From: Natronolimnobius sp. AArcel1
GTDB lineage: Archaea; Halobacteriota; Halobacteria; Halobacteriales; Natrialbaceae
Length of the DNA stretch: 64,000 bases
NCBI RefSeq assembly: GCF_011043775.1
Contig: NZ_JAAKXY010000001.1
Coordinates: 721,617 to 785,616 of the forward strand
Reading direction: 5' to 3'
The position numbers and the translations under genes are program-made. Of the stretch, positions 1-64,000 are shown in pieces (within the stretch, counting starts at the first letter, position 1; every line of letters begins with the position of its first letter). Under the pieces are notes generated by a model. That model saw nothing but the letters and a program-made list of their open reading frames with translations, made no database searches and had not been told where the DNA came from.

Positions 1-1967
1 TCGAGTACGTCGACGAAACCGGTGCGGGCGTCCTCGCCTCGATGACCCGAATTCAGGCCCATCAGGGCGATGACCACGTCACGCTGGATGCGACGACCCA
101 GCGCAATCTCGAACTCACGGAGACGATGCAAGGCGAGCGCGATGGCTCACTCTTTCAGACAATCGACCACACCGAAACCAGCGCCGGCGGCCGCCTCCTC
201 AAAGAGTGGCTCCAGCGACCCCGGCGCTCACTCGAGGTCCTCGAGCGTCGCCAAGAGTCAGTCGCTGCGCTCTCTTCGGCCGCGCTCGCACGCGATGAAA
301 TACAGGACCAACTCGGAGAGGCGTACGATCTGGCGCGACTGGCATCGAAGGCAAGCCACGGCAGCGCGGACGCTCGAGACCTGCGCGCAGCGGCCGAGAC
401 ACTCGGCGTCCTCCCCGCGCTCGCGGAGACGATTGCCTCGAGTCCGGACCTCGCGGAGTCGCCGCTTTCCGAGATCATCGATCGGCCGGATCGCGAGGCG
501 GCCAGCGAGTTACGCGAAACACTCGAAGAGGCCATCACCGATGACCCGCCCTCGACGGTCACGCAGGGCGAACTCTTCCAGCGGGGCTACGATCCTGACC
601 TCGATGCGGTAATCGACCAACACGAGGAAGTCAAGGAGTGGCTCGACAGCCTCGCCGACCGCGAAAAGCGCCAGTACAGCCTGAGTCACGTCACCGTCGA
701 CCGGAACAAGACCGACGGCTACTACATCCAGGTCGGCAAATCCGCCGCCGACGGCGTCCCCGACCACTACGAGCAGATCAAGACGCTCAAGAACTCGAAG
801 CGATTCACGACCGACGAACTCGAGGACAAGGAGCGCGAAATCCTCCGACTCGAGGAACAACGCGGTGAACTCGAGTATGAACTGTTCGAAGAGTTGCGCG
901 AGGAAGTCGCTTCCCGCGCCGAGTTACTGCAGGACGTTGGCCGAGCGCTTGCCACAATTGATGCGCTCTCGAGTCTTGCCTCCCACGCCGCGGAAAATCG
1001 CTGGACGAAGCCCGACCTGCACCGGGGCGACGAACTGCGACTCGAGCAGGGTCGCCACCCCGTCGTCGAGCAGACCACGGAGTTCGTCCCGAACGACGTG
1101 CAGATGGACGAGGATCGAGGTTTCCTCGTCGTCACCGGCCCCAACATGTCCGGCAAATCGACGTACATGCGCCAGGTCGCCGGCATCGTCCTGTTGGCCC
1201 AGATCGGTAGTTTCGTTCCCGCGAAAGAGGCCGAGATCGGCCTTGTAGACGGCATCTTCACCCGCGTTGGCGCACTGGACGAACTCGCACAGGGGCGCTC
1301 GACGTTTATGGTCGAGATGAGCGAACTCTCGAACATTCTGCACGCAGCGACCGAGGAGTCGCTCGTGATTCTTGACGAAGTAGGCCGTGGTACCGCAACG
1401 TACGACGGCATCTCGATTGCCTGGGCCGCGACGGAGTACCTGCACAACGAAGTGCAAGCGAAGACCCTCTTTGCCACTCACTACCACGAACTGACCGGCC
1501 TCGCCGACAGCCTCCCGCGGGTTGCCAACGTCCACGTCGCGGCCGACGAGCGCGACGGCGACGTGACCTTCCTGCGCACCGTCCGCGACGGTCCGACGGA
1601 TCGCTCCTACGGGATTCACGTCGCCGACCTCGCGGGCGTCCCCGACCCCGTCGTCGAACGTTCGAGAGACGTCCTCGAGCGCCTGCGCGAAGAGAAAGCC
1701 ATCGAAGCGAAAGGCGGTGGCTCGAGCGAGCCGGTACAGGCGGTGTTCGACCTTGGCAGCGGACAGTTCAGCGGTGCAGCAAGCGCAGACGGTGGCCAGT
1801 CGGCGGGCGAATCCGAAACCGACGGCGACGATGCAGAGACAATCGACCCCGAAGCGAAGGCCGTCCTCGAAGATCTCGAGACGCTCGAGGTGAACACGAC
1901 GCCGCCAATCGAGTTGGTCTCGAAGGTCCAGAAACTCCAGCAGCGACTCGAGGACGGAGACAACTGA
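1..1967 (+). CDS. mutS: DNA mismatch repair ATPase MutS, 5' end outside window
   Basis: The frame is open from base 3, so the N-terminal mismatch-binding part lies upstream of the window. What remains covers the end of the connector, the lever/clamp region and the complete ATPase domain. Visible motifs are Walker A GPNMSGKST near base 1140, Walker B VILDEVGRGT near 1365 and the switch FATHYHEL near 1475. A Ser/Gly/Asp-rich linker precedes a short C-terminal helix. MutS recognises mismatches and recruits MutL in post-replicative repair; no mutL follows here, so it must lie elsewhere or upstream. Family assignment is certain; which haloarchaeal MutS paralog it is cannot be told without the N-terminus. 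Confidence 0.97.
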   Translation, partial: EYVDETGAGVLASMTRIQAHQGDDHVTLDATTQRNLELTETMQGERDGSLFQTIDHTETSAGGRLLKEWLQRPRRSLEVLERRQESVAALSSAALARDEIQDQLGEAYDLARLASKASHGSADARDLRAAAETLGVLPALAETIASSPDLAESPLSEIIDRPDREAASELRETLEEAITDDPPSTVTQGELFQRGYDPDLDAVIDQHEEVKEWLDSLADREKRQYSLSHVTVDRNKTDGYYIQVGKSAADGVPDHYEQIKTLKNSKRFTTDELEDKEREILRLEEQRGELEYELFEELREEVASRAELLQDVGRALATIDALSSLASHAAENRWTKPDLHRGDELRLEQGRHPVVEQTTEFVPNDVQMDEDRGFLVVTGPNMSGKSTYMRQVAGIVLLAQIGSFVPAKEAEIGLVDGIFTRVGALDELAQGRSTFMVEMSELSNILHAATEESLVILDEVGRGTATYDGISIAWAATEYLHNEVQAKTLFATHYHELTGLADSLPRVANVHVAADERDGDVTFLRTVRDGPTDRSYGIHVADLAGVPDPVVERSRDVLERLREEKAIEAKGGGSSEPVQAVFDLGSGQFSGAASADGGQSAGESETDGDDAETIDPEAKAVLEDLETLEVNTTPPIELVSKVQKLQQRLEDGDN

Positions 1968-1975
1968 GCCGCGCG

Positions 1976-1984
1976 TATTTTTTG
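1976..1984 (+). promoter_or_regulatory. T-run after mutS; terminator and/or TATA box
   Basis: TATTTTTTG starts 9 bases after the mutS stop. A T-run here fits archaeal intrinsic termination. It also lies about 27 bases before the ATG at 2007, the spacing expected for a TATA element driving a leaderless transcript. The sequence cannot separate the two roles. Confidence 0.45.
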
Positions 1985-2006
1985 TCTCGCTCCCGAACGA
2001 CCAGCT

Positions 2007-2135
2007 ATGACCGACTGGGCAACGCTGTTCGAACGGGCCGCAGGGTACGACATCGACCGCGAGCGGATTCTCGCGACGGCCGACGACCTCGAGGGTGAGC
2101 GTGAAACCGACGAACAGGAGGAAACCGATGGCTGA
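2007..2135 (+). CDS. 42-aa acidic small protein
   Basis: A short frame starting MTDWATLFERAAGYDID and ending in a Glu/Asp/Thr-rich tail. It overlaps the following gene by 8 bases, and its last codons contain the ribosome binding site AGGAGG of that gene, which points to translational coupling. Start supported by the TATA-like run at 1976-1984. No known domain. Function unknown; the small-acidic-protein-then-PIN-like order superficially resembles an antitoxin-toxin pair, but it could equally be a conserved housekeeping pair. Confidence 0.55.
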   Translation: MTDWATLFERAAGYDIDRERILATADDLEGERETDEQEETDG

Positions 2136-2613
2136 ACGAGAAGTGGACCAACCGAATCCCGCCCGCGTAGTGGCCGATGCAGCGGTGCTCGCCGAAGACC
2201 TGTTCATCGACGGCGACGCCCGCAAAGCCCTCGATCACGTCCGCCGACACGACTGGGTCGAACTTGTGGCGAGCGATCACCTGCTCGAGCGCACGGAGCG
2301 ACTCGTAACGGCGCTCGCAGACGCTGACCTCGCGGCTGCGCATCGGGAGCGACTCGAGGCCGAGCGCGTTGCGGTCGAGCACCCGCCGGAGGACCACCCG
2401 GCGCTGGCGTCGGCCTACCGCGGCGAGGCGGCGCATTTGCTCAGCAACGACGACGGGCTTGGGTCGGCGAAGGCGGGTCTGTCGATGCAACCGCATCTCT
2501 CGGTGAGCGTCCGCCCGCCGGATGCGTTCTCGCTGCTGTTCGATTCTGAAAGTTTGTACAAGGCGGTCGAAGGCGGCGAGTATCCGGGGCCGGACCGCGA
2601 CCCACGAGCCTAA
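2128..2613 (+). CDS. PIN-like domain protein, 161 aa
   Basis: Start chosen at MAEREVDQPNP because GGAGG sits 7 bases upstream; an in-frame GTG at 2095 has no such site. The protein has the pattern of a small PIN nuclease-like fold: an early acidic residue in VVADAAVLAEDLF, a mid-chain helix with SDHLLERTERL, and the late HLLSNDDGL stretch resembling the last strand and acidic residue of PIN domains. It may correspond to a haloarchaeal DUF family (DUF7384-like), which I cannot confirm. Nuclease activity is inference only. Confidence 0.6.
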   Translation: MAEREVDQPNPARVVADAAVLAEDLFIDGDARKALDHVRRHDWVELVASDHLLERTERLVTALADADLAAAHRERLEAERVAVEHPPEDHPALASAYRGEAAHLLSNDDGLGSAKAGLSMQPHLSVSVRPPDAFSLLFDSESLYKAVEGGEYPGPDRDPRA

Positions 2614-2628
2614 GGGTGACCGATTCGT

Positions 2629-3456
2629 TCAGGCTGGTTTTTTGGCGTCGATGCGCGCGGAGACAATCGGCAAGTCCTCGGTCCACTCGCCTTCGACCGT
2701 AATCGAACCATCGACAAATCCAGCGGCTGCGAGCCAGCGCTCGAGTTCGTCAATCGTTGCTGCACCGCCAACGCAAGCGTCGATTTTCTCGGGGTCGTCT
2801 CGAACCGCTGGGGGCAACGGCTCTGTTGCAACGAGGTCAGAAATCGCCAGCTTCCCGCCAGGACGAAGGACTCTGAAGGCCTCCCTGAATACCTGTGGCT
2901 TCGCCGACGAGAGGTTGACAACGCAGTTCGAGAGGATGACGTCGATAGTCTCGTCGGCCACCGGCAGGTGCTCAATCTCACCGAGACGAAACTCGACGTG
3001 GTCAAACTCGCTCTCTCGAGCGTTCTCACGGGCTCGGTCAATCATTTCGGGTGTCATGTCGACGCCGATTATCTGGCCCTCGGGGCCGACTTCCTGTGCC
3101 GCGAGGAAGCAGTCGAACCCGCCACCAGAACCGAGGTCGAGGACGGACTCTCCCTCCTCGAGCGCAGCCACTGCGACCGGGTTACCGCAGCCGAGTCCAA
3201 GGTTCGACCCGTCGGGTGCTTCCTCGAGGTCGTCGCCGTCGTAACCGAGTGCCAGAGAACGAGATTCGTCGGCGACGGGGTTCGCGTTTGTGCTTTCGTC
3301 TCCGACCGTTTCGTTTTCGGATGCCGTCGAACACGAGTGATCGTCTGGTGCGTCTGTCTCACAGCAGCCCTCGCCAGTCGACGCGAGGCTGGCGTATGTT
3401 TCGCGGACACTTGCACGCCGATCCGTTGAGTCGTCGTTTGTGGATAAATATGTCAT
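2629..3456 (-). CDS. arsM: Arsenite S-adenosylmethionine methyltransferase
   Basis: A 275-aa SAM-dependent methyltransferase with the Rossmann motif VLDLGSGGGFD (about residues 105-115) and the ArsM signature cysteines. C178 (in SNCVVNLS) and C228 (in DACVGGA) match the arsenite-binding pair of characterised ArsM proteins; further cysteines are C31, C32 and C42 in the N-terminal extension and C90. The enzyme methylates As(III) to volatile or exported forms. It lies 18 bases downstream of arsR, so the two are probably cotranscribed and induced by arsenite. The 3' end is convergent with the PIN-like gene, with only 15 bases between the stops. Confidence 0.93.
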   Translation of the reverse strand: MTYLSTNDDSTDRRASVRETYASLASTGEGCCETDAPDDHSCSTASENETVGDESTNANPVADESRSLALGYDGDDLEEAPDGSNLGLGCGNPVAVAALEEGESVLDLGSGGGFDCFLAAQEVGPEGQIIGVDMTPEMIDRARENARESEFDHVEFRLGEIEHLPVADETIDVILSNCVVNLSSAKPQVFREAFRVLRPGGKLAISDLVATEPLPPAVRDDPEKIDACVGGAATIDELERWLAAAGFVDGSITVEGEWTEDLPIVSARIDAKKPA

Positions 3457-3474
3457 AAATATTGTATGTGTCGG

Positions 3475-3876
3475 TTACGAATCGGTCGGGACATCGACAG
3501 CGACTGCGATATCGAGGAGTTCGAAGACCGCTGTATCAGCGACTCGGTAGTACGTCCACTTGCCTTTCTTGCGAGTCTTGACGAGTCCGACTTCTCGAAG
3601 CGTTCGAAGATGCGTTGCGACCGTCGACTGGGGTGCCTCGAGGACGACCTGTAACTCACAGGCACAGAGTTCACCGTCCCGAAGCGCCTCAAGCAGTCGA
3701 ACGCGATGCTCGTTCGCGAGCGCGCCGAAAACGGTCGCCTGCGTCCCAACTGCGTCATCAGCCGGGCGTCGTTCTGCAAGGCCCGCGATTGGGTCCGAAT
3801 CGGCCTCGTCGTACAATTGCTCGAGGGTTTGGCACGCATCCTCGAGCGTGTCGGGCATGTTAGTGTCCTTCGTCAT
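3475..3876 (-). CDS. arsR: ArsR/SmtB-family metalloregulator
   Basis: A 133-aa winged-helix repressor. The metal-sensing motif ELCACEL (C71, C73) matches the ELCxCDL site of arsenite-responsive ArsR proteins, and the recognition helix is in APQSTVATHLRTLREVGLV. First gene of an arsR-arsM pair on the minus strand; it probably represses its own promoter and releases on As(III) binding. An internal ATG (M7) is an alternative start. The 24 bases just upstream (3877-3900) contain repeated AAAT blocks that could be operator half-sites, but no clean palindrome is present. Confidence 0.9.
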   Translation of the reverse strand: MTKDTNMPDTLEDACQTLEQLYDEADSDPIAGLAERRPADDAVGTQATVFGALANEHRVRLLEALRDGELCACELQVVLEAPQSTVATHLRTLREVGLVKTRKKGKWTYYRVADTAVFELLDIAVAVDVPTDS

Positions 3877-4122
3877 ATTTGGATTTCCAGATTTGATTGG
3901 TAGCCAGCAGTGACTTCATTGGGCTGTATATCGACGGCTTGTCGATAGCTGGTCTCGGATTAGCCTATACATTGATACACCGACGTGATCGTAACAAATC
4001 TAGTATCGAGTTTTCACGATATAAGTATTTCGCAGAGGCAGATGAGGGGCGCTCAAAACGTGATACGATGGTCTAACGGAGCAAGAGACGCTGACCAATC
4101 GACAATGTCCGATGCGAGGTAC

Positions 4123-4671
4123 TTAGTCCTGCGTCGCGAGCCACTCCGAAAAGTCGGCGAGTGCGCGCCCGCGGTGTGAAATCGCGTTCTTTTCTTCGGT
4201 GCTCATCTCGGCGAACGTCTGGCCGTTGTACTCGAAAATCGGATCGTAGCCGAACCCACCCTCACCGCGCGGAGCGACGATTGTCCCGCTAACGCGCCCT
4301 TCGAACGTCTCCGTTCGGTCCGCATCCGCAAAGGCGAGCACCGTTTTGAAGTGTGCGCGGTTGGTCTCCTCTTCGCGGACCAGTTGCCACAGGCGCTCGA
4401 GGCCGACTGTGTCCTCGACGTAGGCCGAGTACGGCCCTGGGAATCCCTCGAGTGCGTCGATGAACAGGCCGGCATCACCGACGAGGACGGGTTCCGTATC
4501 GCCCAGTTCCTCGTAGGCTTCGCGCGCGCCGTGGGCGGCGATTTCCACGAGCGAGTTGCTCTGGATTTCGGTGTAGTCGTACTCGATCTGGGTGACAGCG
4601 GCGATCCCCTCGAGGTACGTTTCGGCCTCGCGTGCTTTGCCTTCATTGCCGGTGACGAACCGAACGAACAT
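4123..4671 (-). CDS. rdgB: RdgB/HAM1 non-canonical purine NTP pyrophosphatase
   Basis: A 182-aa ITPase-family enzyme that hydrolyses dITP/ITP and XTP to monophosphates, keeping deaminated purines out of nucleic acids. Motifs in order: FVTGNEGKAREAE at the N-terminus, VEIAAHGAREAYEEL, VGDAGLFIDALEGFPGPYSAYV, GEGGFGYDPIFEY and the terminal SHRGRAL. The open frame extends upstream to 4914, but the extension is Arg/Ser-rich and unlike the family, so the start is placed at MFVRFVTGN. The 246-base gap to arsR carries no gene I can see. Confidence 0.93.
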   Translation of the reverse strand: MFVRFVTGNEGKAREAETYLEGIAAVTQIEYDYTEIQSNSLVEIAAHGAREAYEELGDTEPVLVGDAGLFIDALEGFPGPYSAYVEDTVGLERLWQLVREEETNRAHFKTVLAFADADRTETFEGRVSGTIVAPRGEGGFGYDPIFEYNGQTFAEMSTEEKNAISHRGRALADFSEWLATQD

Positions 4672-4729
4672 GCTCGAGAGGGCGCACGCCGGGCGAATAT
4701 AGCCGTCGGTTGGTCCTCGCGAGAGGAGC

Positions 4730-4945
4730 TCAGCGCCGAAGGCGTCGTTGCACCGCACGACAGACGACGGTGAACACCAGCGTATTCGTCGCGAGACTCG
4801 AGCACAGCAGGAACAGGTTACGCCGTTCGGTCCACTCGATTCGCTCCGATTCGCTGGTAGCCAAGAGGGCGACGAGTTGCGAAACGATCGTGCCGGTCCA
4901 ACCGACGAGCGCAAGCGCGGCTAGGGTGAGTCTGAATTGGGTCAC
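4730..4945 (-). CDS. Small two-helix membrane protein (hypothetical)
   Basis: A 71-aa frame with GTG start: a hydrophobic helix around LTLAALALVGWTGTIVSQLVALL, a charged loop (TSESERIEWTERR), a second hydrophobic helix NLFLLCSSLATNTLVFTVV, and an Arg-rich end expected to face the cytoplasm. The codons and helix-loop-helix plan look genuine, and the frame lies just upstream of rdgB on the same strand. No family recognised. An upstream ATG-equivalent start at 4987 would add 14 hydrophobic residues. Confidence 0.5.
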   Translation of the reverse strand: MTQFRLTLAALALVGWTGTIVSQLVALLATSESERIEWTERRNLFLLCSSLATNTLVFTVVCRAVQRRLRR

Positions 4946-5035
4946 ACGTACCGATACTGGACAAACCAATATAACAGTAAGTAGCACAGTCGTATCGAAA
5001 GGTAGTTACCATCCGAAATATGTGATACAGAATGA

Positions 5036-5500
5036 ATGAATCGGCGACGATTCCTCGCAGGAAGTGGTACGTACTCAACCCTGATGTTGGCCGGGTGTGT
5101 TGAGGAATTCGTGAGGAGCAGAGACGAAGCGATTGATCGAAGCGAAAATCCGGATTCGATCGTACGCGGAACGGAGCCGCAGTTGTCGCCGGGCGAAGAA
5201 GCGACGCTCACAATTGACGCAACGGATGTCTCACGGATTTCGTTTGAAATGGCTCGGAGCTTTGGTGGCATCCACTATTCGTTCAATCCTCAAGAGTTCT
5301 CGCCGCCGCCGGACGAACGAGACTTCTCGTTTTCGCCGACGTGGTACTGGTCAACACCCGAGTCAGTGACAGTAGAAATCGACGTTCAGGTCAGCCACGA
5401 TGCAGCGCCTGGTGAGTATCAGTATTCAATTGAAGCACAGGAGGCAGACAGTGCTGATCCAGTAACAGAAGACTTTCACATTACAATTCTGGAAGACTGA
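5036..5500 (+). CDS. Tat-type lipoprotein, copy A of a duplicated pair
   Basis: 154 aa starting MNRRRFLAGSGTYSTLMLAGC: twin-arginine signal followed by a lipobox (LAGC), as in haloarchaeal exported, lipid-anchored proteins. The mature part holds the block EPQLSPGEEATLTIDATDVS, then YSFNPQ and SHDAAPGEYQYS, typical of a single beta-sandwich domain. It is a clear paralog of the gene at 5930. Each copy is followed by an oxidoreductase gene or its remnant, so the whole unit was duplicated. Function unknown. Confidence 0.8.
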   Translation: MNRRRFLAGSGTYSTLMLAGCVEEFVRSRDEAIDRSENPDSIVRGTEPQLSPGEEATLTIDATDVSRISFEMARSFGGIHYSFNPQEFSPPPDERDFSFSPTWYWSTPESVTVEIDVQVSHDAAPGEYQYSIEAQEADSADPVTEDFHITILED

Positions 5501-5605
5501 TCCGGTACTATTGAAACGGCCGCGAACTCCTGACTCAAGCCACGGGAGGACGACGAATTCGCCGCGACAGCCGATTCTTTCACCCGTGAAGTAATGGTTC
5601 ATCGT

Positions 5606-5886
5606 ATGAGTACGACAGAGCGCGTCCGACTCGGCGCCGTCGGACTCGGATTCATGGGCCACGCACACGCCACGAACCCCGAACAGTTCGGTCACGAGGT
5701 CGTCGCGGGTGCGGACGTCGTCGACGAAACTCGCGAGGAGTTCGCAGCGATGTACGACGCGGAGGACCTCGACGCGGTCGCCGTCTCCACCCGAACGCCT
5801 TCCACGAGGAGAGCGTCGTCGCCGCCTTAGAGCGGGGCTACGATGTCTTCTGCGAGAAGCCACTGGCGAACGGCCTCGAGTTGTAA
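5606..5886 (+). pseudogene. Truncated, frameshifted Gfo/Idh/MocA oxidoreductase remnant
   Basis: Starts MSTTERVRLGAVGLGFMGHAHATN and matches the N-terminal NAD-binding region of the intact gene at 6480. Three lesions are visible by comparison: about 12 codons are missing after REEFA, one base is lost near 5789 (shifting the frame inside the VAVSTPNAFHE equivalent), and the match stops after CEKPLAN, where an in-frame TAA appears at 5884. Everything downstream of that point, including the whole C-terminal domain, is absent. It retains the upstream bases seen before the intact copy. Non-functional remnant of a tandem duplication. Confidence 0.85.
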
Positions 5887-5929
5887 TAACGGAACGTAAT
5901 TACCGCTCGGAAATTATTGACGTTCTAGC

Positions 5930-6397
5930 ATGAATCGTCGACAGTTTCTCGCCGGGAGTACTGCGAGTGCGCTATTGATGGTACCCGGGTGTAGTCACAG
6001 ACTCATCGAGAACACCGGCGGAACGGACAGTGAAACCTCCAACGCGGACTCGAGCATCCAGGGAGCCGAACCACAGTTGACACCGGGTGAGGAAGCAACG
6101 CTCACGCTCACCGCAACAGATGTCTCGAGTCTGACGTTCAATCTGCCAGACAGCATCGCCGGGATCAACTATTCGTTCAATCCCGATGGGATCTCACCGA
6201 CTCCGGACAATATAGACTACTCGTATCCTCCCGGGTGGTCCTGGGAGAACCCAACGTCTGTCGACCTCGAAATCCCTATTTCGGTCAGCCACGATGCTAC
6301 TCCCGGCGAGTACCAGTATTCGCTCGAGAAAGAACAGACGGACGACGACGAACCAGTAACAGAGACGTTCCAGATTACGATTCTCGATGACGCGTAG
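5930..6397 (+). CDS. Tat-type lipoprotein, copy B
   Basis: 155 aa, MNRRQFLAGSTASALLMVPGC: RR signal and lipobox VPGC. The mature domain parallels copy A (EPQLTPGEEATLTLTATDVS, GINYSFNPDGIS, SHDATPGEYQYSLE, FQITILDD), with conservation strongest at the PGEE and PGEYQYS turns. It directly precedes the intact oxidoreductase (82-base gap). The acidic linker after the cysteine (GGTDSETSNADSS) is typical of a tether to the membrane lipid. Function unknown; possibly a cell-surface binding protein. Confidence 0.8.
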   Translation: MNRRQFLAGSTASALLMVPGCSHRLIENTGGTDSETSNADSSIQGAEPQLTPGEEATLTLTATDVSSLTFNLPDSIAGINYSFNPDGISPTPDNIDYSYPPGWSWENPTSVDLEIPISVSHDATPGEYQYSLEKEQTDDDEPVTETFQITILDDA

Positions 6398-6479
6398 CCG
6401 CTGAACACACTCGCAGATACCGCCTCGAGTGTTCGCCGCGACACCTACTACTTTGAGGAGTGATGTACTCGTTCCTCGT

Positions 6480-7559
6480 ATGGCTACACAGACGGAGACT
6501 GTCAGGCTTGGTGTCGTTGGCCTCGGATTTATGGGGCAAACTCACGCGACGAATGCGACGGATCTCGGCCACGAAGTCGTCGCGGGTGCGGACGTCGTCC
6601 CCGAAACACGCGAGGAGTTCGCCCAGTCCTTCGGCGCGACGACCTACGAGGACGTTGCGGCGATGTACGACGAGGAAGCCCTCGACGCGGTCGCCGTCTC
6701 CACACCAAACGCGTTCCACGAGGATGCCGTCGTCGCCGCCCTCGAGCGAGGCTACGACGTGCTCTGTGAGAAGCCACTCGCAAACGACCTCGCGAGCGCC
6801 GAACGGATCGCTGCGGCGGCCGCGGACTCGGATGGCTTCTGCATGGTGAACTTCCACAACCGCATCTCGACCGCGACGGAAGTGTTCAAAGACTACCAGC
6901 GGGAGGGCCACTTCGGCGAGATTACCCACGTCGACGCGAACTACGTCCGCCGCCGAGGAATCCCCGGTGTCGGCTCGTGGTTCACCGAAAAAGCGCTCTC
7001 CGGCGGCGGCGCGGTCGTCGATATCGGCGTCCACGCCATCGACTTCGCGCTCTATCTCATGGACTACCCCGACGTCGAGGACGTCTTCGCAGTCACCCGA
7101 ACCGAATTCGGCCACCGCGAGGACTACGTCGACCCCGGTGACTGGTACGACGAAACCGAGGACGCCGTCTTCGACGTCGAGGACTCCGCCACCGCGATGA
7201 TCCGGTGTGCCGACGACCGAACGATTTCGCTCGAGGTCACCTGGGCGGCCAACCAGCCCGGAACACAGGAGTTCGTTGCGCGCGGCACCGAGGCTGGCGC
7301 GACACTCGATCTCGGTGGCGAGGAGTTGACGATGTTCCAGAGCGGAACCCAGGGCACTGACCATACGCTCGATGTGACGCTCAGCGACGGTGCAATTGAC
7401 CGCACCGGGTGGGAGGGCAGCGACGAGCGCTTCCTCGAGGCCGTCGCGGCGGGCGAGGCTCCTGAACTGAACACCGTCGATCAGGGCCTGACTGTCCAGC
7501 GCGTCATCGATGCGATCTATCGCTCCGCCGAAGCAGGCACGTCAGTATCTGTCGAATAA
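6480..7559 (+). CDS. Gfo/Idh/MocA-family NAD(P)-dependent oxidoreductase
   Basis: 359 aa. The N-terminal Rossmann domain has GVVGLGFMGQTHA, and the family signature CEKPLAND places the conserved lysine of the EKP motif. The C-terminal alpha/beta domain includes GGGAVVDIGVHAIDFALYLM, whose DxGxHxxD residues line the substrate site. Such enzymes oxidise or reduce sugars, inositols or related cyclic polyols; the substrate is not predictable here. Start set at MATQTETVRLG, since the frame upstream has no homology to the family. Intact member of the duplicated unit that begins at 5036. Confidence 0.88.
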   Translation: MATQTETVRLGVVGLGFMGQTHATNATDLGHEVVAGADVVPETREEFAQSFGATTYEDVAAMYDEEALDAVAVSTPNAFHEDAVVAALERGYDVLCEKPLANDLASAERIAAAAADSDGFCMVNFHNRISTATEVFKDYQREGHFGEITHVDANYVRRRGIPGVGSWFTEKALSGGGAVVDIGVHAIDFALYLMDYPDVEDVFAVTRTEFGHREDYVDPGDWYDETEDAVFDVEDSATAMIRCADDRTISLEVTWAANQPGTQEFVARGTEAGATLDLGGEELTMFQSGTQGTDHTLDVTLSDGAIDRTGWEGSDERFLEAVAAGEAPELNTVDQGLTVQRVIDAIYRSAEAGTSVSVE

Positions 7560-7585
7560 CTATCGAAAAGCAAAGATAGATTGCC

Positions 7586-8602
7586 TTAGCGCTGTGAATC
7601 GCGCAGAATCAGCGGGCCAATCGCGAGCGTCCGTTTCGCAGCTGTTGCGACCCGCATGATGTAGGTCGTCAGGAGGAAGAAGGGGATAAGCGTGAACGTA
7701 AACGTCACGGCGACGAGCCAGAGCAGAACCTCGACGCCGAGGATTGTGCCGGTAATCGTCGTCGTGTCGACGAACGTCATCATCATCCCGGAAACGAGCA
7801 GCGCAGGAATCGCCGCATAGAGAATGTACCGGGAGAGGTTGATGAGTTCCCACTGGAAGTACAGCGTCTTGATGTGCTCGCGTGCGGGGCCGAACATGGC
7901 GAACGACGAGCGCAGATCGTCGAGTGCCTCGTCCTGTTCTTCATCAATTACGTCGCCGTAATCGGCTTTGAGCCGCTCGATCTGGAAAATCTTCCACGAA
8001 TAGTTGTAGTCCATCGACGCATAGACCACGTCGAACGTCCCGAACGACGCACCGTCTAATTCCTCGCGGACGGTCTCAGCGTTGCCCACGATGCTGTCGA
8101 CGAACTCGTTGACCTCGTCTTTGAGATCGTCGTTATCGGTGCGTTCGATTTCATCCTCGAGTGCTTCGGCTCGCACCTGTGTCGCATCGACGATTTCGCG
8201 CAGAAACGCGGAGGGATCAGCTGGCGCTGGTTTGTCGGTCAACTCCTGAATGTACGATCGAAAGTCGAGTGTCTCACTCATTCGGGTTCGTTGCTCACCG
8301 AGCGGGCCGTTTTCCTGCGAGATGATGAGCTGGCTGATGGTGACGACCAGTGTGACACCGGTGATCAGCGAGCCGATCATCTGGGCGTACAGCGACTCGA
8401 TAACGTTTCGGTCCTGCAACAGACCCGAGAGCGTCGGATCGAGTAGGGCTCCGAGCATGAACAGGACGAAAAACGAGAGCGCGAGGACGCCCGTGACGAG
8501 CAGGCGGTTCGCACCAACGAGCACCCATAGTTTGGCCCGGCTCTCGTCGGCTCGCTCGCGCATCGTGTCTTCGGTCGAGACCTGATCGTCGCTCTCACTC
8601 AT
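7586..8602 (-). CDS. Membrane protein with four predicted helices, 338 aa
   Basis: Two hydrophobic helices near the N-terminus (LLVTGVLALSFFVLFMLGALL and MIGSLITGVTLVVTISQLII), a long acidic cytoplasmic or coiled central region (about residues 110-255), then two more helices (YILYAAIPALLVSGMMMTFV and VEVLLWLVAVTFTFTLIPFFLL). Start placed at MSESDDQVS, whose ATG overlaps the end of the upstream DUF4177 gene by 8 bases and suggests translational coupling. No family recognised. The symmetrical 2+2 helix plan suggests a homo-oligomeric integral membrane protein. Confidence 0.75.
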   Translation of the reverse strand: MSESDDQVSTEDTMRERADESRAKLWVLVGANRLLVTGVLALSFFVLFMLGALLDPTLSGLLQDRNVIESLYAQMIGSLITGVTLVVTISQLIISQENGPLGEQRTRMSETLDFRSYIQELTDKPAPADPSAFLREIVDATQVRAEALEDEIERTDNDDLKDEVNEFVDSIVGNAETVREELDGASFGTFDVVYASMDYNYSWKIFQIERLKADYGDVIDEEQDEALDDLRSSFAMFGPAREHIKTLYFQWELINLSRYILYAAIPALLVSGMMMTFVDTTTITGTILGVEVLLWLVAVTFTFTLIPFFLLTTYIMRVATAAKRTLAIGPLILRDSQR

Positions 8603-8801
8603 CGCTGTCACCGCTTTTCGGCCGCTTAAAGACGAGATACTTTGTCCCGCCACCGGTGTACTCTATCGTCGTCACCAGTTCCCAGCCGTCCGCTCCGAGG
8701 TCGTTCAACTGCGTCGTCGGATCTTTCGCCTCCTCCATCGTCGCCTCACGAGGCGGACGAAGCGTCCGGTACTCCCAGATCGTCTGGCGAGATGTCTCCA
8801 T
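8595..8801 (-). CDS. DUF4177 small protein
   Basis: 68 aa: METSRQTIWEYRTLRPPRE, LNDLGADGWELVTTIEYTGGG, KYLVFKRPK. The LNxLGxxGWELV core followed by a strand ending in LVFKR is the DUF4177 signature. Function unknown; these are small alpha/beta proteins found in bacteria and archaea. Its last codons overlap the start of the membrane protein at 8602, so the two are likely one operon. Confidence 0.82.
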   Translation of the reverse strand: METSRQTIWEYRTLRPPREATMEEAKDPTTQLNDLGADGWELVTTIEYTGGGTKYLVFKRPKSGDSDE

Positions 8802-8903
8802 ACCGGTCCTATCACGAATCCGTAAAAAAGCGTTCGCGTTGCCTGTGAACGACTGCGACTCGAGTCAGTTCCGAGCTATGGCCCGCTCGAGTCGGTGCCA
8901 GTC

Positions 8904-9185
8904 TTACTCGTCGTCGACGATGACTTCGACTGGCTCGTCTTCGGTTTCGGTCTCCGCAGCGCTGGCCGAACTCTGTTCTTGCTGCCAGAGGAGGATACCG
9001 GCAACGGCGAGGACGATCCACGAGCGCCAGTTTGCCAGATTCAGCGTGTAGCCGATGCCGAACGGTTTTTCGACGAGCATGCCCTCGCCGGGTTCCCAGT
9101 GGGCCGAGAGCATGCGGCTGATGCTTGGGCGTTCGAAATTATACGGCACACCGAGGATCTCACCGGAAGTCGGTTTCTCTGCCAT
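8904..9185 (-). CDS. DUF5808-like small membrane protein
   Basis: 93 aa, start at MAEKPTSGEILGVPYNFERPS. A conserved soluble N-terminal part (GVPYNFERPSISRML, KPFGIGYTLNLANW) is followed by one transmembrane helix (SWIVLAVAGILLW) and an acidic tail. The arrangement matches a widespread haloarchaeal family often labelled DUF5808; that label is from memory and moderate confidence. Function unknown. The bases 9186-9304 upstream contain no gene; on the minus strand TTGTTTACG near 9262 could be the TATA element. Confidence 0.75.
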   Translation of the reverse strand: MAEKPTSGEILGVPYNFERPSISRMLSAHWEPGEGMLVEKPFGIGYTLNLANWRSWIVLAVAGILLWQQEQSSASAAETETEDEPVEVIVDDE

Positions 9186-9304
9186 GTGCGCCGATACGTC
9201 CTCCCCTCCCAAGAGTATTGTGTGCTCGTCTCGACGGACGAGAGCCAGTTGGCCGATACGTAAACAAGGCTCGACGACCGACGAGTAGCCGCCGGGTAGG
9301 GTAC

Positions 9305-10993
9305 CTACGGCTCCGCGACGTACCGACCCCGACCCTCAACGTCTGTGAGGCGCTCGAGGACGCGTTCCTCGCCGACCTCGAGATACCCCTCGCGAACCGC
9401 CTCGCGCAGGGGGTCGGGGTCGGCCGCGGTGCCGACGAGACTTTGATCGAAGACGTGCAGGTCCATAGCGTAGTCCTCGACGTGATCGGTGTGGTAGCCG
9501 AGGCCAAAGTCGATGAGATAGGTACGTTCGCCATTGTGCTCACGGACATCGTCCGTTCGCTCGTTCGGCGGCGCTACGCGCCGCCCCACCCTGACATTGC
9601 GCGTCGTCGGATCGCCATGCACGAAACCGGCGGTGTGGAGGCGAGCGAGGTGTCGCCCGACATCACGGACGGTGGCGGGCGTCAACTGCTCGCGGAGGTC
9701 ACACTCGCCGACGTACTCGAGTTCCAGTCTGGCGTCCGTCGCATCCACATCCGAGAGCACCGGCGTTGGCACGCCCTCGCGACGGGCGAGTGAGGTGAGT
9801 CTGGCCTCGAGTCGGGTTCGCTCGGTTCGCAGGCGCTCGTCGAGTTGCGGGTGACGGTAGGTTTTAGCACGGCGACGCTTCGTGACGCGGCCGGTGTCTG
9901 GCTCGAGGGCGACGAGTGCTTCGGCACCGCGGACCTGCTGGTCGCCGTCGCTCGCGCTGCGACCGAGCGTGACGCCCGACTCATCGTCTCTCCAGGTTAC
10001 CGGCACCTGATCCGGCCGGAAGTTCGGATCGACACGCGAGTCCTCGAGTGCGAGCGTATCGCCTGCGTCGTACATTTTTGCGCCGAGAACGGCGATCATA
10101 CCCGCGTTATCGCGCAGGAATCGGGGTTCGGGCGCGTGAAAGTCGGCACCCCGTTGGTCGCACATCTCCTCGAGCATCTCTCGGAGTCGGCCGTTCTGGC
10201 CGACGCCGCCGCCGAGGACGAGTTCGTCGCTGCCGGTCAGCGAAAGCGCGCGCTCGGAGACTTCGGTGAGCATGCTGAAGATTGTCTCCTGCAAGGAGTA
10301 GCAGATGTCCTCGACTGCAGTCCCATCGTCATACTGCTGCTTCGCCGCGCTCATGATGCCCGAAAATGAGAAGTCCATCCCTTTGACGACGTACGGAAGG
10401 TCGACGTACTCGCCGTCTTTCGCGGCCGCTTCGACTTTCGGGCCGCCGGGGTGGGACCAGCCGACATGGCGCGTGAACTTATCAATCGAGTTGCCGACGC
10501 CGGTGTCCATCGTCTCGCCGAGCACCTGATATCGGCCGTTTCGGTAGGCCAACAGATGGGCGTTCGCTCCACTCGCGTTCAGACAGACGGGTGAGTCGAA
10601 TCCCGACGTATGGCGACCGATCTCGAGGTGGGCGACCATGTGATTGACCCCGACGAGGGGGACCTCGAGCGCCTGAGAGAGTGCTCGAGCAGCCGTCCCG
10701 ACGATGCGCAGGCATGGCCCAAGTCCGGGGCCGCGCGAGAAGGCAACGCAGTCGACGGGGGACTCATCGGCGGGTCGATTGGTAGTATCGCGGGCGTGCT
10801 CGAGGGCGGATTCGACGACCTGTGGAATCGCCTCGTGCATGTGCTCGGCGGCCTCGCGTGGATGGATGCCGCCGCTTTCGGGTTGATAGGCGTCGCTCTC
10901 GATGAATACGTCGTCGCTTTCGGCATCGGAGACGGCTGCGCTGGCTGCCCAGGCCGTTCCTTCGATACCGAGAACGCGGGTGTCAGAACTCAC
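9305..10993 (-). CDS. kae1-bud32: Kae1-Bud32 fusion, KEOPS tRNA t6A enzyme
   Basis: 562 aa. Residues 1 to about 330 are Kae1/TsaD, with the metal-binding histidines H118 and H122 in HMVAHLEIGRH and the GGGVGQNGRLREM nucleotide loop. About 360-562 is the Bud32 kinase-like ATPase, with HGDPTTRNV as catalytic loop and IDFGLG as metal-binding motif. Together they act in the KEOPS complex that adds threonylcarbamoyl to A37 of ANN-decoding tRNAs in the cytoplasm. The fusion is the normal state in Euryarchaeota. It lies downstream of rps24e-rps27ae on the same strand, consistent with a translation-related operon. Confidence 0.97.
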   Translation of the reverse strand: MSSDTRVLGIEGTAWAASAAVSDAESDDVFIESDAYQPESGGIHPREAAEHMHEAIPQVVESALEHARDTTNRPADESPVDCVAFSRGPGLGPCLRIVGTAARALSQALEVPLVGVNHMVAHLEIGRHTSGFDSPVCLNASGANAHLLAYRNGRYQVLGETMDTGVGNSIDKFTRHVGWSHPGGPKVEAAAKDGEYVDLPYVVKGMDFSFSGIMSAAKQQYDDGTAVEDICYSLQETIFSMLTEVSERALSLTGSDELVLGGGVGQNGRLREMLEEMCDQRGADFHAPEPRFLRDNAGMIAVLGAKMYDAGDTLALEDSRVDPNFRPDQVPVTWRDDESGVTLGRSASDGDQQVRGAEALVALEPDTGRVTKRRRAKTYRHPQLDERLRTERTRLEARLTSLARREGVPTPVLSDVDATDARLELEYVGECDLREQLTPATVRDVGRHLARLHTAGFVHGDPTTRNVRVGRRVAPPNERTDDVREHNGERTYLIDFGLGYHTDHVEDYAMDLHVFDQSLVGTAADPDPLREAVREGYLEVGEERVLERLTDVEGRGRYVAEP

Positions 10994-11111
10994 AGTGTAT
11001 GAATTGTGTATTGAACAGTGAGAGAACGAGCGAACGAGGCGCGTTACAACGGGAGCAAACAGGATTGTTCACGTCGTCCCGTCGGGACCTCTCGCTGCGC
11101 TCGAGTCGGCG

Positions 11112-11246
11112 TTATTCCCACTCGGTGTAGCTGCACTTCCCGCAGTGTTTGCGGTCGCCGTGGTCGGCGAGGTAGGAGTCACCGCAACGTGGGCACTGTT
11201 CGCGGTCGGTGCTTCCATCGTCGTTGTAGAGTTCGTGGCGTGCCAT
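11112..11246 (-). CDS. rps27ae: 30S ribosomal protein S27ae
   Basis: 44 aa: [12 protein letters not shown], then [27 protein letters not shown]. The four cysteines form the C4 zinc ribbon of S27ae. Start set at MARHELY, the family start, one base after the stop of rps24e. In the small ribosomal subunit the protein sits on the head near the beak. Between its stop and kae1 (10994-11111) is a 118-base gap with a GC-rich imperfect hairpin but no gene. Confidence 0.97.
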
Positions 11247-11247
11247 C

Positions 11248-11568
11248 TTAGGCTTCCTCCGCTTCGGCGTCTGCGTCTGCGTCGTCGGCAGCACCGATCT
11301 TGTTTCGCTCGAGCATGTGGTCTTGCTCGACGTCGCGGGCGTGGTCTGCGGTGTCGTAGACCTTGGCCTGGCCGACGGTTTTGCGCATGCCGAATTTGGT
11401 CTTGAGGCTGCGGATGACGACTTCGTCAGCGTTCTTGTTCAGCTTCGCTGCGAGGCTGTCTCGGACCTGCAGACGCTCTGGGGTGGCGTCCTCGTGGGTT
11501 AGTTCGAAGGTAACGTCCGTTCGATGCAACATGGGGTTCTCCGATTCGGAAACGATGTCGACGTCCAT
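11248..11568 (-). CDS. rps24e: 30S ribosomal protein S24e
   Basis: 106 aa with the S24e hallmarks: [29 protein letters not shown] near the N-terminus, [24 protein letters not shown] in the core, and an Asp/Ala/Glu-rich haloarchaeal tail. First gene of a minus-strand run with rps27ae and kae1-bud32. On that strand CCTTTTAGG near 11609 is a plausible TATA element, giving a leader of about 20 bases. Confidence 0.97.
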
Positions 11569-11723
11569 GATATCACTCAGTTACTCTACTATCCCCCTGT
11601 AGCGCCTAAAAGGATTTCGAACCGGTCACCGTCGTCTCGAGTCCGTGCTGGCTCACGAAGTCACTAGCAAAGGCGGATACATCAATCGAAAAACATACAC
11701 CACCGATTGCGAAACTGATTGTC

Positions 11724-12962
11724 ATGCCCTCCAGACGACAGGTTATCGCCAGCGGTGGCCTCTCGCTCGTGGCGATTGCAGGCGGCGCTCGAGCAGTCGA
11801 CGGGCCGATATCGATTGCGGCTGGCTCCGACTTCGACTGGCCGATGGCGCGATTCGACGCCGCCGGAACCGCAACTAATCCCGACGCCTCGGGACCCGTC
11901 GAGGGCCCCCAAGTCAAGTGGGAGCGAGACCTCGACGCGAGCGTCAAGGGGCCGGCACCGGCGACGCTGGTCGGCGACACGCTGTTCGTCGTCGGCCGCA
12001 GTTCGATCGCCGCGCTCGACCGAGAGACCGGCCGCGTCCGCTTCGAACGCGACGGCTACTCCTATCTCTCGGCGCCGACGGTCGCCGAGGCGAGCGCCTA
12101 CCGTACGCCGACGCTGGCGATTACCGGTAACGAGGGGGTCTACGGGTTGAGTGCGGGCGGTGGCTACGGCGCGGGAGAATTCAACGTCGGACTCCAGCGG
12201 TGGCACGCACCCGGTTCGCCGCCGCCGATTCGAACCAGCGCCAATCCCCACGAACCCTCGCCCGTCGCGGCCGACGGAACGATCTACGCCGCGATTCCCG
12301 ACTCGAACCGGATCGTCGCGCTCGACTCGAGCAGCGGCCGCCTCGAGTGGGAGTACGCGACCAACGAGCGATCGGGCGGCGTGAACCGGCCGGCGGTCCG
12401 CGACGGAACTGTCTACGTTACGACCCGACCGGACCACGTCGCGGCACTCGACGCCGCGACCGGCGACATCCGCTGGACGACGCTCGTCGAGCCGCTCGAG
12501 CCCGAGCGAGAACACGACTACCGTCAGTGCAACCCACCGACGGCGACAGAACGGGGACTCGTCGTTCCGAGCCGTCGCGCGGTTACGCTGCTCGATCCCG
12601 ACGACGGCTCGATCGAGTGGGAGTACGTCCACGACGGCGCGGCGAGCGACGGGAGCGTCGCGGTCGCCGATGGGACCGTCTACGCGACAGACGGCGAGGA
12701 CGAACTCCACGCGATCGACATCGAGACCGGGGAGCAACGGTGGACGGCCGAGTACGCCCACGACGTCCATCCGGTGGTCGCCGACGGCGTCGTCTACCTC
12801 ACCTACTTCTGGCTGTACGATCTCGTCGCGATCGATGCCGAGTCGGGCGAGCGCCGGTGGACGTACGAACTCGAAGCCGGGCCGTCTCAGCCGATCGTTG
12901 GCGACGGCGTCCTCTACGTCGTCGCCCACAACCGCATCGTCGCGTTGGAGGAGGGACAATGA
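11724..12962 (+). CDS. PQQ-like beta-propeller protein, probable Tat-exported
   Basis: 412 aa. MPSRRQVIASGGLSLVAIAGGARA is a twin-arginine-type signal without lipobox. The rest is a run of PQQ-like propeller blades seen as repeated elements: GDTLFVVGRSSIAALDRETGRVRFE, GTIYAAIPDSNRIVALDSSSGRLEWEY, GTVYVTTRPDHVAALDAATGDIRWT, and GVVYLTYFWLYDLVAIDAESGERRW among others. It resembles BamB-type scaffolds rather than quinoprotein dehydrogenases, because no metal or PQQ ligands or disulfide ring are visible. It overlaps the next membrane gene by 4 bases (ATGA), so the two are coupled. Confidence 0.85.
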   Translation: MPSRRQVIASGGLSLVAIAGGARAVDGPISIAAGSDFDWPMARFDAAGTATNPDASGPVEGPQVKWERDLDASVKGPAPATLVGDTLFVVGRSSIAALDRETGRVRFERDGYSYLSAPTVAEASAYRTPTLAITGNEGVYGLSAGGGYGAGEFNVGLQRWHAPGSPPPIRTSANPHEPSPVAADGTIYAAIPDSNRIVALDSSSGRLEWEYATNERSGGVNRPAVRDGTVYVTTRPDHVAALDAATGDIRWTTLVEPLEPEREHDYRQCNPPTATERGLVVPSRRAVTLLDPDDGSIEWEYVHDGAASDGSVAVADGTVYATDGEDELHAIDIETGEQRWTAEYAHDVHPVVADGVVYLTYFWLYDLVAIDAESGERRWTYELEAGPSQPIVGDGVLYVVAHNRIVALEEGQ

Positions 12963-13780
12963 CGGCGAGACGTTCGCCGTCGGAATCCAGGCAGGGGCGC
13001 GACAGCCACCGTACACGCGGGATCGTTTCGCGATCCCTGGCACGCCTCCGTCGCGATCCGTTCCTGCTGGTTCCGTTCGCGCTCGCGGGCGTCGTCCTCG
13101 CGATCCTCGATTTCCTCCACCGGGGCGATCCAGTCCCGGCCATCGAGCACGGCGGACTCGGCGAGCACACGGTCAATGTCGAGTACGCCGGCTACCCGAC
13201 CGGTCTCCGTCAGGCGACCGTCCCGCTCGAGTCGCTGCTCGGTCTCGAACTCCCCTACCTCCTCTGGGGTGGCGGGCTGTACGTGCTCGGACTGCTTGCC
13301 GTCACCGTCGCGGGAGCCGTCACGATCCGGCGCGCGCTGACCGGCGAGACGAGCATCGATATCGACGCCGTCACCTCGCTGTTCGGCTTCGTTGTCGCGA
13401 TGGATCTCCTCCAGCGCGCTCTCGGCTCGGTCGACCTCCTGCAGGGAATGGGACTACTTCTCGGAATCCCTGTCCTCGTGCTGTACTTCTACGTTATGGT
13501 CCGGCTGTTCGTCACCCCCGGGTTGCTCGTCGCGGGCTGGGGACCCCGAGCCGCGATCCGTGGGAGCGACCGACTGACGACGGGGGCGGGCTGGTCGATT
13601 GCCGGCGTCGTCGTCCTGCTCGGCGTCGCGGCGTGGCTGCTCGGGAGCGTCCCTGCTATCGGGGCGTTTCCGAGCACTGCCGTCGTCGCTCCGATCCACG
13701 CTGTCGCCATTGTCTCCGTCCTCGAACGCAAGAACGTCGCCGGCACCCTCGCTGGCTCGGATCGATCCGACGGCGGTTAA
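12959..13780 (+). CDS. Polytopic membrane protein partnered with the propeller protein
   Basis: 273 aa. A basic Arg/Ser-rich N-terminus is followed by about six hydrophobic helices (LLVPFALAGVVLAILDFLH, LLWGGGLYVLGLLAVTVAGAV, LFGFVVAMDLLQRAL, GMGLLLGIPVLVLYFYVMVRLFV, SIAGVVVLLGVAAWLLGSV, VVAPIHAVAIVSVL). ATG chosen for the 4-base overlap with the propeller gene. No family recognised. An exported propeller coupled to a membrane protein suggests an envelope complex. The 3' end overlaps the convergent BNR gene by 4 bases. Confidence 0.75.
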   Translation: MTARRSPSESRQGRDSHRTRGIVSRSLARLRRDPFLLVPFALAGVVLAILDFLHRGDPVPAIEHGGLGEHTVNVEYAGYPTGLRQATVPLESLLGLELPYLLWGGGLYVLGLLAVTVAGAVTIRRALTGETSIDIDAVTSLFGFVVAMDLLQRALGSVDLLQGMGLLLGIPVLVLYFYVMVRLFVTPGLLVAGWGPRAAIRGSDRLTTGAGWSIAGVVVLLGVAAWLLGSVPAIGAFPSTAVVAPIHAVAIVSVLERKNVAGTLAGSDRSDGG

Positions 13781-14820
13781 TCGTCAATCACTGCCAATCC
13801 GCGGGGCGTCTGGCTCTCGAGGGCGTCCGCCCAGTCAATGTTGACCGGTGACCAGCGGTCGCCGAAATCATCAGTGACGAATAGACCCTGATTGTTGACG
13901 CCATAGACGACGCTTCCGGACTCGGCGGCAGCCTCAGAATCAGCCGCTGTGGCTGGCGCGTCGAACACCGTCCGGACGACGCCATTACCCATCGGAATCC
14001 CGCGGTCATCGAGTCGAATCCACTCCTCGTCATCCTCGCGCCGATAGACGTACGACTCCGCGGTTTCGGCCGTGTGCGCACTCGAGGCCCCGCTTGCACT
14101 CGAGAGGAGCACCCGCTCCGGATCGGCGGGGTTTGGGACGACACTCCAGCAGTAGGTGTGCTCGAGGCCCTGCTGTGGCTGTCGCCAGCGCTCGCCGCCG
14201 TCGTCGCTTTCAGCGTAGCCATCGCCCGCCGCCGAGTAGACGCGTCCCTCGCGGTCGGGGTGGGTCGACAGACTGTGATTGTCGCGACGCGACCCCTCGG
14301 GGCGTTCGTGCCACGTCTCGCCGCCGTCCGTGCTGTAGACGAACGCGCCAGCCTCGACGCCGACGTACAGCCGGTCGGGATCGAACGGGTCCACCTCGAG
14401 CCAGCGAACGTGGTGGGTGTGCGGGCGCGGCGGGAAGTACCACTCCGATTCGGAGGGAAGGTCGATCAGTCCCTCGAGGTGGCTCCAGGAGTCACCGCCG
14501 TCCGTGCTGCGGTAGATGCGACTGGGTTCGGTTCCCGCGTAGAGCACATCGGGGTCGTGCGGGCTAATCGCGAGCGACATCACGGTCTCGCTGACGAAGT
14601 CGGTCTCGAGGCGTTCGAACGTCTCGCCGCCGTCAGTACTGCGAAAGAGTCCGTCTTCGAACGTCCCAACAAATACCCGCTCGGGCGCACCGGGCGAGAC
14701 GGCAACGCACTCGAGGTTGTGACCCTCGAGTCGCGTCTCGGTCGTCCAGTCGGTCGGTACGGCTCCGGGCCCACGACAGACGAGCAATCGGTCTCGGAGT
14801 GCAGCGTGAACACGCATCAT
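13777..14820 (-). CDS. BNR/sialidase-type repeat protein
   Basis: 347 aa built from beta-propeller blades carrying Asp-box motifs: RSTDGGETF, RSTDGGDSW, YSTDGGETW, ESDDGGERW and a terminal TDDFGDRW. The Asp boxes (S/T-x-D-x-G-x-T/S-W/F) are turn elements shared by sialidases, VPS10/sortilins and Ycf48-like assembly factors. The catalytic Arg triad of sialidases is not evident, so it is probably a scaffold. No signal peptide, so probably cytoplasmic. The first two codons are both ATG; either may be the start. Confidence 0.82.
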   Translation of the reverse strand: MMRVHAALRDRLLVCRGPGAVPTDWTTETRLEGHNLECVAVSPGAPERVFVGTFEDGLFRSTDGGETFERLETDFVSETVMSLAISPHDPDVLYAGTEPSRIYRSTDGGDSWSHLEGLIDLPSESEWYFPPRPHTHHVRWLEVDPFDPDRLYVGVEAGAFVYSTDGGETWHERPEGSRRDNHSLSTHPDREGRVYSAAGDGYAESDDGGERWRQPQQGLEHTYCWSVVPNPADPERVLLSSASGASSAHTAETAESYVYRREDDEEWIRLDDRGIPMGNGVVRTVFDAPATAADSEAAAESGSVVYGVNNQGLFVTDDFGDRWSPVNIDWADALESQTPRGLAVIDD

Positions 14821-14897
14821 ACCCAGCTACGGGCTACTCGTACAAAGACAGTTGGTTGTCACGTGCTACGAGTGCGAGAAAACGGGCTTCGAACGCG

Positions 14898-15851
14898 CTA
14901 CCGCGAAATCGATTTCGAGCCGTCTTTGACGACCGATTCGACCTCTTCGGCAGTGAGCAGCGCAACGTCACCCGGAATCGTCCGTTTCAACGCGGCAGCA
15001 GCGGAGGCGTAGTCGAGTGCGGTCGGCACGTCATCGCCCTCGAGTCGGCGGGCAATGAACGTCCCCGTGAACGCGTCGCCGGTGCCAATCGGCGAGACGG
15101 TGTCCGTTTCGTAGACCTCCTGCTCGTGGACAACGTTGTCGTGCCAGCCGATTGCGCCCTCCGAGCCGCGGGTGACGATGACGGTCTCAAAGTCATACTG
15201 CGAGCCGAGGTTGTGTGCGATCTGACGTGGGTCGCCCTCGAGCCCGAGGACGTTCTGGGCGTCTCGAGCGGCGATGACGAGCACGTCGATGCCTGGGAAA
15301 AACTGGGTCAGCGTCTCCGTTGCCTCCTTGGGCGACCAGAGTTTGGCGCGGTAGTTGAAATCGAAGGCCGTCGTCGTGCCGCCCTCTTTGGCTGCTTTCA
15401 GGAGGTTCATCGTCGTCTCGGCCAGCGTCGGCGAGAGCGCAGGCGTGATTCCCGTCGTGAAAAAGACTGTCGCGTCACGAATCAGATCGAGGTTCAGTTC
15501 GCGCGCCTCTGCCGTCGTAATAGCGGCGTCTTCCCGGTCGTAGATGACGTTCGTGCCGCGTGGCTCGCCAGCCTGTTCCATGTAGTAGGTCCCCTGCCGA
15601 CCGCGATGGCACCACGAGACATCGGTTTCGATGCCGTACTGGCGGAGTTTACCCACGACCTGTCGCCCGAGCGGGTTCTCCGGCACTTTCGACATCCAGG
15701 TCGCCGGCGTTCCGAGTCGCTGGGCTGCGATTGCGACGTTGCTCTCGGCACCGCCGACGTGAACTTCGAACTCCTCTGCATCCTCGAGGCGCTCGTCTTT
15801 CCCCGGCGAAAACCGCAGCATCGTCTCTCCGAACGAGACAAGCTCACTCAC
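14898..15851 (-). CDS. kdgK: PfkB-family sugar kinase, likely 2-keto-3-deoxygluconate kinase
   Basis: 317 aa ribokinase-fold enzyme. FGETMLRFSPG opens the chain, GGAESNVAIAAQRLG is PfkB signature 1, and SPIGTGDAFTGTFIA holds the catalytic Asp and anion hole. Overall wording (GETMLRFSP, AFDFNYRAKLWSP) matches bacterial-type KDG kinases used in the semi-phosphorylative Entner-Doudoroff route of haloarchaea, where KDG becomes KDPG. Start is GTG, supported by GGAGGG 7 bases upstream; no in-frame ATG fits. Other PfkB substrates cannot be excluded. Confidence 0.85.
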   Translation of the reverse strand: MSELVSFGETMLRFSPGKDERLEDAEEFEVHVGGAESNVAIAAQRLGTPATWMSKVPENPLGRQVVGKLRQYGIETDVSWCHRGRQGTYYMEQAGEPRGTNVIYDREDAAITTAEARELNLDLIRDATVFFTTGITPALSPTLAETTMNLLKAAKEGGTTTAFDFNYRAKLWSPKEATETLTQFFPGIDVLVIAARDAQNVLGLEGDPRQIAHNLGSQYDFETVIVTRGSEGAIGWHDNVVHEQEVYETDTVSPIGTGDAFTGTFIARRLEGDDVPTALDYASAAAALKRTIPGDVALLTAEEVESVVKDGSKSISR

Positions 15852-16018
15852 GGCACATCCCTCCGATGCTGAATCGGTCGGTCATATCCCGATACACGAA
15901 CGGGTGTGGTATAAGTCGTACCGGTCTCGTTGGAATTACCCGGTTTTGACTCGAGAAATAGTCTCGCTCAAGCGCGCGTTGTCCGCTCGTCTCATACGGT
16001 TTACTGTCCGTCAGTTCC

Positions 16019-16049
16019 GGTGTAACCGCGACCGGGCGGCGGTTGCACC
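16019..16049 (-). terminator. Hairpin 3' of rtcA
   Basis: GGTGTAACCGC and GCGGTTGCACC form an 11-bp inverted repeat (one G-T pair) with a 9-base loop, 28 bases beyond the rtcA stop. It could end rtcA transcription or stabilise its 3' end; no T-run follows, so termination is unproven. The 225-base gap 15852-16076 holds no gene. Confidence 0.35.
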
Positions 16050-16076
16050 GGTAATCGGTACAGCAATCCGTCTCAC

Positions 16077-17156
16077 TCACAGATCGAGTGACGGCGCTGC
16101 GGTCACGACCAGTTCCTCGCCTCGGTCTTCGAACTCGAGGGCAACGTCGAACGTCTCGAGTAACTCCCGACTGGCTCGCACGTGATCAGTTACGGCCGGA
16201 ATCCGAACACGTCCGCCCGCGAGCGCGAGGAAGACGAGCAACTGGTCGCCCAGGTGTTGGTCGACTGCCGCCTCGCGCTCGAGGAACCGATTCGCCTCGT
16301 CGGCAGCAGTCTCACCGATGCGTTCGGCTGGAACGCCGCGCTCACCAAGCGCAGCAAATCCCGCGACGCCAGTCCCGTAATCGAGTCGAATGACGAGTGC
16401 CGATCCGGGTGATGGACTCGGCGCGGTTGTTTCGTGGCGCTCGAGAGCGGGCGCGTCCTCGCCGAGTTCGAGCCGCGCGAGTGCACCCTCGAGTTGGCGA
16501 TGTGCCACGTCTCGGTCGGCCAGCGATTCGGATTCAGTCGAATAGAGTTGCACGATCTCGAGTGGACCGCGTCGCTCGAGGTCAAGTGACTCGAGTTGTG
16601 CGGGGCCGAGATGGAGCGTTGCCTGCCCGCCGCCGTTCGGATAGAAGCCCCGGCGGTCGACCTCACAGGCTGCGACGAGGCCGAATCGCCGAAGGAGTGG
16701 CAATTTGATTTCGCGAAAGTAGTCGAGCGGTGGCGACCACTCGACGTCCGTCCCACCGGTGGCTGTCACCCGCAGCGGTGACTCGAGGATCGGTGCGAGT
16801 GGAAGCAACGCGTCGAACAGCAGGGTAACACTCCCCGCAGTGTTGATATCGACCTCGTACTGGCCGCCCTCGAGTCGAGGCGAGCCGTCGGGGCCAGTGC
16901 TCGAGGGAGTCGGATCGAACCTCACCGTCTCTGCGCCGAGTTCCGCACCGTCGATTTCGGCGTCACAGACCGCAGCCATAGTCTCGAGAACGGCCAGATG
17001 CTGATGGCGAAGACCCGGTTTTGGCCGGTCACCGCGGACGTTCTCGATCCGAATCGACTCGTTTCGCAAGACTGCGAGGCCGAGCGCCGTCCGGAGGAAC
17101 TGCCCGCCAGCGTCCGCACCGTCGAGGACGTGGGTCGGCTCGCGTGTACTCGTCAT
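16077..17156 (-). CDS. rtcA: RNA 3'-terminal phosphate cyclase
   Basis: 359 aa. RtcA converts RNA 3'-phosphates to 2',3'-cyclic phosphates using ATP through an adenylylated histidine. Visible motifs are DGADAGGQFLRTALGLA near the N-terminus, RPKPGLRHQHLA, EVDINTAGSVTLLFDALLPLA, RRGFYPNGGGQATL, and AVDQHLGDQLLVFLALAGG, whose His is the expected nucleophile. The frame runs on to 17303, but the start is placed at MTSTREPTHVLDG, where family similarity begins. Alone on its strand. Confidence 0.93.
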   Translation of the reverse strand: MTSTREPTHVLDGADAGGQFLRTALGLAVLRNESIRIENVRGDRPKPGLRHQHLAVLETMAAVCDAEIDGAELGAETVRFDPTPSSTGPDGSPRLEGGQYEVDINTAGSVTLLFDALLPLAPILESPLRVTATGGTDVEWSPPLDYFREIKLPLLRRFGLVAACEVDRRGFYPNGGGQATLHLGPAQLESLDLERRGPLEIVQLYSTESESLADRDVAHRQLEGALARLELGEDAPALERHETTAPSPSPGSALVIRLDYGTGVAGFAALGERGVPAERIGETAADEANRFLEREAAVDQHLGDQLLVFLALAGGRVRIPAVTDHVRASRELLETFDVALEFEDRGEELVVTAAPSLDL

Positions 17157-17659
17157 AGGAGTTCGTACGGACTCGAGGCCCCTACCGGTATCGGGATGCA
17201 CTCGAGTCAATCGCTCGTTCTGCTCGTGTGTCCAGCCACGCAATGGGCGTCTACGGATGTAAATACAGCTTAGGAAATGGTAGACGTCCAACATTATGGC
17301 CATCTGCCCCTTACAATGAGGTGACTCGAAACCGCAGCCTATGGCACTTGATCGGCTAGTGGCGTGCTACTCGAGTGAAGGGCAGATTGAGAGCGAGAGC
17401 GGACGAAATAGCACCACAGCCGACCGATATTGCAGCAATCTCTGGTTTTCAATAGGACATATTCGATGAAACTGGACGAAGAGTCAGTTCTCATCTCGGA
17501 TTGGAGTGTGAAAGCTCCATTACAGCTTATCATCGGTGTCAACCCATGGCTGATACGGTTCGTTGTAGTTCGGTACCAGTGATCACTCTAACCACGTGGT
17601 GGTCGTCTAACACGTTACAACGAGCTGTACGACGCGGGGTGAGTGTCACCCAGATTACT
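17157..17659. other. 503-base intergenic region, no gene seen
   Basis: Divergent spacer between rtcA and the Lys-rich repeat gene. Scattered stops in all frames, no recognisable protein, tRNA or repeat. It must hold both divergent promoters; AT-rich candidates are around 17270-17290 and 17440-17470, but none is convincing. The region from 17380 to 17660 has lower GC than the neighbouring genes. Confidence 0.5.
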
Positions 17660-18199
17660 ATGAGAGATGAGAGCACTTCCAGTCACCGACGTCACATCCT
17701 CCGAACAGCCGGCGTAGTCAGTCTCGGCGCAATTGGAATCTCCGGTACTGCGGCTGCCGGTCGTCAACAGGATGGAAAGGCAAAGGGCGAACCCGAGGAC
17801 AAACCGAAACAGAAGCAGAAAAAAGACGAGCCGAAGGCTGAACCCGAAGGCAAGCCCAAGCAACAGGAGAAACCGAAAAAGGACGAGCCAAAGGCCGAAC
17901 CCGAAGGTAAGCCAAAACGGACGCAGAAGAAAAAAGATGAGCCGAAGGCTGAACCTGAAGGGAAACCGAAACGGAAGGAGAAACGGAAAAAGGGCGAACC
18001 GAAGGCCGAACCCGAAGACAAGCCAACGCGGAAAAAGAAACGCAAAAAGGACGACACAGCCTGTCCGGACGACGACGATACCGTCGTTCAGGCCGGTGAT
18101 GTCTCCATCGCAAAGAACGACAACGGCACCAGAGTCGAGACCAGTAACACGCGCGTCGAATCCTGCGACGGAGAGCGCAGTATTACCACGGGCGAGTGA
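17660..18199 (+). CDS. Exported Lys/Pro/Glu repeat protein
   Basis: 179 aa. MRDESTSSHRRHILRTAGVVSLGAIGISGTAAAG is a Tat-type signal (RR, hydrophobic core, AAAG). Residues 43-130 are five tandem repeats of 13-19 residues with consensus DEPKAEPEGKPKRKxKxKK. The C-terminal 49 residues are acidic with two cysteines (TACPDDDD and VESCDGE). The middle is strongly basic, opposite to the acid bias of a haloarchaeal proteome, and is predicted disordered. No known family. It could bind surface polymers, nucleic acid or acidic S-layer glycans. The start at 17660 was chosen because the signal peptide begins there. Confidence 0.72.
   Translation: MRDESTSSHRRHILRTAGVVSLGAIGISGTAAAGRQQDGKAKGEPEDKPKQKQKKDEPKAEPEGKPKQQEKPKKDEPKAEPEGKPKRTQKKKDEPKAEPEGKPKRKEKRKKGEPKAEPEDKPTRKKKRKKDDTACPDDDDTVVQAGDVSIAKNDNGTRVETSNTRVESCDGERSITTGE
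17786..18049 (+). repeat. Tandem coding repeats, five units of about 39-57 bases
   Basis: In-frame repeats encoding GEPEDKPK..., then four units beginning DEPKAEPE or GEPKAEPE with Lys/Arg-rich ends. Units of 18 and 19 codons alternate, so copy number probably varies by slippage or unequal recombination among strains. Confidence 0.85.
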
Positions 18200-18307
18200 G
18201 ATGTCCCGTCCATTTTTTGTCTGACCGCCACACGGACCACGTCGACGCCAACTCGAGCGGTGTCACTGGCGTCCGATGCCCCGTCGCAAAATACCAAGTC
18301 TGGTGGT

Positions 18308-18315
18308 TTTTATAC
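18308..18315 (+). promoter_or_regulatory. TATA element for the HFX_2341-type regulator
   Basis: TTTATACC lies 27 bases before the ATG at 18338. The spacing predicts a transcription start at or very near the ATG, giving a leaderless mRNA, and supports this start over the longer frame from 18260. Confidence 0.7.
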
Positions 18316-18337
18316 CGATCAGCACACTCTACTGACT

Positions 18338-19255
18338 ATGCAGACCCACATCGTTCCGGTCGGCTTCGACTACGACCGGCTGATCGCGCCCCTCGTCCGC
18401 GATCAGATCGACGTCGAGCGCGTCATCTTGCTCGAGGGAGCCGTCGGGAGCGAGGCCAACGTCGAGTACTCCCGGCATCTCTCGGAGAAACTCGAGACGG
18501 ACTTTCGAAACTTACTGGGCGCGAGCACTGAGCGATTCATTCTCGAGGATGTCTACGACTACGACGAGGCGTTCGAGCAGGCCTACGACCTCATCACGGC
18601 CGAACTGGACCGCGGCAACGAGGTCTGGGTTAACGTCGCCGCAATGCCTCGAACGGTGAGTTTCGCGTTCGCGACCGCCGCCAACTCGCTGATGGTCGAA
18701 CGCGAAGACGACCGCGAGCAGATCCACACCTACTACACGGCTCCCGAGAAGTACCTCGAGACCGAACTCGCTGAGGAACTACGTGAGCAGATCGCCTTGC
18801 TCGAGGACCTCAAGGACGAACGCGACGCAGCCGACGATATTATCGACGACGAACGGATCGACACCCGTCTCGAGAGCGCCCGCGATCTGCTCTCGGAGTT
18901 CGACGAGCGCGGGACGACGATTGGCGCAAAAGAGATCGACGGCCGCCACATCGTCGAGTTACCCGTCGCTTCGTTTTCGAACGTCAAGCCCTTCGAGGAG
19001 CTAATTCTCTACAAGTTAGGCGAGGACGGTGAGTTTGACTCCGTCTCCGAACTCGCAGAATCGCTCTCGAGCGAGCTCAACGAGGAGTACACCGACAGTT
19101 TCCGCTCGAAGGTCATCTACAACGTCGACCGGCTTGGCCCGGGCGGCAAGGGCTACATCGAGCGCGAGGAACACGGCAAATCGTATCGGACGCGCCTCTC
19201 GCGTATCGGCGAGTTGTGGGTCCGTGCACACTCGGACGGCCCAGGGTCGCCGTAA
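18338..19255 (+). CDS. HFX_2341-type transcriptional regulator (CARF-like N-domain + wHTH)
   Basis: 305 aa starting MQTHIVPVGFDYDRLIAPL. The N-terminal half (about 1-140) has alternating strands and helices with a glycine-containing turn after the first strand and a SFAFATAANSLM helix, reminiscent of the Rossmann-like CARF ligand-binding domain. The C-terminal part (about 210-305) reads as a winged helix (FDSVSELAESLSSELNEEY, SRIGELWVRAH). The match to the haloarchaeal HFX_2341 regulator family is from memory. It converges on the M50 gene, whose stop is 30 bases away. No CRISPR-cas genes are nearby. Confidence 0.75.
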   Translation: MQTHIVPVGFDYDRLIAPLVRDQIDVERVILLEGAVGSEANVEYSRHLSEKLETDFRNLLGASTERFILEDVYDYDEAFEQAYDLITAELDRGNEVWVNVAAMPRTVSFAFATAANSLMVEREDDREQIHTYYTAPEKYLETELAEELREQIALLEDLKDERDAADDIIDDERIDTRLESARDLLSEFDERGTTIGAKEIDGRHIVELPVASFSNVKPFEELILYKLGEDGEFDSVSELAESLSSELNEEYTDSFRSKVIYNVDRLGPGGKGYIEREEHGKSYRTRLSRIGELWVRAHSDGPGSP

Positions 19256-19285
19256 CGGACGTTTCTCCACTGCCGATTCCCCCAG

Positions 19286-20212
19286 TCAGACGAGGCCGAA
19301 CACCGTCGCCAGAATTGCGATATTGAGGCCGACGAACCCGATAGTGAAGATAACAGCCGAGAGCGCGTACACCGCCGGTCCCGAGAGAATGCGGTGCTCG
19401 AGGTCGCGAAAGCCTTGCGTCCGCAGGTTGTGCCAGCCGAAGGCATCGACGAGCGCCCAGTAGCCGTCGCCCTCGATGAGGGGGTTCAGGACGAACAGCG
19501 CGCGTGCGGCGATGAGAAGTGCCAGAAAGCCGAAGATGGGCTGACCGGGGACGATGACGAACGCGACGGCGAAGCCAGTCGCGACGAGCAGGTCGACGAA
19601 CGGGCCGGCGAGACTGATCCAGAGGCGCACGTTTCGCGGGCAGCGCCAGGCGTCGGTCGTCCGCGTGATGATTGCGGGAATAACCTTGTTCAACAGCCCG
19701 ATTCGAAGCTGTGGGTCGAAGTAGCGCCGACTTGGGACGTAGTGACCGAGTTCGTGGAGCGCAATCGAACCAAGGAGGATGGGCAAGACGATCAGCGCAA
19801 GTCCGAGGCCGAACTCGAGGTCAGCGGGCAACTGTCGGAGTTCGGGCCAGCGGACCGCAAGACAGCCGACGAGCAGTGTCGCTGTCGCGGCGACGGCGCC
19901 GAGTCGCGGCCACAGTCGAATATCCGGCGGCGGCTGCTCGTGGACAATTTCGCCGCCGGGCTCGAGGTAGCCCTCAGAAGCCAGTAACACGACCGTCTCG
20001 CGGACGCGCTCGTCGTGGTCGGTGGGGTCACTCGAGCCAGTCGCGATCTCACGCAGTTGCTCGAAAAAGACCGGGTGGACGCGCTTGTACGACCCCTCGT
20101 CAGTGCGCAGCCAGGTCGTGCCGTCGGTTTCTCCCCAGGTAAAGCCGAACGGCTCGCGAAAGAGCGCCTCGAGGTCGAGCGTTCGGTCGTCGGTATCGCG
20201 TGCAGCGCACAT
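19286..20212 (-). CDS. M50-type membrane zinc protease with PqqD-like N-domain (putative RiPP protease/transporter)
   Basis: 308 aa. Residues 1-85 are soluble, with a PqqD/RRE-like plan (SYKRVHPVFFEQLREIATG, then VRETVVLLASEGYLEPGG). About 100-308 has six hydrophobic helices. HELGH (H153, E154, H157) lies in a membrane helix, and LNPLIEGDGYW (N243, D249) resembles the second M50 motif NPxxDG. M50 proteins cut substrates within or beside the membrane; PqqD-like domains bind leader peptides of ribosomally made peptides. It starts 2 bases after the stop of the ATP-grasp gene, so the two are one operon. Role in maturing the 39-aa peptide at 21349 is inference. Confidence 0.8.
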   Translation of the reverse strand: MCAARDTDDRTLDLEALFREPFGFTWGETDGTTWLRTDEGSYKRVHPVFFEQLREIATGSSDPTDHDERVRETVVLLASEGYLEPGGEIVHEQPPPDIRLWPRLGAVAATATLLVGCLAVRWPELRQLPADLEFGLGLALIVLPILLGSIALHELGHYVPSRRYFDPQLRIGLLNKVIPAIITRTTDAWRCPRNVRLWISLAGPFVDLLVATGFAVAFVIVPGQPIFGFLALLIAARALFVLNPLIEGDGYWALVDAFGWHNLRTQGFRDLEHRILSGPAVYALSAVIFTIGFVGLNIAILATVFGLV

Positions 20213-20214
20213 GG

Positions 20215-21165
20215 TTACGCTGTGGTGGAGTCCGTCTCGGTTGGCGTCGCAAGCAGATCCGCGAGCGCGCCGGCAACGTCCGTTCCCGCCTTGTCGTCGA
20301 ACGCCGCGAACATCGGTGAGGGGTTTGCCTCGAGGACGGAACAGCTATCGTCGGTGTCGATCACGTCGACGCCCGAAAACGCCAATCCGAGACAGTCCGT
20401 CGCAGTAATAGCGGCCTCGGCAATCGCGGGCTCGAGCGCGGAGAGTGGAATGCGTTCGACGTCGTGGTCGGCCGTTCGATAATCGAGTTCAGTGGAGATG
20501 ATTCGGGCAGCAGCAACGACCTCACCGTCGACGACGAAGACGCGGATATCCTCGCCGTCGATGTACTCCTGGAACTGAACGGGCGAGTTTGCGAGCAACG
20601 AGAGCCGGTCGTCCTCGAGATCGTCGGGCGAAAGCACCGCCGCGTGGCCGCCGCCGCTGACCGGTTTGTAGATGATTTTTCCCACTCGGTCCGCGAACGC
20701 ACGCACTTCATCAGGGGTGGTCGTCGTCAACGTTTCCGGGATTGGAACGCCAGCAGCAGCGAGTCGCTCGAGTTGCCACGGCTTGCGAGTATGCAGGTCC
20801 TGCGTCTCGAGTGGGTTAACCATCCGGACGCCACGAGCCTCGAGCGAGTAGAGCATCGACTCGAGGGTCGCCTGATACTCACGGAGTTGGTTGAGCAAGG
20901 CGAATGGGTGATCCTCGAGGTCGTCTCGGTACTCGGGTAGTCGCGGGTTGAGCGCGAAGTTCCGAAGGTAGGCCGTGTGAACCTCGTCAACGCTCGTTCC
21001 GCCGACCGAGAGCCGTGTCTGGTCGCCCTGACGGTAGGTTAGCATTCCCGAACCGGGCCAGTCGTCGGCATCCCACACGCAGGTCTCGACGCCTCGCGTC
21101 TCGAGTGTACGCTCGACAGCGGCGAGTTGCGGGTCCGATCGAGGGCCAAGGAGTAACACACTCAT
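20215..21165 (-). CDS. ATP-grasp ligase, MvdD/RimK-like (putative graspetide-type enzyme)
   Basis: 316 aa. Residues 1-115 form a pre-ATP-grasp domain (VLLLGPRSDPQLAAVERTL, TAYLRNFALNPRLPEY). About 120-300 is the ATP-grasp core: LHTRKPWQLERLAAAGVPIPETL, KIIYKPVSGGGHA (K167), FQEYIDGEDIRVFVV (E200, R208), LGLAFSGVDVID (D267) and LEANPSP (E279, N281) for ATP and Mg2+. The order matches ATP-grasp peptide maturases that join acidic side chains to Ser/Thr/Lys, as well as RimK-type glutamate ligases. First gene of an operon with the M50 protease and divergent from the small peptide gene. Reaction not provable from sequence. Confidence 0.85.
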   Translation of the reverse strand: MSVLLLGPRSDPQLAAVERTLETRGVETCVWDADDWPGSGMLTYRQGDQTRLSVGGTSVDEVHTAYLRNFALNPRLPEYRDDLEDHPFALLNQLREYQATLESMLYSLEARGVRMVNPLETQDLHTRKPWQLERLAAAGVPIPETLTTTTPDEVRAFADRVGKIIYKPVSGGGHAAVLSPDDLEDDRLSLLANSPVQFQEYIDGEDIRVFVVDGEVVAAARIISTELDYRTADHDVERIPLSALEPAIAEAAITATDCLGLAFSGVDVIDTDDSCSVLEANPSPMFAAFDDKAGTDVAGALADLLATPTETDSTTA

Positions 21166-21348
21166 AACGGAGTGCGTGCGCTCGATGCTAATAAATTTGT
21201 TACAATGTTTTTATTTTGGAATTATGTGTGGGATGAACGGGCAACAGATCAGAGGTTTCCAGTGCACCTTTCTTTCGCTAAAATACTATTTAACCTAATT
21301 TATTATGTGGTGTGTTTATTTGATAACGCGGCGTATCGACAACCGGCT
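21166..21348. promoter_or_regulatory. AT-rich divergent promoter region of the ATP-grasp/peptide cluster
   Basis: Markedly AT-rich against the flanking genes. For the minus strand, TTTATTAG (complement of 21188-21195) lies 27 bases before the ATP-grasp ATG. For the plus strand, TTTATTTGATAA (21315-21326) lies about 29 bases before the peptide ATG. Both spacings predict leaderless transcripts from a shared control region, the expected layout for one regulated system. Confidence 0.65.
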
Positions 21349-21468
21349 ATGAGCCACTCCAACGACCCGATACACTTCGTCGAAGACCTCGAGGAGCGAT
21401 CAAACGCAACGACACTCGGCGACGTCACGACTATGGCGACGGGCGAGTGTCCGGAGAAGTGCTGGTAA
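21349..21468 (+). CDS. 39-aa peptide, candidate RiPP precursor
   Basis: Begins MSHSNDPIHFVEDLEER and ends ATGECPEKCW. It has the precursor layout: an acidic, helix-prone N-terminal part (FVEDLEER) that could be a leader, a Thr-rich middle (NATTLGDVTTMATG), and a short C-terminus with two Cys, two Glu, Lys and Trp. Asp/Glu plus Thr/Lys are the side chains that ATP-grasp graspetide enzymes join. A TATA element is correctly spaced upstream. It is divergent from the ATP-grasp/M50 operon. Alternative: a small zinc-knuckle regulator or an unmodified secreted peptide. The upstream part of the open frame (from 21172) is AT-rich promoter sequence, not coding. Confidence 0.6.
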   Translation: MSHSNDPIHFVEDLEERSNATTLGDVTTMATGECPEKCW

Positions 21469-21737
21469 CTGAGACAGTCTGCAGTATCGGTGTGTCGATT
21501 TCACCGCAGGCGTTCGCGGTCGGGCCAGACTGACGGTCGGTAGGCCGTTTAGTACGGACCAGGCAGTTCCAATTCGACCGCGTCTGTCCTGTGACGAAAT
21601 CGGGACAACGCTAGAACAGGCTGTGTAACCGCACACCACTCGATTCGCTTTTTTGGCCACCGGTCGTTCAGGAGACGAGAGTTCGTGTCCAATGACCAAC
21701 GAGATTATTGATTGCCAACCCATACGTTTGGACACGG

Positions 21738-21932
21738 ATGCCAACGCAGTCCGCGACGAATAGCTCGTTATTTTCTCGTGTCGTATTCATTGGAGCGGGA
21801 ATAGCGACAGCACTGATAATGTCCGCTGTAGGGATTGGTGGCCTGTGGACGATCCCCGTTGTCATACTTGCTCTCGTTGTGGTTGGGGAACTCTATTTGT
21901 ATCTCACCAACACCGTTTCTCGCGGAGAGTAA
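21738..21932 (+). CDS. 64-aa two-helix membrane protein
   Basis: Start MPTQSATNSSLFSR. Two hydrophobic helices (VVFIGAGIATALIMSAVG and LWTIPVVILALVVVGELYLYL) are separated by a short GG turn, with a polar C-terminus NTVSRGE. Typical of haloarchaeal small membrane proteins of unknown function. It lies 270 bases after the 39-aa peptide gene on the same strand and might be an immunity- or export-related partner, but nothing in the sequence proves this. Confidence 0.55.
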   Translation: MPTQSATNSSLFSRVVFIGAGIATALIMSAVGIGGLWTIPVVILALVVVGELYLYLTNTVSRGE

Positions 21933-22088
21933 GCACTGACAGTGGCGCACCCGAAGCTGGTGCAGTCGTAGTGCATAGCAGCCTTCAGGACGGTCACCGA
22001 AGCAACACGCCCTCGAGTGGTGACGACCTCGTACCGTTCCACGCGAACTGAGGGATGAAATCGGATAACCGCAATCGATGTCACCCAT

Positions 22089-22239
22089 TATAGTAGTCAC
22101 TGCAAGTCAATACACACCTGATCGCCAGAGGGTGCGCGGCTCGGAACGGACGAAGTGAGAGCCGCGGCGAAGCGAACGGGCGTCCGCGCCCGTGAGCAGA
22201 TGGGCGATCAGTGTGTACATAGTTGCAGTTGTGACTATA
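22089..22239 (-). mobile_element. Palindromic MITE-like element, long copy (1 of 3)
   Basis: Ends TAGTAGTCACTGCAAGTCAA and TGCAGTTGTGACTA are inverted repeats of about 37 bases reaching inward to GATCGCC/GGCGATC, flanked by TA on both sides. Relative to the copies at 45954 and 60086 it is in the opposite orientation and carries about 75 extra bases in the centre. Those hold two further hairpins: CGCGGCTC...GAGCCGCG and CGGGCGtccgCGCCCG. No transposase; a non-autonomous element. Confidence 0.8.
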
Positions 22240-22258
22240 GTACAGGCGTAGACCGGTA

Positions 22259-22432
22259 CTAGGGACCGCGATACGAGCGGACGCCGTGGTCGGGTGTGTC
22301 AGTGGTGGTCTCGAGCGGGATGATCCGCGCGGCGAACGCCGTCTCGCAGTCCGGACACGTAACCAAATTGTCGGTCGTCGCTGTTCGAACGTCGGTGCCA
22401 CAGTTGCAGTGAATGGTGACTGGTGTCGACAT
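22259..22432 (-). CDS. 57-aa small zinc-finger protein
   Basis: MSTPVTIHCNCGTDVRTATTDN then VTCPDCETAFAARII and a polar tail. Two cysteine knuckles (HCNCG and CPDC) separated by 16 residues are the pattern of haloarchaeal one-domain CPxCG zinc-ribbon micro-proteins. Such proteins act in stress, swarming or biofilm control in some haloarchaea, mostly by unknown mechanisms. The stop is 20 bases from the mobile element. Confidence 0.7.
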   Translation of the reverse strand: MSTPVTIHCNCGTDVRTATTDNLVTCPDCETAFAARIIPLETTTDTPDHGVRSYRGP

Positions 22433-22804
22433 GCGTTGCTCCGTCCCCGACGTAGCGATGCGAGCCAGGCGAGACCCAGTGGTACTGGACGGCGAAGCGT
22501 CGGCACATCTTTATTTCACCGACGTGAAGCGTGGCTTGCTCCCGCTATGCGGGGGTCGTGTTGAGCCGGAGTGTTGGTTGGACCCTTTCGCTCCGGCTCT
22601 GTGCACTTTCGTGCGCGCCTATTAGTTAGTGAACCAACCTAATGAACGTTCGGATACTGCGTGTTTGCAGATTCAGATTGGAGTTACAGTGACCAGGAGG
22701 CGTGTGCAATATCGCTCATGCTGTTCCTCTCAACAGCGCTTTTCCACTGGCGTCATAGTGAAAAGACCACAACAACTATCACATACTGAACCGTCTAACT
22801 GTTC
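22433..22804. other. 372-base gene-free region with candidate structured RNA and inverted repeat
   Basis: No convincing protein. It contains three consecutive stem-loops behind a TATA-like box (see next entry) and the inverted repeat ATTAGTT/AACCTAAT at 22621-22643. The remaining part to 22804 is AT-richer and must hold the promoter of the HTH-MNT gene. Confidence 0.55.
22510..22620 (+). ncRNA. Candidate structured small RNA with its own TATA box
   Basis: TTTATTT at 22510-22516 is TATA-like. About 26 bases later start three stem-loops in a row: CTCCCGCtatGCGGGGG (22539-22555), a perfect 9-bp stem GAGCCGGAG/CTCCGGCTC (22563-22599) and GTGCACtttcGTGCGC (22601-22616). No open frame with sensible codons crosses them. 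It could instead be a terminator cluster or relic of a mobile element. Confidence 0.35.
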
Positions 22805-23494
22805 ATGAACAGAGAGCCAGTTCAACAGAGGCCGAATATGGATGGGACCCACGTGTGCCTTCCAGTTCCCGTTGCTGAGTCGGGTCTCTTCCGACATACT
22901 GCGACAGCTCATATTCTCCAGTTGCTCACGGATAATCCGGATCGAGTGTTCAGCAACCGCCAACTCCAGCGATTGACCGGAAAGGGGATGGGAAACATCA
23001 ACAGCGCTGTACGCGCGCTGGAAGCGACAGGGGTAATCACAGTCGAGAGAGACAGTCGCGCAAATCAAATCTCGATCACTGCATCACACCTCTGCAAGCC
23101 GGATGATCGTATCACGCAGGTCCCACAGGCGGAGTTTCAGCAACCAATTCGGGACGCCATCACGCGACTCGAGGACATGACGACCGTCGAGTTCGGGGTG
23201 GTTTTGTTCGGCAGTGTCGCTCGAGGTGATGCGGACCGAGCCAGCGACGTCGACCTATTCGTCGTCGTTCCAGAGAATCGAATGACAGTACAGCGAACGG
23301 CCCACGAAATCGAGAACGAGATCGCCACGGAACGCTTCGATGGTGATCGCTATGAGTTCCACATTGTCGTCGAAACGCAAGCGTCTGCACCGACTCACGA
23401 CCGAATTGCGGACATTCTCACTGAGGGACTGACGCTCCGAACGGCACCTGCGCTGGACATCGTGAAACAGGAGGTGTTCGAGCATGGGTCTTGA
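22805..23494 (+). CDS. HTH-fused minimal nucleotidyltransferase (MNT, antitoxin-like)
   Basis: 229 aa. Residues about 25-95 form a winged helix (ATAHILQLLTDNPDRVFSNRQLQRLTG, then AVRALEATGVITVERDS). About 110-225 is a DNA-polymerase-beta-type nucleotidyltransferase with GSVARGDADRASDVDLFVV, whose GS and DxD residues bind nucleotide and Mg2+. MNT proteins pair with HEPN RNases, in some cases inactivating them by AMPylation. The fused HTH could provide autoregulation. Overlaps the HEPN-like gene by 11 bases. A second in-frame ATG at 22838 is an alternative start. Confidence 0.8.
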   Translation: MNREPVQQRPNMDGTHVCLPVPVAESGLFRHTATAHILQLLTDNPDRVFSNRQLQRLTGKGMGNINSAVRALEATGVITVERDSRANQISITASHLCKPDDRITQVPQAEFQQPIRDAITRLEDMTTVEFGVVLFGSVARGDADRASDVDLFVVVPENRMTVQRTAHEIENEIATERFDGDRYEFHIVVETQASAPTHDRIADILTEGLTLRTAPALDIVKQEVFEHGS

Positions 23495-23987
23495 GGATGT
23501 CGTGAGCGCTGTTGACCACGTAGAACAACTGCTCGCAGATGGCGAAACTGGTCCCGTTCAGGACTCGCTCTCCTGGCAGCGCTCGGATGCCGATATTCAA
23601 CTGGGGAAAGCCTGTGCGATGTTGGGAACGTGCCGTCAGCTTCGCGACGGAACGAACAACAACGTGAGTATCGTCGAACTCTCTTTCAACGCAATCGAAC
23701 GGTCGCTGCAGTTCTATCTCGTCGATATGACAGCTGCGGAATCAGCGGATTACCACGAACATGGCGATGTCTATCAGGATATCGAAACTCGTGGTGTGTT
23801 TTCCGACGAAGACATCGCAGATCGCATCGACAGCTTCCGGGCGGAACACCGGTCTCGGATCTACTACGATATCGATAAACCTGGCCGCGATCTCGCACTT
23901 GGAATGCACGATCTTGCAGAGATAGTTCACTCCTATATCGTCACGTTTGCTGATGCACACTCTCGGTGTAGTTGTAACAGGAACTGA
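23484..23987 (+). CDS. HEPN-like protein, putative toxin partner of MNT
   Basis: 167 aa, mostly helical. IVELSFNAIERSLQFYLVDMT resembles the first long helix of HEPN domains, and FRAEHRSRIYYDIDKPGRDLA sits where the Rx4-6H RNase motif is expected, though the terminal His appears replaced by Tyr. The 11-base overlap with the MNT gene and matching order support a HEPN-MNT module. A Cys/Arg/Asn C-terminal tail (RCSCNRN) is unusual. Toxicity is inference. Confidence 0.65.
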   Translation: MGLEDVVSAVDHVEQLLADGETGPVQDSLSWQRSDADIQLGKACAMLGTCRQLRDGTNNNVSIVELSFNAIERSLQFYLVDMTAAESADYHEHGDVYQDIETRGVFSDEDIADRIDSFRAEHRSRIYYDIDKPGRDLALGMHDLAEIVHSYIVTFADAHSRCSCNRN

Positions 23988-24018
23988 TACCTGACTGTTA
24001 CGAGAGTCACTCCTCGAT

Positions 24019-26682
24019 TCAGAGTCCGCCCCACATACGCCACGCGTGCACTCGCTCGCGTAACACGAGCAGACACGGCAACACCGTCAGGCACGCAATA
24101 AACGCGAAGATAATGCTCAGGCCCGTCACGAGGCCAAATCGCTGCAGCGGCGGGGCCAACGCGAGCGCGAGCACGCCGAACCCAGCCGCCGTCGTCAGCG
24201 CACTGCCCAACAGCGCGCCGCCAGTGCCCGTGATCGTCGCCCGGAGGGTATCCTCGAGCGCGCCGGCCTCCAGAGTGCCGTTTGAATCACTCCGGCGGTC
24301 GCGTTCGTCGAGGAATCGCTCGCTGACGTGGATGCTGTAGTCGACGCCAAGCCCGATTGCGAGACTTGTGATGACGGCGGTTTCGCTGTTGAACGGTACG
24401 TCAAGGACGGCCATCGTGCCAAGGAGCCACGCCAGCGCGGCGACGACCGGCGCGAGCGTGAGCACCCCAAAGGCAGGCTTGCGGTGGCGAACCCAGTACA
24501 GGACCGTGAGGAAGACCAGAATCACCACCAATGTCACCGCGAACGCCTGCACGAGTGTCTCGAGCAGCGCGTCCTGTACCACGGCGGTCGTGATGGGGCC
24601 ACCGGCAGCGACGGCCGTTACCGCGCCGTCGCTTTCGGTTTCGATCGCTGAGGCAACGTCGCGCGTATCGTCTGCAATCGACTGGGACGAGGCGTCACCA
24701 CGGACGGTCAGCAGCAGGCGCATAGACTCGTACTCGCCATCATCGGTTTGGTAGATAACCGACGATGCAGCGTCCGCATCAGCGGCGTACAGGTCGTCGT
24801 ACAGCCCCTCGAGATCCTCGTCAGGCAGGTCGTTATCGGTCGTATCTCGCTCCTCGAGTGCGGTTGCGACGGAGTCGTTCTCCGCGGCGGTCGTCCGAAT
24901 CGCCGTCACCGGGCTCTCGACGGCAGGGTCGCCGTCCGCACGGATCGAAATCGTCGTGTTCGACTCGTTGCCAGCGATATCGTCGGTTGCCGACTCGATG
25001 GCCGAAAGTGTCGCCGGATCAGTGATCGAGCCACGTATCAGTATCTGACTCTGTGAGCCCTCGCCGCGCTCCTGGAAGTTGTCGCCGAGATACTCGGCGT
25101 CGTCGCTAATCGTGTACGTATCCGGTGCAATCGGTCCGGGGAGGGATTTCGCCCACTCAGGAGCGTCTTCGGGGAGGAAATCCGCCTGATTGAACTCCGT
25201 GTCGATGCCAGTCGCGCCGTAGACGCCGCCCGAGGCGAGCAAGAAGGCGATCAGAACCACGACGAGCGGCCCGCGCTGGACGAGCGAGACGACACCCGTG
25301 AGTGCGCGGTTGACCGGCCCAGTTCCGAGTCCAAACGGCTGTTTCCGCCGATCTCGACCGAATCGAGACTCGAGTAGCCCATCGATCTCGACTTTCAGCG
25401 CAGGAACGAGGATGGCGAAGGCGACAAACGTCGCAAAGATGCCGCCGGCGCTCAGGATTGCGAAGTCACGAATTGCCGGAAGCGGACTGACGACGTTCGA
25501 GAGGAAGCCGATACCGGTCGAAAAGGTCGCCGCGGCAAGTGCGAGGACGACGCCCGTGAGGCCGAGGCGCATCCCGTTTCGAACGCCGCGGCGCTGCGGT
25601 GAGTCCGCCGTATCGTCCTCGAGTTGGCCCGTTCTGGCCTCGCGCGAGCGCATGATGACGTGCAACGAGTAGTCGATGCTCAACCCGATCAACAGGAATG
25701 GAACCGCGATCAGCAGTTGACTCGAGGGGACCTCGAGCCAGCCCTGAATGCCGCCGAGCCAGGCCATCACGACGGCGATGCCGAAGACGGAGACGAGCAC
25801 GTCGACAACGTCGCGGTAGGCAGTGCCAAGTGCGACGAGGACGAGAATCAGCGCAACGGGTGTGATGAGGCCGAAACTGTCGCCGACGGCGTTCGAAGAC
25901 GCCTCGTCGGTGATTCCCTGCCCGAAGACGAACGCATCGTCGAAGCGCTCATCGACGAGGTCGTCGATCTCGAGTTGGGCTGCGTACGCCTCTTCGGGGT
26001 CGTCGTCGGGGCCCCCGTCGTCGATCTGGAAGACGAACGCGACGCGCGAGTCGGCGGTCGTCGCTCCCGGCTCGTAGTCAGTTGGCAGGAATTCGTACGG
26101 ATCGCCCTCCTCGCCGCTGCCAGCGTCCGCACCGGCCGCGTCGCCGTCGGGATCGAGCACCGTCTCGAGCAATTCCGCAAATTCCTCGTCAGAGCGGTCC
26201 TCGAGTGCCTCGATTTGCTCCTCGAGTGTCGGCTCGCTGGTGTCGGGCGGGCCGTTTGCCTCGGCGGCGCGGTCTTCGAACACTGCGCCGGTCGCGACGA
26301 CGTTCTCGAGTGCGAGAACACCCTGATCGGCGAGCGTCGCGTTCAGCGACTCATTCTCTTGAATGTCTTGCTGGAGTTCGAGTCCCTCGAGGAAGGACTC
26401 GCGCGTGAGCACGTCACCGTCGCCAGTGTCTGCGCTATCGCCAGTCCCACGGATGACGATCTGCGTGACGATGTCGTCGTCCGTGCCGTAGGTTGCCTCG
26501 ATCTCATCGAGTGCCTCGGTTTCTTCGGAATCCGCGTCGAATTGGCCGATATCGCCGTCTTCGGGGTCGCCAATGACGACGCCCGCGGCGACCATCGCGG
26601 TGACCAGAAGTGTGAGCACGATAACGACGCGGCTGTGCTCGACAAGTCCATCGGCATAGCGTGTCGCGAGTGACCGACTCAT
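24019..26682 (-). CDS. RND/MMPL-family transporter
   Basis: 887 aa with the duplicated RND plan: TM1 (VVIVLTLLVTAMVAAGVVI), a large acidic exterior loop, TM2-6 with GLSIDYSLHVIMR, then TM7, a second exterior loop, and TM8-12 with the equivalent GLGVDYSIHVSERFLDE. The D-Y-x-x-H motifs are the proton-relay region of MMPL/HpnN-type exporters. Probable substrates are lipids or hydrophobic compounds. It stands alone without adaptor or regulator; no channel partner is needed in a single-membrane archaeon. Confidence 0.92.
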   Translation of the reverse strand: MSRSLATRYADGLVEHSRVVIVLTLLVTAMVAAGVVIGDPEDGDIGQFDADSEETEALDEIEATYGTDDDIVTQIVIRGTGDSADTGDGDVLTRESFLEGLELQQDIQENESLNATLADQGVLALENVVATGAVFEDRAAEANGPPDTSEPTLEEQIEALEDRSDEEFAELLETVLDPDGDAAGADAGSGEEGDPYEFLPTDYEPGATTADSRVAFVFQIDDGGPDDDPEEAYAAQLEIDDLVDERFDDAFVFGQGITDEASSNAVGDSFGLITPVALILVLVALGTAYRDVVDVLVSVFGIAVVMAWLGGIQGWLEVPSSQLLIAVPFLLIGLSIDYSLHVIMRSREARTGQLEDDTADSPQRRGVRNGMRLGLTGVVLALAAATFSTGIGFLSNVVSPLPAIRDFAILSAGGIFATFVAFAILVPALKVEIDGLLESRFGRDRRKQPFGLGTGPVNRALTGVVSLVQRGPLVVVLIAFLLASGGVYGATGIDTEFNQADFLPEDAPEWAKSLPGPIAPDTYTISDDAEYLGDNFQERGEGSQSQILIRGSITDPATLSAIESATDDIAGNESNTTISIRADGDPAVESPVTAIRTTAAENDSVATALEERDTTDNDLPDEDLEGLYDDLYAADADAASSVIYQTDDGEYESMRLLLTVRGDASSQSIADDTRDVASAIETESDGAVTAVAAGGPITTAVVQDALLETLVQAFAVTLVVILVFLTVLYWVRHRKPAFGVLTLAPVVAALAWLLGTMAVLDVPFNSETAVITSLAIGLGVDYSIHVSERFLDERDRRSDSNGTLEAGALEDTLRATITGTGGALLGSALTTAAGFGVLALALAPPLQRFGLVTGLSIIFAFIACLTVLPCLLVLRERVHAWRMWGGL

Positions 26683-26811
26683 TCGCAGTGGATACCCATC
26701 AGTCGCATACTCGTCTTCGTCGCGTCAACTGGCCCGACTCGAGTCGCCCCAACACATCGTCGACCGCACCTGCGAATCATGGTCCGGCATTCAGGCACCG
26801 ACAACTATAGC

Positions 26812-26825
26812 TGTTTGGCCAAACA
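26812..26825. promoter_or_regulatory. Perfect 14-bp palindrome, probable operator
   Basis: TGTTTGGCCAAACA reads the same on both strands. It lies between ACTATAG (26803-26809, TATA-like) and the ATG at 26852, about where a repressor would block transcription initiation of the following gene. Confidence 0.5.
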
Positions 26826-26851
26826 CGGTGTTGTATAATCGAATTCCGATT

Positions 26852-27517
26852 ATGAATACCGACATCGACCGTGAACGCGGCATCCTCACCCCCGCCGACC
26901 GAGCCTATCTGCTCGGCGAACGCGAGATGAGTCACGAGCAATCGAAGCGAAACGCCGAGGCGCGAATCCGTCGTCGCATCCGCCACGGGCTGTTCGACTT
27001 CAATCTGTTCTTACACACCCTCCCCGAGAAGGACCGCCGACAGGTGTTCGAGCAAGCACACAGCGACGACGACCTGCTCGAGGCCGTCCGTGCGATGGTC
27101 GCGTTCGCCTACCTCGGCCTCGAGGAATCGGGCACCGACTTCGAAACGGTTCTCGAGCCAGCCGTCAGAAGCTGTGAGGAATACCTCGCGGCTGAAGACG
27201 ACGAGACCGTCTCAGTCGACATGACGTTCGCAGTCGAGACGACCGTCGAATCCTCGCTGTCGGGCGTCGTCTCCCGACTCGAGGCTGGTGAGCCAGTCAC
27301 GCCCCGAGAACTATTCACCGTCGTCATGCAGGGCGATCATGATCCGGCGGGCCACACACAGATTACGCTCGTCACCACCGACCACGACGAGAGCGACACC
27401 GCATTTCTCGAGCGGATGACGACGTATCTCGACGGCACGCTTCAGCGAGTAAGCGACTCGAGAGCGATCATCGACCTCGAGGAGAGCGACGGATCGGCGT
27501 GTGACCAGCGGGAGTGA
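26852..27517 (+). CDS. Conserved haloarchaeal protein, 221 aa, unknown function
   Basis: Starts MNTDIDRERGILTPADRAYLLGEREMSHEQSKRNAEARIRRRI. The N-terminal 60 residues (TPADRAYLLG, then a basic helix RNAEARIRRRIRHGLFDFNLFL) look like a DNA- or RNA-binding helical region. The rest is acidic and mixed alpha/beta (VDMTFAVETTVESSLSGVV, HTQITLVTTDHDE). I recognise the opening as common in Halobacteria but know no function. The preceding palindrome suggests regulation, possibly by itself. Not overlapping valS. Confidence 0.7.
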   Translation: MNTDIDRERGILTPADRAYLLGEREMSHEQSKRNAEARIRRRIRHGLFDFNLFLHTLPEKDRRQVFEQAHSDDDLLEAVRAMVAFAYLGLEESGTDFETVLEPAVRSCEEYLAAEDDETVSVDMTFAVETTVESSLSGVVSRLEAGEPVTPRELFTVVMQGDHDPAGHTQITLVTTDHDESDTAFLERMTTYLDGTLQRVSDSRAIIDLEESDGSACDQRE

Positions 27518-27565
27518 GACGGCAACGACGAAACATCTAACACGATTGCCGAAACAAGAGTAGGT

Positions 27566-27634
27566 ATGGCCGACACCGTCGCGGTCGAGACGTTTGCAGG
27601 GCCGCCCACCACCGTTTTCGTAGGGGCCGACTAG
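27566..27634 (+). other. Short leader ORF and hairpin upstream of valS
   Basis: A 22-codon frame (MADTVAVETFAGPPTTVFVGAD) with four Val codons ends in TAG inside the loop of the hairpin GGGGC/GCCCC (27623-27638). It sits 142 bases before valS. A translated leader in front of a valyl-tRNA synthetase gene could sense charged tRNA-Val, but four of 22 codons is not far from chance. Confidence 0.2.
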
Positions 27635-27775
27635 CCCCGCATTTTCCACCCCGTTTCGACGGATGTATTGTCCGCGACCAGCATTCACCGAGCAACGACC
27701 GGTATCTTCGATGACCGACCACGACAACACCACGGCGACGACGGATCGACGACGCCCCGCGCGGGCGGTGAGAGC

Positions 27776-30469
27776 ATGAGCATGGACGCGCCCGAACAGG
27801 AAGACGAGACGGGCGGGAAAGCCAGTCTCGAGGGCGGCTACGAGCCCGAGGCAGTCGAATCGCGCTGGCAGGACCGCTGGGTCGACGAGGAGGTCTACGC
27901 CTACGAAGGCGATCCCGAGCGCGATCCGAACACGACCTACGCAATCGATACGCCACCGCCAACGGTCTCGGGCAGTCTGCACATGGGCCACCTGTATGGC
28001 TCGACGCTGCAGGATTTCGCCGCCCGATTCCAGCGAATGGCAGATGGCGAGGTGCTGTTTCCCTTTGGCTACGACGACAACGGCATCGCGAGCGAGCGCC
28101 TGACCGAAGAAGAACTGGACATCCGCCATCAGGACTACGAGCGCCGCGAGTTCCAGGAACTCTGTCGCAAAGTCTGTGCAGAGTACGAAGCCGAATTTAC
28201 TGACAAGATGCAGGACCTCGGCACTTCGATCGACTGGAATAACACCTACAAGACGATCGAGCCACGTGTCCAGCGCATCTCGCAGCTATCCTTCCTCGAC
28301 CTCTACGAGAAGGGCCGCGAGTACCGCAAGAAAGCGCCCGCGATCTGGTGTCCGGAGTGTGAGACCGCAATTTCGCAGGTCGAGACCGAAGACGACGAGC
28401 GCGGCTCGCACTTCAATGACATTGCCTTCGAATTAGCGTCCGACGGCACCGACCGAGACGAGTTCATAATCTCGACAACGCGACCCGAACTCATCCCGGC
28501 CTGCGTCTCCGTCTTCGTCCACCCCGACGACGACGAGAATCAGGATCTGGTCGGCGAGACAGCCACAATTCCAATCTTCGGCCACGAAGTGCCGATCATC
28601 GCCGACGAACGCGTCGACATGGAGAAAGGCAGCGGCGTCGTGATGTGCTGTACCTTCGGCGACCAGAACGACATCGAGTGGTACCAGGCCCACGACCTGC
28701 CACTGCGTGTCGCCATCGACGAGTCCGCGACGATGACCGACCTCGCCGGCGACTACGAGGGCATGTCCACCGAGGAAGCCCGCGAGGCCATCGTCGAGGA
28801 CCTGGACGATGAGGGCTATCTACGCGACCGCTGGGAGATCACCCACGCCGTCGGCGTCCACGAACGCTGTGACACCCCCGTCGAGTACCGCGTCTCCAAG
28901 CAGTGGTACGTCGAAATACTGGATCACAAGGAGGACTATCTCGAGGCCGGCCAGGAGATGGACTGGTACCCCGAGAAGATGTTCACCCGCTACAAACACT
29001 GGATCGAAGGTCTCGAGTGGGACTGGCTGATCTCTCGTCAGCGCGACTCGGGGATTCCGTTCCCGGTCTGGTACTGCGCCGAGTGCGATCACGAGGTCAT
29101 GGCGGAAAAAGCGGACCTGCCGGTCGATCCGCTGTCCGACAAGCCGCCAGTTGACGCGTGTCCAGAGTGTGGCGCAGACGAGTTTGAGCCTGAAGAGGAC
29201 GTCTTCGACACCTGGGCAACCTCCTCACTGACGCCGCTGATCAACGCCGGCTGGGACTGGGACGAAGAGAATGAGGAGTTCGCGATGGCCAATCCCGAAC
29301 TCTACCCCTTCGATCTTCGCCCACAGGGCCACGACATCATCTCGTTCTGGTTGTTCCACACCATCGTCAAGTGCTACGAACACACCGGCGAGGTGCCCTT
29401 CGATGCGACGCTGATCAACGGCCACGTTCTCGACGAAAACCGCGAGAAGATGTCCAAATCGCGGGGCAACGTCGTCGCACCTGACGAGGTGCTTGCCGAC
29501 TATCCTGTCGACGCTGTCCGTTTCTGGGCCGCAAGCGCCGCCGTCGGCGACGACTTCCCATATCAGGAGAAAGATCTCCGTGCCGGCGAGAAACTCCTGC
29601 GAAAGCTCTGGAACGCCTCGAAGCTCGTTGACACGCTCGCACCCGCAGCCCCCGAGAAGCCAGACGATCTCGAGCCGATCGATCGCTGGCTCCTTGCCGA
29701 GTTGGACGACGCCGTCGCCGAACTCACCACCCAGTTCGAAGCGTACGAGTTCGCCAAGGCCCGTGACCGCCTGCGCACGTTCTTCTGGAACACCTTCTGT
29801 GACGACTACTTAGAGATCGCCAAAGGCCGCGAAGAGAATCCGTCGACGCAGTACGCACTGCGGACCGCCCACCGGACCTTCCTCGAGTTATGGGCACCGT
29901 TCCTGCCACACATTACGGAAGAGATCTGGCAGGCAGTGTACGCTGGCGAAGCACGAGACGCCGACCTCGAGGACGCCAGCATCCACACGCGCGAGTGGCC
30001 CGAGCCACAGGGGTACGACGCCGACCTCGAGGCTGGCGAGACCGCAATCGAAGTGATCTCCGCGCTTCGGCGATACAAAAGTGAGAACCAACTGGCGCTG
30101 AACGCCGACCTCGAGTCGGTCGCCGTCTACGGCCCAATCGAGGGCTTCGAGGATGCCATTCAGGACGTGATGCACGTCCAAGACCTCGAGGTGCTCGCTG
30201 AGGAACCCGAGGTCACCACCGAAATCGCCTCCATCGATCTCGACTACTCGACGCTCGGGCCGAAATTCGGCTCCAAGGTTGGCGACATCGACGCCGGCAT
30301 CGACAGCGGCGAGTACGACCTCGAGACTGACGACGATGGTACCGCAACCGCACTCCACGTTGCAGATGAGGAACTCGAGAACGACCTCTTCGAAATCGAG
30401 CGCGAGCGAACCTACTCGGGCGATGGCGAGATGATCGAAACCGAGTCGGCAGTCGTCATCCTCGAGTAG
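27776..30469 (+). CDS. valS: Valyl-tRNA synthetase
   Basis: 897 aa class I synthetase that charges tRNA-Val. The HIGH-type motif appears in PTVSGSLHMGH near residue 60, and KMSKS in ENREKMSKSRGN near residue 560. Between them is the CP1 editing domain (TTRPELIPAC, HDLPLRVAIDESATMT). A zinc-ribbon-like CPEC...AECDHE...CPECG set follows. The C-terminal part holds the anticodon-binding helical domain. Start at MSMDAPEQED is chosen because the upstream extension is Arg/Gly-rich and unlike the family; a second ATG lies two codons on. Confidence 0.96.
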   Translation: MSMDAPEQEDETGGKASLEGGYEPEAVESRWQDRWVDEEVYAYEGDPERDPNTTYAIDTPPPTVSGSLHMGHLYGSTLQDFAARFQRMADGEVLFPFGYDDNGIASERLTEEELDIRHQDYERREFQELCRKVCAEYEAEFTDKMQDLGTSIDWNNTYKTIEPRVQRISQLSFLDLYEKGREYRKKAPAIWCPECETAISQVETEDDERGSHFNDIAFELASDGTDRDEFIISTTRPELIPACVSVFVHPDDDENQDLVGETATIPIFGHEVPIIADERVDMEKGSGVVMCCTFGDQNDIEWYQAHDLPLRVAIDESATMTDLAGDYEGMSTEEAREAIVEDLDDEGYLRDRWEITHAVGVHERCDTPVEYRVSKQWYVEILDHKEDYLEAGQEMDWYPEKMFTRYKHWIEGLEWDWLISRQRDSGIPFPVWYCAECDHEVMAEKADLPVDPLSDKPPVDACPECGADEFEPEEDVFDTWATSSLTPLINAGWDWDEENEEFAMANPELYPFDLRPQGHDIISFWLFHTIVKCYEHTGEVPFDATLINGHVLDENREKMSKSRGNVVAPDEVLADYPVDAVRFWAASAAVGDDFPYQEKDLRAGEKLLRKLWNASKLVDTLAPAAPEKPDDLEPIDRWLLAELDDAVAELTTQFEAYEFAKARDRLRTFFWNTFCDDYLEIAKGREENPSTQYALRTAHRTFLELWAPFLPHITEEIWQAVYAGEARDADLEDASIHTREWPEPQGYDADLEAGETAIEVISALRRYKSENQLALNADLESVAVYGPIEGFEDAIQDVMHVQDLEVLAEEPEVTTEIASIDLDYSTLGPKFGSKVGDIDAGIDSGEYDLETDDDGTATALHVADEELENDLFEIERERTYSGDGEMIETESAVVILE

Positions 30470-30480
30470 GCCACCCGAAA

Positions 30481-30488
30481 ACATATAT
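30481..30488 (+). promoter_or_regulatory. TATA element of the lipoprotein gene at 30511
   Basis: ACATATAT centred 26 bases before the ATG, predicting a leaderless transcript independent of valS, which ends only 41 bases upstream. Confidence 0.65.
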
Positions 30489-30510
30489 CACGCAGTGACT
30501 GTTCTTCTGT

Positions 30511-31500
30511 ATGACACGACTCGGACGCCGACACATCCTTGGACTCGTGGGTGTGGGCGTTCTCGCAGGCTGTCTCGATGCATCGGGATCGAACCCTGAC
30601 TCGAACGAGTCAGCGACTGCAAGCGACGACGAGCCCGCGTATCCGCGGTCGATTGACGACGATGTCGACCATCCCGCCTGCCTGACGTACGAGAACGCGG
30701 ATCGAACCCTTTGTTATGGGATCGACGACCTCACAGACGAACCAGTTATCCTCGAGCCGTCCGAGCGGACGGTCGAAGAAGATGGGGAAATCAAGTTCAC
30801 GCTCCGCAACGACGGCGACGAGCGGTTTGCGACAAACTTCTACGGCTGGCGTATCGACAAGCACGTCGACGGCGAGTGGCACCACGTCACACCGCACATG
30901 GTGAACCAGCCGCTGATGTACGTCGAACCCGGCGACAGCCACACCTGGACCGTGACGATAGCGTCCGACGAGACTGACGAAGAGGAGCGACTGTCCCTCG
31001 AAAGTGGTACTGAATCGATCACGCTAACGAGCGTCGGTAGCGGAATCTACGCGTTCCGGGCACGCGGATGGGACGAGGACGCCCGCAGCGAGGAAATTTT
31101 AGCCACAGCAGTCACGTTCGAACTCGAGGGAGACTCGCTCGAGTTGACGCCGTCGACGTCGATTGCGTCGGTCGAGTGGGATGAGGACGAGGATGGAGCC
31201 GATATTCTCGTCGCCCACTCTGACCGCGGCGAGGACGATGAGTATCATCGCCTGGGAGCCTACGAACTCGAGGTCGTCGATGACGTTAGCGAGGAAGCCC
31301 AGCAACTGATCACCGAGCAAGTAGTTCGAAACGACCAACTTCGCGACGCAATTGCACTCGCTTCTGAACACGACGTTGAGCGAGTTCGACTCGAGGAACA
31401 TACCGGAACATCGCCACTGTTCGGCTCAGATTCCGAGGGAAGTTACGAGTATCAGGGGACGTACTACACGGTTCGAACCCGCGAACTCGAGGGCGACTAA
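30511..31500 (+). CDS. Tat-type lipoprotein, 329 aa
   Basis: MTRLGRRHILGLVGVGVLAGC: RR signal and lipobox LAGC, then an acidic Ser/Asn/Asp tether. The mature part has an immunoglobulin-like first half (VILEPSERTVEEDGEIKFTLRNDGDERFATNFYGWRI, YVEPGDSHTWTVTI) and an alpha/beta second half that ends EYQGTYYTVRTREL. No enzyme motif. Probably a surface-anchored domain protein, haloarchaea-specific. Confidence 0.78.
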   Translation: MTRLGRRHILGLVGVGVLAGCLDASGSNPDSNESATASDDEPAYPRSIDDDVDHPACLTYENADRTLCYGIDDLTDEPVILEPSERTVEEDGEIKFTLRNDGDERFATNFYGWRIDKHVDGEWHHVTPHMVNQPLMYVEPGDSHTWTVTIASDETDEEERLSLESGTESITLTSVGSGIYAFRARGWDEDARSEEILATAVTFELEGDSLELTPSTSIASVEWDEDEDGADILVAHSDRGEDDEYHRLGAYELEVVDDVSEEAQQLITEQVVRNDQLRDAIALASEHDVERVRLEEHTGTSPLFGSDSEGSYEYQGTYYTVRTRELEGD

Positions 31501-31838
31501 CCGGCCGCTGGCAATCAGTGCTTGCCGTTTGGCACTCATGGGCGAGAAGTGGGTAAGAACTGCTTACCCGCCGACAGCAGGCAGGTGCGGACACTCATCG
31601 GTGAGAATGGCCACGAGACCACAGCTACGACGATGCATCACCGCGGGCGACGTTCAGGAAGTTTAGATATACAGTCCGAATAGAGTTAGAACACAGTATA
31701 TTGCTCGAAAAATAGGAAGAGATGCCATCATTTAAGAGAAGGTTTATAGAGAATGTGGACAATGTACTGTTGTGCTCTGCTGAAGTTGGAGTCTGTTGAG
31801 TCGTTGCTTGCCGTCGTGTAAGCTGAGTACAGAGCACT
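31501..31838. other. 338-base intergenic region with a small hairpin
   Basis: No gene seen. GGGTAAGaactgCTTACCC (31551-31569) is a perfect 7-bp stem 50 bases after the lipoprotein stop and may act as 3' end signal. From about 31660 the sequence is AT-rich (AGATATACAG, AGGTTTATAG) and presumably carries the promoter of the DUF7344 gene. Confidence 0.45.
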
Positions 31839-32207
31839 ATGACAACCAAAACCACCCCAATCAAGTCTTCCAGCACCGATACGATCCTCCCAACGGAAAC
31901 GGTCTTTACGCTCCTCAGCGATGACCGTCGTCGGTACGCACTGTACTACCTGTCCCATACGGTCGGCGCTGTTTCAGTCGAGACCATAATTGACGAGATC
32001 GCAGCCTACGAACGACCGAATGAGACACTGACACAGACCTTCCTCGAGGAAGTACGCCTCGAGTTCCACCACAACCACCGTCGGCTGCTGGTTGACACTG
32101 GCGTTGTCTCCTACAACGCCGAGGCAGGGACGCTCGAGCGGACGAGAACGGCTCGCGCGCTCGATCCCTACCTGACGATCGCGTTCGACGACGAGCGCGA
32201 CTACTGA
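31839..32207 (+). CDS. DUF7344-type winged-helix protein
   Basis: 122 aa. LSDDRRRYALYYLSHTVGAVSVETIIDEIAAYE is the hallmark helix-turn-helix start of the haloarchaeal DUF7344 family. It is followed by the long helix FLEEVRLEFHHNHRRLLVDTGVVSYN and the wing AEAGTLERTRTA. The family is thought to contain DNA-binding regulators; targets unknown. A second, more divergent relative is at 52631. Confidence 0.8.
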   Translation: MTTKTTPIKSSSTDTILPTETVFTLLSDDRRRYALYYLSHTVGAVSVETIIDEIAAYERPNETLTQTFLEEVRLEFHHNHRRLLVDTGVVSYNAEAGTLERTRTARALDPYLTIAFDDERDY

Positions 32208-32234
32208 TCGCCCACAGTATAACCGAGTCCCCTC

Positions 32235-32936
32235 TCAGGACTGTTCGTGTGCGGTTTGGCACTTTTTAACCGCTGTTGCAAGTGCGAGAAAGAGCGCGAG
32301 GAGGGTAAACGTCACTTCGCCGGCAGCGACGACGCCGAGTGCGTCCGCCCCGAGGAACATGGGTGCATCCTGCGCAACTGGAATCGTCGTGTGATGGACG
32401 CCGTGGGGTCCCTCGAGAACGGGGATAAAGTAGTCAACGACCAGATTGCTCGCGTACCAGACGAGCGCGACGCCGACGGCCCAGACGGGAAAGTCGGTGA
32501 TGCGGTGGAGGACGAACGCCTGGACGACCATCGCGAGGTGGCTCCAGAACAGAAACTGGAACATGAGCGGATGTGTCTGGGCGGCGTACGTCTCGTAGAA
32601 GACGAGCAGCGTGTAGGGCGTCCAGAGCCCGAGAATAATGTTCCCGAAAAAGGCGAGGGCAGTCAGCCACGGGAGTTCGTGCCCGAGTTTCCACGCGGCA
32701 ATCGCAAGCGCGATCAGCAACGTTGCCATCGGGCTGTCGGGAACCCAGGGCCACATCGCAGCCGGTGTCGCCGCGAACTGCCCGGAGTAGTACCAGAAGC
32801 CAAAGACCGTCCCCGCGAGATTGATCGCGACGACGAGCCACGCAAACCGGAGCCCGAGGTCCTCGATGGTCTTCGGGACGGGCGCGAGGTACTTCGGCAA
32901 CGGCTCACGGTCGGCCAGCCCGGTCGTCGCAGACAT
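32235..32936 (-). CDS. DUF1405 integral membrane protein
   Basis: 233 aa with about six to seven helices (LRFAWLVVAINLAGTVFGFWYY, MATLLIALAIAAWKL, LTALAFFGNIILGLWTPYTLLVFY, LFWSHLAMVVQAFVLHRI, VWAVGVALVWYASNLVVDYF, GEVTFTLLALFLALATAV). Layout and the NLVVDYF...HTTIPVAQ end fit the DUF1405 family shared with Bacillus YpjA. Start at MSATTGLADREPLP; the upstream frame is Cys/Arg-rich and unlikely. Function unknown. Confidence 0.8.
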   Translation of the reverse strand: MSATTGLADREPLPKYLAPVPKTIEDLGLRFAWLVVAINLAGTVFGFWYYSGQFAATPAAMWPWVPDSPMATLLIALAIAAWKLGHELPWLTALAFFGNIILGLWTPYTLLVFYETYAAQTHPLMFQFLFWSHLAMVVQAFVLHRITDFPVWAVGVALVWYASNLVVDYFIPVLEGPHGVHHTTIPVAQDAPMFLGADALGVVAAGEVTFTLLALFLALATAVKKCQTAHEQS

Positions 32937-33014
32937 CGTTCGTCCGGCGTGACGGCCGACACCCGCAAAACAGTAGCGGTTAGTGACTCTCGAGGAGAAC
33001 GGTCGGGACCAGCG

Positions 33015-33096
33015 GACAGGCCCACAGAGAGAAACCAGACAGGCCACAGCACAGAGAAACCAACACTAGAGTGTGACTGTCTGGCCACAGCACAAA
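33015..33096. repeat. Interleaved direct and inverted repeats upstream of pdxS
   Basis: CACAGAGAGAAACCA and CACAGCACAGAGAAACCA are direct repeats (33023-33037, 33046-33063). CCAGACAG (33035-33042) and CTGTCTGG (33077-33084) are inverted, and GGCCACAGCACA occurs twice. The cluster lies 70-150 bases before pdxS and could be a regulator-binding region or a remnant of repeated DNA. Confidence 0.45.
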
Positions 33097-33162
33097 TGAC
33101 ACGACTGCGTGGTACCAGCCAGAACAAACACGTGTAAGTGGGGTGGGTCCTAACCCGCCACT

Positions 33163-34074
33163 ATGACTGCAACCGAAACCGATCTCGAGGAGCTGCGCCG
33201 CGGAACGGACCTCATCAAGCGCGGCTTCGCACAGATGCAGAAAGGCGGCGTCATCATGGACGTCGTCAACCCCGAACAGGCCCGCATCGCTGAAGACGCC
33301 GGTGCGGTCGCCGTCATGGCCCTCGAGGCTGTCCCCGCGGACATCCGCAAACGCGGCGGCGTTGCCCGGATGGCAGACCCCGCAGATGTCGAAGAGATCG
33401 TCAACGAAGTCTCGATCCCCGTCATGGGGAAATCCCGAATCGGGCACACGAAAGAGGCCCAGATTCTCGAGGCCGTCGGCGTCGACATGATCGACGAGTC
33501 CGAAGTCCTGACGCCCGCAGACGACGCCTACCACATCGACAAGCGCGACTTTACGGCGCCGTTCGTCTGTGGCGCGCGCAACCTCGGTGAGGCCCTGCGC
33601 CGAATCGAAGAAGGCGCGGCGATGATCCGCACGAAAGGCGAGGCCGGCACCGGCGACGTGAACCAGGCTGTCCACCACCAGCGCACGATCAAAAGTGAGA
33701 TTCGTAAACTCGAGGGCATGACCTACGAGGAGCGCGAAGCCTACGCTCGAGAGATCGAAGCGCCTGCAGAACTGGTCCACGAAACCGCCGATATGGGCCG
33801 CCTGCCGGTCGTCAACTTCGCCGCCGGTGGCATCGCGACGCCCGCCGATGCTGCGCTCATGATGCACCACGAGTGCGACGGTATCTTCGTCGGCAGCGGC
33901 ATCTTCGGCGCGGAGAACCCGCCTGTCATGGGCGAAGCAATCGTCGAAGCCGTCACCAACTGGGACGACCCAGAGACGCTCGCCGACATCGCGAAGAACC
34001 TCGGTAAGGGCATGAAAGGCGACGCGAACGTCGACCTGCCCGACGACGAGAAGATGCAAGGGCGCGGCGTCTAA
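33163..34074 (+). CDS. pdxS: Pyridoxal 5'-phosphate synthase subunit PdxS
   Basis: 303 aa TIM-barrel lyase that forms PLP from ribose 5-phosphate, glyceraldehyde 3-phosphate and ammonia supplied by PdxT. Motifs: [52 protein letters not shown] with the active-site Lys, [14 protein letters not shown] with the second Lys, and [17 protein letters not shown]. No pdxT adjoins it in this window. A perfect palindrome ACAGGATCCTGT (34080-34091) follows the stop. Confidence 0.97.
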
Positions 34075-34227
34075 ACCGGACAGGATCCTGTATAGGAGAA
34101 TTGATAGGAGAGGTCGAAACGCACGATATTTGCATTTTCGAGGCGAAATCGTCCGCTCGAGGCGTGGTACTCACTGGAGCCCATATGTCGGCTACCCTTT
34201 CAAGTAGTATCGTGGCGTACAATCCAT

Positions 34228-35154
34228 ATGTCAACCATCCACCTGGATGGCCTCACAAAGCGCTATGGGGATGTCCTCGCTAACGATGCGGTGACATTCG
34301 ATGTTGAGTCTGGGGAAATATTTGGGTATCTCGGACCGAACGGCGCGGGCAAGACGACGACCATCCGACTGCTGCTCGGGCTCATCAAGCCGACATCGGG
34401 CACGGCGGAAGTGCTCGGGACGGATATTCGTGACCGACGAGCGCTCACCGAACGGAAGGCCGACGTCGGCTACCTCCCCGACTCGCTCGGATTCGAGGAG
34501 CGACTCACCGGTCAGCAGGTCCTTGAGTACTTCGCACGGATGCGCGGCGACGAGCGACGAGACGAGTTACTCGAGTTATTTCATCCGCCACTCGAGAAGC
34601 CGGTCGAGACCTACTCGCACGGAAACAAGCGGATGCTTGGGATCGTACAGGCGTTCATGCACGACCCCAAACTCGCGATTCTCGACGAGCCGACCTCCGG
34701 ACTCGACCCGCTCAAACAGGACCGACTCCATCAGTTTCTCGAGGCAGAACGCGATGCTGGAAAGACGATTTTTCTCTCCTCGCACGTCCTGAGCGAGGTC
34801 CAGCGCGTCTGTGATCGAGTCGGAATCATTCGGGAGGGCGAACTGGTGGCACTCGAGGACATCGATGCACTGTTGGAGCAAAGCGGCAAGCGCGTGTGGG
34901 TCCACCTGACGGAACCGATCAACGAGGAGCAGTTCGTGACGCCCGAGATGATCGACCTCGAGATCGTCGATAACGCGGCCCAGTTCACCTACACTGGCGA
35001 GTACAACGCACTCATCGACCACCTCGGCGCGTTCGACATCGCCAACATCGACATCACTGATCCGCAACTGGACGAGATTTTCAAGCACTACTACGGGGAA
35101 GACGATTCGGTGGCGACAACTCACGAGAAGACCGTCCAGACGGAGGCAGAATGA
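34228..35154 (+). CDS. ABC exporter ATP-binding protein
   Basis: 308 aa, Bcr/Nat-type. Walker A GPNGAGKTT, signature region YSHGNKRMLGI (a degenerate LSGGQ, common in this exporter class), Walker B LAILDEPTSGLDP, and switch His in LSSHVLSEVQRVCDRVG. The C-terminal 80 residues form the usual accessory domain. It overlaps the first permease by 4 bases (ATGA) and is followed by a second, so the complex is probably ATPase dimer plus two related permeases. Substrate unknown. Confidence 0.92.
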   Translation: MSTIHLDGLTKRYGDVLANDAVTFDVESGEIFGYLGPNGAGKTTTIRLLLGLIKPTSGTAEVLGTDIRDRRALTERKADVGYLPDSLGFEERLTGQQVLEYFARMRGDERRDELLELFHPPLEKPVETYSHGNKRMLGIVQAFMHDPKLAILDEPTSGLDPLKQDRLHQFLEAERDAGKTIFLSSHVLSEVQRVCDRVGIIREGELVALEDIDALLEQSGKRVWVHLTEPINEEQFVTPEMIDLEIVDNAAQFTYTGEYNALIDHLGAFDIANIDITDPQLDEIFKHYYGEDDSVATTHEKTVQTEAE

Positions 35155-35933
35155 CGGCGATTCTGCGCGCCGAGTCCCGACAACTGGTTCGCAGTTCGCT
35201 CGTCCTGACCGGCCTGTTGGCCCTGCTTTTGGCGTTCGTCCTCGCCGTCTTTCCGGGCTTTGCAGAAGAAGCTGCACTCATCGAGGAGGCGTTTCCGCCG
35301 GTGTTGCTCGGGTTATTAGGAATCGAAGAGATTCATACAATCGAAGGGTTCGTCGGCGGCTACATCTTCTCTATCGTCTGGATTCTATTTGCCGGGATCT
35401 ACTTCGCGTACGTCAGTGCCGGAATGATCGTCGACGACATCCGTACGCGACGGATGGACCTCACCCTCTCGAGTCCAGTCTCGCGCGAGTCAGTCGTCCT
35501 CCAGAAGGTCACTGCGCTGTGGGTACCGTTGGTCGCGTTGCACGTCGGACTGTTCGCGGTTCTGGTCGTCGGTATTCGCGTCATCGGCGAGTCGCTCGAC
35601 CCCGTTGCGCTCGCGATGGCTCATCTGTTTCTCGTCCCCTATCTGCTGGTTTGTGCTGGAATCGGGATCGTCCTCTCCGTCGTCCTCGAGCGCGTCGAGA
35701 GTGCGCAGGCAATGGCGCTGGGACTCGTGTTCGTCCTCTGGCTGGTCGACGGCCTCTCGCACATGGACACCGACTTCGAGTGGATCGGCAGATTCGCGCC
35801 GAGTCGGTACGTCGACCCGGGAGCGATTTTGGTTCACAAGGAGTACGCGTTCGGGGACGCCGGCATCCTCCTCGCGACGTTTTTCGTGTTGCTCGTGATC
35901 GCTATCGCCGTCTTCGTTCGGAGGGATATCTGA
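35151..35933 (+). CDS. ABC transporter permease, copy 1
   Basis: 260 aa, ABC-2 type, six hydrophobic helices. A short cytoplasmic start (MTAILRAESRQLVRSS), TM1 (LVLTGLLALLLAFVLAVFPG), an outer segment with GIEEIHTIEGFVGGYIFSIVW, the cytoplasmic loop RTRRMDLTLSSPVSRESVVLQKV, and the terminal helix ending VFVRRDI. Shares TLSSPVSRESVVLQK and FVRRDI with copy 2 downstream. Confidence 0.88.
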   Translation: MTAILRAESRQLVRSSLVLTGLLALLLAFVLAVFPGFAEEAALIEEAFPPVLLGLLGIEEIHTIEGFVGGYIFSIVWILFAGIYFAYVSAGMIVDDIRTRRMDLTLSSPVSRESVVLQKVTALWVPLVALHVGLFAVLVVGIRVIGESLDPVALAMAHLFLVPYLLVCAGIGIVLSVVLERVESAQAMALGLVFVLWLVDGLSHMDTDFEWIGRFAPSRYVDPGAILVHKEYAFGDAGILLATFFVLLVIAIAVFVRRDI

Positions 35934-36790
35934 TGACGGCGGATGCGGGCAGTGATACCGCGACGACTGCCGCAAGCGACTCCTCGGCGACGGGGAGTGC
36001 CGGGAGCGCGACAGCCATCCTCCGCATCGAGTCGGGAAAACGCGTCCGCGGATCGGTCGTTCTCGTCGTCGTGTTCGCCCTGCTGGCGGCGCTTTACTTT
36101 ACGATGTTTCCTGGCCTGTCGGAAGAGATGGAAGCGCTCGAGGAAGCGTTTCCAGCCTTCTTTTTCGACCTCTTTGGGATCGAAGCGCTGCACACGATTG
36201 AGGGGTTCATCGCCGCCGAGATTTACTCGTTCTTCTGGGTGATTCTCGTCGGGATCTACTTCGCGTACATCGGTGCAGGCCTGATCGCGACGGATATCGA
36301 TGACCGGAAGATGGACCTCACCCTCTCGAGTCCGGTCTCGCGCGAGTCGGTCGTCCTCCAGAAAATCGCCGCGCTATGGGTGCCGCTGGTCGTCCTGAAC
36401 GTCGCCGTCCCGGCCATCGTCTACGTCGGGGCGCTCGTCATCGGCGAGTCGTTCGACCCCGTCGCGCTCGCGATGGTCCACCTGCTCTCGATTCCCTACC
36501 TGCTGGTCTGTGCCGGAATCGGTCTCGTGCTCTCGGTCGCTCTCGGTCGACCGCGAACTGCGAGGGCGACAGCGATAACGCTCGTATTCGTGCTCTGGTT
36601 GGTCGACGCCGTCTCTGGACTGGATACTGACCTCGAGTGGGTTGGCACGGCGGCCCCGAGCCGGTACTACGACGAGACGGCGATTCTGGTCCGCGAGGAG
36701 TACGCCTTCGCGGATGCCGGCGTCCTCCTGGCGGCGTTTCTCGTCTTGCTCGCCGTCGCCATCGCCATCTTCGTTCGCCGGGATATCTGA
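35933..36790 (+). CDS. ABC transporter permease, copy 2 (tandem paralog)
   Basis: 285 aa, starting MTADAGSDTATTAASDS, an acidic/Thr-rich extension absent from copy 1, then the same fold: ATAILRIESGKRVRGSVVLVVVFALLAALYF, GIEALHTIEGFIAAEIYSFFW, DRKMDLTLSSPVSRESVVLQKIA, ending IAIFVRRDI. The ATG shares its A with the stop of copy 1 (TGATG). The pair probably forms a heterodimeric membrane channel. Confidence 0.88.
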   Translation: MTADAGSDTATTAASDSSATGSAGSATAILRIESGKRVRGSVVLVVVFALLAALYFTMFPGLSEEMEALEEAFPAFFFDLFGIEALHTIEGFIAAEIYSFFWVILVGIYFAYIGAGLIATDIDDRKMDLTLSSPVSRESVVLQKIAALWVPLVVLNVAVPAIVYVGALVIGESFDPVALAMVHLLSIPYLLVCAGIGLVLSVALGRPRTARATAITLVFVLWLVDAVSGLDTDLEWVGTAAPSRYYDETAILVREEYAFADAGVLLAAFLVLLAVAIAIFVRRDI

Positions 36791-36822
36791 TCCCATGTGG
36801 CGATTCCAGACTGGGGCACAAC

Positions 36823-36840
36823 GTTCAGCAAATTCTGAAC
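36823..36840. promoter_or_regulatory. Inverted repeat upstream of lipoprotein gene
   Basis: GTTCAGcaaattCTGAAC, a perfect 6-bp repeat with 6-base spacer, immediately upstream of a TATA-like CTATATCG (36851-36858) that is 27-33 bases before the ATG at 36884. Candidate activator or repressor site; could also end the ABC operon transcript. Confidence 0.35.
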
Positions 36841-36883
36841 GAGGGCCCGGGCTATATCGAATCCGTCCGCGTACGCTCGAGTG

Positions 36884-37918
36884 ATGACATCGAATCGACG
36901 TGACATCCTCGAGTTCGTCGGCGCGACGGCGACGGCAACGATGGTCGCAAGTGGACTCGCAGGCTGTGTCGGCGTCGAAGCACAGGAACCCGATGACATG
37001 CCAGCGTACACCCAGTGGCTCGCACTCGAGGACGACGGCCTCGAGTTCGTGGCTGTCGACTGGGCCGCTCTCGAGGGATACGTCGAAGATGAACTCGCGG
37101 CCGTGCAGCCGGGTGCCGAGGAGGAAACAGTGCCGCCAGAGTACGAAGCGGATCCGATGATCGCCCCCGTCTCCGAGGGATTGCTCGAGGCGTACTTTTT
37201 CGTTGGATTCGATCTCGCCCAGTACGGCCTCGGCAGACTTCTCGAGGTCGACGCGTTCGAGTCGACCGTCGCGGAACTACTGTTGACCGACGACGCGCTG
37301 GTCGCAACCGGAGAGATGGACCGTGACGAACTGGACAGCCAGCTAACCGGCGAGCCAGCGCTCGAGTTCATCCAGGAGTTCGAGCAGACGGATGAAATCG
37401 GCGAGTACGATGTGTATGAGACGGTCACGACTGACGACGATGCTGACGACAATGCAGCGATTGGTGTCGCTGACGACGCGCTCGTGGTCGTTCCCGGCGA
37501 GGAAATCACCGCGAGCAGCGACGATCCAACGACGGCTCTCGAGGCGACGATTGCTGTCGGAGCGGATGATGCTGACCGAGCAGTCGATGATTCAGAGGCG
37601 GTCGCGTGGCTGGTCGAAGCCGCCGGCGACGGCGATGTTGCTGTCGGGCAGTACGGGGATCGAATGGACGCGGGCGACGACGAGGGCCTCGTCAACCTCG
37701 CGTTCGAAGCGTTCGACGGACTTGCAGACGCCGATGGCGTCGTCTCGTCGCTGTCCGTCGAAGACATGGAAACGTCTACCGGCGACTTCGCGGCACTCAT
37801 CGACGACCCCGACGAGGACTCACTCGAGGAGATACTCGGCGCGTCGGCGGACGAGCGCTCAATCGACATCGAGGGGGATCGAGTCACCGCGACGGGAACC
37901 TGGACCGAGCCGAACTGA
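36884..37918 (+). CDS. Tat-type lipoprotein, 344 aa
   Basis: MTSNRRDILEFVGATATATMVASGLAGC: RR and lipobox LAGC. Mature region is very acidic (runs such as TTDDDADDNAAIGVADDALVVVPGEE), alpha/beta, with two similar halves around LALEDDGLEFVAVDWAALEG and LEATIAVGADDADRAV. No catalytic motif. The ATG is preferred over the GTG one codon before it. Expected to be anchored on the outer face of the membrane. Confidence 0.78.
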   Translation: MTSNRRDILEFVGATATATMVASGLAGCVGVEAQEPDDMPAYTQWLALEDDGLEFVAVDWAALEGYVEDELAAVQPGAEEETVPPEYEADPMIAPVSEGLLEAYFFVGFDLAQYGLGRLLEVDAFESTVAELLLTDDALVATGEMDRDELDSQLTGEPALEFIQEFEQTDEIGEYDVYETVTTDDDADDNAAIGVADDALVVVPGEEITASSDDPTTALEATIAVGADDADRAVDDSEAVAWLVEAAGDGDVAVGQYGDRMDAGDDEGLVNLAFEAFDGLADADGVVSSLSVEDMETSTGDFAALIDDPDEDSLEEILGASADERSIDIEGDRVTATGTWTEPN

Positions 37919-37949
37919 GGAGCGTCAGCTTTCTGGGGTAACAATCGGT

Positions 37950-38297
37950 TCACTGCGGACTCGAGCGATGGCGTCTCCGACCGACGACGACACCAAGAAA
38001 CAGCACGTACACGACCAGCGCGCCCGCCATCGCCGAGAGCACGCTCGAGGGAGCGACAATTGCACCCGCAAGCACAGTGCCGAGTGCGAGAGCGACGGCG
38101 GCCGTCTGCACTGATCGACGCTCCCAGTACGCGCGAACGGTGTCAGCGTCGCGAGCGGCGAGAGCCTCGAACGCGAGCGTGGCGAGACCGCCAAGCGCGA
38201 ACGCGTGACTCGAGAGGCTGGCGTTCGTCAGGACAAATCCAACAGCGACAGCGACGAGAACGAAGCCGGTGAGCGCGGCGTCAGTTCGAGCACCCAT
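37950..38297 (-). CDS. Small four-helix membrane protein
   Basis: 115 aa, start MGARTDAALTGFVLVAV. Hydrophobic helices at ALTGFVLVAVAVGFVLTNA, AFALGGLATLAFEALA, SVQTAAVALALGTVLAGAIV and LSAMAGALVVYVLFLGVVVG, with an Arg/His-rich tail. It begins 7 bases after the stop of thrB on the same strand and is probably cotranscribed. Family not recognised. Confidence 0.65.
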   Translation of the reverse strand: MGARTDAALTGFVLVAVAVGFVLTNASLSSHAFALGGLATLAFEALAARDADTVRAYWERRSVQTAAVALALGTVLAGAIVAPSSVLSAMAGALVVYVLFLGVVVGRRRHRSSPQ

Positions 38298-38304
38298 GCG
38301 CCCG

Positions 38305-39189
38305 CTACTCGGCGTCGTACAGCCGCGCGCCCTCGCCGACGTGTGTCTGGTAGGCACGGCTGTCGATTCCCACGTCGTTGAAGGCCTCGAGCATGGCCGA
38401 GGCGACGGCGCGCTGGTCGTCTTCGTAACAGACAGCCAGAATGCCTGGACCCGCGCCACTGACAGTGACGCCGGTTGCCCCGGCCTCGAGAGCGGCCTCG
38501 TGGACGCGTTCGTAGCCGTCGATCAGCGCGGTTCGTTTGGGGGTGACAATTTCGTCGGCCATGCCGCGTCCGACGAGTTCGGGGTCGTTTCGGGTCATCC
38601 CGACCGAGAGCGTGGCCGCGTTGCCGACGGTGGCGACGACGTCGCCGAGTGGCGCGCTGTCGGGGACGACACCGCGGGCGTCCCGCGTCGAGACGGTCGT
38701 TTCGGGGAGACAGGCGACAACAGGAATCTGCGTATCAACCTGCGTGACGCCATCGGCAGTCGCGACGGTGAAGCCGCCGAGCAGCGAGGGGGCGACGTTG
38801 TCCGCGTGGGCTTCGCCGGAGACGAGCGCCTCGCCTTCAGCGGCAATTGGAACGAGTTCCTCGCGCGTGAGCCCGCGGTCGTACAGTTCGTTCAGGGCGA
38901 CGGCCGCGGCCGCGGCGCTTGCAGCCGACGAGCCGAGTCCCGAGGAGGGACGAACGCCCTTGTCGATCTCGATTCGGGCTGGTGCATCGAGTGCGTCCGC
39001 GACGGCCCCGACGGTGTTCTTGTTGGGGTCTTCTGGGATGTACTCGCTCCCAGCGCCGCTGACGGAAATCGTCGTCTTTGGGGCGCGTTCGACCCGAACG
39101 ACGTCCGCGGGCGTCTCGAGCGCGATTCCGAAAACATCGAAGCCACTCCCGAGATTCGCACTCGTCGCTGGCGCCCGCACGGTGAGCAT
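38305..39189 (-). CDS. thrB: Homoserine kinase
   Basis: 294 aa GHMP kinase that phosphorylates homoserine for threonine synthesis. Start MLTVRAPATSANLGSGFDVFG, the family start; the longer frame adds nine unrelated residues. GVRPSSGLGSSAASAAAAAVALNEL is the ATP-binding GHMP loop, and VTVSGAGPGILAVCY the C-terminal motif 3. No thrC or hom gene is adjacent. Confidence 0.94.
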   Translation of the reverse strand: MLTVRAPATSANLGSGFDVFGIALETPADVVRVERAPKTTISVSGAGSEYIPEDPNKNTVGAVADALDAPARIEIDKGVRPSSGLGSSAASAAAAAVALNELYDRGLTREELVPIAAEGEALVSGEAHADNVAPSLLGGFTVATADGVTQVDTQIPVVACLPETTVSTRDARGVVPDSAPLGDVVATVGNAATLSVGMTRNDPELVGRGMADEIVTPKRTALIDGYERVHEAALEAGATGVTVSGAGPGILAVCYEDDQRAVASAMLEAFNDVGIDSRAYQTHVGEGARLYDAE

Positions 39190-39302
39190 GCCGATTTCTT
39201 GCCAGAGTGCAGGCAAAAAGGTAGCGAACGACGACGGCCATCACAGCTCGCTCGAGTCACGACCGAACAGCGACTCGAGACTGGCGTCTCGGAGGCCGTG
39301 AG

Positions 39303-40568
39303 TCAGTCGTCCGCGCTCGTCTCGTACTGGGGCTCTGGCCCACCAAATCGACCGAATCCGGAGAGCAAGCCGACCGAGAGAACGGCACCGGCAAGTGCGA
39401 ACGCGGCGATGACGAGGAAGAAGGCACTGACTGAGAACTCCCCGAGGACGAAGCCGCCGACAGCGATGCTCGCCGATCCGAACCCGAACTCGCCGAGATA
39501 GGTGTAGCCATAGGAGAGCCCCCGCGTGTCCGGAGGCGTATACACTGCGACAGCGTCCTGATAGAACGGCTGGATCGCAAAGAGGAAAAAGCCGAAGACG
39601 CCACAGAGCGCGACGACGGCGAGCAGACCCATCTGCATCACAGGGATGAACGCGAGCGCGAGAACGACGAACACGGCGAACAACGCGACCAATCCGCGCG
39701 CGGGTTCGACCCGGTCTGTCAGCTTCCCGCCGACGTACTGGCCACCCATCCCGACCACGAGCAGACCGACGTAGATGTAGTGACTCGGCTCGATCCCCTC
39801 GAGACCCTCGGGAATGACCAGTCCGTCCATCGCTGGCAGGTCGTGCAGGATTTCGGGGAGGTAGGTCAGCATTCCGCGGTAGTACAGCCCCTCGAAGGTG
39901 ACGATGACGAACACGAGTGCAAACGCGCTCGCGAACAGCACGCGTGAGTTTTCAGTGAGATCCGACAGCGACAGCGCTTCGTCCGCGCCGGCGTCGATGT
40001 CGTCCTCGACGGCCGCGGTCGGATCGAAGTCGGCAGTCAATCCGTAGAGAACGGCGAGAATGCCGGGAATTGCGAGGATCGCAGTGACGAGTTGCCACTC
40101 GAGGAAGATTAACAGCGTCGCGGCGACGAACGGGCCGAGCGCGATGCCGACGTTGCCGGCGATGCCGTGCCACGCAAAGACGGTGCCGCGTTCTTCGACG
40201 CCGGTACTGATCAGTGAGAGTCCGGCGGGGTGGTAAACCGATGCAGCGATACCCCAGAGCACGAGGCCAACGCCGACAGCGTAGATCGAGGTTCCAAGCG
40301 AGATAATAAGAAACGCGAGGCTCATGCCCGCGAGACAGAGGAGAATCAGGCGCTTGGTCCCGTAGCGGTCCGCGAGGATGCCGCCCGGCAGTGCGCCGAG
40401 TCCGAACGGTGCGTATCCGAGCGCGACGACGAGCCCCAACAGCGCAACGCTAACGTCGAACTCCGCCAGCCAGACGACCAGCAAGATCGGAATCGACGTT
40501 TCGAACCAGTGGACCAGCGCGTGGCCGGTCATCGTAAAGCCAGCTATCGACCGATCATTTGCGTCCAT
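39303..40568 (-). CDS. MFS transporter
   Basis: 421 aa with 12 hydrophobic helices. Motif A appears as GGILADRYGTKRLILLC between helices 2 and 3, and the central loop (ADFDPTAAVEDDIDAGADEALSLSDL) is acidic. Substrate not predictable; sequence style is that of small-molecule or sugar/drug antiporters. Divergent from the lipoprotein gene at 40709, with the promoters in between. Confidence 0.88.
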   Translation of the reverse strand: MDANDRSIAGFTMTGHALVHWFETSIPILLVVWLAEFDVSVALLGLVVALGYAPFGLGALPGGILADRYGTKRLILLCLAGMSLAFLIISLGTSIYAVGVGLVLWGIAASVYHPAGLSLISTGVEERGTVFAWHGIAGNVGIALGPFVAATLLIFLEWQLVTAILAIPGILAVLYGLTADFDPTAAVEDDIDAGADEALSLSDLTENSRVLFASAFALVFVIVTFEGLYYRGMLTYLPEILHDLPAMDGLVIPEGLEGIEPSHYIYVGLLVVGMGGQYVGGKLTDRVEPARGLVALFAVFVVLALAFIPVMQMGLLAVVALCGVFGFFLFAIQPFYQDAVAVYTPPDTRGLSYGYTYLGEFGFGSASIAVGGFVLGEFSVSAFFLVIAAFALAGAVLSVGLLSGFGRFGGPEPQYETSADD

Positions 40569-40708
40569 ACTCGAGTGTTCGAACGGCGACTCTCCGCATA
40601 CTTAGCCGCTTGGAACTGCAGTCGCCGGAGTCCATGATGGTTTCGTGGGTAAAACATCGGTTTCAGCCTGCGCCAGTGTTTAGGCCAGCACCGAGAGAAC
40701 GCCAAGTA

Positions 40709-41350
40709 ATGAAGCGTAGAGCGATTCTGGCCGCGCTCGTGTCAACGGTGGGTGCGACTGCCGGCTGTGTGGACGGCTCGGGGCCTAATTCAGCCAACGG
40801 TTCCGGAACAGGTAACGATTCGACGGCCGACACAGTCGCCGGACACTTCGATAGCGGTCCGGATCGACCAGCGTGTGACGTCGATTCAGCGACTGTCGAG
40901 GTCCAACGCGGCGACGAAACGCGCGACGCCGAGACCGCAGCGACGAGACCGTATCCAGATCCACCGACAGCAGTTGCAGAGGACGACCTTCTCGAGTACG
41001 TCGAATCGTTCGACCACGCCTTCGTTACGCAGTCGATCCTCTGTGATCAATCGCAGTCGGAAGAGATCCTCCAAATCGGCTACAGCCTCGAGACTTACGA
41101 ACGGATCGACCGGGACGACGACATCGAAATGATCGTCCTCCTACGGGCAGCCGGTGCGACCAGCGGCGTCGGTGAGGACGGCTACGAATGGCAAACGGAT
41201 CTAGGACTCTCCGGCGTCGTGTACGCGGTTGACGACACTGGGCTCGCCAGAGCCGAGTTCCGTGAGGACGGGGCCGCGGACGCAGACGAACTGGACGCAA
41301 ACGCTCCCGATCCGCTCGAGGATGGGACACTCGTTGCGGCCTTCGAGTGA
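40709..41350 (+). CDS. Lipoprotein, 213 aa
   Basis: MKRRAILAALVSTVGATAGC: RR signal with lipobox TAGC, then a Ser/Gly/Asn tether. The mature domain is acidic, with two cysteines (PACDVDSATV, SILCDQSQSEE). Start at the ATG next to the signal peptide; the upstream frame is Arg-rich. Function unknown. Confidence 0.75.
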   Translation: MKRRAILAALVSTVGATAGCVDGSGPNSANGSGTGNDSTADTVAGHFDSGPDRPACDVDSATVEVQRGDETRDAETAATRPYPDPPTAVAEDDLLEYVESFDHAFVTQSILCDQSQSEEILQIGYSLETYERIDRDDDIEMIVLLRAAGATSGVGEDGYEWQTDLGLSGVVYAVDDTGLARAEFREDGAADADELDANAPDPLEDGTLVAAFE

Positions 41351-41365
41351 GCAGTGCAGAATACG

Positions 41366-41965
41366 TTAGTCGTCAGACTCGGTCTCGTCTACGCCGACCG
41401 CCTGTGAAACGTCAATTTCGTCGTCGTCGGGTTCATCCTGCCCGCCGACGATCAGTTCGCCGTCGTCGGTTTCGACGTAAACATCGTCTGCGAAGCCGCC
41501 CTTCGCGTGGGGGTGGTTGGGGTTCTCGAGCAGTTCGGGCGTCGACGGCGCATCCGGCAGGCCCTCCGGCGGCGCGAACTGGCCGAGCGGGTCGTCGATG
41601 GTGATCTCCCACGTTTCGAAAAAGTCCTGGTAGCGCTCGTAATGGGCCTCGAGTTCCTCGGCTGGGAACTCCATCATCTCAGTCCAGCCGTGATTATAAA
41701 AGTCGAAGTTGGCCTGGATGTGGGTTATTTCGCGGGCTTCGGCTTCGGAGTAGCCATCTTGGAGCGCGCGGAGGTAGGTGTCGACCGTCGCATCGAAGAG
41801 GCCATCGAGGTGGGCCTCGCGCTCGTCCGCGCGGTCCGGGTCGGCCTTCCCGAGGAAGATACGCGTATGGAGTCGGACGAGGCCGGATTTGGCGACCGAG
41901 CGGACGACGGGCGTCTCGAGGGCTTTTCTCGAGGCGAAGTGGCGTGCGTTCTGGTGGAGTTTCAT
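41366..41965 (-). CDS. DUF6149-like haloarchaeal protein
   Basis: 199 aa. MKLHQNARHFASRKALETPVVRSVAKSGLVRLHTRIFLGKADPDRADER opens with a basic segment. A helical core follows (LDGLFDATVDTYLRALQDGYSEAEAREITHIQANFDFYNHGWTEMMEFP), and the tail is strongly acidic. Recognised as a conserved haloarchaeal family probably labelled DUF6149. Possibly membrane-associated through its basic N-terminus; function unknown. Confidence 0.7.
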   Translation of the reverse strand: MKLHQNARHFASRKALETPVVRSVAKSGLVRLHTRIFLGKADPDRADEREAHLDGLFDATVDTYLRALQDGYSEAEAREITHIQANFDFYNHGWTEMMEFPAEELEAHYERYQDFFETWEITIDDPLGQFAPPEGLPDAPSTPELLENPNHPHAKGGFADDVYVETDDGELIVGGQDEPDDDEIDVSQAVGVDETESDD

Positions 41966-42196
41966 ACGCGGGTCGTTAGGCGGGGAGGGTAATGAGCGAT
42001 GGGGGAAACAGTGAAACCTGTTCTGTGGTCCTGTATCGTCACGAATGAGACACTACCGTGACGAATACGTGGTTGGAACCGAACGGTTTCGGTCAATAGT
42101 CGGAATCGGTGGTATTTCTGGAAGAGTATCCAGTCGAACCGACCAATCGTGTGACTACCATGGTACAGTGAGGCAAAATAGACGAGATAGCAATCC

Positions 42197-42205
42197 ACTT
42201 TAACC
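42197..42205 (+). promoter_or_regulatory. TATA element of the flavoprotein gene at 42227
   Basis: ACTTTAACC, 26 bases before the ATG, predicts a leaderless mRNA. Upstream at 42037-42065 are two near-identical 10-mers, CGTCACGAAT and CGTGACGAAT, 20 bases apart centre to centre, which could bind a regulator on one face of the helix. Confidence 0.5.
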
Positions 42206-42226
42206 CGCATTACGAACGGTCCGAAT

Positions 42227-43465
42227 ATGACAGAGTACGTCATCATCGGTGACGGGATCTCGGGTAGTTCGGCCGCCGAGACCCTCCGGGAAGAAGCCCC
42301 GGACGCGAAGATTACCGTCATCACCGATGAGGGGGAGGCACTGTACAACCGCATCCTCATCAAAGAGCACGCGAAAGGAAAGCTCCCGGAAGCACCGATT
42401 TCGATTCACGAAGAAGACTGGTATGCCGAGCGAGATATCGATCTCTCGCTGAATACGCACGTCACGACGGTCGATACCGACGAAAAGGTCGTCCGCACGC
42501 ACGAGAAAGACGATATCAGCTACGATAAGTTGCTGATCGCGACCGGTGGAACGCCGACGCAGTTGCCGGTCGAGAACAGCGACGCTGATGGCGTCCACCA
42601 CTTCTGGACCTTCCAGGACGCCCGCAAGATCCGCGAGAGCGCAGAAAACGCCGAGGATGCAGTCATCGTCGGTGCCGGCTTGCTCGGCATCGACTTTGCC
42701 GCAATCTGTGGTGCACAGGACGTCAACGGCAAGTACCTGATGCGCGGCGATCGCTGGTGGCGCTACGCGCTGACCGGCGACGGCGCAGAAATCATGCACC
42801 AGGCCATGCGCGACGTTGGTGTCGAACCCGTCTTCGACAGCGGCGTCGATCACTTCGAAACCGATGACGAGGGCACAGTCACCGCCGCCGTCGATCCGAA
42901 CGGCGACCGGTACGAGTGTGACTTCGCTGGCGTCGCTATCGGGCTGACGTTCAACACCGAGTTCCTCCACGACGTCGACATCGAACAGGACAACGGCATT
43001 GTCGTCGACCAGTACATGCAGACCAACCTCGAGGACGTCTACGCGGCTGGAGACATTACCCGCTTCTACGACGTCTTGCTCGGTGAGCAGGCCCAAAACG
43101 GCTCCTGGGGATCGGCGAAAGAACAGGGTCGGGTCGCTGCGATCAACATGGCTGCGGATGACGAAGCCGAGGAGTTCGAGTGGGTTTCCTCGTACTCCAT
43201 TACACACTTCGACTTCCCATTCCTCTCGTTCGGTCACCCAACGCTTGGCGACGAGCACGCCGAACGCCGCTACAGCGACACCGAGTGGCGACGTGTCGCG
43301 TTCAAAGACGGCAAGATTGTTGGCGGCGTCCTCATCGGCGACCTCTCCCCACAGAGCAAGTTCAAACAGCTCATGCGCGAACAGCGTGCGGTCGCAGACC
43401 AGGCCGACGTGCTCCTCGAGAAGCAAGTCGACCTAGACAATCTTGCGCCGTCGCAGGAGCAGTAA
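42227..43465 (+). CDS. FAD/NAD(P)-dependent oxidoreductase, NirB/rubredoxin-reductase-like
   Basis: 412 aa two-dinucleotide-binding-domain flavoprotein. FAD motif VIIGDGISGSSAAETL at the start (the middle Gly of GxGxxG kept), NAD motif VIVGAGLLGIDFAA near residue 148, and the second FAD motif TNLEDVYAAGDIT near residue 265. No active-site CxxC, so it is not a thioredoxin-reductase type. About 80 extra residues form a C-terminal domain. It probably passes electrons from NAD(P)H to a small redox protein. The next gene is the membrane subunit NrfD, 273 bases on, and might be functionally linked. Confidence 0.87.
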   Translation: MTEYVIIGDGISGSSAAETLREEAPDAKITVITDEGEALYNRILIKEHAKGKLPEAPISIHEEDWYAERDIDLSLNTHVTTVDTDEKVVRTHEKDDISYDKLLIATGGTPTQLPVENSDADGVHHFWTFQDARKIRESAENAEDAVIVGAGLLGIDFAAICGAQDVNGKYLMRGDRWWRYALTGDGAEIMHQAMRDVGVEPVFDSGVDHFETDDEGTVTAAVDPNGDRYECDFAGVAIGLTFNTEFLHDVDIEQDNGIVVDQYMQTNLEDVYAAGDITRFYDVLLGEQAQNGSWGSAKEQGRVAAINMAADDEAEEFEWVSSYSITHFDFPFLSFGHPTLGDEHAERRYSDTEWRRVAFKDGKIVGGVLIGDLSPQSKFKQLMREQRAVADQADVLLEKQVDLDNLAPSQEQ

Positions 43466-43738
43466 CTCCCCCTCGATCTGATTGTCTCCGGTCTCGGCGC
43501 TGGACTTCCGAGATCATACCCAGTGCCGGTAGGCACGGACAGTTCGTGGGTACCATGTGTTCACGCACCGATGATGATGTTGTGTTCCTCTGATAGAGAG
43601 TCTCGCCCACACCTCGGGATTCTCGAGTAATTCTGGGTAGTAGTGCAGCCTCGAGTGGTGACGCACGCGATGGGGGCTTGCAAGAGTAACCATTGCTTCA
43701 AAAGGGATGGCAGGGGTACGCATGTGAGAGACACGCAC

Positions 43739-45085
43739 ATGAGTACGAAAACGCCGAGTAAGGCGGATATACTGCGCCCAATTCAGGAGACCTCGAGTAC
43801 GTACTACATCCTGGTTGCGGTGGCTGGGTTGGCATTTGCCGTGTTCCTCATCGGCTGGTTCTATCAGTTGTACGAGGGGATGGTTGTCACCGGCCTGTCG
43901 GATTGGGGAACTGGTGGTGGGGTGACCTGGGGTGTCTACATTGGGGCGTTCATCTGGTGGGTTGGAATCGCACACGGCGGCATTATCCTCTCAGCCGCGG
44001 TTCGGCTGCTTGGGATGGATCGATACATGCCGGTGGCACGGCTTGCAGAAATGCTGACGCTTGCTGGACTCTCTGCGGCCGGGTTCTATGTTATCGTTCA
44101 CATGGGCCGACCGGATCGAATGGTGACCAGCGTGATCGGGCACTATCATATTACGGTGAACAACTCCCCGTTGGTGTGGGACGTCACGGTCATCACGGCG
44201 TATTTCGTCCTGACGGCGACCTATCTGTCCTTAACACTGCGCTATGATATTATCCGGCTTCGTGACCAACTGCCGGATCACTTCGGGCCGATTTACAGCA
44301 TGCTGACGATCGGCTACTCCGAAGAAGAAGATGTAATCGTTCAGCGCATGGTCTGGTGGCTCGCGCTGGCGATCATCATCATGGCGCCACTCCTGCTTCA
44401 CGGCGGGGTGATTCCGTGGCTCTTTGCCGTCTTACCGACATACCCACGCTGGTTCGGCGGGGTGCAAGGACCGCAGTTCCTAACGATTGCGCTGACCTCG
44501 GCAATCAGCGGCGTGATTATTCTCTCAGCGGCGTTTCGACGTGCCTATGATTGGGACCACATCATCACCGACGACATCTTCCGCGGCCTGTTGCTCTGGC
44601 TTGGCTTCTTCTGTCTGCTCTTTCTCTGGCTCCAACTGCAGCAGGTCACGACTGGCTCGTTCTCACCACCCGTTGACCTCGGCATCGCCTGGATCGCCAC
44701 CCTCGAGCATCCAGCCTACATTTTCTCGATGACACTGGTCGCAGTCGTCCTCGCATTTATCTTCGCGACGACGATTCGGCCGGCGCTGTTTACGAAAACG
44801 CGAGCAATCATTTGCGCCCTTGCCGTCCTCACCGCAACCTTATTCGAGAAGGTGTTGTTCGTAATCGAGGGCTTTTTTCACCCCTCCTTCGAGATTTATG
44901 CGGCGACACCCGGCATCTATGTGCCAAGCCTAATCGAAATAGCCTCGATCACTGGGACGATCGGAATGGTCTCGCTGTTCTTCCTGACCGTTGCAAAGAT
45001 CGTCCCCGTCGTCGAACTGCACGCAATCGAGCATCTCCGCGCCGAACACGACGACTCAAGTACACACGAGGATCAGACCCACTGA
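43739..45085 (+). CDS. NrfD/PsrC-family membrane subunit without partner subunits
   Basis: 448 aa with about 10 helices; start MSTKTPSKADILRPIQET. HMGRPDRMVTSVIGHYHITVNNSPLVWDV and WWVGIAHGGIILSAAVRLL match NrfD/PsrC quinone-interacting subunits of molybdopterin or sulfur oxidoreductases. NrfD proteins normally work with an FeS subunit and a catalytic subunit; neither is encoded nearby. It may serve a quinone-coupled complex assembled from distant genes, or the flavoprotein upstream. Confidence 0.88.
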   Translation: MSTKTPSKADILRPIQETSSTYYILVAVAGLAFAVFLIGWFYQLYEGMVVTGLSDWGTGGGVTWGVYIGAFIWWVGIAHGGIILSAAVRLLGMDRYMPVARLAEMLTLAGLSAAGFYVIVHMGRPDRMVTSVIGHYHITVNNSPLVWDVTVITAYFVLTATYLSLTLRYDIIRLRDQLPDHFGPIYSMLTIGYSEEEDVIVQRMVWWLALAIIIMAPLLLHGGVIPWLFAVLPTYPRWFGGVQGPQFLTIALTSAISGVIILSAAFRRAYDWDHIITDDIFRGLLLWLGFFCLLFLWLQLQQVTTGSFSPPVDLGIAWIATLEHPAYIFSMTLVAVVLAFIFATTIRPALFTKTRAIICALAVLTATLFEKVLFVIEGFFHPSFEIYAATPGIYVPSLIEIASITGTIGMVSLFFLTVAKIVPVVELHAIEHLRAEHDDSSTHEDQTH

Positions 45086-45125
45086 ACGCAATTGCATGGG
45101 CAACAACAGTTCAACACCCGGCGCG

Positions 45126-46326
45126 CTACAGTTCCAGTGCCTCGAGCAACTGGTCGATATCGGTACGGTTGTTGACCGCGTGGACGGACACGCGGATCGC
45201 CTCCGGGTTGGGAAGCGAGCGAACGACAATCCCGTGCTCGGCAAGTTGCTCGACAGTCGCCCCGGGATTGGGAACGTCAATCGTTACGAGGCCCGACTCA
45301 GCCTGGCGTGGACTGAGGAGGTACTCGTCGGGCACACCAGCGACGAGTCGATCCGTCAGCCGGGCGATTCGATCGCGAATCCGCTCGAGGCCGATTCCAG
45401 TCAGCAGGTCGATTCCCGCGGTTAGACCGGCGTAGGGGACCGGACTCGAGGTGCTGACTTCAAATCGTCGTGCGTCGGGATGGTAGCGATACGCTGAGTC
45501 TGGATCGTCGGGGTTCTCGACGCTTCGGTAGCCAATTGCTGGCGGTGTGAGCCCGTCTGCAACGTCCTCGCGAGCGTAGAGAAAGCCGGAGCCAAACGGT
45601 GCAAGCAGCCACTTGTGGCCCGCGCCGACGACGAAATCGGCGCCCCATCGGCGAACGTCGACCGGGCGCTGGCCAACCGCTTGGACGGCGTCGGCAATCA
45701 CCTGCGCGTCGGCGTCGTGAGCAATATTGACGAGTTCGGTGATCGGCAAGCGCGTCCCGTGGGTCCAGGTCAGCGAACTCACACAGAAGACCGTTGCCTC
45801 GCGTGCGACCGCCTTGACAGCCTCGAGATTGAGTCGCCCGTTCGTCGTCTCGAGCACGCCCACATCGATATCGCGTGTGCGCTCGAGGCGTTGCCACGGC
45901 AAGATGCCTGCGGAGTGCTCGAGGTCGGTTCGGACGACGAGATCATCCGGGCCTATAGTAACAACTGCAACGATTTACACACTGATCGCCGAACTGTCTG
46001 GCGATCAGGTGTGCATTGACTTGCAGTGGCTACTATAACTCGAGTGCGCCAGCGATGCGGTTGATGCCGTCGGTGGTGCTCTCGGTGAGTGCGATTTCTG
46101 TCGGCGTTGCGCCAAGCAGGTCGGCGACGGCGGCCCGCGTGTCGTCGTAGCTGTCGAACGCTGCCGGGTACTGCCCACCCTCGCCGGGTGCCTCGTACTC
46201 GTGGGCGGTGAGCGTCGTCTCAGCGGCCGCAACTACTGGCGTCGGACTCGGGCCGCTTGCACCCCAGTTGCAGTAGACAGTCGACTCGAGGGCGGGAATC
46301 CTCGCACGGAGTTCGCTCGGGTCCAT
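45126..46326 (-). pseudogene. Class-V aminotransferase / cysteine-desulfurase-like gene split by a mobile element
   Basis: N-terminal part (46326 down to 46033): MDPSELRARIPALESTVYCNWGASGPSP ... STTDGINRIAGALEL, then TAG created by the inserted element. C-terminal part (45953 down to 45126): GPDDLVVRTDLEHSAGILPWQRL, then DAVQAVGQRPVDVRRWGADFVVGAGHKWLLAPFG with the PLP lysine, ending LLEALEL. Removing 82 bases (element plus one TA) joins LEL to GPDDL in frame, giving a normal-length enzyme of about 370 aa. The intact form would be a PLP enzyme of the SufS/Csd-like group. The C-terminal piece might still be translated from an internal start but lacks the cofactor-site N-domain. Confidence 0.88.
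45954..46037 (+). mobile_element. Palindromic MITE-like element, short copy (2 of 3), inside the aminotransferase gene
   Basis: Core of 80 bases (45956-46035), flanked by TA on each side. Imperfect inverted ends of about 37 bases: TAGTAACAACTGCAACGATT on the left and TTGACTTGCAGTGGCTACTA on the right, meeting at GATCGCC/GGCGATC around a loop of about 9 bases. Right half identical to the copy at 60086. The TA is the target duplication, because excision with one TA restores the host frame. No transposase, so it must be moved in trans, plausibly by a TA-targeting (IS630/mariner-like) enzyme. Confidence 0.88.
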
Positions 46327-46493
46327 TGGACTGCCTTCGGCCGCGACCGTGTTCGGTGTATCGCCTGCTACGTGTGGCAAATTTGCCTCGAGAACGGGGG
46401 ATGGAGCCATAGAGCGTGTGACAGGGTGCCTGGCTCCGGGCGGGTAGTCCACACCGAGTACCAAAACTGTATTGCCCACCGACAGCACGCGGA

Positions 46494-46658
46494 TCAGGAC
46501 GGATGCTGATGGCGAAGCTGTTCGCCAATCTGGCTGGGTACCGGCGTCAAGCAGTCTTTGCACTTCCACGTCGGGTAGGTACCAGTCCGTTCTTCGATGA
46601 GATCCTGACGGAATCGGAGGGTCGCACCACAGGTGCACCTATGGGTTTGCTGGGACAT
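46494..46658 (-). CDS. 54-aa small zinc-binding protein
   Basis: MSQQTHRCTCGATLRFRQDL, then TWKCKDCLTPVPSQIGEQLRHQ. Two Cys knuckles (RCTCG and CKDC) 21 residues apart fit a single zinc ribbon, as in other haloarchaeal micro-proteins; compare the 57-aa protein at 22259. It lies 168 bases upstream of the interrupted aminotransferase on the same strand. Function unknown. Confidence 0.65.
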   Translation of the reverse strand: MSQQTHRCTCGATLRFRQDLIEERTGTYPTWKCKDCLTPVPSQIGEQLRHQHPS

Positions 46659-46717
46659 ACGACGACTACGGTGAGGACAGACAAAAATCTCCCGAGCAGC
46701 AGCGATGCGTCCGTGAC

Positions 46718-47305
46718 CTATGCGCCGTCGGAGCTGTCTCCGTCGTCGACCTGCTCAGCGATATCAGCCGCAGGTTCGCCATCATCCTCGAGTGAGGTTT
46801 CAACGGCGTCGTCAGCCTCGCTATTCGCGTTGGCAACGGCTTCGGCAAGCGTCTCGCGGTCGTCGAAGTACACCGGGGCATCGGCGTCGACTTCAAACTC
46901 GACGATTTGCTGTACGGCTTCTGCTGGTTCCTCGACGGTTGTTTGGAGGTCTGCTGCGAGTTCGGTGTAGTTCGCCGCAAGGTCCTGAAACGCCTGCATG
47001 CGAGCCTGTTTGGCCTCGACGACTGCCTGCTTTTCCTCGAGTGTCGTCGCGAGCGCCTCGGCTTCGGCGAGGTCGACATCCTCGCTGCCCGGCTCAGTCG
47101 TCGAGGATGGCCCCGCCGTCCCCTGCGTGTTCGGCTGGCTCTCGAGTTGCGAGCGAATGTCGGAGACCATTGTGTCGATTTCGTCCAGCAACTCGTCGGC
47201 TTCCTCGGCCATTGTTTCGACATGCCCGGAGAGGAGTCCGGCCTGTGTCCGACAGTACTCGACGAACTCGCCGACCGACGGCGTTGGCTCGGTGTCGTCG
47301 CCCAT
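46718..47305 (-). CDS. Coiled-coil acidic protein, 195 aa
   Basis: Start MGDDTEPTPSVGEFVEYCRTQAGLLSGHVETM. Long helices with heptads follow (EEADELLDEIDTMVSDIRSQLE and AEALATTLEEKQAVVEAKQARMQAFQDLAANYTELAADLQTTV) around a Ser/Thr/Gly linker, with a short folded part near FEVDADAPVYFDDRETLAEAV. Looks like a conserved haloarchaeal cytoplasmic coiled-coil protein. Divergent from uvrA with a 189-base spacer. Function unknown. Confidence 0.7.
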   Translation of the reverse strand: MGDDTEPTPSVGEFVEYCRTQAGLLSGHVETMAEEADELLDEIDTMVSDIRSQLESQPNTQGTAGPSSTTEPGSEDVDLAEAEALATTLEEKQAVVEAKQARMQAFQDLAANYTELAADLQTTVEEPAEAVQQIVEFEVDADAPVYFDDRETLAEAVANANSEADDAVETSLEDDGEPAADIAEQVDDGDSSDGA

Positions 47306-47494
47306 GGGCAGCCATTTGTAGCCCCGGACGAAGTCACTTTGGTCACCGCGGTCACAGAAGCGTGCAGTGCTAGCATCGGTCACTCAATTCGGGTTTCAGG
47401 CTCGTTAAGTTGCTCGGGCCACTGATACACCTACAATGTATCGCGTATCGTATCGCGTAATCGAGCTGTCACCACGAGACGGGACATCCAAGAC

Positions 47495-50454
<2,960 letters not shown>

Positions 50455-50458
<4 letters not shown>

Positions 50459-50628
50459 TCGTACTTTCGAAAGCCCATATCGCGGGCCATTTCTCGAAAT
50501 GACTGGCGACACAGCCAGATATCGTACTTGCCAATAAGCCCTTGTTCGCGCCCAGTTGCACGACAGACGCGGGCGTTTCCAGTCGGTTCGTCCGCTGTAT
50601 TCGCTGGTTGATCGTTCGTATTACTCAT
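50455..50628 (-). CDS. Ribosomal protein S14-like paralog with two zinc cysteines replaced
   Basis: 57 aa ending [37 protein letters not shown], the S14 (uS14, archaeal type Z) core. In zinc-binding S14 the pattern is CxxC...CxxC; here it reads CRAT...CRQS, so one Cys of each pair is lost and zinc binding is doubtful. A GGAGG six bases ahead of the second of two close ATGs fixes the start. It lies away from any ribosomal operon, downstream of a flavoprotein, and its stop overlaps that of uvrA. Probably an alternative S14; whether it is the only copy cannot be judged here. Confidence 0.78.
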
Positions 50629-50746
50629 TGACATCCTCCGGGCTGATTGTGAGGGGCGTAGTGCATCGTCATCGGTACTACCGCGTCCGGATGCAAATAT
50701 GTTGTTAAAATCATCTCTCACGTTCACAATATGCCATCGGCTCGAG

Positions 50747-51979
50747 TCACACTCGAACCGACGATGGCTCGCTCGCATTCTCGGCCTCCTCGAGCAGATC
50801 ACAGATGAGCGTCCCGGCGCGACGAGCGCCAATCACGTTTCGAGCGAACGGGCCGAGAACCTGCTGAGCAGGCGCGCCAGTGACGATGAGTTGCGATAGC
50901 GAGCCATCCGCTCGTCGCCAGCGAAGTGTTTCATCCTCCAGAACCGGTGCCCCACGGTGACCAGTCTGGAGCGTCGTCCCTTCCCGCAGGGCTCGAAACA
51001 ACGGGCCGTCGTACGGCGAGTCAAACCCAGTTGCACAAATGACGTGGTCAAGACACAGCGCCCGGCCGTTCTGACAGGAGACGACAACCGGGCCGCCGGT
51101 CGCAGTGAGGGCAGTAATTTCAGTTCGCTCGAGTGTGACTGCCCCCTCATCCAGTGCCCGTCGGAGGCGACGGAAGACGTGCGGTGGCATCGCCCCATCG
51201 TACCGTGCGCGACGAACGAGTTGGGCGCGAGCACTCGAGGCGGGCGGGAGGTCATGCAGGTCGGCGAGTGCCCCCGAAAAGTGCATCCAGTCTGTGTCGG
51301 CCTCGAGCGATTCGACCGTGAACGGACTGCGAGCAAACAGGGTTACGTCACGCCCGGGTCGAACAAGACTCGTCGCAACCTGGGCGGCTGTAATCCCACC
51401 GCCGACGACACCGACCGACGCAACCTCCTCGAGAGCCGCTGGATCGTACTCTTGGTCCCAAACGTGAGTCACCGGCGCTTCCGGGCGGTCTCGCGCCCAT
51501 GTAGGCATCGTATACGATCGACCGTGACCGACGGCAAGCAGACACCAGCGGGCAGTATAGACGCCTGCTGTGGTCTCGATTTCAACGTGATCGCCTGCAT
51601 CACCAATGTCTGTAGCCGCTGCATCGATGACGAGATTCTCGAGGTCGTATCGTTCACAGCACGCCTCAGCATGGTCGAAAAACAACGATACAGTTGGGCG
51701 GTCCGCACCGACCGAACTTGAGACGAGTTCGGTTTCACGACCGCAACTGCGGGCGAAATCTCGGAGGGAAAACGGATCGCTATCGACGTGGTGGACGAAC
51801 GGTGATCGAAGTTCAGTCATTCCACACTGGCGGCACTTTCGCCGAAACCCGCCAAGAATGCCATCCGGTTCGATAATTTGCAACGCCGACCGTGGAACGA
51901 GCCCCGCCTCGAGCAGCCGAATCGCGAGGTGAACACCCTGGACGCCACCGCCGACGATGGTGACAGTACTATCGGCCAT
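50747..51979 (-). CDS. FAD/NAD(P)-binding protein, N-hydroxylase-like
   Basis: 410 aa. FAD motif [18 protein letters not shown] at the N-terminus, NADP-type motif [17 protein letters not shown] near residue 190, and the [13 protein letters not shown] motif near 325, typical of flavin monooxygenase and SidA/IucD-like proteins. [28 protein letters not shown] resembles the substrate loop of that group and contains CxxC. On the minus strand TTATTAAATAG (near 52010) is a TATA candidate, and TTAACttaGTTGA (51988-52000) is an imperfect palindrome beside it. Probably cotranscribed or co-regulated with the S14 paralog 118 bases downstream. Confidence 0.78.
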
Positions 51980-52125
51980 TAGTGTATTAACTTAGTTGAG
52001 CTATTTAATAACTATGCACAATACGAGGTGTTGAAGTAGTACTATCAGTCGTTGGTATTCGGTCGGACGAGAACCACTTCATTTGAATCCGAACGATTAC
52101 CGGGGCCGACACGAAAGAGCGACCA

Positions 52126-52533
52126 ATGACCGAGAAAGACGCGTTTCGTCGCCGGCTACTCGGTGGCGGCCTTCTCTCGCTCGTGCTCGCTGGCGGGCTT
52201 GCCCTCAGCCTCGAGCCGACGGAGTTGCTGACCTGGCTTCCAACTGCGTGGATTGGCACGGGTGGTCTTGCCTTGCTTATCGCTGCCAGCGTCGAACGGC
52301 TACCGCTTGGTGTCACCACAATCGGCTGGCCGCGAATCGCCGCGGTCGGCCTTGCAATTCTCGCACTCGGCTCGAGTACGTTCGGTTTCGTGCAACTGCT
52401 CACTGGCGCGTCCAGTCTGAGCCTGGTCTATGCAGGCTTTGCCCTCGTCGCCGCGCTGGCGCTGTCGATCGTCACGCTCGAGTGTCTGCTCGGCGGGGTT
52501 GGGCTGGACGGCGAAACGTTTGCTGTGGAGTGA
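52126..52533 (+). CDS. Four-helix small membrane protein
   Basis: 135 aa. A basic N-terminus (MTEKDAFRRRLLGG), then helices GGLLSLVLAGGLALSL, WIGTGGLALLIAASV, IAAVGLAILALGSSTFGFVQLL and LVYAGFALVAALALSIVTLECLL. No charged residues within the helices and no family recognised. Divergent from the flavoprotein at 51979, sharing a 146-base promoter region. Confidence 0.68.
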   Translation: MTEKDAFRRRLLGGGLLSLVLAGGLALSLEPTELLTWLPTAWIGTGGLALLIAASVERLPLGVTTIGWPRIAAVGLAILALGSSTFGFVQLLTGASSLSLVYAGFALVAALALSIVTLECLLGGVGLDGETFAVE

Positions 52534-52558
52534 CTGACAGCGCGAGCATGGCTTGTAC

Positions 52559-52581
52559 GCAACTGTCTGTTCATCAGTTGC
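52559..52581. promoter_or_regulatory. Inverted repeat GCAACTG/CAGTTGC
   Basis: Perfect 7-bp inverted repeat with 9-base spacer, 26 bases after the membrane-protein stop and about 20 bases upstream of a strong TATA element (TTATATATTATAA, 52601-52613) serving the gene at 52631. Could be a terminator of the former or a binding site for the latter. Confidence 0.4.
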
Positions 52582-52630
52582 GGACAGTCAACATACATCA
52601 TTATATATTATAAGCAATAACATTCACGGG

Positions 52631-52978
52631 ATGACAACTCACGCGTGCCACCTCGATGGGGAAGCGGAAATCGACCGGCTGTTGGACGTGATGAGCAATC
52701 GACTGCGGCGAGCAGTCATCTATTACTTCGAAGAGCAAACTGAACGGACTGTCGAGTCACTCTCGAGTTTGGCCGCCTATCTCTCGGCGGTAATCCCCAG
52801 TCTGGCGACGAACGCCGCCAAAATCAAACTCATACACAAACACCTCCCGCAGTTGGAGACGACCGGCTGGCTCGAGTTCGATGGCAGAACGGAGACGGTG
52901 GTGTATCACGGCAATGACTACGCCGCGACACTCCTTGCTGACCTCCGCATGACCTTTACCGACGAACATGATGACTAG
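52631..52978 (+). CDS. DUF7344-like winged-helix protein, divergent
   Basis: 115 aa, start MTTHACHLDGEAEIDRLLDVMSNRLRRAVIYYFEEQTERTVESLSSLAAYLS. The region MSNRLRRAVIYYF corresponds to LSDDRRRYALYYL in the DUF7344 gene at 31839. It is followed by a long helix LATNAAKIKLIHKHLPQLETTGWLEFDG and a wing (RTETVVYHG). Probably a DNA-binding regulator. Strong TATA 18-30 bases upstream. Confidence 0.7.
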   Translation: MTTHACHLDGEAEIDRLLDVMSNRLRRAVIYYFEEQTERTVESLSSLAAYLSAVIPSLATNAAKIKLIHKHLPQLETTGWLEFDGRTETVVYHGNDYAATLLADLRMTFTDEHDD

Positions 52979-53038
52979 CACACATACTTCAGCCGGCCGA
53001 TCCGTACACTAACGGCCGTTGCACGCATAGGAGGTGGT

Positions 53039-54535
53039 ATGAGTGTCCACGTGGCGATTATCGGGGCGTACGGAAGCGCTGGCGTCGCCGCCGCAGACGA
53101 ACTTCTCGAGCGTGACTCCGCAGTTGAGTTGACACTGATCGACGACGGCGACCCCGGCGGCGGACTGTGTATTCTCCGTGGCTGCATGCCGAGCAAGGAC
53201 GTCCTCTCAGCAGGTCAACACCGGTATCAGGCTCGCCACGATGACCGACTCGAGGGCGTGCCAGAAATCGACCCGCAGGCGGTCGTTGCCCGCAAGGACG
53301 AACACATTTCAGGCTTTGCTGAGCATCGGCGCGAGCACGTCCACGACCTGGCCGGGCGCGACCGCGTCGAATTCATCCACGACACGGCTCGGTTCGTCGA
53401 TGATCGAGTACTGGAACTCGAGGGAAGCGGCCGCCACCTCGAGCCCGACTACGTCGTCATTGCGACGGGGTCAGTGCTCAACATCCCTGATCTCTCAGGT
53501 ATCAACGACGTCGAGATCGCCTCGAGTGCGGATGTCCTCGAGACGACCGCATTTCCGGATTCGGGAATTGTCATGGGTTTTGGCTACATCGGCCTCGAAC
53601 TCGCGCCCTACCTGAGCGAAGTCGGCGGCGTCGACCTCACCGTCATCGAACACGATGAGTACCCACTCGATGAGATGGAAGCCGACTACGGCGAGACACT
53701 CCTCGAACTCTATCGTGACCAGTTTGGCATTGAGGTGCTGACCAACACCGACGAAAAACGCCTCGAGTCGACCGCCGAGGGTGGTGTTCGCCTGACCGTC
53801 GAGCAGGCCGGTGGTGACGGCAGCGGCGACGCCACAGCCGACAGCAACCCCGTCGAACGAACGCTCGAGGCTGACCAGCTCTACTGTTTCACCGGCCGTC
53901 GTCCCGCACTCGATGGGCTCGGACTCGAGCACACGAGCCTCGAGCCCGACGAGGGATGGGTCAGTTCGACGATGCAGGCTGCAGGCGACGAGCGCGTGTT
54001 CGTCGCCGGCGACGCAAACGGTCGGGAACCGATTTTGCACGTCGCCAAAGAGGAGGGAATTTCGGCGGCACAGAACATCCTTTCACACCATCGCGGCGAG
54101 GACTGCGAGCCATATACGAACATCCCACACCATGTCATCTTCTCCGGACTTGGCGTCTATCCGTTCGCCCGAATCGGCCATACGCCCGCGACGGTCGCTG
54201 AGACCGATATGGACGCAATCATCGTCTCACGCGAAGCGTCATCGGATGGCGTGTTCAAGACGAAGAACCATCCAGAAGGACGGGCAACACTGATCGTCAA
54301 CGCCGAAACTGGAGACGTACTGGGATATCAAGGGCTGCATCTCCATGCGGACGTGATGGCCAAGACGATGCAGGTCGCCGTCGAGATGGGCCTCGACGTT
54401 CGTGACCTCCCAAAGCGGGCGTACCACCCGACAACGCCTGAGATTCTGGATGGGCTGTGGCGAGACGCCTGTGCCAAACTCGAGGACCGGGATGCCTGCG
54501 TTGAAGACGGCGATTCGCGGGATCTGGCGTTATAG
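53039..54535 (+). CDS. Pyridine nucleotide-disulfide oxidoreductase (dihydrolipoamide dehydrogenase/mercuric reductase type)
   Basis: 498 aa class I flavoprotein. FAD motif IIGAYGSAGVAAADEL, redox-active disulfide in GGGLCILRGCMPSKDVL (CxxxxC), NAD motif SGIVMGFGYIGLELA, and a dimerisation domain ending in AYHPTTPEILDGLW with the His-x-x-x catalytic region. GGAGG shortly before the ATG fixes the start. Not accompanied by 2-oxoacid dehydrogenase subunits, so a stand-alone reductase (mercury, CoA-disulfide or similar) is as likely as lipoamide. An acidic Gly/Asp insert lies near residue 260. Confidence 0.87.
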   Translation: MSVHVAIIGAYGSAGVAAADELLERDSAVELTLIDDGDPGGGLCILRGCMPSKDVLSAGQHRYQARHDDRLEGVPEIDPQAVVARKDEHISGFAEHRREHVHDLAGRDRVEFIHDTARFVDDRVLELEGSGRHLEPDYVVIATGSVLNIPDLSGINDVEIASSADVLETTAFPDSGIVMGFGYIGLELAPYLSEVGGVDLTVIEHDEYPLDEMEADYGETLLELYRDQFGIEVLTNTDEKRLESTAEGGVRLTVEQAGGDGSGDATADSNPVERTLEADQLYCFTGRRPALDGLGLEHTSLEPDEGWVSSTMQAAGDERVFVAGDANGREPILHVAKEEGISAAQNILSHHRGEDCEPYTNIPHHVIFSGLGVYPFARIGHTPATVAETDMDAIIVSREASSDGVFKTKNHPEGRATLIVNAETGDVLGYQGLHLHADVMAKTMQVAVEMGLDVRDLPKRAYHPTTPEILDGLWRDACAKLEDRDACVEDGDSRDLAL

Positions 54536-54724
54536 CAACGCGACAGGGAGGTCCGACCGACCAGCCGTTCGGAGCCGGCGCAGACACTAGTCTGATTATC
54601 GATAGGTCGGTCCAAGAGACGACCATGCATTGGTGGAAATAACGCCACGAATACGTATCAGAGGCGATGTACGCCCTCAATAGCCAGCCGCGAGCTTTTT
54701 GTCGATGGAGTGGTAAACACACTC

Positions 54725-55285
54725 GTGACCGACGCGGTTCGACGCGCAACCACCGACGACGTTCTGGCAATCCACGAGACGGCCCGCAAGAGCTGGCACG
54801 CCGCCTACGACGACGTGCTGGGCACCGACACCGTCGATAGCGTCGTCGACGACTGGTACGCACTCGGCGACCTCGAGTCTGCGATCACCGACGCGAGCAG
54901 TCGCGATGACGTCGAGTTCGTCGTCGTCGAACCCGACGCTGACACCGACGGCGTCATCACGGAAAGCGACGGCGACGTTCTCACGGGACTCCAGCGCTGT
55001 CGCGCCTTTGCACACGTCGTCCCCTGGCCCGAGGACGCGGCCGTGGCCTACCTCGCTCGCTTCTACGTCCGCCCCGAGAGTTGGGGCGAAGGCGTCGGGA
55101 CGGCCCTCCTCGAGCACCTCGAGACGACGCTCGAGGAATCATTCGACCGCATCCGACTGGCCGTCCTCGCGGACAACGACGTCGGCATCTCTTTTGCCGA
55201 CTCGGCGAAGTTCGAACGAGTAGGCGCGAGGAAGACGGATCTCGGGGATGGACTCGAGGAGTACGTCTACGAAAAATCGCTGTGA
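54725..55285 (+). CDS. GNAT acetyltransferase, tandem copy 1
   Basis: 186 aa with start GTG (MTDAVRRATTDDVLAIHE); the upstream T-run GAGCTTTTTG is spaced as in copy 2. Acetyl-CoA loop YVRPESWGEGVGTALLEHLE, then LAVLADNDVGISFADSAKFERVGARK; ends LEEYVYEKSL, identical to copy 2. Substrate unknown; could be a protein N-terminus or small amine. Contains a 15-residue acidic insert absent from copy 2 (DADTDGVITESDGDV). Confidence 0.85.
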   Translation: MTDAVRRATTDDVLAIHETARKSWHAAYDDVLGTDTVDSVVDDWYALGDLESAITDASSRDDVEFVVVEPDADTDGVITESDGDVLTGLQRCRAFAHVVPWPEDAAVAYLARFYVRPESWGEGVGTALLEHLETTLEESFDRIRLAVLADNDVGISFADSAKFERVGARKTDLGDGLEEYVYEKSL

Positions 55286-55352
55286 CCGAAAGCTGTGTGG
55301 CGTGTGACCAAACAACGACAACGGTTTTTTCGGCTCGGAAACACGACAACGT

Positions 55353-55871
55353 ATGGACTGGACCGTTAGGCACGCGATTGCCGAAGACGCACCTGCTGTT
55401 CGCGAAATCGCCCGCGACAGTTGGCACGCCGCCTACGACGAGTTTCTAGGGGCCGAACAGGTCGAGGAGTTCACCGACGAGTGGTACGCACTCGGCGAAC
55501 TCAAGGACTCGATTGCTGCCGCAAGCGAACGGGACACTGCGTCGTTTCTGCTCGCACGTTCGGGCGAGTCTGCTGTCGGCTTTGCTCACGCTGGCCCTGA
55601 CCCCAACCACGACTCGAGTGCGCATCTGATACGTCTGTACGCTCGCCCGCGCGTCTGGGGCGACGGCGTTGGCACAGCCTTACTCTCGCGACTCGAGGAC
55701 GAACTCGACGCACGGTACGAACGACTCCGACTCGTCGTCCTCGCGGACAACGACGTGGGGATTTCGTTCTACGAAGCAACCGGATTCGACCGCGTCGAGG
55801 CTCGAAGGTCGGATCTGGACGGGATTGATGGTGGGACACTCGAGGAGTACGTCTACGAAAAGTCGCTGTGA
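55353..55871 (+). CDS. GNAT acetyltransferase, tandem copy 2
   Basis: 172 aa. MDWTVRHAIAEDAPAVREIARDSWHAAYDEFLG, acetyl-CoA loop LYARPRVWGDGVGTALLSRLE, and LVVLADNDVGISFYEATGFDRVEARRSDL. WHAAYD, VGTALL, LADNDVGISF and EEYVYEKSL are shared with copy 1. A T6 run (55325-55330) 23 bases upstream serves as TATA. Convergent with the RNB gene, 13 bases apart. Confidence 0.87.
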   Translation: MDWTVRHAIAEDAPAVREIARDSWHAAYDEFLGAEQVEEFTDEWYALGELKDSIAAASERDTASFLLARSGESAVGFAHAGPDPNHDSSAHLIRLYARPRVWGDGVGTALLSRLEDELDARYERLRLVVLADNDVGISFYEATGFDRVEARRSDLDGIDGGTLEEYVYEKSL

Positions 55872-55884
55872 ATTGTCGACGTCT

Positions 55885-57189
55885 CTATAGCGTCTTTTCA
55901 GCTTTGTCGTCATCGACGACTTCGATCCCGCGGTTGTTGACCGCCATCGGATCGAGGCCGACCTCCTGCAGGAAGTTCTTGTACTCGCGTTCGCACTGCT
56001 CGGCGTCTTTTTGCTTATCGCTCGCGCGGTCACAGAGTTTGATGAGGTTCTCCGGCACGTCGTTCTGGTAGACGATCCAGTGGTTGATCAGGTCCGAAAG
56101 CCGACGGATCGGACTCGTGAAGTGGCCGTAAATCTCGAAGTTCAGTGCGTGGTGGCCGCCGAAGGGATCGTTCATGTACTTCGCTCGCGGCATCACCTTC
56201 ATCACCGCCCACTGAATCTTATCGAGTTGGCGACCGGGTGCCTCCTCGAGCGTGGCATTGACGGCTTTCCGGGGGTCGTCCCAGGTGCTGCCAGGGATCG
56301 ACACGCCATCGAGGTCCTGAATTTCTTGCAGGGCTTTCGACCACTCGTCAGGGCTTGGCTGTGGGTGAACGCGATACATCGCCTCGACGCCGCGGTCCCA
56401 CATCAGCGTGTGCGTGACGGCCTTGTTGGCCTTGAGCATACACTCCTCGATGATCGTGTGTGCACGGTCTCGAGCCGGGTTCAAGACGAGCGACCCGTCT
56501 TCTTTGCGCTGTTCGTGCATCTGGTCGGCGAGTTCGTGGACCAGGACGTTCTCCTCGTGCAGCGGTGCGTCAGGCTCGTCGAGGCGGTTCTCGGCCTGCG
56601 AGTAAGTGAGTCGCTCGTCCGAGCGGATAACCGACTTGTAGATCTCGATGCTCTCGTAGGAGAGATTCTCCTTGTCGAGGTGCATCTCAACGGTGTGTGC
56701 GAGGCGGTCCTCGTTGGGCACGAGTGAACAGACCGTCTCGGCCAGTACGGGCGGGAGCATGTGGATCGTATAGCCCGGCAGATAGACCGTGTTCGCGCGC
56801 TCGACGGCCGAATCCCACATCGCCGTCTCGGGGTTGACGTAGTGGGTCACGTCCGCGATGTGTACCCAGAGAACGTACTCGTCGTCGCGTTCTTCGACCG
56901 AAATCGCGTCGTCGAAATCCTGGGCGTCGATCGGGTCCGTCGTCCACGTCGTCAGGTCCCGCAGATCCTCGCGTTCGTCTGCCTCGTCTGCGATCTCCTG
57001 TTGGACTCCCTCGGTGCGTTCTTCGGCCTCATCGAGTACCTCCTGTGGGAAGCCATCCGGGATTTCGAACTTCTCGAAAAGTTCCTCGCGTTTGTTCTCG
57101 AGATGTCGCGCGAGGTCCTCGCTAATTTCGACGGACCCCTGACCTTCCGCCGTGCCGGCTTCGGCCTGGGCGTCTGCATCGTCACTCAT
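55885..57189 (-). CDS. RNB-domain exoribonuclease (RNase R/II-like)
   Basis: 434 aa. TTDPIDAQDFDDAISVEERDD carries the Asp cluster that binds Mg2+ in RNase II/R. HIADVTHYV, LPPVLAETVCSLVPNEDRLA and HFTSPIRRLSDLINHW are further RNB landmarks. N-terminal cold-shock and C-terminal S1 domains are absent, so it is essentially a bare catalytic domain behind a charged N-terminal extension, as expected for haloarchaeal RNase R. Degrades RNA 3' to 5'. Confidence 0.92.
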   Translation of the reverse strand: MSDDADAQAEAGTAEGQGSVEISEDLARHLENKREELFEKFEIPDGFPQEVLDEAEERTEGVQQEIADEADEREDLRDLTTWTTDPIDAQDFDDAISVEERDDEYVLWVHIADVTHYVNPETAMWDSAVERANTVYLPGYTIHMLPPVLAETVCSLVPNEDRLAHTVEMHLDKENLSYESIEIYKSVIRSDERLTYSQAENRLDEPDAPLHEENVLVHELADQMHEQRKEDGSLVLNPARDRAHTIIEECMLKANKAVTHTLMWDRGVEAMYRVHPQPSPDEWSKALQEIQDLDGVSIPGSTWDDPRKAVNATLEEAPGRQLDKIQWAVMKVMPRAKYMNDPFGGHHALNFEIYGHFTSPIRRLSDLINHWIVYQNDVPENLIKLCDRASDKQKDAEQCEREYKNFLQEVGLDPMAVNNRGIEVVDDDKAEKTL

Positions 57190-57294
57190 ACCACCGCCTA
57201 CGGACGTGGTGGTGAAAGTCGTGTCGGGACGCCAGACTCAGTCGATCCATCACGATGACAATACATATTATCACTCAGACATGAACTGTGCGTA

Positions 57295-58203
57295 ATGAGT
57301 GCGATTGCCCTCCGCAACGTACAGAAGCACTTCGGGAGCATCGATGCCCTTCGCGGGATCGACCTCGAGGTCGACTCCGGTGAGGTGTTCGGCTTTCTGG
57401 GGCCGAATGGGGCCGGCAAGTCGACGACAATCGACATCCTGCTACACTACACCCGCCCGAGCAGTGGCTCGGTCGAGGTCCTCGACCAGGACGTGACCAC
57501 CGACCCGGTGGCCGTCAGAGAGCGCACTGGCATCCTCCCCGAAGGGTTCGCTGCCTTCGAGACGATGACCGGCCGCCAGCACCTCGAGTACGCCATCGAA
57601 TCGAATGGGGCCGACGATGACCCGGACGTTCTTCTCGAGCGCGTCGGCCTCGAGGGCGTTGGTGACCGACTTGCACAGGACTACTCGAAGGGGATGACCC
57701 AGCGACTCGCACTCGCGATGGCGCTCGTGGGCGAACCCGACCTCCTGATTCTGGACGAACCCTCGACGGGGCTTGATCCCCACGGCGTCCGGCGAATGCG
57801 CGAAATTGTCCGCGCGGAACGCGACCGCGGCGCGACGGTCTTTTTCTCGAGTCACATCTTAGAGCAGGTCGAAGCCGTCGCCGACCGCGTGGGTATCCTC
57901 CGCGCCGGCGAACTCGTCGCGGTCGACACCATCGATGGCCTGCGCGGCGCGGTCGACGCCGATGCCGAACTGACGGTCGATATCGCCGAAGACCCAACAG
58001 ATCTCGCACCCGAAATCGACTCGCTCGAGGGCGTTTCCTCGGTGATCAAACGCGACGGCGAACTGGTCGTCGCCTGTACGAACGAGGCGAAACTCTCCGT
58101 GCTCGACGAGATTCGCGCTGCTGGTGGGACGGTTCGTGACTTTACTACCGGCGAGGCCTCGCTCGAGGACCTGTTCGTCTCCTACACGGAGGGATCACGA
58201 TGA
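57295..58203 (+). CDS. ABC exporter ATP-binding protein
   Basis: 302 aa. Walker A LGPNGAGKST, signature YSKGMTQRLALAMAL, Walker B LLILDEPSTGLDPHG, switch His in FFSSHILEQVEAVADRVG, and an accessory C-terminal domain. Forms an operon with the permease through a 4-base ATGA overlap. Independent of the ABC system at 34228; substrate unknown. Confidence 0.92.
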   Translation: MSAIALRNVQKHFGSIDALRGIDLEVDSGEVFGFLGPNGAGKSTTIDILLHYTRPSSGSVEVLDQDVTTDPVAVRERTGILPEGFAAFETMTGRQHLEYAIESNGADDDPDVLLERVGLEGVGDRLAQDYSKGMTQRLALAMALVGEPDLLILDEPSTGLDPHGVRRMREIVRAERDRGATVFFSSHILEQVEAVADRVGILRAGELVAVDTIDGLRGAVDADAELTVDIAEDPTDLAPEIDSLEGVSSVIKRDGELVVACTNEAKLSVLDEIRAAGGTVRDFTTGEASLEDLFVSYTEGSR

Positions 58204-58997
58204 CTCGAGGCTGGCGACTGATCGCTCGCAAGGAGATCGGCGATGCGATTCGCAACCGACAGCTGTACTCGAACGCTGCGATGTTCGTCATCCTGTTCGG
58301 ACTCGTGACGTACGTCCACGTCGGACAGGCACGCGAGGGCTTTGCCGACCCCGTTGACCTCGTGGGAGCACTCAACCTCTTTACGATCATGCTCGTTCCG
58401 GCAGTCGGGTTAATGCTGTCCTATGCAGTAATCGTCAAGCGCCGCGAGGATGGGCAACTGACGCTGCTGCTCGGGTTACCCCACGACCGGCGCGACGTCG
58501 TTATCGGGACCTACCTCGGCCGATTTGTGATCTTTGCACTCGCGCTCGTGGCCGGTGTCGTCACTGCGGCGATACTCGCGCTCGTCTTTCGCATCGAACT
58601 GGCGACCACTGAGTTGCTTGGCTTCACCGTGCTTGCAAACGCACTCGGACTCGCCTACATCGCTATTGCGATCTGTCTCTCGATGCTAACGCGCGACCAA
58701 ACATGGGCCTCAATCGCTGCCTTTTGTACGTTCTTGCTGTTCGTCCTCGCCTGGCGATTCGTTCCCGAGGTGACGACGTACGTCGTCTACGGCTTCGAGA
58801 TGCCCGCCCAGCAGCCATGGTGGTACGACTACGTCGGCGCACTCTCGCCGTCGGTTGCCTACGAGCGAGCCCTCGAGTTCGTCATCGACGAGGAGTTTGA
58901 CCAGACACTGTCCGCGTTTGGCATGTTCGTACTCGCCGGGTGGGCCGTCCTCGCACCCGCAGCGGGCTATCTGCAGTTTAAAACAAGCGATCTCTGA
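58200..58997 (+). CDS. ABC-2 type permease (NosY-like)
   Basis: 265 aa, six helices. The N-terminal amphipathic start MTRGWRLIARKEIGDAIRNRQLY and the loop KRREDGQLTLLLGLPHDRRDVVIGTYLGRF are typical of ABC-2/NosY permeases. The C-terminus has a long extracytoplasmic loop before the last helix. Translationally coupled to the ATPase. Confidence 0.87.
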   Translation: MTRGWRLIARKEIGDAIRNRQLYSNAAMFVILFGLVTYVHVGQAREGFADPVDLVGALNLFTIMLVPAVGLMLSYAVIVKRREDGQLTLLLGLPHDRRDVVIGTYLGRFVIFALALVAGVVTAAILALVFRIELATTELLGFTVLANALGLAYIAIAICLSMLTRDQTWASIAAFCTFLLFVLAWRFVPEVTTYVVYGFEMPAQQPWWYDYVGALSPSVAYERALEFVIDEEFDQTLSAFGMFVLAGWAVLAPAAGYLQFKTSDL

Positions 58998-59003
58998 GAC
59001 GGT

Positions 59004-59285
59004 TTATTCCCACTCGCGGCGTTCTTCGACGCGATCTTGGCGTTCTTGGACAGTGAGCAGATACGCCCGAAGGAACGCCTCCTGATCACGTTCGCCGGCC
59101 TCGAGTTCGATCAGGAGATCCTCGAGACCACCGCGTGGGTGATGACAGAGGTCGCGATGACAGGTCTTACAGAGATATTCGAAGGCCTTGTCCTCGCGGT
59201 CCCAGCGGTTGCCGTACTTATCGTACTCACGGGCCATCGACCGGCCGGTCTCGTCGCCGCAGGCGAGGCAGGTGACCGTCGTCAT
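59004..59285 (-). CDS. Zinc-binding small protein, 93 aa
   Basis: Start MTTVTCLACGDETGRS. CLACGDE plus CKTCHRDLCHHPRGGLEDLL contain four to five Cys/His ligands for one zinc ribbon, followed by a helical, acidic C-terminus (EDLLIELEAGERDQEAFLRAYLL, then ERREWE). Conserved-looking haloarchaeal protein (possibly DUF7562); function unknown. Convergent with the ABC operon, 6 bases apart. Confidence 0.75.
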   Translation of the reverse strand: MTTVTCLACGDETGRSMAREYDKYGNRWDREDKAFEYLCKTCHRDLCHHPRGGLEDLLIELEAGERDQEAFLRAYLLTVQERQDRVEERREWE

Positions 59286-59416
59286 CCGGTTTCGTGAGGA
59301 CCAGGGCCACATAGAAGCTACATAGTCGCGTTACTATTTAGCGATTGTCACACGTTCGCATTGAACAGAGTCTCCGCTCGAGCGACCGGTTCGAAAGTCA
59401 ACGGACTGCAGCGGGC

Positions 59417-60058
59417 TCACGGGGGTTGCTCGAGTGGGCTACCTGGGGCTAATTCTCCTGTTACATGCCGGTAGTACCGAACCCACAGGGCCTGCAGCGG
59501 GATAATAAGGAGCGGGACGAAAAACGCTACCGTGACGGTAACGGTAGCGACACCGATTGAAATAAGAAAGACGAGCGGTGCGAGCAGCCCCCGGATCGTG
59601 ATTAGCATAGCCACCTGGTCGTCGATGGCGTCGCTGGTCATCCCGGTCCGCGCGGCGTAGGTCCAAATCGTCGAGAGGATAATTCCGACCAGCGCGAGGT
59701 TTGTCGCGTACAGCGACCAGGCAAACTGCGTCCCGTAGACCCCGAGAATCTCCGTTGGGTACGGAAGAAACGAAATCGAGAGCAAAAATAGCAGGTTTAA
59801 CCAGAGTAAGACGCGATCGTGGCCGACAATGTGCTGAAAAAGGTTGTGATGGACAACCCAGTAGAGGCCAACGACGAGAAAGCTCAGGAGGTAACTGATG
59901 AGCAGCGTCTCCTGATCGGCGAGCGCCGCAGGTAACTCCGCCCCAGAGACGTCAGGAACGTTGAACTGGAGAATTAAAAGCGTCAGAACGATGGCGAAGA
60001 CGCCGTCGCTCAGCCCCTCCATTCGATCCGTTCCGTCGCCACCAAGCATCCAGACCAT
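59417..60058 (-). CDS. TMEM175/DUF1211-family membrane protein
   Basis: 213 aa. RMEGLSDGVFAIVLTLLILQ is the TMEM175 family signature (consensus RxxxFSDGVFAIAxTLL), which forms the pore helix of the K+ channel TMEM175; the Phe before SDG is Leu here. About six helices, the number of the single-repeat prokaryotic form that tetramerises. Start at MVWMLGGDG; upstream codons run into the mobile element and are not real. Confidence 0.87.
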   Translation of the reverse strand: MVWMLGGDGTDRMEGLSDGVFAIVLTLLILQFNVPDVSGAELPAALADQETLLISYLLSFLVVGLYWVVHHNLFQHIVGHDRVLLWLNLLFLLSISFLPYPTEILGVYGTQFAWSLYATNLALVGIILSTIWTYAARTGMTSDAIDDQVAMLITIRGLLAPLVFLISIGVATVTVTVAFFVPLLIIPLQALWVRYYRHVTGELAPGSPLEQPP

Positions 60059-60085
60059 ACCGGTCTTACGCCTCGAGAGCGCATA

Positions 60086-60169
60086 TATAGTAGCCACTGC
60101 AACTATTTACACGCTGATCGCCAGATAGGTCGGCGATCAGGTGTGCATTGACTTGCAGTGGCTACTATA
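60086..60169 (+). mobile_element. Palindromic MITE-like element, short copy (3 of 3)
   Basis: Core 60088-60167 (80 bases), the same length and orientation as the copy at 45954, with identical right end and nearly identical left end TAGTAGCCACTGCAACTATT. TA on both sides. It sits 28 bases upstream of the TMEM175-like gene start, where it may replace or move its promoter. Confidence 0.85.
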
Positions 60170-60260
60170 GTGGTCGTCAACGGAGAACTCGACTCGAGTA
60201 CGGACTGTCTCGAGCGCTAAGAATCTAATCAATTAAATGGATACGGGAGGTAGGGCCGGT

Positions 60261-60740
60261 ATGCAGGTCAAATCGCGACATCACCTTCGAAGCGACGCTG
60301 TCTCGGATCTCGAGGATGCACTCGAAGCGCAGTTGGGCGTCGAACCCGCTGGAGACACCTACGAGCGGGTTGAATTCGAAGAAACTGATTGGGAAGTGAT
60401 CTTGATCGATGGGGAGCCGCAGGTCGCCCATTTCGACGACGAGCCGTTTCTCACCGTCCGAGGGGCCAACGCCTACGAGCCTGAAAAGCGACTGGTCACC
60501 GTCGACGCTGGCGCAATCTCGTTTGTCAGCGACGGCGCAGACGTAATGCGTCCCGGCATTACCGAGGCGACTGACGACATCTCACCGGACGATCTAGTCG
60601 TTATCGCCGAGGAGTCTCACGGAAAGATGCTCGCGGTTGGACGCGCCCGCGTCAACGGCGATGAAATGGCCGGCAACGAGGGGAAAGTCGTCGATTCGCT
60701 CCACCACGTTGGCGACGAACTATACGAGTTTGCCGGATAG
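60261..60740 (+). CDS. PUA-domain RNA-binding protein
   Basis: 159 aa. The N-terminal half (MQVKSRHHLRSDAVSDLEDALEAQL ... EVILIDGEPQVAHFDDEPFLTVRGA) resembles the pre-PUA domain of MCT-1/Tma20. The C-terminal half (KRLVTVDAGAISFVSDGADVMRPGI, then VVIAEESHGKMLAVGRARV) is a PUA domain. Probably acts on rRNA, tRNA or initiation factors. Start at the ATG preceded by GGGAGGTAGGG; the GTG 24 bases earlier is less likely. Confidence 0.88.
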   Translation: MQVKSRHHLRSDAVSDLEDALEAQLGVEPAGDTYERVEFEETDWEVILIDGEPQVAHFDDEPFLTVRGANAYEPEKRLVTVDAGAISFVSDGADVMRPGITEATDDISPDDLVVIAEESHGKMLAVGRARVNGDEMAGNEGKVVDSLHHVGDELYEFAG

Positions 60741-60748
60741 AGAAGAGA

Positions 60749-62083
60749 TCAGTCGGCCGCCGAGTTTTCGGCCGTATCGATGACGTCAGTCGTCGGGAAG
60801 ACGTGCCCAGTTTCGTGTTTCATACCTGCAAGTAAAATCGCACCAGCGAGCAGTGGCAAGAGCGCACAGACAGCGTAGATCGGCCAAAAGCCGACGGTTT
60901 CGACGAGCGGGAGAGAGACAAGCGGGCCGAGACCGCCGCCGATATCGCCGAGGACGTTGTTCGTGCCGGTCGCTCTCCCCATCCGATCGTTCGGCGTGAG
61001 ATCAGCAAGCAGGGCAATAAGCGGGCCACTCGTTCCGCCCTGTCCGGCCCCGATGAGGACACAGGCGAGCGTCAGCGTCCAGACTGAATCGGCAATTGCG
61101 AGCAACAGAAAACCCACAGAGGATATCGCGACGAACACGAGCAACGTTGGCACGCGCGAGACGCGATTATCGCTCATATAGCCTCCGTAAAACATGAACA
61201 CGGCCGCTGCGATCACCGTCACGGCCATGAAGATACCCGAACTTCCCTGCGCGTCGAAGCCGAAGACACTGATCTCGAGTTCGCCAAGAAAGAGCACGAG
61301 TGTAGCAAACAGCGCGCCGATATAGGCAAAGAGAATCGTGAAGTTAACGAGGCCGACGGTAAGCGTCGAGACAGTGTAATCGATCTCCCAGGGCTTGACC
61401 GAACGGTTGACCTCGCCTTCGACGTGCGTTTCTGGGACTGTTGCGAAGGCAAGCGCCGCAGCGAACAGCGAGAAGACGGTTGCGAGGACGAACGCGATCA
61501 CATCACCAGGAAGCGAAAAGAGGGCGCCGTCAGCGACGTCGCTGACGATACCACCAAGGACGAGTCCGGTCGGGAAGCCAAAGATGCTCCCACCACGGAT
61601 GAGGCCCATACTCTGGCCGCGCGAACCGCTTTGGCTCACGTCCGCAGCGATGGTGTACGCTGTTGCAAAGACGAGCGCGCTGCCAAGTCCCCAGATGATT
61701 CGGGCGAGCAGGAACCACGCCTCAGGCGCTGGTGCGACATATGCAATAACGTAGCCGAACGTCGCAAGTGCCTGGATCAACATCCCGACGACGAACGGTT
61801 TTCGCGTCCCAACCCGATCGACCAGGCTTCCTGCCGGCGCGTTCGCAAACAGCCTCGAGAAGCGATTCGCGCTCAGGATAATACCGACCAAAAACGGCGA
61901 GATACCGAGTACCTGCCCGAGATTTGGCAAGATTGGGAAGATGACACCGCCACCGAAGCCGACAAAGAAGGTACTCGCGATGACAGAGCCAATAACGAGG
62001 TACTCGCTGCGGCTGAGACCGCCCGCATCCTCACGCGACTCGTTTGTAGCCGATTCGTCAGTCGGTGCGTCCGCCCCGCTCAT
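60749..62083 (-). CDS. MFS transporter
   Basis: 444 aa, 12 helices, start MSGADAPTDESATNES. Motif A appears as GSLVDRVGTRKPFVVGML; other familiar loops are GLGSALVFATAYTIAADVSQSGSRGQSMGL and LIGAGQGGTSGPLIALLADLTPNDRMGRATG. The acidic N-terminus is cytoplasmic. Resembles multidrug exporters. A TetR-type inverted repeat lies about 120 bases upstream. Convergent with the PUA gene, 8 bases apart. Confidence 0.87.
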   Translation of the reverse strand: MSGADAPTDESATNESREDAGGLSRSEYLVIGSVIASTFFVGFGGGVIFPILPNLGQVLGISPFLVGIILSANRFSRLFANAPAGSLVDRVGTRKPFVVGMLIQALATFGYVIAYVAPAPEAWFLLARIIWGLGSALVFATAYTIAADVSQSGSRGQSMGLIRGGSIFGFPTGLVLGGIVSDVADGALFSLPGDVIAFVLATVFSLFAAALAFATVPETHVEGEVNRSVKPWEIDYTVSTLTVGLVNFTILFAYIGALFATLVLFLGELEISVFGFDAQGSSGIFMAVTVIAAAVFMFYGGYMSDNRVSRVPTLLVFVAISSVGFLLLAIADSVWTLTLACVLIGAGQGGTSGPLIALLADLTPNDRMGRATGTNNVLGDIGGGLGPLVSLPLVETVGFWPIYAVCALLPLLAGAILLAGMKHETGHVFPTTDVIDTAENSAAD

Positions 62084-62201
62084 CGTTCGATCACGGGCCG
62101 AAGACAGCACAGAGTAGCGAATTTCGAGGGCGATACAACTGGCGAAACGCGCCGCGATAGCAGTCGCGAGGAGAGAGCCGAGTACGTAACCACGCTAGTT
62201 G

Positions 62202-62215
62202 ACTGAGTGGTCAGT
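62202..62215. promoter_or_regulatory. TetR-type inverted repeat between divergent MFS and SRAP genes
   Basis: ACTGAgtggTCAGT, extendable to TTGACTGA/TCAGTTAG with two mismatches. The TGACTGA...TCAGT layout is that of TetR/AcrR-family operators, which often control exporters. A TATA-like GTTTATGC follows at 62219-62226 on the plus strand. No TetR gene is in the window. Confidence 0.45.
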
Positions 62216-62316
62216 TAGCGTTTATGCATTTCGCTTGCCGATGACTCGTGACCGACGTTCACGACGGCTGATACGGAACAGGCAGACGTTTAGTCGCATG
62301 AGACGTCTCAGCGTGT

Positions 62317-63069
62317 ATGTGCGGACGCTACACCCTTACACTCGAGCGCGACGACCTCGAAGATCGCTTCGGTGTGACCGTCGACGGCTCCTACACGCCG
62401 CGGTACAACGCCGCACCGGGCCAGAAACTGCCGGTTATCACGAGTGATGCACCTGAGGAGATTCGCCGACTCGAGTGGGGACTGGTGCCCTCGTGGGCGG
62501 ACGACGACACCGGCGGACTGATCAACGCGCGTGCGGAGACGATCGATGAAAAACCGAGTTTTCGGGCGGCGTACGAGCAGCGTCGGTGTTTGGTCCCAGC
62601 GGATGGGTTCTACGAGTGGGTCGAGACGGGCAGCGATGGCGACGAGAGCAGTGGGGATGGCAGCGGCAGTGGCAGCAACGGCGGAAAACAACCCTACAGA
62701 GTCGCCCTCGAGGACGACCGCCCGTTCGCGATGGCGGGGCTGTGGGAGCGCTGGGAACCCAATGAGGAGACGACCCAGTCAGGGCTCGATGCCTTCGGAG
62801 GTGGCGTCGAAGAGAATACTGCAGACGACGGCCCACTCGAGACGTTTACGATCATCACGACCGAGCCGAACAACCTTATCGCGGACTTGCACCACCGAAT
62901 GGCCGTCATCCTCGAGCCCGGTAGCGAGGGAAAATGGCTGACAGCTGACGACCCAAAACGACTGCTCAAACCCTACGCAGCCGACGAAATGCGTGCCTAT
63001 CCCGTCTCGCAAGCGGTCAACAATCCGGCGAACAACGACCCTGCGTTGCTCGAGCCACTCGAGTCCTGA
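62317..63069 (+). CDS. SRAP-domain protein (HMCES/YedK family)
   Basis: 250 aa. MCGRYTLTLERDDLEDRFG: Cys2 becomes N-terminal after Met removal and forms a thiazolidine crosslink to abasic sites in single-stranded DNA. PRYNAAPGQKLPVI (with Asn), LEWGLVPSWAD, NARAETIDEKPSFR, CLVPADGFYEW (Glu) and HHRMAVILEP (His) complete the active site. Residues about 107-126 are a Ser/Gly/Asp-rich insert lacking in bacterial YedK. A TATA element CGTTTAGT (62287-62294) predicts a leaderless mRNA. Confidence 0.93.
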   Translation: MCGRYTLTLERDDLEDRFGVTVDGSYTPRYNAAPGQKLPVITSDAPEEIRRLEWGLVPSWADDDTGGLINARAETIDEKPSFRAAYEQRRCLVPADGFYEWVETGSDGDESSGDGSGSGSNGGKQPYRVALEDDRPFAMAGLWERWEPNEETTQSGLDAFGGGVEENTADDGPLETFTIITTEPNNLIADLHHRMAVILEPGSEGKWLTADDPKRLLKPYAADEMRAYPVSQAVNNPANNDPALLEPLES

Positions 63070-63236
63070 ACCGCCGCCCTAATACACTTAAATGTGTCGT
63101 CGATCGGCGACCACACGGCGCGTGTGGGGTTCGATATCACAACACAACACAGCGTCGGTTATCGGCTGCAGTACGGTGGTTTTCAGTACTCTGAGACGAC
63201 ACACTCTCTGTTTCGCCGGAACGTAATACCAAAGAG

Positions 63237-63244
63237 TTTATATA
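63237..63244 (+). promoter_or_regulatory. TATA element of the thermosome gene
   Basis: TTTATATA preceded by CCAAAGAG (possible BRE). Transcription should start near 63265-63268, which favours the ATG at 63272 over the earlier in-frame ATG at 63257, since that would lie upstream of the start site. Confidence 0.7.
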
Positions 63245-63271
63245 GAATCACAATCAATGAATCAGCTGACT

Positions 63272-64000
63272 ATGAGCCAGCGAATGCAGCAGGGACAGCC
63301 GATGATCGTGATGAGCGAGGATTCCCAGCGCGTCAAGGACAAGGACGCCCAGGACTACAATATCAGCGCCGCTCGTGCGGTCGCTGAGGCCGTCCGTTCG
63401 ACACTTGGTCCAAAAGGAATGGACAAAATGCTCGTCGACTCGATGGGCTCCGTCACCATCACGAACGACGGCGTCACCATCCTGCAGGAGATGGACATCG
63501 ACAACCCAACGGCCGAAATGATCATCGAGGTCGCCGAAACCCAGGAAGACGAAGCTGGTGACGGCACCACGACGGCCGTCGCAATCGCCGGCGAACTCCT
63601 CAAAAACGCCGAGGACCTCCTCGAGCAGGACATTCACCCAACGGCGATCATCAAGGGCTTCCACCTCGCAAGCGAGCAGGCCCGCGAGGAAATCGACGAC
63701 ATCGCACAGGACGTTGACACCGACGACGAGCAGCTCCTTCGCTCGGTCGCCGAAACCTCGATGACCGGCAAGGGCACCGAGGTCAACAAAGAGCACCTCT
63801 CGCAGCTCATCATCGACGCCGTCAAGCAGGTTACCGTCGAGAGTGACGAAGGCGACAACATCGTCGACCTCGAGTACCTCAACATCGAGACCCAGACCGG
63901 CCGCAGCGCCGGCGAATCCGACCTGCTCGTCGGTGGCATCGTGGACAAAGACCCCGTCCACGACAACATGCCAACCTCGGCCGAAGACGCCGACATCCTG
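63272..64000 (+). CDS. Thermosome (group II chaperonin) subunit, 3' end outside window
   Basis: The first 243 residues of a chaperonin of about 550. [30 protein letters not shown] is the usual start, [27 protein letters not shown] binds nucleotide phosphate, and [19 protein letters not shown] holds the catalytic Asp of the equatorial domain. The intermediate domain and the beginning of the apical domain follow. Thermosomes refold proteins in an ATP-driven closed chamber. Which of the two or three haloarchaeal subunits this is cannot be told from the N-terminus. Confidence 0.95.

Follow-up and report, generated by a model that had tools for sequence, protein, structure and literature searches.

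The window (the whole stretch of 64,000 nucleotides that was analysed) contained three adjacent genes that are described here as one cassette. A gene for a 39-aa peptide, the putative precursor, was located on the plus strand at 21349–21468, running from the ATG at 21349 to the TAA ending at 21468, with the sequence MSHSNDPIHFVEDLEERSNATTLGDVTTMATGECPEKCW. On the minus strand, the gene at 20215–21165 encoded a 316-aa protein that was predicted from sequence and fold matches to be a PsnB-like ATP-grasp macrocyclase. The gene at 19286–20212, also on the minus strand, encoded a 308-aa M50-type membrane metalloprotease with HELGH and NPLIEGDG motifs. The ATP-grasp and M50 genes were separated by 2 bases. 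These positions, the divergent 39-aa reading frame, the 2-base spacing and both protease motifs were as the first-pass annotation had reported them. The intergenic region between the divergent genes (21166–21348, 183 bp) had a GC content of 39%, compared to 60.8% for the window, and it aligned poorly between species. It had been described as an AT-rich promoter containing a TATA element. The AT-rich composition was evident, but no TATA element was confirmed by conservation in the interspecies alignment of the region. In addition, at 22805–23987 on the plus strand, a nucleotidyltransferase gene (PF01909) overlapped a 167-aa gene that had no Pfam match. The two genes are presumably arranged as an MNT/HEPN-type pair.

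The 39-aa reading frame was compared with that of a sister species (G001). Eight synonymous and 2 non-synonymous codon changes were observed, and the base changes at codon positions 1, 2 and 3 were 1, 0 and 10, respectively. Since 10 of the 11 substitutions were at the third position while the promoter region aligned poorly, the reading frame is, judged by its codons, a genuine gene under purifying selection. The start codons lined up across species, and the sequence upstream of them did not. The peptide was thus kept while the promoter was not, which is the reverse of the pattern that the first-pass annotation had set against its own proposal. The precursor was present in 9 genomes of the family, in which the leader sequence HFVEDLEER was fully invariant. 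A near-identical peptide was found in four genomes other than that of the window, and four others in the family had the same leader with a different core. In the window precursor, the leader was assigned as MSHSNDPIHFVEDLEERSNA and the putative core as TTLGDVTTMATGECPEKCW; between loci, the leader was conserved and the core was variable.

The precursor, ATP-grasp and M50 genes occurred together at 24 loci, which were spread over four or more haloarchaeal families. Among 125 genomes of the window's family, nine carried the precursor, the ATP-grasp and a full M50 gene together, and the overlap of precursor and full M50 in these 9 genomes had a P of about 6e-12. In other families of the order, 15 further ATP-grasp/M50 loci were found, and the acidic leader was again present in a short ORF at every one of them; these families included Haloarculaceae and Haladaptataceae members (Halocatena salina, Halorussus salilacus). 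A leave-group-out profile, built with the group of the respective locus withheld, was scored on the 23–93 small ORFs of each locus. The candidate precursor was first at 24/24 loci, where, at the most divergent loci, the initial choice of candidate had been made by eye or regular expression, and the best other ORF reached at most 5.5 bits. In the control, 337 ORFs from unrelated loci scored at most 3.6 bits. The window precursor was rank 1 of 71 small ORFs. The first-pass annotation had proposed, as a check, to see whether a short ORF with an acidic leader always lies divergent from the ATP-grasp gene. Such an ORF accompanied all 24 of the pairs found. Its orientation was not constant: the precursor was divergent from the ATP-grasp gene in the window's family, but it lay 3' of the M50 gene in L071 and L072, and in L073 it shared the strand of the ATP-grasp gene.

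Genes around 22 of the loci were clustered, and only the ATP-grasp and M50 genes were common to all families. No dedicated exporter or immunity gene was common between families in this clustering. An HFX_2341-type gene (PF19810; window 18338–19255, plus strand) adjoined the cassette in 9/9 family genomes, and in G099 the cassette orientation was flipped relative to it. It was considered as a fourth part and rejected, because it was present in 123/125 family genomes and was not shared beyond the family; it therefore marks a shared location only. Decay was also seen (L049, L051, L097). G098 had a 5' frameshift in the ATP-grasp gene, G103 had a degenerate precursor alone, and G020 had a C-terminal fragment of M50. 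At L035 (G043, 7293–8785), a diverged ATP-grasp gene lay beside the gene of a 170-aa membrane protein with the GYTWGE start of M50. No HExxH was present in this protein, and no precursor was found at that locus.

The ATP-grasp protein was compared with known enzymes. A profile of four close relatives searched against the PDB gave the plesiocin enzyme PsnB (7drm) first, with an E-value of 9e-55 over the full length, and the next match had 1.5e-18. With 26 relatives in the profile, the E-value of PsnB was 2.5e-73. The AlphaFold model (pLDDT 90) gave a consistent result in Foldseek, where PsnB was nearest (E 2.9e-29, TM 0.85, 31% identity). The 15 best matches were all PsnB chains, followed by PruB, MdnC, AMdnB and CdnC, with RimK after them. 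E279, N281 and D267 were invariant in the 26 relatives. No curated NCBIfam cut-off was reached; the best model was TIGR04187 (SAV_5884/TgmB), which gave 106.9 bits under a cut-off of 350 and was matched by all 26 relatives. A contig scan with the single ATP-grasp protein gave nothing beyond a distant relative in Gastranaerophilales, and no precursor like that of the window accompanied it. The protein also matched RimK-type ATP-grasp families. In the case of a RimK/PGM1-like activity, the cassette would still be a RiPP system, but the enzyme would ligate amino acids to a side chain or a C-terminus, or use the C-terminal carboxylate, and no Thr-Glu esters would be formed. PsnB and the other graspetide ligases were far above RimK by both sequence and fold, which argues against such an activity.

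The precursor gave a parallel result. With the single peptide, phmmer found no match in the PDB. A profile of eleven haloarchaeal precursors had the plesiocin precursor PsnA2(14–38) as its top match among 177,635 PDB sequences, with an E-value of 0.27 that is weak by itself. FVEDL aligned with FIEDL, and TTLAxGEE aligned with TTLAIGEE. We consider that this match gains weight because PsnA2 is the known substrate of PsnB, the enzyme that was found independently. The earlier graspetide proposal is therefore well founded, since enzyme and precursor were both best matched by the plesiocin pair PsnB/PsnA2. The predicted identity of the enzyme and its substrate is strongly supported. The PsnA2 match also bears on the suggestion that the ORF encodes a conserved small protein that is not a substrate, for example a regulator or partner, with ATP-grasp and M50 acting elsewhere. 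A leader better conserved than the remainder would fit such a protein, as would the divergent cores that lacked acceptor residues. A match to PsnA2, on which the closest enzyme is known to act, would not, and the core type switched with the locus, as RiPP cores do, while TTxxxxEE was exact in seven loci. We regard a non-substrate role as very improbable.

The core of the window precursor, TTMATGECPEKCW (residues 27–39; 21427–21465, plus strand), was delimited by alignment with the TTMALGEE and TTLAIGEE cores of sister loci and PsnA2. It was a TTxxxxEE variant without the second Glu. The residues available for crosslinks were T27, T28, T31, E33, E36 and K37, among which T27/T28 are predicted to be the ester donors and E33/E36 the acceptors. 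The window and four relatives (G001, G018, G023, G133) had TTxxxxE followed by CPEKC, and this core type comprised TTxATGECPEKC(W/S) and a TTTVVGE variant. Exact TTxxxxEE cores were found in seven sister loci. Six of them (G066, G096, G098, G099, G287, G350) had TT[ML]A[LIV]GEE and then a second T-x-x-C-x-ETGC segment, and the core of G385 was TTMAMGEE. The CxxxCW end, which had been expected throughout, was present in 4/24 loci, and a fifth had a variant that ended in CS; it belonged to one core type and was not a general feature. A lanthipeptide-like reading of Thr...Cys was rejected, as no LanM-type gene was shared at the loci.

Several related loci had cores without any Asp/Glu. In the L074–L085 range (Halorussus-type and related), the leader was the same and some cores lacked these residues, for example TVVSTPITWFGG and TYYTGGCIAYC. 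Thr-Glu esters within those cores would be impossible, and the ATP-grasp family may not always make such esters. This favored amino-acid ligation or use of the C-terminal carboxylate, but the window-type and sister cores retained the Thr/Glu spacing of plesiocin. We consider this alternative chemistry improbable for the cassette. In L082, L084 and L085, two ATP-grasp genes and TQHTSxPxDDK cores (TMYTSDPTWDSQ in L084) were observed, which recall two-enzyme microviridin systems.

In the case of the M50 protein, residues H153, E154, H157, P244 and G248-D249-G250 were invariant in 24 members, and N243 was nearly so. All 24 members matched the daptide intramembrane metalloprotease model and Peptidase_M50. 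The window protein scored 71.2 bits with the daptide model (NF041824), under the cut-off of 300, and its score with Pfam Peptidase_M50 was also under the cut-off. The AlphaFold model (pLDDT 89) was helical, with a soluble N-terminal domain at about residues 20–97 that was predicted as three strands and helices. Foldseek with the whole model gave no significant PDB match. The first-pass annotation had called the protein PqqD-like. No Pfam match to PqqD was found in the N-terminus of the 24 members, but profile-profile comparison gave a score of 25.0 (HHalign probability 44%), above 50 column shuffles with a maximum of 21.1 and a next value of 14.6. The label is thus at most suggestive for the N-terminal domain, from the profile comparison, and was confirmed by neither Pfam nor Foldseek. 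In the same genome, a PqqD-family protein at C4:563552–563755 (L121) suggested another RiPP locus.

The M50 protease probably trims the precursor. It resembled the daptide and YydH/LiaK epipeptide proteases, and this resemblance allows a different function, in which M50 would cut the small protein to a signal or pheromone, as in epipeptide/YydF systems, and the product would act on the sensing of envelope stress or density by the producing cell itself. The absence of a dedicated exporter across the clustered loci is in line with such a signal. However, no sensor or regulator was common to the loci, and the adjacent HFX_2341 gene indicates location only. A signaling role is unlikely on this evidence. 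It concerns function and is compatible with graspetide chemistry.

We consider it highly likely that the three genes form a plesiocin-type (PsnA/PsnB) graspetide RiPP cassette. The earlier proposal of a peptide modification and maturation system was supported by the co-occurrence of the genes and the homology to PsnB/PsnA2. In the proposed mechanism, the 39-aa precursor would be expressed from its own divergent gene, and the PsnB-like ATP-grasp would dock on the leader helix HFVEDLEER. The enzyme very probably staples the precursor into rings, as its homology predicts; it would phosphorylate the Glu side chains of the core with ATP and join them to Thr side chains. The product would have hairpin-like macrolactone rings, with T28-E33 inside T27-E36 as the most plausible connectivity, and the two Cys of the core may add a disulfide. 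M50 would perhaps hold the leader by its N-terminal domain and remove it at or in the membrane, and this step would let the ringed peptide out. The graspetides that had been characterised up to 2022 were inhibitors of proteases (PMC8939145), and the product may have a protease-inhibitor or antagonistic function. A broader reading is possible but rather doubtful. The PsnB-type graspetides of haloarchaea might form a separate and diversified branch, defined by precursor, ATP-grasp and M50, in which the membrane-embedded M50 takes over leader removal and release from the peptidase-transporter, and in which one family of the enzymes has moved to Asp/Glu-free cores. If so, these cores would imply an undescribed ring chemistry, such as the C-terminal carboxylate as acceptor.

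Archaeal graspetides as such are not new, since a Thermoprotea-only graspetide group 36 was already predicted in 2026 (PMC13097080). Among the texts searched, no paper joins graspetides with haloarchaea or Halobacteria, although the supplementary lists of PMC13097080 may hold a prior in-silico listing. The main texts of PMC10105419 and PMC12144867 had no mention of graspetide, ATP-grasp or microviridin. The characterised RiPPs of haloarchaea have so far been mainly lanthipeptides. With the present cassette, one clear class of RiPP is represented in cultivable haloarchaea by a precursor, an enzyme and a protease, and an archaeal enzyme is tied directly to the PsnB/PsnA2 pair, whose structure is solved. 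The cassette also suggests an M50 route of leader removal, undescribed for graspetides in the literature searched. Sequences and masses are now defined and open to testing; the tryptic peptide SNATTLGDVTTMATGECPEK has a computed monoisotopic mass of 2024.903 when unmodified. The sister cassettes with cores lacking acidic residues raise a concrete puzzle.

Among known systems, plesiocin (PsnA2/PsnB) of a myxobacterium, which we take to be graspetide group 2 with the TTxxxxEE motif, was the closest. It had the closest enzyme by sequence and fold, a single ATP-grasp, and a F[IV]EDL leader in common with the window, and its TTxxxxEE core was exact in the sister loci. However, its precursor has four core repeats compared to 1–2 in the haloarchaeal precursors, and the window core lacked the EE pair and had an added CPEKCW. 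In group 2 graspetides, the usual partner is an NHLM-type transporter/peptidase (PMC13097080), whereas the window cassette has an M50 protease. The cassette is thus plesiocin-type, a variant by its archaeal host, its core and its protease. The actinobacterial TgmA/TgmB graspetides (TIGR04187) gave the best NCBIfam model for the enzyme, yet PsnB was better in the PDB search. Microviridin MdnB/MdnC shared the graspetide ligase fold, and some Halorussus loci were similar to it in their two ATP-grasps and TQHTSxPxDDK cores. However, the PFFARFL leader was absent from the window, which has one ATP-grasp and another core. The daptide and YydH/LiaK epipeptide metalloproteases, like the protease of the cassette, are membrane proteases of M50 type with HExxH and belong to RiPP clusters, but the window protein was far under their cut-offs (71/300 and 25/225 bits) and the partner enzymes differ. 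Thermoprotea group 36 is likewise a predicted archaeal graspetide, but in another archaeal class; its partner weakly matches a chromosome segregation protein, and M50 is unmentioned (PMC13097080). The haloarchaeal lanthipeptides (PMC10105419, PMC12144867) are also RiPPs of haloarchaea, but they are of LanM type.
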